DNA of 43,516 bases from Desulfobacteraceae bacterium (GTDB lineage: Bacteria; Desulfobacterota; Desulfobacteria; Desulfobacterales; SKZT01): NCBI GenBank assembly GCA_007127235.1, contig SKZT01000112.1:1-43516 (forward strand), read 5' to 3'. The position numbers and the translations under genes are program-made. Every line of letters begins with the position of its first letter. Positions within the stretch are counted from its first letter, which is position 1. The notes beneath the pieces are model-generated. The model was not told the DNA's origin, searched no databases, and saw nothing but the letters and a program-made list of their open reading frames with translations. Positions 1 to 43,516 of the stretch are shown one piece after another.

Positions 1-1076
1 TCATTTCCACCTCCCACCACTGCTACCTGCATCTTTTTTAGTGTATCATCGGCCAGGTTGAAGTCCTGGATAATTTGGGATGCCACTATCTGGCCCTGGT
101 TAACAGCACCCACAATGCTCATGGGACCGCATGCGGTTCCCGCCGCATAAATCCCCCTGAGAAAGTCGGTTTCACTTAGGCTCAAAAATCCCCACAAATG
201 AGGTTTGACACCCAGTTTAAGCGACAATTCACCGGCATTTTCAATCGATGACAAACCGACAGACAAAACAATGAGATCAAAATGACGAGCTGATCTAACT
301 CCGACATTTTTATCCTCATGAAAAACCGTCAGCTTATTTTCCTGTCTGCCAGATACAATTTCTGCGACAACACCTTGGACAAGCTTTACCCGACTTCCCA
401 GGGCTTCGGTAAAGGCCCGGAATTCCTTTCCGATAATCTGCAAATCCATGTGAAGCACTGTTATATCGGCTTGAGGATAGAGATGAAGAAGTTTATTGGC
501 ATGGCGAAGCGAAATTTTACAGCAGACCTGCGAACAGTAGTTTCGATCCAGCTTACGATTTCGAGACCCCACACATTGAATAAAAGCAATTTCAGGAGAA
601 CTTTTCTCCGGAATCAATTCTGAAATCCTGCCTGTTTTCAGCATTTCATTGAGTTCCACAGTAGTTATAACTTTTTCATGCTGCCTATATCCCAAGGATT
701 TTAAGCCGGATGGATCAAACGGTAAAAATCCGGTTGCCATAACCACTGCATCGACCGACAGCCTCTCGGCAGAATCACCCTCCAAAACCGCTTCAAACCC
801 GCCCTCATTTCTGTCAAGCCCGGAAAGCTGCGTTTGCGTATAAATTGAAGTATGTTCCTGTTTGAGCACCTGATCCACCAGTCCGCCGGCCAAACAGGCA
901 CCGCAATTTTCACATGTCTTGGTGGCCATACAGGCCCAGTCCAAAGCGCTGCCCCCCAAATGGTTGTTTTTTTCCACCAGATGAACCGCTACACCTTTTT
1001 CACTCAACGCTTTTGCTGCTGAAAGTCCCGCTACGCCACCTCCCAATACCAGAACACTCTTATTAAAATCCGACAT
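1..1076 (-). CDS. HdrA-like FAD-dependent oxidoreductase (heterodisulfide reductase subunit A-like), 3' part cut off by the window edge
   Basis: Reverse-strand reading from ATG at 1076: MSDFNKSVLVLGGGVAGLSAAKALSEKGVAVHLVEKNNHLGGSALDWACMATKTCENCGAC..., then ...IAFIQCVGSRN... and GIYAAGTACGPMSIVGAVNQG. Rossmann GGGVAG plus HdrA-like Cys cluster; open to base 1. Absent from the ORF track because it has no stop in the window. Confidence 0.85.
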   Translation of the reverse strand, partial: MSDFNKSVLVLGGGVAGLSAAKALSEKGVAVHLVEKNNHLGGSALDWACMATKTCENCGACLAGGLVDQVLKQEHTSIYTQTQLSGLDRNEGGFEAVLEGDSAERLSVDAVVMATGFLPFDPSGLKSLGYRQHEKVITTVELNEMLKTGRISELIPEKSSPEIAFIQCVGSRNRKLDRNYCSQVCCKISLRHANKLLHLYPQADITVLHMDLQIIGKEFRAFTEALGSRVKLVQGVVAEIVSGRQENKLTVFHEDKNVGVRSARHFDLIVLSVGLSSIENAGELSLKLGVKPHLWGFLSLSETDFLRGIYAAGTACGPMSIVGAVNQGQIVASQIIQDFNLADDTLKKMQVAVVGGGN

Positions 1077-1312
1077 ACTTGCCTCCGCATTTCCTTTGTC
1101 CATGATTTGACAGCTCAACATACTTTCAGATTTATAAGATTATAAGAATCCTCTCATTATTGCAAGGGACAATCCGTGCTCCTATTTTTTAAAATTACAT
1201 GCTATAGATGTAGGTGCGTGGTTTTTAGCTCATTAAAAAGTGCGGATAAATAGCAGCAACCTGAACATCGAGTAATATCTGTCAAATGTCGGCTATAAGA
1301 AAGGATTGTGGT

Positions 1313-2893
1313 ATGCACGTTACATTTTATGGCGCTGTCAGGGAAGTGACCGGTTCAATGCATTTGATTACTACGGAAAAAGATCATATCCTGTTGGATT
1401 GCGGTATGTTTCAGGGAAAAAGGGAGGAAACGAACCGAAAAAATCTGGTTTTGCCCTTTGACCCCAGAATTATTACCAACATTATCTTGTCTCACGCTCA
1501 CATGGATCACTCCGGCCGAATCCCTCTTTTGACCAAAACTGACTTTTTTGGAAGGGTTTTATCCACAAGGGCTACGGCGAATGCTTGCAGTTATATGCTT
1601 CCGGATTCAGGCAAAATTCAGGAATCAGATGCAGCCTACCTTAACTACAAGTGTCTCAGGGCTTTTTTAATGAAATTGGAATCATCATCAAAAAAAGTAA
1701 AAGGCCAAAAGCAACCCTTGGAAAAAATCAAAGCCATCCTGAAAAAAAATCGTCAGGAACTGGACCAGGAGATAATCGACACTTTAATTGAAAAACATCA
1801 GCTTAAACATGTGGAACCGCTTTATACGATGGCCGATGCGGAGCAATGTCTGAGCTATTTTGACAGTTACCCATATCGAACGCCAATCACGGTGGGAAAA
1901 AATCTGACATGCACGCTCTATGAAGCCGGTCATATTCTCGGTTCTGCTATTTCCATCATAAAACTTCAGGAAAATGGCCGAAACCTAACGGTGGGATATA
2001 CTGGTGATATCGGGCGCTTTGACAGACCCATTTTAAAAAATCCAACCATGGATTTCGAGGAATCGGATCGGAAAATCGATTTAATGCTCATGGAAAGCAC
2101 CTACGGCGACAGAATCCATGAACCGATAGCGGATTTAAAGCCCCGCCTTGCCAGGATTTTAAACGAAACCGCCGAAAAACAGGGCACGGTATTGATCCCA
2201 TCCTTTGCTTTCGGGCGCACCCAGGAACTTGTCTATGTTCTTCATGAAATCTACAATGAAAAAATGGCACCACAAATTCCAATCTATGTTGACAGTCCCC
2301 TGGCCACAAAAATCACCCAGGTTTTCGGTGAGCATCCGGAATTATACGACCGGGATGCCCACAAAACATTTCTGGAAAAAGGCATAAATCCTTTCATGTT
2401 CGACAAGATTCAATTTGTTCAATCTGTTGAACAGTCCATGGCACTCAACCGGGATGAAACCCCTCATATCGTCATTTCCGCATCAGGTATGTGCGAAGCC
2501 GGAAGAATATTACATCACCTGCGCCACAAAATCCATAAAGACAATACCACCATCCTCATTGTGGGCTATATGGCCCGAAATACTCTTGGGCGAAGACTCC
2601 TTGAAAAAGGAAAAGCGTATGAAAAAGAGGGTAAAAAAGGGAAGCCTCCTATGCTTAAGTTTTTAGGAAAAGAATATCCCCTGAAGGCCCGTATTGTGAC
2701 GCTCGGCGGATTCAGCGCCCACGGCGACCAGGAGGAAATGACCCGGTGGCTCAATGAGTCCAATCTGGATATCAAACGCATTGCACTGGTCCATGGTGAA
2801 GAAGAACACTCCCTGGCCTTTGCGAATCATCTCACCCAAAAAAAATACAACGCCTTTGTCCCAAAAGCAGGAGAAACCATTTCCGTAAAATGA
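1313..2893 (+). CDS. MBL-fold metallo-hydrolase, RNA-specific (beta-CASP, YSH1/CPSF-like)
   Basis: MHVTFYGAVREVTGSMHLI..., HAHMDHSGR Zn motif, beta-CASP motifs (SASGMCEAGRILHHL, LGGFSAHGDQEE). The ORF track starts at 1286; the ATG at 1313 has an AAGAAAGGA RBS. Confidence 0.92.
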   Translation: MHVTFYGAVREVTGSMHLITTEKDHILLDCGMFQGKREETNRKNLVLPFDPRIITNIILSHAHMDHSGRIPLLTKTDFFGRVLSTRATANACSYMLPDSGKIQESDAAYLNYKCLRAFLMKLESSSKKVKGQKQPLEKIKAILKKNRQELDQEIIDTLIEKHQLKHVEPLYTMADAEQCLSYFDSYPYRTPITVGKNLTCTLYEAGHILGSAISIIKLQENGRNLTVGYTGDIGRFDRPILKNPTMDFEESDRKIDLMLMESTYGDRIHEPIADLKPRLARILNETAEKQGTVLIPSFAFGRTQELVYVLHEIYNEKMAPQIPIYVDSPLATKITQVFGEHPELYDRDAHKTFLEKGINPFMFDKIQFVQSVEQSMALNRDETPHIVISASGMCEAGRILHHLRHKIHKDNTTILIVGYMARNTLGRRLLEKGKAYEKEGKKGKPPMLKFLGKEYPLKARIVTLGGFSAHGDQEEMTRWLNESNLDIKRIALVHGEEEHSLAFANHLTQKKYNAFVPKAGETISVK

Positions 2894-2967
2894 GGACCGG
2901 ATTTTAATCTTACCACGTCCCTAACTTGAGCGATTTCATATAGGGAAAGGTAGGCAGGATTAAATTT

Positions 2968-3453
2968 TCATCCGTTTTTCTTGACATCCAAAAGGTTGGT
3001 AAGCATGTAGAGCCCTTCCAGGATCGTCTCAAGCTCGCGACGGTTCAACATTTTCAACCCGTCATGAAGCTTTAATTGTATCGGCGGAGGGGCATCAGAC
3101 GCTAACATATGGCCAGAATCGGTCAATTCTATAAATATTTTTCTTCGATCCCGGGAACTTCGAACCCTTTTCACATAACCCTTTTGTTCCAGGCGATCGA
3201 TAATTCCTGTCACGGTGCTGCTTTCCACCAAAATATGCCTGGCTATCTGCGATGGCGGCAAAGGTCCATATTTATAAAGTGCCATAAGACAATTGAGTTG
3301 CGGAGAACTGACCTGATATTTTTTATTCAATGCCTTGGTGTGATATTCTTCCGCCTGTATCAGTCGCCTGATTTGAAAAACAATTTCTTCGATGACATCC
3401 TTGGTTTCATTAGGAATTGGAACCAGATTAACACTTTCACCGTTAAACGACAT
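2968..3453 (-). CDS. MarR family transcriptional regulator
   Basis: 161 aa winged helix: SSPQLNCLMALYKYGPLPPSQIARHILVESSTVTGIIDRLEQKGYVKRVRSSRDRRKIFIELTDSG. Divergent from the his-like operon. Confidence 0.9.
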   Translation of the reverse strand: MSFNGESVNLVPIPNETKDVIEEIVFQIRRLIQAEEYHTKALNKKYQVSSPQLNCLMALYKYGPLPPSQIARHILVESSTVTGIIDRLEQKGYVKRVRSSRDRRKIFIELTDSGHMLASDAPPPIQLKLHDGLKMLNRRELETILEGLYMLTNLLDVKKNG

Positions 3454-3689
3454 CCTGTCTTACTCCTTCGAATAAATTTTTTAGCTCAAATAATATTAGA
3501 TATAAATATATCATCCAAAATAACCTTTACGCAAGCTTTTTTGGCAGGAGTGTGTTTATCGTTTTTTCCCTTTTTTTTAGTTGTTGATGTCAAACAAAAA
3601 CCATGTTACATAGAATGTTTTTATAGAGGTTTTATTGAATAATCAGTTTAAAAAAGGGTCAACCTTCGGAAAGAAAATGAGCATAAGTC

Positions 3690-5609
3690 ATGATTTTGGC
3701 AGACCGAATAAATTTGGCGGATAATGTCCAAGCGATATTTTGGGATATGGATGGTGTTTTGCTGGATACCCTTGGGCTTGATCTCATTGTGTGCAATGAT
3801 CTTGTGAAACGATATTTCGGTGACCGGGTTCATTTGCCCAGGAATTATATCAGATCCATCTTTGGCTATCACCCGCCGGAATTCTGGAAGCGAATTCTGG
3901 AGTTTGTGGAGCAAAATTATGGAATATCCCATGCTCCTGAGCAACTGGATGCTATTTTACCTAAATACAACGATATCCGAAACAACACCACTTTTGAAAC
4001 CAATCCGGGTATTCTTGAAATTTTAATTGATGCAAGGGTTCGAGGCCTCAAGTGTGTCGTGGTTTCCAACAATCCCACTGAGGATGTCAGAAAAATCATC
4101 ACTCAAGCAAGCATGGCGGATTATTTTGATCATATTGTGGGAAATGATATTAAAACACTTGAAAAAAAGCCCGCACCCGACACTTATCTTTTGGCGGCCG
4201 AGCTGCTTGGTGTTGGCCCCCAACACTGTGTTGTGGTGGAAGACTCTTTATTGGGTGCGGAGGCGGGAGATGCGGCTGGATGTTATACCATCGGCGTTTG
4301 CACCGGCAGTGCAGATTTTGATTCCCTTGAGTCATGTCCTTTTATTGATTGTGTTTACATTTCCTTTGAACCCAACCGTATTGAGCTAAATCGAGGTCCG
4401 GTGACCACCAAACAGGTGTTTACTCCCAACGAGTTTGTAAGCCATATGATCGAACACATTGCCTGGCGTCTCGGGTGTGAAGTCGATCTTTTTTGGAACA
4501 ATAACGACTGGCGTTTATTGGGCGAATCCATGGGAAAAGTGTTGAAGCGATTTGAAACTGATCAAATGCAGACAGCAGCCATGGGCATGATTGATGACGG
4601 CAGTGCTGAGGTGCTCCTTGATCTTTCTGCTTCAGCAGGACTTCAACTGGAATCGGTAGCTTCCATTGATCTTGACTGGTTTTTGTCATTGCGATGTGAA
4701 CAACTGGCAAACGGTGCTCCATTGGAAAAACTTCTTCGGGGTTTATCCAAAGGTCTCGACGGGTTTATGAGGATACGGGTTTGCAATCTTGAGGATCCAC
4801 ATCATACGTGGGAGGGAATTTTTCGGGCTGTTGGGATTGCAATGAGCAAAATTTTTCCCGAAAAGCACGATTACCATTACTCAGAAACTGCACATCCTCC
4901 TGAAAAAAGCGTTATGCCTGGAGATATCAGTATCCTTTCACGATCTGTAGATGGGGCAAAAGTCATCCGCAAAACAGCCGAAAGTCATGTGATGGTCGGT
5001 GTGGACTTCAGCCAAAGAACACCTTTCAAATGCCGTTTCGATGTTTCAGGCTCTGTGCGGGTGGAAAAATTTTGTGACCTGCTTCGGTTATTTTCCCAGG
5101 CTGCCGGTTTTTCGATGGATTTGGATTTCAATGCCACAGCTTTATCTTCGAGCCATGTGGCCGTTGAAGACACCGCCCTTGTGCTGGGGCGGGCCCTTAA
5201 AGAAATTTTTGTGCTTAGAATGATGACATACGGTGTTAACGGGGCAGGATGCAGTATTGATACGGTGGAAGATTTTTTAACACAAACTGTGCGAACAGGT
5301 ATCAGTATCGAAGGCCGAAAATTCTGGAAAATAATCCCCTTTGACGGTGATTTCGTATCCATGCAAAAAAGATTCATTATAGGGCAGAATGTGTTGGGAG
5401 AGCTTTTTTCAGAGGATCTGGATGACTTTCTCGATGGGTTGGCCGGAGGGCTGGGATGCAGCATTGTTGTGCATGTAAAAGATATAATAGACCCGGACAG
5501 CGGTTGGAAAATGATCTTTGAAAACTTGGGCAAAGCTGTCAATAAGGCATTCGCAGTCAATCCCCGCCGAAAAGGTGTTACACCCGGAGTCAAAGCAACC
5601 CTGGCTTAA
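3690..5609 (+). CDS. HAD-IA hydrolase fused to two tandem imidazoleglycerol-phosphate dehydratase (HisB)-like domains
   Basis: N-term HAD motifs FWDMDGVLLDT, VVVSNNPT, KPAPDTY, VVVEDSLLGAEAG. Then IGPD-like segments: HMIEHIAWRLGCEVDL...DPHHTWEGIFRAVG and SSHVAVEDTALVLGRALKEI...DPDSGWKMIFENLG. Followed by hisC- and hisD-like genes. Confidence 0.8.
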   Translation: MILADRINLADNVQAIFWDMDGVLLDTLGLDLIVCNDLVKRYFGDRVHLPRNYIRSIFGYHPPEFWKRILEFVEQNYGISHAPEQLDAILPKYNDIRNNTTFETNPGILEILIDARVRGLKCVVVSNNPTEDVRKIITQASMADYFDHIVGNDIKTLEKKPAPDTYLLAAELLGVGPQHCVVVEDSLLGAEAGDAAGCYTIGVCTGSADFDSLESCPFIDCVYISFEPNRIELNRGPVTTKQVFTPNEFVSHMIEHIAWRLGCEVDLFWNNNDWRLLGESMGKVLKRFETDQMQTAAMGMIDDGSAEVLLDLSASAGLQLESVASIDLDWFLSLRCEQLANGAPLEKLLRGLSKGLDGFMRIRVCNLEDPHHTWEGIFRAVGIAMSKIFPEKHDYHYSETAHPPEKSVMPGDISILSRSVDGAKVIRKTAESHVMVGVDFSQRTPFKCRFDVSGSVRVEKFCDLLRLFSQAAGFSMDLDFNATALSSSHVAVEDTALVLGRALKEIFVLRMMTYGVNGAGCSIDTVEDFLTQTVRTGISIEGRKFWKIIPFDGDFVSMQKRFIIGQNVLGELFSEDLDDFLDGLAGGLGCSIVVHVKDIIDPDSGWKMIFENLGKAVNKAFAVNPRRKGVTPGVKATLA

Positions 5610-5631
5610 AAAAATAGGAATTTATGCATTT

Positions 5632-6699
5632 ATGATACAGGTAAAATCGCACATCGCTTCCATGGGACCTTACAGTCCACCGTGGACAGGATTAAATCGA
5701 AGTCAATATTTGCGGTTGGACTTAAATGAAAACACGCTTGACCCTCCCGAGCATGTCAAAGCAGCCCTTAAAAATTATATTGACCAAAACCGTATTCAAA
5801 TGTACCCGGAATATGAAAACTTCCTGTCAAAATTGAGTGCTTATGCTCAGGTGGATTCCAGCCAGCTCATTTTGACCAACGGTTCTGACCAGGCCATTGA
5901 ATTGCTCCTCCATGCGTTTTTGGAAAGTGGGCACATCATGGTGATTGCCCGTCCGGAGTTTCCCATTTTCACACAAATCGCCTCAGCAATAAATGTAAGC
6001 GTCCGGGGTGTTTCTTTTGAAAAAAGCATGCGTTTTCCGTTTGAGGCTTTTATGGACGCCATCACGCCGGATGTTGGTCTCATTGTTCTGATAAACCCCA
6101 ACAATCCTACAGGCACACCACTTGAGCTGAATCAGATAGAAGAAATCCTCAAAAGATACCGGAACATTCCCGTTATTGTAGATGAAGCCTATTACGAATA
6201 TACTCAGATTACCTCCTGTGGTTTGCTTGAAAATTATCCCAATCTTATTATCACCAGAACATTTTCCAAAGCTTTTGCCATGGCGGGCTTAAGATTGGGT
6301 TATGTTATTGCAAACCCGGAAATTATCTCACAGCTTTATAAAATTCGAGGGCCTTTTGATGTAAACTCATGCTCCCTGATTGCCGCGCAGGCACAACTGG
6401 ATTGCCCTGAGAGCTGGAAAGCATATGTGGAAGAAACGATGACCCGTTCAAAACCGTTTCTGGAAAATTTTTTTAAAGAGCGCAGGATACGTTATTTTCC
6501 CGGTGCGGCTCATTTTATGTTAGTCCTTCCACAAAACCGGGATCAGGCCGTGAGCTATCTCAAAGAGCATGGTATCCTGGTCAGGCCCATGTTTGCGCCT
6601 TTGATTGAAAAAACCTTCAGGATGTGTGTCGGCAACCTGGAACAAACCCAAGAGTTTGCCGCCGTATTTGAAAAATATTTACAGGAGTTTGATTCATGA
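5632..6699 (+). CDS. hisC: Histidinol-phosphate aminotransferase-like PLP enzyme
   Basis: LDLNENTLDPPEHV, NPNNPTGTPL, VDEAYYEY, TRTFSKAFAMAGLRLGY (PLP Lys motif). The ORF track starts at 5518; the ATG at 5632 lies just after the preceding stop. Confidence 0.85.
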   Translation: MIQVKSHIASMGPYSPPWTGLNRSQYLRLDLNENTLDPPEHVKAALKNYIDQNRIQMYPEYENFLSKLSAYAQVDSSQLILTNGSDQAIELLLHAFLESGHIMVIARPEFPIFTQIASAINVSVRGVSFEKSMRFPFEAFMDAITPDVGLIVLINPNNPTGTPLELNQIEEILKRYRNIPVIVDEAYYEYTQITSCGLLENYPNLIITRTFSKAFAMAGLRLGYVIANPEIISQLYKIRGPFDVNSCSLIAAQAQLDCPESWKAYVEETMTRSKPFLENFFKERRIRYFPGAAHFMLVLPQNRDQAVSYLKEHGILVRPMFAPLIEKTFRMCVGNLEQTQEFAAVFEKYLQEFDS

Positions 6700-8006
6700 A
6701 AATAAACGTTTTTGAGCTTGAAAAAATGACCGGCGAGCAAATTGAAAAAGTGCTGAGACGCTCTGAAATTGACATTGAACAGTATCAGGAAGCAATCAGG
6801 CCTGTAATCAATGATGTCCAACATAAAGGAGATGCCGCGATTCTGGAATATTGTGAAAAATTTGACAATGTCAAATTGTCTTTTTCGGAGCTGAAAGTTT
6901 CCGAGGCCGAATTTGCATATGCCGAGAAAAATCTGGAGCCGGAAATCAAGGAGGTTATTCGAATCTCTTATGAAAACATCAAAAAATTCCACGAAGCGCA
7001 AATGCCGAATGATATGTGGTTTACCCATATCGATGACGGCATACTAGCCGGTGAAAAAATCACCCCCATTACCTCGGTGGGCATCTATGTGCCCAGGGGC
7101 AAGGGGTCTTTTCCATCGGTGATGCTGATGCTTTGCATCCCTGCAGTAATTGCAAAGGTGCCGCAAGTGATTGTCTGTACTCCTCCTACCCCTGATGGCG
7201 GCGTAGATGATGCTTCTTTGTACACGGCAAAACTCTGCGGCATTCATGATGTTTATAAAGTAGGCGGTTCCCAGGCCATCGCAGCCATGGCCTTTGGTAC
7301 CGAGACCATACCCAAAGTCAACAAAGTGATAGGCCCTGGCAATATTTATGTTTCAGCAGCAAAGCGTTTGTTGTACGGAAAAATCGACGTGGGAACACCT
7401 GCCGGGCCCAGTGAGTCCATCATACTTTGCGATGATTCCACCGATCCGAAAATCGCAGCCCTGGATCTGCTCATCGAAGCTGAACATGGTCCTGATTCCA
7501 CGGCTCTTCTGGTAACCCATTCAAAACAGTTTGCTGAAAAGGTCAAAGAGCTGCTTCCCTCACTCATCGATGATCTTCCTGAAGAACGTCAGAACTTTTG
7601 CAAAGCTGTATTCTCAAATTACGGCGGCATCATGATCACACCCCACCTGGATGCCTCTATTGATTTTGTAAACGAATTTGCACCGGAGCATATGGAAGTA
7701 CTGGTTAAAAATCCTATGGCAGCCCTTCAAAAAATCAAGAATGCAGGAGAAATACTTATAGGCCCCTGTACTCCCATTACACTGGGAAATTTTTCCCTGG
7801 GTGTAAACGCCATTCTTCCTACAGGAGGATTCGCCAAGACGTTTTCCTGCGTCACCGTATTTGATTTTTTAAAACGAAGTTCAATCGGATTTGTTACCGA
7901 GGAAGGTTACGAAAAGCTAAAGGATGTCGCTCGAAAATTTGCCGAATACGAGGGCTTTTCGGCACATGCCAATGCCATTTTAAAGCGCGATATCAAAGGA
8001 GAGTAG
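6696..8006 (+). CDS. hisD: Histidinol dehydrogenase family protein (divergent)
   Basis: YVPRGKGSFPSVMLML, GGSQAIAAMAFGTETIPKVNKVIGPGN, GPSE, EAEHGPDS, EFAPEHMEV, NAILPTGG. ATGA overlap with the upstream aminotransferase. Confidence 0.88.
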   Translation: MKINVFELEKMTGEQIEKVLRRSEIDIEQYQEAIRPVINDVQHKGDAAILEYCEKFDNVKLSFSELKVSEAEFAYAEKNLEPEIKEVIRISYENIKKFHEAQMPNDMWFTHIDDGILAGEKITPITSVGIYVPRGKGSFPSVMLMLCIPAVIAKVPQVIVCTPPTPDGGVDDASLYTAKLCGIHDVYKVGGSQAIAAMAFGTETIPKVNKVIGPGNIYVSAAKRLLYGKIDVGTPAGPSESIILCDDSTDPKIAALDLLIEAEHGPDSTALLVTHSKQFAEKVKELLPSLIDDLPEERQNFCKAVFSNYGGIMITPHLDASIDFVNEFAPEHMEVLVKNPMAALQKIKNAGEILIGPCTPITLGNFSLGVNAILPTGGFAKTFSCVTVFDFLKRSSIGFVTEEGYEKLKDVARKFAEYEGFSAHANAILKRDIKGE

Positions 8007-8010
8007 ATCA

Positions 8011-9417
8011 TTGTCGGAAACAATTGTTAAACCTGAACGTCCGGGAGGCTTTCTGGATTTTCTTCCGGCGGATTACCTGGCCAGGGAAAGCATGCTGAAA
8101 AAAATTCAAGGGGTTTTTCGCTCATTTGGTTTCGACCCCATAGAAACGCCACGAATTGAGTTTCTGAAAACCCTGGCCGGAGAAACAAGCAATACCGGAA
8201 AAAATATTTTTCATATCAAAAGTGGGGCTGACGACGAACCCTTGGCTATGCCTTTTGACCACACAGTGCCTTTCGCAAGGCTTCTGGCTGCAAATCCTTA
8301 TGAAGCCAAAAGACGAACAGGCATTCGGCTTCCATGGAGACGAATGGTGGTGGGACCCGTATTCCGTTCCGATAATCCCCAAAGCGGCCGATATCGCCAA
8401 TTTTACCAGTTTGATGCCGATATCGCCGGCACATCGGCCATGATGGCCGATGCCGAGATGGTCGCCCTCATGTATCTGACCATGAAAGCCTTGAGTGTTG
8501 AACATTTTAAAATCAGGATCAACAACCGCAAAGTTCTAAACGGTCTTGCCACCCTAACGGGTATACATGGCAGAGATAAAATCCCCGCAAATGATATCAC
8601 AAGGGAAATGATGAGAATTTTGGACAAGCTGGATAAAATCGGGATGGATCGCGTGTTAAAAGAACTTCAGGATCCCCCTGAAGATGATTATTCGCCGAGT
8701 CCCTGCCTTTCAGCGGAAAGTGTCGAAAACATCAGATCTTTTTTATCACTCAAGGGAGATAACTCTCAAAAAATTTCTCAATGTCGCGAAATTTTTCAGG
8801 GAATCGATATTGCCCATGAGGGACTTGACGAATTGAGTTCGATTTTAAATTATCTCCGAAGCATGAAAATCCCTGAAAGTTATGTGGATATTGACTTTTC
8901 AATCGCGCGTGGACTGGATTACTATACAGGACCTGTTTTTGAAACCGTGCTTTTGGATGCTCCTGAATTTGGAAGTATTTTTTCAGGAGGCCGCTATAAT
9001 GATCTTGTCAGGCGTTTCACAGGAAAAAGCCTACCGGCCACAGGGACTTCCATAGGGGTTGACCGCCTTTTTGCCGCTCTTTCTCACCTTGGCCTTTTAG
9101 ATAAAAGCAGGCAAACCGTCACTGAGGTGATGGTCCTTCGAATTGAAAAAGACAATGATGAACAGTACCTTGAAATCGCCTCCCGTGTTCGTTGCATGGG
9201 AATCAATACGGAAATCTGCATGGTGGAAGACACAAGTTTCAAAGGGCAGTTCAATTTTGCCATCAGTCGGGGTGCTAAATTTGTGATCATCTGCGGTGTT
9301 TCAGAATTGGAAAAAGGGACACTACAAATCAAAAACCTCGAAACCCGCAAACAGGAAGAAGTTTCAAAGGCTGATCTGGGGGCCTACTTCGAAAAAAACA
9401 GATGTTCAGAAAAATAG
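8011..9417 (+). CDS. hisS: Histidyl-tRNA synthetase family protein (HisRS; class II core plus C-terminal anticodon-binding-like domain)
   Basis: FRSDNPQSGRYRQFYQFDADI (motif 2), IARGLDYYTGPVFE (HisRS His-A motif), GGRYNDLVRRF, GTSIGVDRLFAAL (motif 3), C-terminal EVMVLRIEKDND...GAKFVIICG. TTG start 4 nt after the hisD stop. Confidence 0.85.
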   Translation: MSETIVKPERPGGFLDFLPADYLARESMLKKIQGVFRSFGFDPIETPRIEFLKTLAGETSNTGKNIFHIKSGADDEPLAMPFDHTVPFARLLAANPYEAKRRTGIRLPWRRMVVGPVFRSDNPQSGRYRQFYQFDADIAGTSAMMADAEMVALMYLTMKALSVEHFKIRINNRKVLNGLATLTGIHGRDKIPANDITREMMRILDKLDKIGMDRVLKELQDPPEDDYSPSPCLSAESVENIRSFLSLKGDNSQKISQCREIFQGIDIAHEGLDELSSILNYLRSMKIPESYVDIDFSIARGLDYYTGPVFETVLLDAPEFGSIFSGGRYNDLVRRFTGKSLPATGTSIGVDRLFAALSHLGLLDKSRQTVTEVMVLRIEKDNDEQYLEIASRVRCMGINTEICMVEDTSFKGQFNFAISRGAKFVIICGVSELEKGTLQIKNLETRKQEEVSKADLGAYFEKNRCSEK

Positions 9418-9620
9418 TTGCCAGGCACCCTACTGATTTTTTGCATACCCCTAAGGCTTTTTACTCATCATCATTCAGGATATAAGCCCCCTTAAATCCA
9501 TCTTCCCCCCTATTTATCAATTGACGATTATAACTTATAATGCCTTTCAGTTTTGAGTTATTTATTCCCACACATCTTGGTGCGGTCTGAAAATCACATA
9601 CATAAGGAGAAAAAAGCGTT

Positions 9621-9986
9621 ATGGTTTTTAAAAAGATGCTGGAATATGAGAGAAACATGAGGGCGCTGGGTGAAGAGCTTAAAGACAAACCAAAAGGTTA
9701 CTCTACAGAATTGAAAATTAATGGTTACAATTTCTCCACAATGAAAAGCCCACATATTGAAATTATTCTTCTCAATTCAAACCAGCGACTGGTTGCCTAT
9801 CGTCCCAAGCCCGATGCCGGAGCAACTGAAAATAAAAGAGAATGGTTTTTTGGCGATTATCAAAAAGCCCTTGAGGATGCTTTTTCGTGGATAAACCAGG
9901 AAGGTACACACAACGATCAAAAAGACAACTTTAAGAAACCTGCAGAGGATAATAGTCCTGAATACACACTGATGGGTTTTTTCTAA
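9621..9986 (+). CDS. Hypothetical protein (121 aa)
   Basis: Open frame with plausible RBS (AAGGAGAAAAAAG) upstream; no family recognised. Confidence 0.65.
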   Translation: MVFKKMLEYERNMRALGEELKDKPKGYSTELKINGYNFSTMKSPHIEIILLNSNQRLVAYRPKPDAGATENKREWFFGDYQKALEDAFSWINQEGTHNDQKDNFKKPAEDNSPEYTLMGFF

Positions 9987-10141
9987 AATACCGGATGTGC
10001 GTCGAGCCGATATCACTGTTTTATATAGCTTTTCGAAAATGAGCAGTTGCGAAAAATTTATCGCCGATTTTGATATAATGGACCTGGTGGACTTTTTGGA
10101 TGGCCAATTTGTTTACCAGGTTCATTGTTTTGAAACTGAGA

Positions 10142-11092
10142 TTAAACATGATTACGCAGTTTCAAGTCCACAGAGTGTGGGTTGAGATATGTCTGCTTCA
10201 TCAAGTAGGGTTCCTGATACTTTCTGATAAAATGGTTCAAAAGTGTCACAGGGACAATCAAGGGGACATTACCAATTCGATATTGATCGATGATCTCCAG
10301 TACTTCCTGTTTTTCGTCGGGGGACAGTTGTTTTTTAAAATATCCAAGAATATGTTGCAAAACATTCAGGTTCTTTTTTAAAGTGGTTTTCAGTTTGAGG
10401 GCTTCTAGAAAAAGCTTTTCATATTGTGAAAAAAGATGATCCTTGGAATAATTTTTACCATCAGCGACGAGTTTTCCCAAATTTTGCTGGTGACTTGGGC
10501 TATGGGCGAGTAAAAAAAGTTTATGACGGCTGTGAAAATCAACAAGTCCTCCCAAAGAATGGTTTTGTTCTACCGTTTCGCGCCATCTTTTCAAAGCAAA
10601 AATGGATTCAATAAAATTTTCCCGCAGTTTCGGGTCATGAAGCCGCCCTTCTTCTTCAACGGGAATAAGCGGGAAATGCTCCATAAAAGCACGTGCAAAA
10701 AGTCCTATGCCTGTCTGTTGCGGCATTCCTTTTTCTGAATATACTTTTACCCTTTCCATGCCGCTGCTTGGAGATTTGCTTTTAAAAATAAAGCCACACA
10801 AATTTTCCTTTTCAAGATCAGCAACCTTTTCTTTCGCCCAGTTGAGCATCAGATCCGTATGGTCTACATTGGTTTTGGTGGTTTTAAGACGGGGATTTTG
10901 AGGATCACCCACCAGCCTAAGGGATTCTCTGGGAACTGAAAAGCCGACTTCCACTTCAGGACAAACCGGAAAAAACTCTACATACTGACCCAGCGTATCC
11001 GTAATAAAACGGTCGTGTTTATGCCCCCCATCAAAACGGACTTTTTGTCCCAACAGACAAGCGCTTACCCCTAATTTAATTTTATCCTTCAT
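10142..11092 (-). CDS. DUF523 + DUF1722 (YbbK/YbgA-like) protein
   Basis: KLGVSACLLGQKVRFDGGHK, FFPVCPEVEVGFSVPRE, FKSKSPSSG (DUF523), then DUF1722-like FHSRHKLFLLAHSP...LLNHFIRKY. Confidence 0.9.
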   Translation of the reverse strand: MKDKIKLGVSACLLGQKVRFDGGHKHDRFITDTLGQYVEFFPVCPEVEVGFSVPRESLRLVGDPQNPRLKTTKTNVDHTDLMLNWAKEKVADLEKENLCGFIFKSKSPSSGMERVKVYSEKGMPQQTGIGLFARAFMEHFPLIPVEEEGRLHDPKLRENFIESIFALKRWRETVEQNHSLGGLVDFHSRHKLFLLAHSPSHQQNLGKLVADGKNYSKDHLFSQYEKLFLEALKLKTTLKKNLNVLQHILGYFKKQLSPDEKQEVLEIIDQYRIGNVPLIVPVTLLNHFIRKYQEPYLMKQTYLNPHSVDLKLRNHV

Positions 11093-11242
11093 AATATCCC
11101 ATCGGAAAGCAATTATTTTATGATAGGTTCCTTAACCCAATTTTTCGGTCTCCCAGTTAAAACCAAAAAAGCAGTGCATTTTTACGGGCCCTGCAATTTT
11201 AATTTCATAGAAGCATGTTCTCAATAAAAAGAATGCATTCAA

Positions 11243-12130
11243 TCAGACAGAATCGCCTTCAGCCACAGATGCCTCATAAATGGGAAACAGGCTTTCGAAT
11301 ATCGCGGATATATCATCAGCAATATTCGCACCTTTTGCAACAACATCTTTTTTGTTCATGCTTTTGGTGATTTGCAAATCTACCCGCCGGGACTCTTCTG
11401 AAACTGTTTTCAGAAATTCAGGAAGAGAATCCACCACCTTTTCCTCTCCCTTTTTATTCAGTTTCCATTTTTTATCGGTTGAATGAATTTTCCAGGCAAT
11501 TTCACCGTCTTTATTGAGATGACAAATCATCAGGTTTCGGTCGAAAGCCAGTTCCTTTAGGTGTTGCTCGTTTGATTCAGACATGAGCCAACTTAAAAAA
11601 CGCCCCCAATCCCCTGTATTATTGCCGGCTTTTTTGGAGTGTTCAATACAGTAACCGCAGTAAAGATTTTCTTCACTCAGAGAAACAAAAAACTTGCCCT
11701 GATAACTGAAAATATCGGAATTTCGATGTTTCACATCAGCCCATTGGATCATAGGCTTACGAGCAATTGACCAGGACTTGATATCAAAACGATCCGATTC
11801 TGAAAAAACTTTGACAGAGCCTCCCAGGCATGAGCGACGACGCCAGATGGTGCCTGATATCTTTTTTGAGAAGTCACTTTCCTTGAGGCCTTCAAACTTA
11901 ACACGACCGCCGCTTGCTGCTTTTTTAGCCTTCTTGGCTTTCTTTTTCTCAAGCTGATTTTGCTCAAACTCCATGCGCTCGATGATCCGGCGTTGAAAAT
12001 CAATGTCCGTGACGGCCTCCTCACCGGTTTCCCATCGGATCTGCATGGTTTCGTCATTGATGGAAAGTACTTCATAGGTTCCCTTCATGTTTTCATACTT
12101 ACCGCCGACTTCAAACTCGATTTCATTCAT
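11243..12130 (-). CDS. Hypothetical protein (295 aa) with Lys/Ala-rich linker
   Basis: Long ORF: EFEVGGKYENMKGTYEVLSINDETMQIRWETGEEAVTDI, then KKKAKKAKKAA linker and a C-terminal domain of unknown function. Confidence 0.75.
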   Translation of the reverse strand: MNEIEFEVGGKYENMKGTYEVLSINDETMQIRWETGEEAVTDIDFQRRIIERMEFEQNQLEKKKAKKAKKAASGGRVKFEGLKESDFSKKISGTIWRRRSCLGGSVKVFSESDRFDIKSWSIARKPMIQWADVKHRNSDIFSYQGKFFVSLSEENLYCGYCIEHSKKAGNNTGDWGRFLSWLMSESNEQHLKELAFDRNLMICHLNKDGEIAWKIHSTDKKWKLNKKGEEKVVDSLPEFLKTVSEESRRVDLQITKSMNKKDVVAKGANIADDISAIFESLFPIYEASVAEGDSV

Positions 12131-12244
12131 GTTTTACTCCTTCACCCTTATTTTGCTACTGATGTTGGTTCTATCTGATTATCCATAAATGCCGCAGGGC
12201 GAAATGTTTATAGGCATTTTTTCAATAAATCAGTTCGACCTTAT

Positions 12245-12280
12245 AAAAAAAGCACCTTGCTTCTAAGGTTGCAAGATGCC
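12245..12280 (-). terminator. Rho-independent terminator on minus strand
   Basis: Minus strand GCATCTTGC-AACCTTAGAA-GCAAGGTGC followed by TTTTTTT; 9-bp stem with one mismatch. Confidence 0.6.
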
Positions 12281-12629
12281 ATTGAGGTTGAAACAAATTA
12301 TTATGTCGAGAAACTGCTGTCTTATTTTTCCAACTTCTTGCATAAATCTTTGCCTGCCCAGGGCGACTATTGATTGCTTGGTTTACATTCAAACCACAAG
12401 CATCAATATTTTTATACACCCTATATAGTCCGGTAAATACAAGATTGGCCGTGATTCACAGCCCTTCTGCTCCCGGACAGAAATAAAACCATCTCAGAAA
12501 TTATTTTCAAAGATAAAACATACTTATACTATAGTTGTGATTTAAAATCAAGGTAAAAATTTTTAGTATTTGCCAAGCAAGCTATGGTTTTGATTAAGGG
12601 CGTTGGCTTATTTTGTGCTGTATATCAGA

Positions 12630-12932
12630 TTAAGGTAAAACCAGCAGGAGGAATACAAACCCAAAGAGGCCTACGGTTTCCACAATGCCCATAGCAATAA
12701 TCATAAATACCAGTCCTTTGCCTTCCCCCTCGGAAAGGGCACGGCATGCACCGGCCCCAACCAGACCCTGCATCCAGGCACTGAAAAATTCGGCGACACC
12801 ACCTGCAAGCCCGATATTAAGGCCGTGCCCAAAGATTAATATCGGGACAGCCGTATACCAGGTTGCTGCATCTGCCAATTTCACGGCTATCTCATTAAAA
12901 GACGATGCAATATAATAACTTGAAAGGCCCAC
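12630..12932 (-). CDS. V-type ATP synthase subunit K-like (c ring); N-terminal part resembles the C-terminus of subunit I
   Basis: FSAWMQGLVGAGACRALSEGEGKGLVFMIIAMGIVETVGLFGFVFLLLVLP is c/K-subunit-like with a membrane Glu. Preceding SSYYIASSFNEIAVKL...PILIFGHGLNI resembles the subunit I C-terminal membrane segment. GTG start lies inside the I ORF. Confidence 0.65.
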   Translation of the reverse strand: MGLSSYYIASSFNEIAVKLADAATWYTAVPILIFGHGLNIGLAGGVAEFFSAWMQGLVGAGACRALSEGEGKGLVFMIIAMGIVETVGLFGFVFLLLVLP

Positions 12933-14185
12933 TGCATCATACAGGCCATTTGGCCATAAAAACCATCTGCTTTCCGAAGGGTATCGTAATCAACCATCGG
13001 TCCTTTTTCCGTTGATATTACAAACCCACCGCCTTTGGCCAAAGTTTCAGGGGTTACACCGAAATAGTTTGCTATAAGTATACCCCACACTAAAGTTACC
13101 AGGCCGAATATGATCATGATATGTGCTGCGGGCTTTCCGGCAACATGCACTATCTTGTGATAGAAAAACAGACCGACAAGAAAAATCAGCAGGCCATAGC
13201 CGGCGTCACCGATCAGCATAGCGGCAAAAGCAGGCAGCGCCAGCATAAAGAAAGGTGAAAGGTCAATTTCACGGTATCCCGGCAGAGTGCCGAGCATGTC
13301 GAACAAACCCTTGATTGGTTTTGCCCAAAAAGGGTATCGAATTAACGTGGGAGGCACATCATCCATTTTCACTGGTTTTATGTGGAAAGCAGCATGCAAA
13401 TTATCCCCAGCCAATTGTAATCCGATTTTATCCGCCTTTTCCGTCGGCAGCCATCCCTGAAGGGCAAAGATTTCGCCCTTGTTCATCCCGCTTCGTTGTG
13501 CCTTGATATAAATCATCTCCTTTTCAAGGCGTGTCTGTTCTTTCTTCATAACCCCGGTCAGAGTGGCAAGCTGTGCCAGGCGATCGTGGCTTTGTTTCAA
13601 TTGGGCATCAATCTTTTTGGCTTCGGCAAGAACCGAAGCACGATCTTGCGACGGAAATGGTAAAGGTTGCGCTCCCTCAGGAATTGTAAATTGTCCGCTT
13701 CGGTCAATAACTGCCAACAACAATTTTTTCCCGGAAAGGATGGAAAGAATTTCAGCACATTCTGCACGGATACGGTGAGCTTGTTGTTGAGGAATCATAA
13801 AAAATCGAATTTCAACACCGCTTTTACGAAGATTCTCCAATTGTCTCAGCCTGACATTGCCCCATACTCCCAGTTCTCTGATCCTCTGGTGCAATTCGAG
13901 AAGGCGCCGTTGGTTTTCAATTATGGCTTTCCGGAGTTCAATAGCTTCGCGTGCCGCATCAGCAGGAACCTGGGAAAGTCTGCTACCGGATGGTTTGGTC
14001 GCCGATAAGATTTGCAATGCAAGAGAGATGTCATTAAAGGCGCTGGTTATATTTTCGTCTGCAACAGCTTTTTTCGGATTGACTGGCTCCAGATGCATCA
14101 GGTTTATTTTGCTCAGAAAAGCTAAAAGCCTGTCCTTGTCGTCCAGCCGTGTTGCAATGAAAACCTTGGACATTTTTACAATCAT
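12887..14185 (-). CDS. V-type ATP synthase subunit I, apparently truncated (432 aa)
   Basis: IGDAGYGLLIFLVGLFFYHK and upstream coiled-coil region typical of subunit I. The ORF ends after about three membrane segments, in a different frame from the following K-like ORF. Confidence 0.8.
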   Translation of the reverse strand: MIVKMSKVFIATRLDDKDRLLAFLSKINLMHLEPVNPKKAVADENITSAFNDISLALQILSATKPSGSRLSQVPADAAREAIELRKAIIENQRRLLELHQRIRELGVWGNVRLRQLENLRKSGVEIRFFMIPQQQAHRIRAECAEILSILSGKKLLLAVIDRSGQFTIPEGAQPLPFPSQDRASVLAEAKKIDAQLKQSHDRLAQLATLTGVMKKEQTRLEKEMIYIKAQRSGMNKGEIFALQGWLPTEKADKIGLQLAGDNLHAAFHIKPVKMDDVPPTLIRYPFWAKPIKGLFDMLGTLPGYREIDLSPFFMLALPAFAAMLIGDAGYGLLIFLVGLFFYHKIVHVAGKPAAHIMIIFGLVTLVWGILIANYFGVTPETLAKGGGFVISTEKGPMVDYDTLRKADGFYGQMACMMQWAFQVIILHRLLMR

Positions 14186-14186
14186 A

Positions 14187-14826
14187 ATGAGATGACCTCC
14201 GGATTCATTTCCCTTTTGGGCTCTTTTGTCTTTTCTTTCGCAATCTTTGCCCGGGCTACGGCGGCAGTCATTCGATCACTCAAGGCAATTCGAATACGCC
14301 TGATATTTTCTTTTGATTCCGGAATAATGACTTTTTCAAATAAATTGACTCATTGAGTAACTTTTTTTAACTCGCCCCGAAGCAATTTCAATTTGGTTTC
14401 CATGATTTCTGATTTCACAAGGTTCAAGTTTTTTTCACGTTGATCCGACAATGCATGGTCCACCCATGGCGAAGTGGCAAACAAGCTGTATTTGGCTTTG
14501 GGGAATCGTGCAGATTCAAATACAGGCACTTTTATACCAGCGACATTTATCATAACGGTTTTTACGTCTTCCGGTTCTGACAAAACATTTATGTTTACAC
14601 CGGCTGTATCCTTAAAAACAGAACTGTATGCAGACATTTTTTTGTCACAGGCATCGGCAGCTTCTTGCACGACTTTATATTCCTTGTCGGCCTCAATGAT
14701 TGCGGATTGCAACTGCTGTTGCTTGAGCTGAAGCAAAGGAAGATAAAGCTCGAAACGTTCCAGAGCACTTCGTTGCTGTCGTAACTCCGCCCATGTCAAT
14801 TTAATTTTCTTTCGTGGTCTTGGCAT
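14187..14826 (-). CDS. V-type ATP synthase subunit D, interrupted by an in-frame TGA at 14350-14352
   Basis: ORF 14350..14826 ends LRGELKKVTQ-TGA. The same frame continues VNLFEKVIIPESKENIRRIRIALSDRMTAAVARAKIAKEKTKEPKREMNPEVISL before the next stop, which overlaps the subunit I ATG. Confidence 0.85.
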
Positions 14827-14844
14827 ACTGTTCCCGTTTCATAC

Positions 14845-14951
14845 TATAGCTTTCCAGAAAATGTTTTTGGCTGCGTTATCGGTCGGAGATATACGAAAAA
14901 GTATGATCTTTTACCTCTATCCTTGCCAAAAACATTTTCTGAAAAGCTATA
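14845..14951. repeat. Imperfect inverted repeat (27-bp arms, 26/27 match, about 53-nt spacer)
   Basis: Left arm 14845-14871 tatagctttccagaaaatgtttttggc; right arm 14925-14951 gccaaaaacattttctgaaaagctata. Confidence 0.85.
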
Positions 14952-15017
14952 TTTCATTCGGTTTTTCTTTCTCAAGAGCCCATTTTATTTATAATCCAAA
15001 GCTGATGTGACATGTAT

Positions 15018-16310
15018 TTATTTTGGCCAGTGTTTTCTGGTAACAGCCTCCCGGATTCCCACTTCTGAGGGTTCAAAGCATCTGGCAAGAACTTGCCAGC
15101 ATTGGTCGAGGGCTTCAAAGAGAGGAAGATTTAAACTGAGATCCATAATCTGTCTTTCAAAAAGATCGCCGTATTTTAAAAGTTTTTGATCCCATGGGGT
15201 CATTTCGAATCCCATCTCTCTTTTTTCGCGGCTGTCGTCACATTTTGCATAAAGTTGAATGCAGGTATCCATGATCGCCCGGTGGTCATCACGGGTTTCA
15301 CCGTTCACCATTTGTTTAAGGCGAGATAATGAACCAAATGGTTCGATGCGGCGGTTGCGAAGATAGATTTGTCCCTCGGTGATATACCCTGTATTGTCAG
15401 GTATTGGATGGGTTACATCATCTCCGGGCATGGTAACACAGGCAAGCAATGTCATGGAACCGGCATTTTCAAAATCAACGGCCTTCTCATATCTGCGGGC
15501 CATCTGTGTATAAAGATCTCCCGGATATCCTCGATTGGAGGGCACCTGTTCCATGGTGATAGCAATTTCTTTGAGAGAATCCGCAAAGGCGGTCATGTCG
15601 GTCAGCAAAACCAGCACCCGTTTTCCCTGAAGAGCGAACTGCTCACCTACTGTAAGACAAAGGTCCGGAACCATTAAACACTCGACAACAGAATCCGCAG
15701 CAGTATGAATGAACATGATGCTTTTTCCCAAAACCCCGCTTTCTTCAAATAAAAGACGGAACGACAAATAATCATCATGCCTCAGGCCCATCCCGCCAAG
15801 AATAATGATATCTGCATTCGCCTGGAGTCCCACGCGACCCAGCAGTTCATTATATGGTTCACCGGCAACTGAAAAAATAGGAAGCTTTTGCGACTCCACC
15901 AGGGTATTGAAAACATCAATCATGGGTATCCCCGTATGGATCATTTTATCGGGGCGACGTCTCATAACCGGATTTACGGCAGGTGAACCGATATCCACCC
16001 TCCTGCTTCTGATAACCGGTCGATTATCACGGGGAACTCCCGATCCGTCAAAAACACGGCCGAACATTGCTTCGGTGAACAGTACCTGCATGGGATGACC
16101 CAGAAAATGAACCCGATCACGGTTTGAAACACCCTCTGTACCAGCAAAAAGCTGCAAATTAACTTCGTCATGATCCAGCCGGATCACCTGAGCAAGAGAA
16201 GGTCCGAAAGAAGTTGTAATTACTGCAAGGTCCTCGTATCCTACCCCTTTTGCTTTAACTGTGGCCACGCTTCCTGCAATACGGGTTATCTCTTTAAATA
16301 TTTTTTTCAC
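15018..16310 (-). CDS. V-type ATP synthase subunit B
   Basis: NtpB family: [89 protein letters not shown]. Confidence 0.95.
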
Positions 16311-18394
16311 TCAATACCTCGTTTATCTGAAACATCCCCCTTTTCTTCCTTTTCCCCCTTTCCCGAAAGCGTTTGCCTGCTTCTGGGCCTTGTGTCGGTT
16401 GTCAGGGATTTGGCCTTCTGCAACCGGTGGCTTGATGGTCTAACCGTATCTTTCTCATATTTTTTATAGGCCTCTATCCTGCCTTTGCTCTTGATAAAAA
16501 GGTTTATTTTTTTAAGAATATTAACAAAATCCCCGCGGTCATGTTCCCGACCTTGCTGGTTCCCGGAATCCTTGCGGCCATTTGGAATTGGTTGAGGGAT
16601 ATTATTGGTAAGGCTCTGTTTTTCTTTCTTCTGGTAATCATTACCCGATGCCCTGTTTTCAAAACCACCGATAACTTTCGGCTCCCAGGGAGCATAATTT
16701 AAGTCCCTGAAAAGATTTCCTATTTTCATCATGATACTTCTACCTTCCTCTTTTTCCCTGAAATTGAAGTCAAGATCAATTACCTCGAGGATCTTTTCAA
16801 AAACGAATTGTTGTCTTTCCCGGGAAGTAGCGCCGTCAACTCCGTCAAAGGCGTTTTGCTGTAAATAGGATGAATCAACGAACTCACTTTTGAGCATGAT
16901 GGTAAAATCTTCGATCGTGGTCCCTTCTTCTCCGACAACCGTCATCATTTGTCTAACCTGGTCACCCCGTTGAAGAAGGGATTTGATCCGGTGAACTTTT
17001 TCCGGTTCAATAATGCTGCTATATTTACTCCAGCTTTCCAGAGGATCAATGGCCGGATAACGTCGTGCATCACTTCGCTCACGGCTGAGAGCATGAAATG
17101 TACCCACAACTTTCAGCGTCGCCTGAGTAACAGGTTCATCAAAGTTTCCTCCTGCCGGACTGACAGTGCCTCCGATGGTTACAGATGCATGTTGTTTGTC
17201 TCTGAGCTGTATAAGGCCGGCTCGCTCGTAAAACCCGGCAATCCGACTTTCCAGATAGGAGGGGAAAGCCTCCTCTCCCGGAATTTCCTCAAGCCGTCCG
17301 GATATTTCTCTCATGGCCTGTGCCCATCGACTGGTGGAATCAGCCAAAAAAAGAACGTGCAAGTCGGCTTGACGGTAGTATTCTGCCAGTGTGATGCCGG
17401 TATATACCGAAGCCTCCCTAGCTGCCACAGGCATTGCTGAGGTGTTGCAAACAATGATGGTTCTTTCCATCAGGCTTCTGCCAGTACGTGGGTCGTCCAA
17501 CTTCGGAAAATCGCGGATAGTATCCACGATTTCACCGGCACGTTCCCCACAGGCTGTAAAAACAACAATATCTATTTCTGCATGTCTGGAGGTAATCTGC
17601 TGAAGTACAGTTTTGCCAGCACCAAAGGGACCGGGAATACAATAAGTCCCTCCCAGTGAAACGGGGAAAAGGGAATCTATGATTCGTATTCGGGTAACCA
17701 GAGGCTCCGAAGGTATCAGCCGTTTTTTTGCAATGCACAAAGGCCTTTTAACCGGCCACTCCTGGTGCATTTTTACATCTCGCCGCCGCCCTTCGGAATC
17801 GCTCAGTTTGGCAATATTTTCCTTAATGTTGTACTCTCCGGCCTCTGCAATCCATTCTGTCTTTAACTCTCCCGACCACCTGAAGGGTACCATAATAGGA
17901 TGCCTGAAAATGCTTTCCGGGACAATTCCCAATGTATCCCCGGCAAAAACCGTATCTCCGGCTTTAACCGCAGGTTTCCATTCCCATTTACGCTCAATAT
18001 CCAAAGGATATAGAGATGTACCCGGTTCAAGAAAGTACCCGGCTTGTTTCGCAAACTGCGTCAGAGGATTTTGAAGCCCGTCATAGATTTGTCCGTGAAG
18101 ACCTGGTCCCAAAACTGCGGAAACCATCTTTTCCTCAAAATCTACCATATCCCCGACTCTTAATCCTCTGGTTTCTTCGAAAACCTGAAGATCGGCCATG
18201 TTGCCCCGTACCCGGATAACCTCACCTAAGAGCCTGGCCCCATCAGAGCGATTACAGTATCCGGTGGCGTTTTTGACAACCCGTCCGGAAGTCTCTGCGA
18301 TAATCATATTCCCGAATACAGAAACAATTTGTCCTTTCACCCCGTCTGTTTCCTCGCAATTGATTTCATTTACTGCCGATCTCCTTATGTTCAC
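16307..18394 (-). CDS. V-type ATP synthase subunit A (catalytic) with a long C-terminal extension
   Basis: [15 protein letters not shown] Walker [35 protein letters not shown]. 695 aa; polar extension after [14 protein letters not shown]. Confidence 0.95.
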
Positions 18395-19082
18395 TTCCTC
18401 TAATGCTTCGCCATCTATGAAGAATCATCAGTTTGGCCGTATATGAAGCTATTTCGTCACCGCCAAAACTATACCATTGTTCGTGTTCCGTCAGCCAGTT
18501 CCATCGAGCCCTGTCCAAAACCTTAACCCCTTCGAGAGGACTCGATGTTTCACTCCACTCTGCCACTATGTTTTCAAATGTACTATCCGGATCTTCCAAC
18601 TCAGGAGCCACCAAATACAACAGGGGATCAAGTTTCAGCCTACTGGCCCTGACCCTGGCCAGAGCATTGCGAAGCCCAACCTCGAATTGAACCCAGGCCT
18701 TCAGAAAATGCGAGTTTTTATTTTTAGCGATTTTTAAAACATGATAAAAATAATTTCGCCAAACCGGGTCACCTGCAATCAGTTTATCCGTGGATGCATC
18801 GTCATTTTCCTGCTCGGAAGCCAGGTAGTCAGGCAGGGGTTCCTCTAATTTTGCCTGTCTGGTGGAAAGAACGGTCAGATTCGTTTGATCCGACCTGATT
18901 TCACCGGAGATAACAGCCTCTCGCTGCAGCAGGTCATCACTTAATAGAAGCGCCCCAACCATGTCCGTCGGTCCAAGGGATTCTTCCACAAGTGATAAAA
19001 ACGCTTGCTTGCTAACAGGTGGCGAATCATCAAATGCTTTTAATTGGCGAAGAACACATAAAAGATAAAAATACCGCTTCAT
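18366..19082 (-). CDS. DUF2764-type V-ATPase-associated protein
   Basis: Position between E and A as in Chlamydia/Bacteroidetes V-ATPase operons; YFYLLCVLRQLKAFDD..., FLKAWVQFEVGLRNALARVRASRL. Confidence 0.75.
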   Translation of the reverse strand: MKRYFYLLCVLRQLKAFDDSPPVSKQAFLSLVEESLGPTDMVGALLLSDDLLQREAVISGEIRSDQTNLTVLSTRQAKLEEPLPDYLASEQENDDASTDKLIAGDPVWRNYFYHVLKIAKNKNSHFLKAWVQFEVGLRNALARVRASRLKLDPLLYLVAPELEDPDSTFENIVAEWSETSSPLEGVKVLDRARWNWLTEHEQWYSFGGDEIASYTAKLMILHRWRSIRGSEHKEIGSK

Positions 19083-19100
19083 CTCTCCCTTTTTAATAAT

Positions 19101-19775
19101 TTAATCGACAACTCTGTCAATAATTTCCTGAAGAGCGGGGCGAACCATTTCCAAGACCACTTCAGAAACAGAATCAGGGCTCACATCGACAGTGGCACCA
19201 TCTATTGTATATTCGAATCCCGCCTTGGAAAGGGTGGCTTGTAGCGCTATCTTTTCCTGTTCTTCATTTAAATGTGCAAACAGGTCATTGAGGATGTCAT
19301 CTCCGAGCTTATCGCCCATTTTGCCGGAAATATCAACTTTCATAAAGGGCTGTTGAGCCGCATCCGCCTTGGCATACACCATGATAACCTCTTTTATGAT
19401 CTTGCCGAGAAAATCTGGGTTGGAGAGATGTTTTTCAATTTTTCGGGTAAGCATCGCAGAGAGTATTTGTCCAATGGTCTCGCGAAGTTTCAGGATCGCA
19501 TCTCGAACAGCAAGATCTAATTCGGTTTGCATGCGGGAAAAATATTTGTCCGCTTCATTTTTGGCCTTGGCAACAATTCGTTCTGCTTCGGCTTCTGCCT
19601 GGGCGATTATTTTTTCCGCCTCCTGCTTTGCATCGCCTTTAATTTTTTCAGCGGCTTTCCTACCTGCATCTACGCCTTCGGACTGCAATTTTTTCACAAA
19701 AGATTCTATGCTTCCCGGCGCTTCATCTTTTTGCCAGGGCTTGGAGATGTAAGTCCGGCCTGACCTTTTGCTCAT
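19101..19775 (-). CDS. V-type ATP synthase subunit E
   Basis: Long Ala/Glu/Lys coiled coil (AEKIKGDAKQEAEKIIAQAEAEAERIVAKAKNEADKYF); first gene of the operon. Confidence 0.85.
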   Translation of the reverse strand: MSKRSGRTYISKPWQKDEAPGSIESFVKKLQSEGVDAGRKAAEKIKGDAKQEAEKIIAQAEAEAERIVAKAKNEADKYFSRMQTELDLAVRDAILKLRETIGQILSAMLTRKIEKHLSNPDFLGKIIKEVIMVYAKADAAQQPFMKVDISGKMGDKLGDDILNDLFAHLNEEQEKIALQATLSKAGFEYTIDGATVDVSPDSVSEVVLEMVRPALQEIIDRVVD

Positions 19776-19825
19776 TTTGTGTAACCCTTTTAAATTTTTA
19801 TACTTGAAGCAAACATAAAGAATAT

Positions 19826-22237
19826 TTACATATTTGTTCTAAAAAAATCATCGTAACCTACCACTGTATCCTTTTCAGCAGTGTATTGGGTAGGAACTGT
19901 CCCTTGTTTGAAACATTCAAAGAATGTTTTTTGACTTTCCGGACGGGGCAATAAACCGGTTTCGGCATCTATTCTGGCAAAAACAACATCATCGGGCACC
20001 TGAAAGATTTTGACGGGTTTACCATCAAGAATCCGGCGCATAAATCCCAGCCAGATCGGGGCAGCTGCTCTTGCCCCGGTTTCTCCTCTACCCAGGGAAG
20101 TACCATCATCAAAACCAACCCATGCGCCTGTAATGTACTCAGAGGTATAACCCACAAACCAGGCATCCTTTAAATCATTGGTCGTTCCTGTTTTCCCTGC
20201 AACCGGACGGTTCAATCCTCTGACACTTTTTCCGGTTCCTTCTTGCACGACACTTTCAAGAAGGCTTGTTATCAGATAGGCTGTGCTTTTTTCAATAACC
20301 TCTTCCTTTTGAACTTCGGCCTCTTCCAGAATATTTCCATTTCTGTCGACTATTTTAGTGACAAATACAGGGGGTATGTAAGAACCCATATTCGTAAAAA
20401 TTGAAAATGCATTGACCATCTCCAGAAGAGATACGCCGGAAGATCCCAGGGCAAGGGATAAATCTCTGCTTAGGGGAGATTCGATTTTCAATTTTTTTGC
20501 ATAATTAATGGCATAATCAACACCAATATCTCTGAGTATTTTTATGGTGACAAGGTTTCTTGACTGGGCGAGCGCTTCCCGAAAGAAGGTAGGACCATAA
20601 AACCTTCTGCTGTAATTTTTCGGTTTCCAGATATAGTCTTGTTCTTTATCCTCATAAACAACGGCGGTATCTAAAATGACCGATGCAGTTGTATAGCCTT
20701 TATCAAGGGCTGCAGCATATACGAAGGGCTTAAAGGCGCTTCCGGGCTGCCGCCTCGATTGAACGGCCCTGTTAAATTGACTTTGCCTAAAATCTCTTCC
20801 GCCCTCCATGGCCTTGACAAGGCCAGTGCCAGCCTCGACACACAGTAAAGCCCCCTGGACCTCCGGTTGCTGTTCCAGCGCCAATTGCCAGACAGTGTTT
20901 TGCGTATCTTTTTCGAGGATTTTGACATCTATGACATCCCCAACGTTGAATACCTGCCCAGGTCTATCTAAAGGGGTTTTTAAACGGGTCATATTGGGAT
21001 TTGATCTTATGGCCCATTTCATGTTTTGAAAGGTGACGACCCCTTTGTGCTCACCCATTTTCACGATAGTTTCCTTTTTAGAGTCATCGATACGGACAAC
21101 AATCCCCTCAACAATTTTGTTTTTTTCTAACGGGTCATTTTTAAATCTTTTTTCAAGTTGTCGGCTAAACGTTTCAATTTCCGCCGCTAAGAGTTGTTTT
21201 TTTGGACCTCTGTACCCCTGTCGCTTATCCAGCTCCCTTAACCCCCTTTCCATTTCTTCTCTTGCACTGTTTTGAATCTTTAAATCAACGGCCGTATAAA
21301 CCTTCAGGCCCCCATTATATAAAAGATCCCGGCCGTATTTTTTTTCGACGTACTGCCGAACATATTCAGTGTAGTAAGGGGCTACTTCCATGAATAAATT
21401 TCTTCGGGACTGTATTTCCCACGGCTGGTTTAATGCTTCCGTTGCTTCCACGTTGGTAATATATCCTTCGGCAACCATCCGGTTTAACACGTATATTTGC
21501 CGGTTTCGGGCTCTTTCCGGATGTCTGGCTGGAGAATATCTGCTGGGGGCCGGGGGAAGACCTGCTAAAATGGCACACTCTGCCAAAGTCAGTTCCTGCA
21601 CATCTTTACCAAAATAACTTTGTGAAGCGGCTTGCACCCCATACACACCATTTCCAAGATAAATTTGATTCAAATAAAGAAAAAGTATCTCATCTTTGCT
21701 AAAAGTTTTGTCGATCCTATATGCCAGAATCGCCTCTTTTATCTTTCTTTCAAAACTTTTTTCAGGAGACAGAAAAAAAGACTTGGTCACCTGCTGCGTA
21801 ATGGTACTTCCCCCCTGTACAATTGAGCCTGCTTCCAGATTTTTTAAAAAAGCCCTAAAAATACCCAATAGATCAACTCCTTTATGCTGATAGAACCGAT
21901 CATCTTCTGCCGCAACAAAAGCATTTTTTAACCTGGCAGGCATCTGAGAAAGAGAAACCACCACCCTTCGCTCATTGAAAAACTCTCCAATTTTTTGATT
22001 GTCACTGGAATAAAAGGTGGTGACAACAGGCGGGTTATAATCTTTTAAGGAAGTTATTTTAGGAAGATCCTGGCTGAAATACATGTAACCCCCGACCAAA
22101 AACAGAAGTGATCCCACCAAAAAGAGTACTCCTCCTAAAATACAAATGCGTAACATCAGTGAAAAAAAGTTTCCGGTTTTTCTTTTTGACCTTTTTTTAA
22201 TTATGGCATTTTTGGTTTTTTTCTTGTTTGACATCAA
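19826..22237 (-). CDS. Penicillin-binding protein 1A (transglycosylase/transpeptidase)
   Basis: FVAAEDDRFYQHKGVD, GGSTITQQVTKSFFLSPEKSFERKIKEAILAYRID, QPGSAFKPFVYAAALD, GKTGTTNDLKDAWFVGYT. Confidence 0.96.
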   Translation of the reverse strand: MMSNKKKTKNAIIKKRSKRKTGNFFSLMLRICILGGVLFLVGSLLFLVGGYMYFSQDLPKITSLKDYNPPVVTTFYSSDNQKIGEFFNERRVVVSLSQMPARLKNAFVAAEDDRFYQHKGVDLLGIFRAFLKNLEAGSIVQGGSTITQQVTKSFFLSPEKSFERKIKEAILAYRIDKTFSKDEILFLYLNQIYLGNGVYGVQAASQSYFGKDVQELTLAECAILAGLPPAPSRYSPARHPERARNRQIYVLNRMVAEGYITNVEATEALNQPWEIQSRRNLFMEVAPYYTEYVRQYVEKKYGRDLLYNGGLKVYTAVDLKIQNSAREEMERGLRELDKRQGYRGPKKQLLAAEIETFSRQLEKRFKNDPLEKNKIVEGIVVRIDDSKKETIVKMGEHKGVVTFQNMKWAIRSNPNMTRLKTPLDRPGQVFNVGDVIDVKILEKDTQNTVWQLALEQQPEVQGALLCVEAGTGLVKAMEGGRDFRQSQFNRAVQSRRQPGSAFKPFVYAAALDKGYTTASVILDTAVVYEDKEQDYIWKPKNYSRRFYGPTFFREALAQSRNLVTIKILRDIGVDYAINYAKKLKIESPLSRDLSLALGSSGVSLLEMVNAFSIFTNMGSYIPPVFVTKIVDRNGNILEEAEVQKEEVIEKSTAYLITSLLESVVQEGTGKSVRGLNRPVAGKTGTTNDLKDAWFVGYTSEYITGAWVGFDDGTSLGRGETGARAAAPIWLGFMRRILDGKPVKIFQVPDDVVFARIDAETGLLPRPESQKTFFECFKQGTVPTQYTAEKDTVVGYDDFFRTNM

Positions 22238-22529
22238 TGAACATCCTTGGTTTTAAATATTCTTTATTTTTTTCGAGGTTTTGGCAAAATAAACAAATAT
22301 TTTGTTTCTGCCAATTCCTATTAATGCACTAAGCAATATTTTATTTTATATCATTAGCAAAATTGACAACGTTGAGCAAGATTTGCCAATATATTAAGGT
22401 TGACTGGAAAAAATAATAATTGTACTCGATGTTTTAGTTTTTGCCTTGTCCCTTACCCGAACTTTTTGAGAAGCTACTAATATTGCCAGATACCTAAACC
22501 GCGACATATGCGAAATGGAGCAATAAAAA

Positions 22530-22904
22530 ATGGTGGATCTAAATTTTGATAAAATGGATGGCCTTATTCCTGCCATCGTCCAGGACCACAAATCCGGCGA
22601 TGTCTTGATGCTGGCGTTTATGACCAAAGAGGCTTTTCTTCATACGCTATCCACTAAAAAAGCGACTTTTTACAGCCGTTCCCGCAAAGGGTTATGGATT
22701 AAAGGAGAAACCTCAGGTCATTTTCAAATAGTCAAGGAAATATTTACCGATTGTGACAACGATACAGTTTTGCTGAAAGTTGAACAAATCGGCGGCGCTG
22801 CCTGCCATACGGGATATGCCGGTTGTTTTTTCAAAAAAATTGAGGATAACGAAATCAGCATTGTGGGTGAGCCTGTATTTGATCCGAAAAAAGTTTACAA
22901 ATAA
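22530..22904 (+). CDS. hisI: Phosphoribosyl-AMP cyclohydrolase
   Basis: [57 protein letters not shown]. Confidence 0.96.
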
Positions 22905-22917
22905 TAAGGGTAGCACA

Positions 22918-24060
22918 ATGACTGTAAGCAGATTAAAAGATTTTTCCTCATTTATTGTCATGGATGTCCTGGAAAAAGCTCATGAACTTGAGAAGATGGG
23001 CATGGACATAATACATCTGGAGGTGGGAGAACCCGATTTTGATACGCCGCCTTGTATCAAAAGGGCCATTTGGGAAGCTATGGAGGAAGGCCATACTCAC
23101 TATACCCACAGTTTGGGTATCCTTGAACTCAGAGAAGCTATATGCGAACACTACGCTCAAAAATATTGCGTAAATATTTCCCCGGATCAGATCATTGTCT
23201 GTTCGGGCACTTCGCCGGCAATTTTTATCATGTTTTCGGCATTACTTGAAAAAGGCGACCAGGTCATCATTTCAGATCCTTATTACGCGTGTTATCCCAA
23301 TTTTATCAAATTTCTGGATGCACATCCTGTAACAGTTAACGTGTTTGAAAAAAATGGTTTTCAGTTTGACCCGGATGCTATCAAAGAAAAAATCAATCAA
23401 AAGACCAAAGCCATTTTCATCAACTCTCCATCCAATCCCACAGGCAATCTTTTATCCGCAGAGCGGATGGCTCAGATAGCCGAATTTTCCCCTTATATTC
23501 TTTCCGATGAAATTTATCACGGTTTGGTTTACGAAGGAAAAGAGCATTCCATTTTGGAATTTACCGATCATGCTTTTGTTTTAAACGGTTTTTCAAAATT
23601 ATACGCAATGACCGGTCTTCGCCTCGGATACGTTATTGCACCGAAAACATTTATCAGGCCCATGCAGAAAATCCAGCAAAATTTTTTCATTTCCGCTAAT
23701 TCTGTGGTTCAAAAAGCAGGCATTGCCGCCCTGAAAGAAGCTCACCGAGATATTCAAAACATGAAAGATACCTACAACCAAAGGCGCCGATTTATGATCG
23801 ACCGGCTTAAAAACATGGGATTTGGAATCACCGTTGAACCTACCGGAGCGTTTTATGTTTTTGCCAATGCCAAACACATATCCGGCAACTCCTACCAACT
23901 GGCCTTTGATATTTTACAAAAAGCCCACGTTGGAGTGTCCCCTGGAATAGATTTCGGAAAAAACGGGGAGGGTTATCTTCGATTTTCCTATGCCAATTCT
24001 ATGGAAAATATTGCAGAAGGTCTCCATAGAATTGAAAAGTATTTAAACGAACTTACATGA
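22918..24060 (+). CDS. Class I/II pyridoxal-phosphate aminotransferase
   Basis: HLEVGEPDFDTPP, SPSNPTGNLL, SDEIYHGLVYEG, NGFSKLYAMTGLRLGY. The ORF track extends upstream to 22780; the ATG at 22918 follows the hisI stop. Confidence 0.92.
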   Translation: MTVSRLKDFSSFIVMDVLEKAHELEKMGMDIIHLEVGEPDFDTPPCIKRAIWEAMEEGHTHYTHSLGILELREAICEHYAQKYCVNISPDQIIVCSGTSPAIFIMFSALLEKGDQVIISDPYYACYPNFIKFLDAHPVTVNVFEKNGFQFDPDAIKEKINQKTKAIFINSPSNPTGNLLSAERMAQIAEFSPYILSDEIYHGLVYEGKEHSILEFTDHAFVLNGFSKLYAMTGLRLGYVIAPKTFIRPMQKIQQNFFISANSVVQKAGIAALKEAHRDIQNMKDTYNQRRRFMIDRLKNMGFGITVEPTGAFYVFANAKHISGNSYQLAFDILQKAHVGVSPGIDFGKNGEGYLRFSYANSMENIAEGLHRIEKYLNELT

Positions 24061-24079
24061 CGGGTAAAAAAACACCTCT

Positions 24080-24685
24080 ATGATTATAAAATCTGCAATA
24101 TTTGTCAAAAGCGCAGTCAAACCTGATCAATATCCTGAACCTATTTTTCCGGAAATTGCCTTTGCCGGTCGCTCTAATGTTGGAAAATCTTCTTTGATCA
24201 ATTCATTGCTCAACCGGAAACAATTGGTAAAAACCAGTCGTACTCCCGGACGAACCCAGTTGATTAATTTTTTCATCATTAATGAATCCTTTTATTTTGT
24301 GGATCTACCTGGTTACGGATACGCCAGGGTACCCGTTAAAATAAAAAAACAATGGGGCCCCATGGTGGAAAGTTATCTTTTTAATCGTAAAAATTTAAGG
24401 GCCGTGGTACTTTTGATGGATATTCGAAGGACACCCAAAGAAGAGGAAAAAAAATTATTATATTTGTTCCATCAACTCAATCTTCAAACCATCCTGGTGT
24501 TAACCAAAGCCGATAAGCTATCAAGAAACAAACAAATCGCACAGCTATCCTTGTATTCAAAATCACTTTTTATCAACAAGGAGAATCTGTTTTTGTTTTC
24601 CGCCAAAAACCTACAAGGAAAAGAACGTATCTTGAAAACAATGGAAAAGATTCTTTTCCTTGCAATCCCGAAGGATGTGACGTGA
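24080..24685 (+). CDS. engB: Ribosome biogenesis GTP-binding protein YihA/YsxC/EngB
   Basis: EIAFAGRSNVGKSSLINSLLNRK, TSRTPGRTQLINFF, FVDLPGYGYARV. Confidence 0.96.
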   Translation: MIIKSAIFVKSAVKPDQYPEPIFPEIAFAGRSNVGKSSLINSLLNRKQLVKTSRTPGRTQLINFFIINESFYFVDLPGYGYARVPVKIKKQWGPMVESYLFNRKNLRAVVLLMDIRRTPKEEEKKLLYLFHQLNLQTILVLTKADKLSRNKQIAQLSLYSKSLFINKENLFLFSAKNLQGKERILKTMEKILFLAIPKDVT

Positions 24686-25575
24686 CAAATTCATTGGATA
24701 ATTTCAAATCCGGCTTTGCCGCAATCCTTGGTGCCCCTAATGTCGGAAAGTCAACTTTGCTCAATCGTCTGCTGGGGGAAAAAATTTCCATTACCTCACG
24801 AAAACCCCAAACCACGCGAAACAAAATTCTTGGTGTTTTTCACATGCCCGATGCACAGATCGTTTTCTTAGATACGCCGGGCGTACATGCAGCAAAAGAT
24901 CTCTTTAATAAGAAAATGGTCGAGGCCGCTGTGTCATCCATTGCCGATGCCGACCTGATTCTTTTTGTTGCCGACATCAGCAAGCCTGATACGGTTTCTG
25001 AAAAAATTTTAATGGAAAAATTATCCTCAATAAAAAAGCCCATAATCGCTGCCCTTAATAAAATCGACAAATCCAAAGCTGGGCATATTGAAACCGAATT
25101 GAATCGGTGGAAAAAAATGGGCGTTTTCCAGGACATCATCCCTATATCTGCAAAACAGGGTTTAGGTATCGACAAGCTTGTCCGTGCCTTTTTTAAAGTA
25201 CTTCCTTCGGGTCCTCCTTTTTTTTCTGAAGACACGCTCACCGATATGCCCATGCGGTTTATTGTCGCAGAGATCATCAGGGAAAAAGTATTTCGGCTTA
25301 CCGGTGAAGAAATTCCTTATGCCATTGCAGTGACCATTGAAAAATTTGAAGAAAAGGATAATTTATCCATTATTCACGCCAAAATTCACGTTGAAAAAGA
25401 TTCGCAGAAAGGGATAATCATCGGCAAAAAAGGTCAGATGTTAAAAACTATTGGTCAGGATTCCAGAAAAGACATTGAAAAATTTCTCGGACACCCGGTT
25501 TTTCTTCATTTATTTGTGCGGGTACAAAAAAATTGGAGCAAAGATACCAGGGCTCTCAGAAAGCTTGGATACTGA
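24682..25575 (+). CDS. era: GTPase Era
   Basis: GFAAILGAPNVGKSTLLNRLLGEKISITSRKPQTTRN, FLDTPGVH, ALNKIDKS, KH domain GIIIGKKGQMLKTIGQDSRKDIEKFLG. Confidence 0.97.
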   Translation: MTNSLDNFKSGFAAILGAPNVGKSTLLNRLLGEKISITSRKPQTTRNKILGVFHMPDAQIVFLDTPGVHAAKDLFNKKMVEAAVSSIADADLILFVADISKPDTVSEKILMEKLSSIKKPIIAALNKIDKSKAGHIETELNRWKKMGVFQDIIPISAKQGLGIDKLVRAFFKVLPSGPPFFSEDTLTDMPMRFIVAEIIREKVFRLTGEEIPYAIAVTIEKFEEKDNLSIIHAKIHVEKDSQKGIIIGKKGQMLKTIGQDSRKDIEKFLGHPVFLHLFVRVQKNWSKDTRALRKLGY

Positions 25576-26432
25576 TGATCTTATCTTTTCATCCGCTTAT
25601 CCCGGCAGATAAAAATATTTTGTGTGCGGGAAGAAACCCTGACAAGAGCGATTTGGAGGCCATTAAATGTGCCCATGTGGTCATTTTGCCTCAGGGATGC
25701 TCAAAAAAACTCTATGAAATGGCACGATACAGCTGTCGCCATGTATTTCCCAACTTTGATATGCGGTTTTGTTTTCCCGGTAAACTGGCACAGATTGAAC
25801 TGTTTCAAATCATGGGAATCAGCCACCCAAAAACCGTTTGTTTTGACAACCTGAAGGCTTTTTTTTCACGTTATAAAATTTCCGAAAAAGACTTACCCTT
25901 GGCATTTCCATTTGTTTTCAAATTCGACTGGGGAGGTGAGGGAGATATGGTTTTTTTGATCCGTTCGCTTTCCGATCTTTCATTTGTAATCACAAAGGCA
26001 CGACGTTATGAAATTTCCGGTCAAAAAGGGTTTTTAATTCAGGAATATATCCCCTCAGACGCAAAATCCATGCGTACTGTGGTAGTCGGCAACAACCTGT
26101 ATTCGTACTGGCGCACCCAAAAGGATCCAAACAAATTCAAAACCGGATTGGCTTCCGGCTCCAGCATCGATTATCTATCGGATCCTCAACTCAGGCAAAC
26201 AGCAGAACGATTCGTTAAACCCTTTTTACAAAAAACAAAAATCAATCTTGCCGGAATTGATATTATTTTTTCATCCCTTTCTAAAAAGCCATACATCCTT
26301 GAAATCAATTATTTTTTCGGCCGAAGAGGTTTAGGGGGGTCTGAAGCTTTTTATAAAATTCTTATCCGAGCGATTAATCAATGGCTTGCGTCATTAGGTT
26401 ACCGTCGTTGTCTTGAAATCGACACCCTTTAA
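25575..26432 (+). CDS. ATP-grasp (RimK/carboxylate-amine ligase-like) protein
   Basis: FPFVFKFDWGGEGDMVF, GFLIQEYIPSDAKSMRTVVVG, AGIDIIF...YILEINYFFGRRGLGG. ATG at 25575 overlaps the era stop. Confidence 0.75.
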   Translation: MILSFHPLIPADKNILCAGRNPDKSDLEAIKCAHVVILPQGCSKKLYEMARYSCRHVFPNFDMRFCFPGKLAQIELFQIMGISHPKTVCFDNLKAFFSRYKISEKDLPLAFPFVFKFDWGGEGDMVFLIRSLSDLSFVITKARRYEISGQKGFLIQEYIPSDAKSMRTVVVGNNLYSYWRTQKDPNKFKTGLASGSSIDYLSDPQLRQTAERFVKPFLQKTKINLAGIDIIFSSLSKKPYILEINYFFGRRGLGGSEAFYKILIRAINQWLASLGYRRCLEIDTL

Positions 26433-26497
26433 GGAGTCCGGGACGTGGCAATAAAATCATATCCATATCCTAAAGAAAATGTTAGAGGCTAACTTTT

Positions 26498-26785
26498 ATG
26501 GATCCGTCGGACTTTTATATCGACAGCGAACACATAAAGCGGGAAAAAAATAAGGCTCGCCTTCTGAGAGCAACCCAGTGGTGGAAACGAAAAATCGACA
26601 AGGGCTTGTGCTACTACTGTAAAAAATCCCTCGCCCCCAAAAAACTGACAATGGATCATATCGTACCAATTTCGAGGGGAGGAATGAGTACAAAGGGAAA
26701 CGTGGTGCCATGCTGCAAAACATGCAATACCCGAAAAAAACAACTTCTTCCCATGGAATGGGAAGAATACTTAAAGACCATGTAA
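26498..26785 (+). CDS. HNH endonuclease
   Basis: CYYCKK...LTMDHIVPISRGGMSTKGNVVPCCKTCNTRK. Confidence 0.92.
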   Translation: MDPSDFYIDSEHIKREKNKARLLRATQWWKRKIDKGLCYYCKKSLAPKKLTMDHIVPISRGGMSTKGNVVPCCKTCNTRKKQLLPMEWEEYLKTM

Positions 26786-26933
26786 GGGCATCACTTTAGC
26801 CTCACTATATCTTATTTTCTATTGACAAGATATAAAAGGTTAAAGAAAATGGACCCTGTTATTTTTTAACCGGCATCAAGTGGATTCAAAACCTGAAAAT
26901 GCGGCCCTTTAAATGGAAAAGAAAGGACTATTG

Positions 26934-27350
26934 ATGGCATCAAGCCTTGAGCTTCTCGAATCTATCGGAATTTTTTCGACTATGGCCAAAGATGAACTGA
27001 AAAAAATTTCAGATATGGTTCATCCAATAAAAGTTAAGGAGGGGGAAACCCTGACCCAAAAAGGAAAAACTGCCACCACTTTTTTTATCATCATCAGGGG
27101 AAATTTCATGATTTCTTTTGAAAAAGGAAAGGCGATAACGCTTCATAACAAAGGAGATATTATGGGGTGGTCCGCACTTATTCCTCCTTTTGTATACAAA
27201 GGAACCATAGTGGCACTTACCGATTCAGAGGTCTTGACAATCCCCGGTAAAGACTTTTACCAGCTGCTTCAAAGCGATTCGGCTTTAAGCGATAAAATTA
27301 TGAAAGAAATCAACTCCATTGCAACCGCAAGGACACCTTTAACCCAGTGA
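26934..27350 (+). CDS. Cyclic nucleotide-binding domain (Crp-like) protein without an obvious HTH
   Basis: VKEGETLTQKGKTATTFFIIIRGNFMISFEKGKAITLHNKGDIMGWSAL; 138 aa from ATG 26934, with an upstream AAAGGA RBS. Confidence 0.85.
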   Translation: MASSLELLESIGIFSTMAKDELKKISDMVHPIKVKEGETLTQKGKTATTFFIIIRGNFMISFEKGKAITLHNKGDIMGWSALIPPFVYKGTIVALTDSEVLTIPGKDFYQLLQSDSALSDKIMKEINSIATARTPLTQ

Positions 27351-27403
27351 CAAATTCAATATGAGGCGCAAGCTATAAATTTGACATATGAAGGAGGGTA
27401 AAT

Positions 27404-27817
27404 TTGAACGGACTTGAAAATATTTCCGCAAACGATGGATGGGCAATTGCTCTTATGGGAGTCAGTATTGTTTTTATAGGGTTAATCCTGTTGTCTCTAT
27501 GCATTTCCCAATTACATAAGATAATAGATTTCTGGGAAAATATCGGAAAAGACAAAGACATCCACCGCAAGAAATACATAACCCCGCCCAGGGAAAGTAC
27601 TGCCTTCCAAGCACCTGTCCTGGATGAAGAGTCTGAAACTATCCGGCAATACAAGGTGCTCGTAGATCGTCTCGAACAACCCTTTAGTTTGACTGATCTT
27701 CTTGAATTTGCTGAAAGGGTCGGACTGTATAACCCCCATTCAACCATCAATTATTTATTGGAAAAAAAAATCATTATTCCTGATAAAAACGGGTACTTTA
27801 TTTGGACAAGGCAATAA
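27404..27817 (+). CDS. OadG-family-like single-TM protein with C-terminal domain
   Basis: GWAIALMGVSIVFIGLILLSLCISQL N-terminal TM resembles the oxaloacetate decarboxylase gamma chain; preceded by GGAGGG RBS. Confidence 0.65.
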   Translation: MNGLENISANDGWAIALMGVSIVFIGLILLSLCISQLHKIIDFWENIGKDKDIHRKKYITPPRESTAFQAPVLDEESETIRQYKVLVDRLEQPFSLTDLLEFAERVGLYNPHSTINYLLEKKIIIPDKNGYFIWTRQ

Positions 27818-27892
27818 AAATTTATCGAATTTTCTCAATGAACCTGGTGAAACTAAATGGAGAACTTCCAATAGTGTTGGTAATGCTGAGCT

Positions 27893-29338
27893 ATGGATAA
27901 AAACAAATCAAATCGTTTGTCCACCATTTTTATTTATGGACGGGTTCCGCTCATATTTGCCGGGTTACTGTGTGCATTGGCTGTCATGTGGACCAAAGAT
28001 CCGGTCATCTATATGTTGGGGGTTTGTTTTCTGTTCATTTCCATGGCCTTCGATATTTCCGGCGTCTGGATTACATCCCGGTTCGAACAAATTCCGGCAC
28101 TGACCCATCTTGCCGACCGGGTTATGGATAAACTGATTTATTCGATCATCTTTCCCCTGGTTGCTGTTGGAGAGATGTGGCGACTCCAGCATATGGCCGC
28201 AGACATTTCCAAGGGAGAACAGCTTCATGCCATTTTTGTATTAATCCTTTGTATTACGGTATTGGTCAGAGACAATTTTGCCCATTTTATGCGCAACTTC
28301 TCAATCCGAAAAGGTGAACCTCCGGCTCACAACGAACTGAGCCGCCTGAGAATTCTGGTTGCAGCTCCGGTTGCAGCCATTTTATATGCCCACGCGTTTT
28401 ATATTCCTGAAGTCTCACAAATGATGTTTTCAGGATGGATTTCCTGGATCGGCAATATTTCTTTAAGGCTTCTTTTTGTTATAGAAATTGTCTTTCTTGT
28501 GATCAACTTCGGCTCTATCGCCCGGTATTGTAAAAAATACGGCAGCCTGTGCCTGGATGAACTCTGCTTTGAAAATGATCTTCTTCGAAACCGGATTTTG
28601 TCCTTTTTCCCCAACACCCTTACTGTCATGAATGCCATCATGGGATTGCTCTCGGTATTTTTTGTCTATCAGGGAAGACTACAGGAAGCCTATTTAATTT
28701 TGATGGGTGCTGCCTTTTTTGATAAACTTGATGGAGCCCTGGCAAGAAAACTTGGATTGACCCAACCCCCAAAGGCCCAGGGCAATACCGCCAATATTAC
28801 CCTGGGCGCCATTTTGGATGATATCGCTGATGCCATCAGCTTTTGTATTTGTCCCGCATGGATTTTCTATATTGTTTTTTCAGAACATGCAAATGATATA
28901 CGATTTATTCTACCATTGGGGCTTGTCGCTGTGTTTTATGCGATTCTGGGGATTATACGGCTTATTTATTTTACCATCGATAAAAATCCCATACCCGGCT
29001 TCTTCAAGGGATTGCCTACTCCTGCAGCCGCTTTGCTTGTAACGGCTCCCATGGTTATTTTCAATCAAAGCTTTGTCGAAAACGACTTGTCTGCACTATG
29101 GGGGCATTTTTGTTTTTTCTGGATGGTTTTTATCGCAGTTATGATGAATTTTTATTCCATCCGATATCTACATGTCGGACGTTTCATGGATCAACATCCA
29201 TGGTTTACATGGTCCAGTATTATTTTTCTTCTCGTATTCGTTTTTACAGAGTTTTTTGGACACGTTGCGTTTTTATTCATGCTTGGCTACCTTTTCTCTC
29301 CATTTATCACACAAAAAGTGAATATTGATTTAAAGTAA
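27893..29338 (+). CDS. CDP-alcohol phosphatidyltransferase-family membrane protein, two tandem domains
   Basis: C-terminal domain: DKLDGALARKLG...LGAILDDIADAISF (CDP-AP signature). N-terminal half: DISGVWITSRFEQIPALTHLADRVMDKL (degenerate version). Confidence 0.8.
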   Translation: MDKNKSNRLSTIFIYGRVPLIFAGLLCALAVMWTKDPVIYMLGVCFLFISMAFDISGVWITSRFEQIPALTHLADRVMDKLIYSIIFPLVAVGEMWRLQHMAADISKGEQLHAIFVLILCITVLVRDNFAHFMRNFSIRKGEPPAHNELSRLRILVAAPVAAILYAHAFYIPEVSQMMFSGWISWIGNISLRLLFVIEIVFLVINFGSIARYCKKYGSLCLDELCFENDLLRNRILSFFPNTLTVMNAIMGLLSVFFVYQGRLQEAYLILMGAAFFDKLDGALARKLGLTQPPKAQGNTANITLGAILDDIADAISFCICPAWIFYIVFSEHANDIRFILPLGLVAVFYAILGIIRLIYFTIDKNPIPGFFKGLPTPAAALLVTAPMVIFNQSFVENDLSALWGHFCFFWMVFIAVMMNFYSIRYLHVGRFMDQHPWFTWSSIIFLLVFVFTEFFGHVAFLFMLGYLFSPFITQKVNIDLK

Positions 29339-29674
29339 CGTTTCTTTTTTCAGCAAATTTTGATGCCATATGGCAAACTCATACATGCCGATAAATCGAT
29401 CGTCGTTATTGATAATACCCACTGCCATTTCAATAACCCCTCTTTGATAGGCACTGCTGTATTCTTTGGATTTTTTTGACTGCAAAAATTCACCAATAAG
29501 CATTTGGGTTGTTCTGTTGGTTCCATCCTTTCGAATATCAATGGGGTCTTTGGGTTCTTCGAACGGATTCCAGTTTTCATACCCTTTTTTTTGAATAAAT
29601 TTTTGCCGCCTGGGAGACATGGCATCAAAAATCGCTTTTTTTCTGGCTTCATCGTCAGAAATTGATTTCGACAT
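29330..29674 (-). CDS. Hypothetical protein (114 aa)
   Basis: Open frame MSKSISDDEARKKAIFDAMSPRRQKFIQKKGYENWNPFEEPKDP..., Shine-Dalgarno-like AGGAG upstream. Confidence 0.7.
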   Translation of the reverse strand: MSKSISDDEARKKAIFDAMSPRRQKFIQKKGYENWNPFEEPKDPIDIRKDGTNRTTQMLIGEFLQSKKSKEYSSAYQRGVIEMAVGIINNDDRFIGMYEFAIWHQNLLKKETLL

Positions 29675-29685
29675 TTTTTATCTCC

Positions 29686-30369
29686 TTACTTCTTTATTTT
29701 TTCATTTTTTGCTTCTGTACTTTCTATTCCCAAGTATTCATCGTCATGTATTGTTATCAAAGCCATGGAAAGAGGCACAAGCAATTCTGGCAGTCCGCTG
29801 TATCTTGATCCAATGTGTGTGGTAATTTGAGCCGAAATATCATACAGCGCTTTATGGATAGCATCAAGGTTGACTGTAGGGTAATTGTTCCCTTTGACAA
29901 ACCCGGATAATCCGCAAGTATGTCCTTTTCCTGCAATAGCCGTAGGAATACCATACAATCTGCAGGTAATGGGACGAAATTCGTAAATGTCACATTGATC
30001 AGAATCATTGAGCATGGGACAGCGAACCCTCTGCTCTGCCATTTTTTCAAGAATGATTACTTCATCTTTTCCCTCCTTGAGTTCCTTGTAAGCGCCTTTT
30101 TTTAATTTAGTAATCATTCGGTCTGCACGGTTGGCTTTTTCGAGTAAATTTTCCAATTCAGCCCCATTAAATTTTTCTCTGAACTTTTTATTGATATAAA
30201 GCGCTTCTGCAAAACCAACATCAAACAAAGCATGGCAACAATCCGAACACTCAATCTTACATTTGACACAATCCGGATATTTTATTTTCATCTCCTCAAA
30301 AACCCTGTCCGCCAGTGCAACCAACTTTTTATACTTATCAAAAAACATGCTTAATTCCATATCCACCAA
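29686..30369 (-). CDS. YkgJ-like cysteine cluster protein
   Basis: CVKCKIECSDCCHALFDVG... RVRCPMLNDSDQCDIYEFRPITCRLYGIP. Confidence 0.88.
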   Translation of the reverse strand: MVDMELSMFFDKYKKLVALADRVFEEMKIKYPDCVKCKIECSDCCHALFDVGFAEALYINKKFREKFNGAELENLLEKANRADRMITKLKKGAYKELKEGKDEVIILEKMAEQRVRCPMLNDSDQCDIYEFRPITCRLYGIPTAIAGKGHTCGLSGFVKGNNYPTVNLDAIHKALYDISAQITTHIGSRYSGLPELLVPLSMALITIHDDEYLGIESTEAKNEKIKK

Positions 30370-30410
30370 TGACTCCTTTTTTTTCCACTAAATATGGGGG
30401 TAATAAAAAG

Positions 30411-30432
30411 TAATGTTTCACGTGAAACATTA
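30411..30432. promoter_or_regulatory. parS-type ParB-binding palindrome
   Basis: taaTGTTTCACGTGAAACAtta: perfect 22-bp palindrome containing the 16-bp parS consensus (30414-30429). Confidence 0.92.
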
Positions 30433-31875
30433 CTTTCCGATACAAAAGTTTTTAAACACCCTATCGAGAATATCTTCACTGATATCCACGCCCAGGGCCT
30501 GATCAATTTCTTTTTTTGCTTCCTGAAACTCAAAAGCCACAATTTCCATGGGCCCATTACTGTCATAGCATCTCATTGCGTTTTCAATGGCTTTTGAGGC
30601 ATTTTCAATGTTTTGTTTTTGACGAACATTGGAAACAATAATTTCTTTTGACTCATCATTAAATCCTTCTGTGATTACACTGCGAATTATCTGAGCTCTA
30701 AGTGCATCCATGGATTTGTCTTTCAAGGCGGAAATAATGACCTTTTCCTCCTTTCGCCATTCTTCCGGCATTTCTTCTACCTGCTCATTTTCAATGAGAT
30801 CTTTTTTATTAAACACCAAAATTTTCTTCTTTTCCCTGATACTCTTAAAAATGGCAAAATCTTCCGGACCAGGCTTACGGGAAATATCGTATACCATAAG
30901 AATCAGGTCTGCATTTTGGATTTTTTCCCGGGTTTTTTGGATCCCGATAATTTCCACGGGATTTCTGCTATCTCGTATTCCGGCGGTATCAATAAGCCGG
31001 ACTTTTATTCCCTGTATATTGAAACTTTCCTCGATATGATCTCTTGTGGTGCCTGGAAATGGAGTAACGATTGATCTTTCCTGGCACAACAGTCTGTTCA
31101 TAATACTGCTTTTGCCCACATTGGGTTTTCCTGCCAACGCAATCCGAATGCCATCTTTTAATATTTGTCCTGTATATGCACTTTTTTCAAGGTTTTTTAA
31201 GGGCTCGTAAATATATTCAATCCAGAATTTTTTTTCGATATAGTCCTCTCCCTGGTCATCGGAAAATTCTATTTGTGCTTCAATTTCCGCCAGGGATTTT
31301 AAAATATTGTCTTGAATATGCCGCAGTTTATCTTTCAGCCTACCTTCCAGCTGGCATGAAGCAATTTTTCTTGCGCTTTCGGTTTCGGCATTGATCAAGT
31401 CAATGACCGCCTCAGCCTGGGTCAGATCGAGTCTTCCGTTTAAAAAAGCCCGCTTGGTAAACTCTCCGGGTTCAGCGATTCTTGCGTGCTGCTGCAAGAT
31501 GATGTTCAAAATTTTTTCCAGCACTGCATATCCCGAATGGGCATGAATTTCTACCACATCTTCTTTGGTATAAGATCTCGGGGCTATCATGGGCAGCAAG
31601 AGAACCTCGTCAATGGTAATCTTTTTTTTTATGGGATCAACGATTTTTCCATAGTATATCCGGTGACTTTCGATTTTAAATTTCTTATGCTTATTTTTAA
31701 CGGGTATGAAAATGTTTTGAACGATAACAAGCGCGTTTTTTCCGGATATACGGATTATGCCTATACCCCCTTTTCCGGGGGGAGTCGCAATGGCTACAAT
31801 GGTGTCGTTGAAGCTAGGGTCGAAATCCCGGTATTGGCAGTGAAATGATGTTTCTGTTTTTTGCAAATTTGACAT
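30430..31875 (-). CDS. mnmE: tRNA modification GTPase MnmE/TrmE
   Basis: DTIVAIATPPGKGGIGIIRISG, GKPNVGKSSIMNRLL, C-terminal CIGK. Confidence 0.97.
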   Translation of the reverse strand: MSNLQKTETSFHCQYRDFDPSFNDTIVAIATPPGKGGIGIIRISGKNALVIVQNIFIPVKNKHKKFKIESHRIYYGKIVDPIKKKITIDEVLLLPMIAPRSYTKEDVVEIHAHSGYAVLEKILNIILQQHARIAEPGEFTKRAFLNGRLDLTQAEAVIDLINAETESARKIASCQLEGRLKDKLRHIQDNILKSLAEIEAQIEFSDDQGEDYIEKKFWIEYIYEPLKNLEKSAYTGQILKDGIRIALAGKPNVGKSSIMNRLLCQERSIVTPFPGTTRDHIEESFNIQGIKVRLIDTAGIRDSRNPVEIIGIQKTREKIQNADLILMVYDISRKPGPEDFAIFKSIREKKKILVFNKKDLIENEQVEEMPEEWRKEEKVIISALKDKSMDALRAQIIRSVITEGFNDESKEIIVSNVRQKQNIENASKAIENAMRCYDSNGPMEIVAFEFQEAKKEIDQALGVDISEDILDRVFKNFCIGK

Positions 31876-31931
31876 ACATCCCTTTTAATGAAGATGCTCT
31901 GCGCCGCATGGAATCGACAAGAGTTAAAAAA

Positions 31932-32807
31932 TTATTTTTTATTTTTTTTAGGGAAAATCACAAGTTTTCGATAAAAACCATTTCCGATACTTTGTGTTCT
32001 GACACCTGAGTCATCTTTTAAAAGAAGATGTACAACCCTACGGTCGTGTGCGTTCATTTGTCCTATGGTCACAGGCCTGCCCACTCTTTTGGCTTTTTCG
32101 GCAAGCTTTGCAGACAATTTTTCCAGGTTGAGCCGCCTGTTTTCGAGGTAATTTTCCACATCTACATGAACCATCACTTTTTGCTGACTCGTTTTATTGA
32201 CTATTTTTTCAACGATGTATTGAATGGCTTCAAGGGTTTGTCCCTTTTTTCCGATAAGTACGGCTGAATTTCCACCATTGACGTGATATTTAATCTTGTT
32301 TTTTTCCAGTCGGGTCTCAATTCCGGCGCCGGTGGTAATAAGGTCGATAATTTTTTGGAGTACTTCTTCGCCGGCGATTAAAGCATGTGCGTTATTTTGT
32401 AAATTATCCTGGGCTTTCTCAGAGGAAATTTCAACTTTTTCTTCTTTCAACTCTGCGACAATGCCACCTATTTCTTCGTTGTTTTTCAACGCTAAGTTGT
32501 TTTCTCCGAATGATTCCTCGATCATAGCAGAAATTTCGGTTTTATCCTGTTCTTCCAAAATAAGGGAAGATTTTATATTGCTGCTGTTATTTTCATGTTT
32601 TCTGGTTTTTAATTGACGCGGCGAGGTCACCCTGATCTTTGCCTTTTTGGTTCCAACAAGGCCGAATATCCCGGTTGACCCGTAGGAAATAACGTCGTAT
32701 TTAAGCTTTTCCTCTTTGACTTTTAATTTTTCACATGCTTTTTTAATGGCATTTTCAATATTTTTTCCTTCGAATTCCAACCCTGATGTCATGAAAACCT
32801 CCGTCAT
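31932..32807 (-). CDS. Jag/SpoIIIJ-associated RNA-binding protein (Jag-N, KH, R3H)
   Basis: LEFEGKNIENAIKKACEKL, VLIGKKGQTLEAIQYIVEKIVNK, MNAHDRRVVHLLLKDDSGVRTQSIG. Confidence 0.95.
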   Translation of the reverse strand: MTEVFMTSGLEFEGKNIENAIKKACEKLKVKEEKLKYDVISYGSTGIFGLVGTKKAKIRVTSPRQLKTRKHENNSSNIKSSLILEEQDKTEISAMIEESFGENNLALKNNEEIGGIVAELKEEKVEISSEKAQDNLQNNAHALIAGEEVLQKIIDLITTGAGIETRLEKNKIKYHVNGGNSAVLIGKKGQTLEAIQYIVEKIVNKTSQQKVMVHVDVENYLENRRLNLEKLSAKLAEKAKRVGRPVTIGQMNAHDRRVVHLLLKDDSGVRTQSIGNGFYRKLVIFPKKNKK

Positions 32808-34468
32808 TATCCTTTCTTTTGCGAAACGTAGTATTGTTGACCCATGGACAGAAGGTTGTTAACGAGCCAGTATAAGACAAGTCCTGATGAGAAATTGATA
32901 AAAATAAACGTAAAAAGAATTGGCATGAACATCATTAGTTTTGCCTGAGTCGGATCAACAGGAGCAGGGGCCATCTTTTGCTGAAGAAACATGCTGGCGC
33001 CCATAATCAGTGTCAGCACCGGTATTCCATAAGGCGGTTGCATCAGTGGAATATAAATATCCAAATTAAAGAGTCTGTCAGGTGCCGAAAGATCATTGAT
33101 CCACAATACAAAAGGGGCGTGCCTAAGCTCTATGGCTTCATATAGCATTCTGTATAAAGCGAAAAAGACCGGTATTTGTAAAACCATGGGAAGGCACCCT
33201 CCCAGAGGATTGACCTTATAGGTTTTATACAGTCCCATGACTTCCTGATTCACCTTTTTTTTGTCATCTTTATACTTTTCTTTAATTTCATTCATCAATG
33301 GCGCCAGTTTTTTCATTTCATTCATGGACTTATAACTTTTGTTGCCCAGCGGCCAGAGAATGATTTTGACAACAAAGGTCAGGAGGATGATAGCAATACC
33401 GTAATTGGGAATGTAGTCATGGATGAAATTCATCAACCACAGACAGGGTTTGGCGATAAAATCAAACATTCCGAAATTGATTGATTTATCAAGTCCGTTA
33501 TTCATTTGGCTTAAAAGCCTCATGTTTTTAGGCCCAAAAAAAACATCGTATTCAAAAGTGCTAACACTCCCCTTTTCCATGTTAATCAGGGGTTCACGAT
33601 AGCTGTTGTAGACTATTCTGCCGCCTGCATCCTGCAGAAGCATTTCAGCGTTTTTCACCTCTTTTGGAACAATGCTGTTCATAAAATAAATGGTTTCGAG
33701 GCCGACCCATTTTATTCTTCCTGAATTAACCGGTTCCTTTTTTATGTCGCCAAGTTTTACCTTGTGAACTTTGCCGTCGATCAATCCACTGGGGCCCACA
33801 AAACCGTAATAAGTGGTGCCTGGCTCCATTTGATTTACCAAAGTAACTTTCAGCTGGTCCACAATATCTCTTTCAGAACTGTTTTTCACACGAACCACCA
33901 TGGTTATCAGGTAGGTGTCAGGCGAAAAGATGTACTCTTTTTCAAAAATAACCCCCTCCGGCGATAACCATTGGTAGGTAATGGTTTCTGTTTGGTTATA
34001 TACCCTTATGGTTTCACCGGCAGCCTTACTTACAAAAATCGCATCATTGAGGCCCTGGATACTGTTGTTTTGAAAGGAGCACTGCAAGCTGCCGTTTCCA
34101 ATTTCCTTAGAAATCAATTCTTTTAGAGGGGCATTCTCGTCAACGCTTTCCCTGTAATTTTTCAAAGTAAAACTTTGAAAGGTTGCTCCTTTTTCTGAAA
34201 TACTCACCGTATATAGAGGTGTATCGATTATGGTCGCACGGATTTCGTAATCCTCAATTCCATGTATCTGCTCATCCATAGACTTTTTGAGTTCTTCTTC
34301 TATTTGAAAAGTAAAATCCCGGGGCGTTTTATCTTCAGTCTCCTGCTCGGTAGTATGAGTTTCCCTGGGTAATCTTTCTAAATCTCCTCTATCTACGAAA
34401 AATACTTCCCAAAGTATAAATATTAAAAAAGATAGTACGATAGCAATAAATATGCGAGCATGCTCCAT
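32807..34468 (-). CDS. yidC: Membrane protein insertase YidC
   Basis: N-terminal TM plus periplasmic domain, YGIAIILLTFVVKIILWPLGNKSYKSMNEMKKLAPLMNEIKEKYKDD, NPLGGCLPMVLQIPVFFALYRML. Confidence 0.97.
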   Translation of the reverse strand: MEHARIFIAIVLSFLIFILWEVFFVDRGDLERLPRETHTTEQETEDKTPRDFTFQIEEELKKSMDEQIHGIEDYEIRATIIDTPLYTVSISEKGATFQSFTLKNYRESVDENAPLKELISKEIGNGSLQCSFQNNSIQGLNDAIFVSKAAGETIRVYNQTETITYQWLSPEGVIFEKEYIFSPDTYLITMVVRVKNSSERDIVDQLKVTLVNQMEPGTTYYGFVGPSGLIDGKVHKVKLGDIKKEPVNSGRIKWVGLETIYFMNSIVPKEVKNAEMLLQDAGGRIVYNSYREPLINMEKGSVSTFEYDVFFGPKNMRLLSQMNNGLDKSINFGMFDFIAKPCLWLMNFIHDYIPNYGIAIILLTFVVKIILWPLGNKSYKSMNEMKKLAPLMNEIKEKYKDDKKKVNQEVMGLYKTYKVNPLGGCLPMVLQIPVFFALYRMLYEAIELRHAPFVLWINDLSAPDRLFNLDIYIPLMQPPYGIPVLTLIMGASMFLQQKMAPAPVDPTQAKLMMFMPILFTFIFINFSSGLVLYWLVNNLLSMGQQYYVSQKKG

Positions 34469-34608
34469 TTCATTCTCCTGGTTTTATTGGGATTCCCTTT
34501 TGCTAATTTACAGTGTATCTGAAGACAACGTGTTGTTTGCCAACATTTAAGCATAACAGGCGGGTTTAACTGACAAGGAAGATCGGTTCACGGTACTCAA
34601 GTATGTGG

Positions 34609-34905
34609 TTAGTCCGGAAAATCAATTTTATGCGCATTGCTTTTGGTATTATTCGGGCCGATTTTGTTGTTTTTTTCCGGCACAGCGTCGTATCCACCGG
34701 GATGAAACGGGTGACACTTGAACAGCCGTTTTAACATAAGAATCATTCCCCGGACAGGACCGTGCAGATTAATTGCCTGGTAAGCATAAGCGGAGCAGCT
34801 CGGATAAAATCTGCAATTGGAACCTGTTAATGGAGAGATTATCAATTGGTATAGCCTGATTAAAAAAAGGGATATTTTTTTAATCAGGTGATTTATCGTT
34901 CCCAT
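34609..34905 (-). CDS. yidD: Membrane protein insertion efficiency factor YidD
   Basis: [28 protein letters not shown]...[14 protein letters not shown]. Confidence 0.96.
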
Positions 34906-34906
34906 G

Positions 34907-35248
34907 TTAATCTATTTTTTTGAACAAATTCTCAAGTGTTTGAAACGTCTTTGTTGAATCCAGATATATGGACTGCTTTTTAGCGACAATGTTAATATCT
35001 CTGTTTTCAGGCAAAGCACTCCTGTTGAGTCTGAAAAATTCTCTGCAATACCGCTTGATTTTATTTCTTTGGACTGCTTTTCCAACCTTTTTGGTCACGG
35101 TAATTCCCAGGCGACTCTTTTCTTTCGAGTTTTCAGAGTAAATAAGGACAAAATGACGGTTGTGAACTTTTTTCCCTTTATCGGATAGTTCTACGTATTC
35201 TTTACGCTTTAAGATTCTGTCCTGTTTTTTGAATTGTTGTGAGACCAA
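34907..35248 (-). CDS. rnpA: Ribonuclease P protein component
   Basis: [27 protein letters not shown]...[28 protein letters not shown]. Confidence 0.95.
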
Positions 35249-35315
35249 CCCGTTTTACCTATGAAAAATGTCTTTGATCGAATTACCGTAGTTTTATAAT
35301 ATCAGTTTTGCCTTT

Positions 35316-35450
35316 TTAAACGCTGAGTCGTTTTCTTCCTTTGGCTCTTCTTCTTTTAATCACTTTTTGGCCCTGCTTGGTGGACATTCTTTTTAAAAAC
35401 CCGTGAGTTCTGGCCCTTTTGATTCTGCTTGGCTGAAAAGTACGTTTCAT
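35316..35450 (-). CDS. rpmH: 50S ribosomal protein L34
   Basis: Not in the ORF track (too short). Reverse strand reads [44 protein letters not shown]. Confidence 0.97.
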
Positions 35451-35577
35451 TTTTATTTCCTTTTACCGTATTGTATTTTTCTGTTTTTTTCAGATTATAA
35501 CCCATTTATTATTATCCGAAAGTATAATTTTCCAAATTAACCATATATCTATTTATCTGTCAATATTGAAATTTTTA

Positions 35578-37143
35578 TCATTTTGTAAAAGATTCAAAAA
35601 AATCAAACTGTTCCATATGAAATTGTTTGTTTGGAAAAATGACCAGTTGTTTTTTTATTTTTTTTTCCAGGTTAACAATGATTCTATTTTCTTCGCCCAG
35701 CAACAGTTCGGCAATTTCGGGGTTAACTCTCAGTGTGCATTTGGTGCCAGCTATATCATAAGCGTCTCTGATTATCTCCCTGTATATATTGTAACAAATG
35801 GTTTTTTTGGAAATAAGGTATCCTTCCCCATCACAATAAAAACAGGGTTCGCACAGCAATTGGTTCAGGGGTTTTTTGATTCGTTTCCGTGTCATCTGGA
35901 TGAGTCCCAGCTCGGACATGGTCAGTATGTGGGTTTTGCTTCTGTCTTTTTTCAATGCTTCGTTAAGGGCTTTATATACCTTTTCCTGGTTTTGTTTTTT
36001 TCCCATATCGATAAAATCGATAATAATGATGCCTCCCAGGTCCCTTAGCCTGATTTGATAGGCAATTTCTTTGACGGCTTCCAGGTTTGTTTTTAAAATG
36101 GTTTCTTCCAGATTGTGTTTTCCCACAAATCTTCCGGTATTAACATCGATGGCTGAAAGGGCTTCGGTCTGTTCGATAACAATATAGCCGCCGGATTTCA
36201 ACCACACCTTTCTTTTCAGTGCCCGGCTGATATCTCCTTCCAGATTATATGCATCAAAAAGGGGTTCAATACCGTCATAGTATTCCACCGAACTTTTCAT
36301 TCCCGGCATAAAATTATCCAAAAAGGAGATAATGGTTTCATATCCATGCCAGGAATCGATAATAAGTTTTTCCACTTCATGCGTCAAAAGGTCTCTGACC
36401 GCCCTTAAACTTACGGTCAATTCTCTATGAATCAAGGTTGCAGGAGAAACATTCTGGTATTTTTTTTTAATATTTTGCCAAATATTTTTCAAAAAAGCCA
36501 TCTCAGTCAAAAGCTTTTCTTGTTCAACCCCCTCTGCAGCAGTACGAACGATATATCCGAATTCATCGCTTTTGACCTCATAAATGAGTTTTCTCAATCT
36601 TTTGCGTTCGTTTTCGTCTTCGATTCTTCTTGACACACCGATATGCTCGGCATTGGGAAGCAACACCAGAAATCTTCCGGGAATAGATACATAACCGGTT
36701 ACCCTCGCGCCCTTGGTGCCCATGGGTGCTTTGGCCACCTGGACCATGATTTCCTGTCCTTCGCAAATCATATCTTCAATTTGAAATGTGGCCCTGGCAT
36801 ATACAGGCTCATGTTGTTCGCTTTCAGGCTCATGTTGTTCGCTTTTTTGAAGGTTATTCTCCGGCTCATTTATTTTTTTATCGTTTAAAAAAAGCTGTTC
36901 ATATTCATTTGCATTTCCAAAAAACAGGTCATTGACGTAAATAAAAGCCGCCTGCTGTAAACCGATATCCACAAATGCCGCCTGCATGCCGGGAAGAACT
37001 CTTCGGACTTTTCCCTTATAAATATTGCCTGCAATATCTGATTCATCATGCCTTTCGATAAACAGCTCCGCAATAGTGCCATCTTCAACGAGTGCAACCC
37101 TTGTTTCATGTTCGAAATCGTTAATAATCAGCTGCTTAAACAT
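35578..37143 (-). CDS. rng: Ribonuclease G/E family protein
   Basis: AGNIYKGKVRRVLPGMQAAFVDIGLQQAAFIY (S1), EALSAIDVNTGRFVG, LRDLGGIIIIDFIDM, LTMSELGLIQMTRKR, CEPCFYCDGEG. Confidence 0.95.
   Translation of the reverse strand: MFKQLIINDFEHETRVALVEDGTIAELFIERHDESDIAGNIYKGKVRRVLPGMQAAFVDIGLQQAAFIYVNDLFFGNANEYEQLFLNDKKINEPENNLQKSEQHEPESEQHEPVYARATFQIEDMICEGQEIMVQVAKAPMGTKGARVTGYVSIPGRFLVLLPNAEHIGVSRRIEDENERKRLRKLIYEVKSDEFGYIVRTAAEGVEQEKLLTEMAFLKNIWQNIKKKYQNVSPATLIHRELTVSLRAVRDLLTHEVEKLIIDSWHGYETIISFLDNFMPGMKSSVEYYDGIEPLFDAYNLEGDISRALKRKVWLKSGGYIVIEQTEALSAIDVNTGRFVGKHNLEETILKTNLEAVKEIAYQIRLRDLGGIIIIDFIDMGKKQNQEKVYKALNEALKKDRSKTHILTMSELGLIQMTRKRIKKPLNQLLCEPCFYCDGEGYLISKKTICYNIYREIIRDAYDIAGTKCTLRVNPEIAELLLGEENRIIVNLEKKIKKQLVIFPNKQFHMEQFDFFESFTK
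36804..36845. repeat. Perfect 2 x 21-bp tandem direct repeat inside rng
   Basis: caggctcatgttgttcgcttt repeated at 36804-36824 and 36825-36845; encodes repeated SEQHEPE. Confidence 0.95.
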
Positions 37144-39673
37144 CTTTGTCCTTTCTGTGAACCGATTGTTTGATAATTTTTGCCTGACAGATATTTTCTT
37201 CAGAAAGGCCGAAAATATGTTTTACGATTTCCGATGGCCTCAACTTTATTCCGGGCTCAAAAGAAATTGTCAGCAACAGCTTATTGTTATCCAGAATGCG
37301 AATCATCTCAATGATATTTTTTAAATTTACGGTTCTTGTTTTCCCTTTTTTGTTTGTCCTAAAAATATTGAATTCAGCGCTATCAAGAAAATTTTCCAGG
37401 GCGTTTTTGGCAAAAGTGCCTTTTGTCCACTCAACGCTATAGGTAACTTCAGCAATTGCCGGGCTTTTTAAGTTTTTTTCAACCAGATCGCATTTCAGTA
37501 TTTTAAGGTATTCGGGAAGTTTCGAATTCATTAGTTGTGCAATATTTTCATGTTTAACATCTTTTTCAACATCCATAAAAAATTGTTCTTCAAGACTTTC
37601 CATACCCAGCGGCAGGGGGTCTTCGAAAGAAATTTTAGGCATGGGATGAAATCCTTTGGAAAAGCTTATGGCAATATTTGCTCTTCGAATGGCCCGCAAA
37701 AAGATATTAACCATTTCAAGATGTCCGAAGTATTTGGCTTTTCCGGTTTTTGAATAGACTACCCTGATTTTTTTGATCTGTTTTTCTTCCGGGACTTGAA
37801 CAACGTCATCTTTTTTTTCCACCGCAGCCCGGCTCTTGCTAAAAACAGGCTGTGTTTTTTGAAAATCACAGACCCCACATATCTGACATTTCCCATCTCT
37901 GCAATCCGGGGTTAATTTTCCATCGATTGCTTTAGACCATTCTTGTCTGAAAAAACGCTTATCCACCCGACAATTCATATGATCCCATGGCAAAGGCTCA
38001 TCGGGATTTCTTTTGCGTGTTGTATAAAATTCAGGATCGATTCCCATCTCCTGAACACTTGCAATCCACTTGTCATAATGGAAGTGGTCACTCCAGCCAT
38101 CCAGCCGGCATCCTTTGTCAAAAGCATGGATCAGCAAATTGGTCAATTGGCGGTCTCCTCTTGCAAACAAGCCCTCTATCTGACTTGTTTCAGGTTGTTG
38201 CCATTTTATTTGAACACCTTTGCCTTTGAATTCTTTTTGAATCCGATAAATAATTTCCCTTGAGTATTGCAAGGGGATCTGTTCAGCCCACTGAAAGGGT
38301 GTATGGGGTTTTGGAATAAAAGTAGTAAAACTGGCATTGATATTGAAGCCACTTTTTTCCAAACCCTTGATTTTCCTTATATTTTTTATAAACTGGATTG
38401 TCTGGCGCAAGTCGTCTTCGGTTTCCGTGGGAAGTCCGATCATAAAATAGAGCTTAACGGTTTTCCACCCCAATTTTACAGCATCATGGACAGTTTTATT
38501 AATTTGATCTTCGTTTATATTTTTGTTGATCACATTTCGTAATCTTTGGCTTCCGGCTTCCGGAGCTATGGTAAATCCGGTTTTTCGAACTTTTTTAATT
38601 TGTTCCATAAGCGATGATGTCAAGGTACCGGCTCTGAAAGAAGGCAGCGAAACGGCGATATGCTTTTTTTGGTATCTGTACATCAGATTTTCGAGAAGCC
38701 AGGAAATTTCTGAATAATCGCCGCTGCTAAGGGACATGAGGGAGATGTCTTCATATCCGGTGGATTGAATGCATTTTTCCAACAGACCAATAATAGTGTC
38801 ACAATTTCTTTCCCTCACCGGCCTATAAATCATTCCTGCCTGACAAAACCGGCATCCTCTTGAACAACCCCGTGCAATTTCCATCCTCAACCGGTCATGA
38901 ACCGGCTTTCCAAACGGAACCACAGGGTTTTCAGGAAAAGGTGCCCGATTTAAATCGGTCACCAATGCTTTGGTAACAGACTTTCGGTTTTCAAAGAGGG
39001 GTCGGGGAATAATGGTGCAGCAATCGCCAATTTTTACATTCTGATCCTCAAAATAAGATGGAATATATACACCTTCGATATCCGACCATTGTTTAAGAAT
39101 GTCATCTTTTTTTCCAATACCGTTTTGTTTGCATTCCATAAATTTTCGCGCCATTTGCATGCAGACTTCTTCACCGTCGCCAAAAACGATTGCATCGAAA
39201 ATTCCGGCCACAGGTTCAGGGTTGCAGGCGCAGGGACCTCCGGCAATAATAAGCGGGTGCGACTCATCTCTTTGCCTGGCAAGAAACGGTATTTGCGATA
39301 ATTTAAGGATCGTTAAAATGTTGGTATAGTTGAGCTCATACAGCAGACTGAAGCCGACGATATCGAATAATTTCAATGGTTTTTGCGATTCCAGAGACAG
39401 CAGGGGAATTTTTTTTTCCTCGAGTCGATGCTGCATATCGACAGCAGGGCAAAAAACTCTTTCAGCCAGAATATCAGGATGAGCGTTAAGTATGGCATAT
39501 AAAATCTGAATGCCAAAATGTGATGTTCCTATTTCATAAAGGTCCGGAAAAGCAAGTGCCATTTTTAAAGAGGTTTTGCGGAAGTCTTTTTTGACAGCAT
39601 TGATCTCTGATCCTAAATACCGACTTGGCATGGTAATGTGATTTAAGATATCTTGATAAGTACAGTTTGCCAT
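37136..39673 (-). CDS. B12-binding-type radical SAM protein fused to a DUF2344/TIGR03936-like domain
   Basis: IARGCSRGCRFCQAGMIYRPVRER (CxxxCxxC), LSSGDYSEI; C-terminal RVVYSKTGKAKYFGHLEMVNIFLRAIRRANI...FSKGFHPMPKISFEDPLPLGMES. Confidence 0.92.
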   Translation of the reverse strand: MANCTYQDILNHITMPSRYLGSEINAVKKDFRKTSLKMALAFPDLYEIGTSHFGIQILYAILNAHPDILAERVFCPAVDMQHRLEEKKIPLLSLESQKPLKLFDIVGFSLLYELNYTNILTILKLSQIPFLARQRDESHPLIIAGGPCACNPEPVAGIFDAIVFGDGEEVCMQMARKFMECKQNGIGKKDDILKQWSDIEGVYIPSYFEDQNVKIGDCCTIIPRPLFENRKSVTKALVTDLNRAPFPENPVVPFGKPVHDRLRMEIARGCSRGCRFCQAGMIYRPVRERNCDTIIGLLEKCIQSTGYEDISLMSLSSGDYSEISWLLENLMYRYQKKHIAVSLPSFRAGTLTSSLMEQIKKVRKTGFTIAPEAGSQRLRNVINKNINEDQINKTVHDAVKLGWKTVKLYFMIGLPTETEDDLRQTIQFIKNIRKIKGLEKSGFNINASFTTFIPKPHTPFQWAEQIPLQYSREIIYRIQKEFKGKGVQIKWQQPETSQIEGLFARGDRQLTNLLIHAFDKGCRLDGWSDHFHYDKWIASVQEMGIDPEFYTTRKRNPDEPLPWDHMNCRVDKRFFRQEWSKAIDGKLTPDCRDGKCQICGVCDFQKTQPVFSKSRAAVEKKDDVVQVPEEKQIKKIRVVYSKTGKAKYFGHLEMVNIFLRAIRRANIAISFSKGFHPMPKISFEDPLPLGMESLEEQFFMDVEKDVKHENIAQLMNSKLPEYLKILKCDLVEKNLKSPAIAEVTYSVEWTKGTFAKNALENFLDSAEFNIFRTNKKGKTRTVNLKNIIEMIRILDNNKLLLTISFEPGIKLRPSEIVKHIFGLSEENICQAKIIKQSVHRKDKDV

Positions 39674-39727
39674 GATATGTTGTTTCTTTTTCCTTATAAT
39701 ATTTTCAAAGATTGTTTTTTGCTTCTT

Positions 39728-41158
39728 ATGATCAGTTTATTATTTAAATACATTAGTGGTCATCATAGAAATTCTTTATTTTTTTTGAATTTTGCAGGGT
39801 TCCTTTTTCTAGTTTCTTTATTTTTACCTTTAAAGGTTTTTTCTCAGTCATATCCAAGAGAAAACGCCGTGGTACAAGCGGTTCGAAAAATCAGCCCCGC
39901 TGTTGTCAATATCAGCAGCGAATATGAAGTTACCCGAAGACCGCATCCCTTTTCAAGGCATGGCACAGATTCCTTTTTTGACTTTTTCTTCAGAGATTTT
40001 TTCGACCCCGGTTATGAACGTAAATTTAAACGCACCAGCTTAGGTTCCGGGGTAATCATTGATGGCAAAAAAGGATTTATTTTAACAAATGCACATGTTA
40101 TCAAAGCCTCGGGCAACATTACGGTTATTTTAAATGATGAAAGAGAGTTTCAAGCCTTTGTAAAAGGATCGGATTCCGAATCTGATCTTGCCGTGCTTCA
40201 AATCGATACCCAGCAACCTATTCCCTCTGTTTCCATGGGTAATTCCGCGGATTTGATGATCGGGGAAACCGTTATTGCCATTGGGAACCCCTTTGGTTTT
40301 TCCCACACCGTTACAACAGGCGTTATCAGCGCCATCAATCGAAGTATCAGATCCAATGGCGTCGTATATCACAATTTTATTCAAACAGATGCATCAATCA
40401 ATCCAGGCAACAGCGGCGGCCCGCTTTTGAATATTAACGGAGAACTTATCGGCGTCAACACCGCCGTTTATTCCAAGGCTCAGGGCATCGGCTTTGCCAT
40501 TCCTATCAATACCGCAAAAAGAATCGTTTCAGACCTGATTCAATATGGTGAAGTGGTTCCGGTCTGGACAGGTATCAGGGTTCAGCAGCTCGATGCCAAC
40601 CTCATCGCATACAAAAAACTTCCCAAAAATACCTCCGGCATTTTAGTCAGTGACATTGAAAAATCAAGCCCTGCAGTAAAGACGGAGATTTTACCCGGTG
40701 ATATCATTATCTCCATGGCAAATCGACCTATTTCTTCCATACAGTCTTTTCACGCCATCCTCAGAGACTTTGCCCCGGGAGATAAAATCCGGCTGGTTTT
40801 ACTCAGAGACGGCAAACAACATCAGGTGTCACTGATTGCATCCTCATTTCCTGTCGAAAGAGCCATGGAATTGTCCCAGCGCTTATTGGGTATCCGTGTA
40901 GAAGACATTTCTTTAACCAAACGTCTTCGTCATAAAATAAAACCCGATAGCGGCGTTATAATCACTGATATTTTGCCGGATTCCTATCTTTACGAAATCG
41001 GTGTACGGACAGGAGATGTGATTGTAAAGCTCGACGAAAATATCATTGAAAATGTTGACGATTATAAGAAAATCATCATTAAATACAGGACTAAATCTTC
41101 AGTAGTTCTCCTTCTCCAAAGAGGAGAAAACAAATATTATATCACTGTCAGGTTATAA
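39728..41158 (+). CDS. HtrA/DegP-like trypsin-family serine protease with two PDZ domains
   Basis: GSGVIIDGKKGFILTNAHVI, SDLAVLQI, FIQTDASINPGNSGGPLLNINGELIGVNTA. The ORF track starts at 39653; the ATG at 39728 precedes the signal peptide. Confidence 0.94.
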   Translation: MISLLFKYISGHHRNSLFFLNFAGFLFLVSLFLPLKVFSQSYPRENAVVQAVRKISPAVVNISSEYEVTRRPHPFSRHGTDSFFDFFFRDFFDPGYERKFKRTSLGSGVIIDGKKGFILTNAHVIKASGNITVILNDEREFQAFVKGSDSESDLAVLQIDTQQPIPSVSMGNSADLMIGETVIAIGNPFGFSHTVTTGVISAINRSIRSNGVVYHNFIQTDASINPGNSGGPLLNINGELIGVNTAVYSKAQGIGFAIPINTAKRIVSDLIQYGEVVPVWTGIRVQQLDANLIAYKKLPKNTSGILVSDIEKSSPAVKTEILPGDIIISMANRPISSIQSFHAILRDFAPGDKIRLVLLRDGKQHQVSLIASSFPVERAMELSQRLLGIRVEDISLTKRLRHKIKPDSGVIITDILPDSYLYEIGVRTGDVIVKLDENIIENVDDYKKIIIKYRTKSSVVLLLQRGENKYYITVRL

Positions 41159-41195
41159 ATGTATACCTGTCAAAAAATATTTTGGAGATCAAATT

Positions 41196-42578
41196 ATGTT
41201 TCGTTCCAAAATCAATAGGCTCTTGAAGTCAGAATCTCCTTTGGATAAGGTGCTTGTTAAAGGATGGATTCGTACACGAAGGGATTCCAAGTCTTTTTCA
41301 TTTATAGAGTTAAATGACGGTTCGTGTTTGGAAAATCTTCAGATAATCGCATCAGATACCCTTGAAAACTACAGCCAAATAAAGAATCTGACAACGGGTG
41401 CTTCAATTTCGGTGGTGGGTAAAATGATGGAATCCCCCGGAAAAGGGCAAAAATGGGAACTTGATGCCACTGATATCCATGTACTCGGATTGTCTCCTGA
41501 AAATTACCCTCTTCAAAAAAAACGTCATAATGATGATTTTCTGCGAACCATTGCTCATTTGCGCCCTCGGACCAATAAGTATGGAGCCACTTTTCGCATC
41601 AGGTCCGAACTTTCCTTTGCTATCCATAAGTATTTCAGGGAAAAAGATTTTTATTATGTTCACACGCCCATTATCACGGCTTCCGATTGTGAAGGAGCGG
41701 GTGAAATGTTCAATATAACGGCCTTTGACCTGGATAATGCGCCCAAAGTGGATGGAAAAACCGACTTTTCCATGGATTTTTTTGGAAAAGAAGCCAAATT
41801 AACCGTATCAGGGCAGTTATCGGCTGAAATGTTAGCCTTGGCATTAGGTAATGTTTACACTTTTGGTCCTACCTTCAGAGCCGAAAATTCAAATACGCGC
41901 CGGCATGCCGCGGAATTCTGGATGGTCGAGCCGGAGATGGCCTTTTATGATTTATTTGAAAATATGGACCTTGCTGAAGACTTCATTAAGAGTTTGACGT
42001 CTCATATTCTTTCTCACTGCAGCAATGATATAAAATTGTTTGCTAACTTCGTTGACAAAAACCTTTTGTCAAGACTTGAAAAAACAATGACAGAAAGATT
42101 TGCTCGAATTACTTATGAAGATGCCGTTAAAATTATCAACAACTCGGGCCGCACATTTGAATACGATTTAAGTTTTGGAAAAGCGCTACAAGCAGAACAT
42201 GAACGTTTTTTAACTGAAATTTATTTCGGCGGCCCCGTTATTGTTTATCATTATCCAAAAGATAACAGCCCTTTTTACATGCGTCTGAATGATGACCATC
42301 GCACGGTGGCCAACATGGATATTTTACTGCCAACCGTTGGTGAAATTATCGGTGGAAGTCAGCGTGAAGAGCGTCTGGATGTATTGGTTTCCCGGATGGA
42401 TGAACTTGGACTCAACCAGCAGGATTACTGGTGGTATGTTGATTCGAGAAAGTTCGGGACTGCCCCTCACAGCGGTTTTGGGCTTGGTTTTGAACGAATG
42501 ATGATGTTTCTCACAGGCATATCCAATATCCGCGATGTTATTGCATTTCCCAGGACACCTAAAAACATTGAATTTTAA
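41196..42578 (+). CDS. asnS: Asparaginyl-tRNA synthetase
   Basis: VKGWIRTRRDSKSFSFIELNDGS, THRPRTN-like HLRPRTNKYGATFRIRS, GPTFRAENSNTRRHAAEFWMVEPEMAF, FGLGFERMMMFLTGISNIRDVIAFPRTP. Confidence 0.96.
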   Translation: MFRSKINRLLKSESPLDKVLVKGWIRTRRDSKSFSFIELNDGSCLENLQIIASDTLENYSQIKNLTTGASISVVGKMMESPGKGQKWELDATDIHVLGLSPENYPLQKKRHNDDFLRTIAHLRPRTNKYGATFRIRSELSFAIHKYFREKDFYYVHTPIITASDCEGAGEMFNITAFDLDNAPKVDGKTDFSMDFFGKEAKLTVSGQLSAEMLALALGNVYTFGPTFRAENSNTRRHAAEFWMVEPEMAFYDLFENMDLAEDFIKSLTSHILSHCSNDIKLFANFVDKNLLSRLEKTMTERFARITYEDAVKIINNSGRTFEYDLSFGKALQAEHERFLTEIYFGGPVIVYHYPKDNSPFYMRLNDDHRTVANMDILLPTVGEIIGGSQREERLDVLVSRMDELGLNQQDYWWYVDSRKFGTAPHSGFGLGFERMMMFLTGISNIRDVIAFPRTPKNIEF

Positions 42579-42598
42579 ACACAAAAAAGGTTTTTTAC

Positions 42599-43258
42599 AT
42601 GAAAATCATTGATCCATATGTGGAAATAATTAACATGCCGGATTCCGATTTTATCATGAAGCATATTGAAAGGGCCGCCAGAACTTGCTACAAATCGGAA
42701 GATAAAATTCAGGAGAATTCAGCGGAAAAACTTTTGAGAAGTTTAATCAAAAGTGGCCACCATAGTGTATTTGAACATATCAGTGTAACGGTAAAAATCG
42801 TATGTGACAGAGGAATCTCACATGAATTGGTAAGACATAGACTGTGTTCTTTCAGTCAGGAAAGTACCCGCTATGCCAATTATTCAAAGGATAAATTCGG
42901 AAAAGAAATCACTTTAATAAGGCCTTTTTTCTGGAGCGAATCCTCCGAAAAATATCAATTGTGGCTGGCCGCAATGGAAGCGGCTGAAAAAACCTATTTA
43001 AAATTAATTGAATTCAATGCGACTGCTCAGGAAGCCAGAAGTGTGTTGCCCAACAGTCTTAAAACCGAGGTTTTTACAACAGCCAATATCCGCGAGTGGA
43101 AACACATTTTTTCTCTTCGGTGCCACAAGGCTTCTCACCCACAGATGCGCCAGGTAATGCTGCCGCTTTTAGATAAATTTTACCAAAGCTTTCCCGTTTA
43201 TTACGAAGATCTTTACCTGCTGTATAAAAAAGATATTGATAAAGGTATGGGTCAATGA
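42599..43258 (+). CDS. thyX: Flavin-dependent thymidylate synthase ThyX
   Basis: ARTCYKS, HHSVFEHISVTVKIVCDRGISHELVRHRLCSFSQESTRYANYSKD (RHR motif). Confidence 0.96.
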   Translation: MKIIDPYVEIINMPDSDFIMKHIERAARTCYKSEDKIQENSAEKLLRSLIKSGHHSVFEHISVTVKIVCDRGISHELVRHRLCSFSQESTRYANYSKDKFGKEITLIRPFFWSESSEKYQLWLAAMEAAEKTYLKLIEFNATAQEARSVLPNSLKTEVFTTANIREWKHIFSLRCHKASHPQMRQVMLPLLDKFYQSFPVYYEDLYLLYKKDIDKGMGQ

Positions 43259-43295
43259 TGTGAGTGATGAACACGGATTTCCGGCTCCGTATAAC

Positions 43296-43516
43296 TCACC
43301 AGACCCTGGGGATAAATTCGTCATCATTACGGATAATAACCATGTTTCCCCTTTGGGCCAGTACGTACAACCCCTTGCGATAGGCGTATCTGGCCACATC
43401 GTCAGAAACCACCATCCCGGCCACAGCACCCATCAGGCGAGTATCTCTGTATTTTGGTAACAGCCGCTTTAATTTGTTCAGCCTGTCCAAATGGTCATTG
43501 ACATCATCAACATCAA
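43296..43516 (-). CDS. Hypothetical protein, N-terminus cut off by the window edge
   Basis: Reverse frame open to the right edge: DVDDVNDHLDRLNKLKRLLPKYRDTRLMGAVAGMVVSDDVARYAYRKGLYVLAQRGNMVIIRNDDEFIPRVW*. Confidence 0.75.
   Translation of the reverse strand, partial: DVDDVNDHLDRLNKLKRLLPKYRDTRLMGAVAGMVVSDDVARYAYRKGLYVLAQRGNMVIIRNDDEFIPRVW

Follow-up and report, generated by a model that had tools for sequence, protein, structure and literature searches.

A HAD-fused tandem of IGPD domains predicted to share the chain roles of one composite active site

In an ordinary IGP dehydratase (IGPD, HisB), each subunit serves several active sites, acting as chain A for one of them and as chain A' (and C) for others. 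A gene of a Desulfobacteraceae bacterium, located in the 43,516-nucleotide stretch of contig SKZT01000112.1 analysed here (the window), raises the question of what such an enzyme becomes when two copies of its domain are joined in one chain and each carries only part of the metal-binding motifs. The ORF list and translation place this open reading frame at 3690-5609 (+), encoding a 639-aa protein in which a HAD-IA phosphatase is followed by two IGPD (HisB-type) domains. The HAD domain (aa 1-230) occupies 3690-4379 (+), IGPD copy 1 occupies 4380-4895 (+), and copy 2 occupies 4941-5606 (+). An earlier note on this DNA had recognised the fusion of a HAD phosphatase to two IGPD-like domains; its two copies stand, with their limits moved from ~4410-4875 and ~4960-5560.

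A Pfam scan of the protein gives a HAD_2 match at aa 16-203 (7e-25) and matches PF00475 (IGPD) to two stretches, which the search of the whole genome also returns as separate hits at 4428-4844 and 5070-5537. Copy 2 scores 32.1 bits and copy 1 scores 26.6 bits (29 with its in-frame neighbour) against a curated cut-off of 27. Sequence-only searches of the PDB yield weak matches (best 7e-4), and family assignment therefore relied on profile and fold comparison. In profile-profile comparison against canonical IGPDs, copy 1 reaches 98.7% and copy 2 reaches 99.6%. From a 50-member alignment, AlphaFold models the tandem with a pLDDT of 92.4 and a pTM of 0.92, while copy 1 modelled alone reaches a pLDDT of 94.2; for both models the best 29 PDB fold matches found by Foldseek are all IGPDs. 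The HMM, profile-profile and predicted-fold results thus agree on IGPD similarity in both repeats, supporting a predicted assignment of both copies to the IGPD fold family. More than 50 genomes, spread across several bacterial phyla, share the tandem design. An assembly or pseudogene artefact can be ruled out because dozens of unrelated contigs carry the same open architecture.

The HHxxE motif is present in both half-domains of every sequence in a survey of 535 IGPDs (PMC7284861); this, rather than the HHxxxE of the earlier note, is the correct form. Neither copy of the tandem has an intact pair. Copy 1 has only the second motif, in DPHHTWE (H371, H372, E375), and copy 2 only a partial first, in SSHVAVED (H489, E493, with Val490 in place of the second His), so the tandem is an IGPD variant rather than a canonical member of the family. 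The complementary loss of motifs described in the earlier note is therefore borne out, but it is not limited to the motifs: other metal ligands and substrate-binding residues are also partitioned.

The extent of this partition was assessed by tallying 17 positions (A. thaliana numbering) in 18 canonical IGPDs, three Thermoplasmatota single-copy enzymes, and 50 tandems. In the Acanthamoeba IGPD, the active site draws on H40, H162, H163, E166, K170, H48, and D101 of chain A, H66, H67, E70, and H138 of chain A', and R92, R114, S191, and K193 of chain C (PMC6029752), and an identical ligand set is reported for the plant enzyme (PMC10978614; PMC4509728). In all 50 tandems the chain-A list is found in copy 1: H47, D108, H169, H170, and E173 are retained, and Arg stands in place of H55 and K177. 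The A'/C list is found in copy 2, again in 50/50, as E21, H73, E77, R121, and K201; the residue at the H145 position is Asp. In the window protein, copy 1 retains H252, H256, R260, D302, H371, H372, E375, and R379, and lacks strand 1, the first HHxxE, and the H145, R121, and C-loop Lys positions. Copy 2 retains E431, H489, E493, D494, R543, D579, and K635, and lacks H47, D108, and the second HHxxE. The chain-A Mn ligand H47 corresponds to H252 (4443-4445, +; 50/50), and the chain-A Mn ligands H169, H170, and E173 correspond to the H371-H372-xx-E375 motif (4800-4814, +; 50/50). The H73, H74, and E77 positions of chain A' correspond to H489-V490-xx-E493 (5154-5168, +; 50/50), in which V490 is invariant. 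D579 (5424-5426, +) stands at the H145 position, which is Asp in 50/50 tandems, Glu in 16 and His in two of the canonical enzymes, and Glu in most Desulfobacterota canonical IGPDs. Together the two copies fill seven of the eight di-Mn ligand positions, with Asp at the H145 position and Val at His74. The site is not fully canonical, since His74 is Val in every member (50/50) and Arg99 is Gly in 47/50; the S199 position in copy 2 is Pro or Ala.

Chance resemblance of a diverged repeat can be discounted given the 50/50 conservation: the retained columns are invariant in the 51-member family alignment (51/51), while the positions on one copy's list are, in the other copy, gapped, variable, or fixed as Val490 and D579. 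One residue merits comment. The caption of Bisson et al. prints the catalytic Glu21 as belonging to chain A (PMC4509728); here, however, the Glu21 position is retained in copy 2, and the entire first strand is missing from copy 1. As the site is pseudo-two-fold symmetric and D101 (D108) lies on chain A in Acanthamoeba (PMC6029752), E21 is expected to belong to chain A', which would fit its retention in copy 2.

We propose that duplication and fusion of a divergent IGPD gene gave rise to two copies that came to divide the roles of the chains between them. Copy 1 would act as chain A only, contributing the Mn ligands H252, H371, H372, and E375, with R260 and R379 on the phosphate side and D302 for the catalytic water. 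Copy 2 would act as chains A' and C only, contributing H489, E493, and D579, with E431 as the acid-base residue, R543 on the phosphate side, and K635 in the C-loop. Because copy 1 holds only the A role and copy 2 only the A'/C role, each pair of copies would form two sites, a live di-metal site and a dead one. The particle probably comprises 24 domains from 12 chains, and the copies may pair within or between chains. The covalent pseudo-dimer with a composite site that the earlier note had suggested is supported as a coherent reading of the sequences, fitting the published chain assignment position by position (PMC6029752, PMC10978614) in a genome with no other IGPD.

A complete active site is found in neither copy, which also suits a non-catalytic pseudoenzyme serving as scaffold or regulator for the HAD phosphatase, with IGP dehydrated by another, unknown enzyme. 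A scaffold, however, is not expected to preserve the A residues in one copy and the A'/C residues in the other, both sets exact and invariant in 51/51, and tandem members that lack the HAD domain keep the same residues; we consider such a role very improbable. The idea of half-of-sites asymmetry, along with the variability of the lost positions, would suit another variant, in which the composite site is accompanied by regulation through an effector or product bound at the dead interface. No alternative residue set was seen to be conserved at that interface, and this too seems highly unlikely.

The composite-site reading is strengthened by the surroundings of the gene. The tandem gene overlaps a hisC-like aminotransferase ORF (5518-6699, +), the true start of which is probably downstream of the overlap. 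This is followed by hisD (6696-8006, +), identified from the ORF list and family search as the sole HisD of the genome, and by a histidyl-tRNA-synthetase-like gene (8011-9417, +), named by inspection, which is also next in order in L003. A hisI-like gene (51% to an E. coli HisI segment) lies away from this cluster, at 22530-22904 (+) of the window. The tandem likewise adjoins hisC and hisD in Nocardia, Streptomyces, and others, and replaces hisB in whole his operons at L015, L018, L019, and L041. It also occurs in HisC-HAD-tandem fusions (L012, L048) and fused behind HisC in Thiomargarita. This genome context points to a role in histidine biosynthesis.

Within the order, 119 of 122 good genomes yield an IGPD match, almost always as strong as a canonical one (E about 1e-60). 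The PF00475 search of the host's own genome (3.27 Mb, 95.3% complete) found no IGPD beyond the two matches of the tandem, which seems to be the host's only IGPD; the same holds for a 99%-complete genome of the same genus (G090). We identified 53 further carrier loci, 43 with the HAD fusion and 10 without. The separate canonical hisB that the earlier note had proposed to look for in the genome was not found by PF00475 search in any of the 43 HAD-fused carriers either; six carriers have it, each with an unfused tandem. Calling a family absent presupposes a complete assembly, and many carriers are metagenome-assembled genomes (MAGs), but incompleteness is unlikely to hide a canonical hisB across 43 carriers. 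HisG is found in 42 of 52 carriers and not in the other 10, many carriers being incomplete MAGs; HisA/HisF are found in all five carriers checked. The Nocardia and Streptomyces carriers without canonical hisB retain hisG, hisA/hisF, and one hisD. Given the lack of canonical hisB in HAD-fused carriers, the his-operon context, the presence of HisG and HisA/HisF, and the single HisD in the cluster here, it is very probable that histidine biosynthesis relies on the tandem as its functional IGPD. Two loci depart from the usual layout: at L035:1479-4454 a HisC - canonical HisB frame (576-aa ORF) is directly followed by an unfused tandem, and in L053, a Magnetococcales MAG, the tandem frame is apparently split into two segments by an assembly error or frameshift.

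The earlier note had also allowed for a changed function, and a dehydratase of IGPD type acting on a different imidazole or glycerol-phosphate substrate is worth weighing given the His74 to Val and Arg99 to Gly substitutions. An unfused subgroup (L022, L024, L042, L044, L052) coexists with canonical hisB. In L024, L042, L044, and L052, where the cluster is readable, and probably in L022, the gene order is hisD - SDR - ABC ATPase - Tat-signal binding protein - two permeases - unfused tandem, and this subgroup may have a different role. The HAD-fused members, in contrast, have no other IGPD and lie beside hisC/hisD or in whole his operons, and the single HisD of the window's own genome (G000) falls in the tandem's cluster. 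Moreover, single-copy relatives with identical substitutions occur in his gene clusters (L056, Monoglobus). The changed function is thus unlikely for the HAD-fused window protein, though it may apply to the unfused subgroup. Overall, we hold with considerable confidence that the HAD-fused tandem is the host's IGP dehydratase, its copies predicted to split the chain roles of a composite site.

The HAD domain is likely to serve the same pathway. Every HAD-fused relative in the 51-member alignment has D19, D21, S126, and E184-D185, and nearly all have K160; these are the catalytic residues of the domain. Its nearest NCBIfam and PDB matches are beta-phosphoglucomutase and phosphoglycolate phosphatase, which places it in type HAD-IA rather than with the N-terminal histidinol-phosphate phosphatase of E. 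coli HisB (HisNB), as the earlier note had judged. From its his-gene context, the domain is probably a histidinol-phosphate phosphatase. Family searches found no PHP-type histidinol-phosphate phosphatase and no HisN over cut-off in the window's own genome or in G090. The assignment is weaker in Nocardia and Streptomyces, since one tandem carrier of each (G251 and G254, respectively) has HisN.

Single-copy divergent IGPDs were found in Thermoplasmatota (L056, L109, L110), with L056 in a his operon, and in Monoglobus, where WP_320690546.1, annotated 'hypothetical protein', lies between hisD and a HAD gene (hisD - IGPD - HAD). The Monoglobus gene is at L115:7923-8543; its record (NZ_OY725736.1) is labelled a plasmid, yet has sporulation sigma factor and pta/acetate kinase genes. 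On a single chain these relatives combine almost the complete residue set, with both metal motifs in L056 and the Monoglobus protein, and share with the tandems Arg55, Arg177, the missing His74, and Gly99 (Monoglobus by alignment inspection). The phylogeny of both copies suggested in the earlier note gives a partial answer: copy 1, copy 2, and the single-copy relatives form a clade apart from canonical IGPDs with support of 100/100, while the pairing of the two copies as mutual closest kin has an AU p of 0.097, with long branches. The presence of the HAD domain on the tandem tree needs three changes. The single-copy relatives likely represent the pre-duplication state, and in the simplest history His74 and Arg99 were lost in a single-copy enzyme, followed by duplication and fusion, and then by complementary loss of roles.

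HisG in the host's genome is also encoded by two adjacent divergent paralogues, of 226 and 253 aa, next to a HisZ-like gene (L114:3573-5011, -; G000:C226). One lacks the PRPP loop TGxTL and keeps LPKG; the other, without the N-terminal PKG motif, keeps ENTETGNTL and has PDGH. Loci L116, L117, and L118 also show this arrangement, the same pattern being found in three genomes, and the paralogues may form a second complementary pair. We tentatively raise the possibility that several histidine enzymes of this lineage have been rebuilt as complementary pseudo-heterodimers, namely the tandem IGPD, with 12 live and 12 dead interfaces per particle and a ligand-depleted metal site, and the HisG pair. 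If so, active sites at interfaces would be prone to a ratchet of duplication and complementary loss.

The open-access literature searched holds no description of a tandem, fused, or pseudoenzyme IGPD of this design, and within that literature it is apparently undescribed. The tandem is a clear natural example of how duplication can lead to complementary loss within one active site, and accounts for genomes that seemingly lack hisB. With its single-copy relatives it forms a system for asking whether such complexity is adaptive or neutral. A variant whose metal and phosphate site is altered is also of practical interest, IGPD being a target for herbicides and antimicrobials.

Compared with canonical IGPD (HisB/HISN5, PF00475), represented by A. 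thaliana IGPD2, M. truncatula HISN5, and the Acanthamoeba enzyme, the tandem is alike in predicted fold, in most Mn-ligand positions, in the acid-base Glu, Arg121, and C-loop Lys positions, and in his-gene context. Canonical chains, however, are identical and each performs all roles, whereas the tandem divides these roles between its two fused copies, with Val for His74 and Gly for Arg99. E. coli HisB shares the arrangement of an N-terminal HAD phosphatase and C-terminal IGPD, and probably the same pathway steps (6 and 8), but has one complete IGPD copy and a different HAD, of the DDDD family (PMC1963479), in contrast to the type IA HAD and two half-active copies of the tandem gene; an independent origin of the tandem fusion is thereby supported. 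Closest are the single-copy Thermoplasmatota and Monoglobus enzymes, which belong to the same clade and share its R55, R177, lost His74, G99, and his cluster, but hold the roles in one unfused copy where the tandem has two fused copies.
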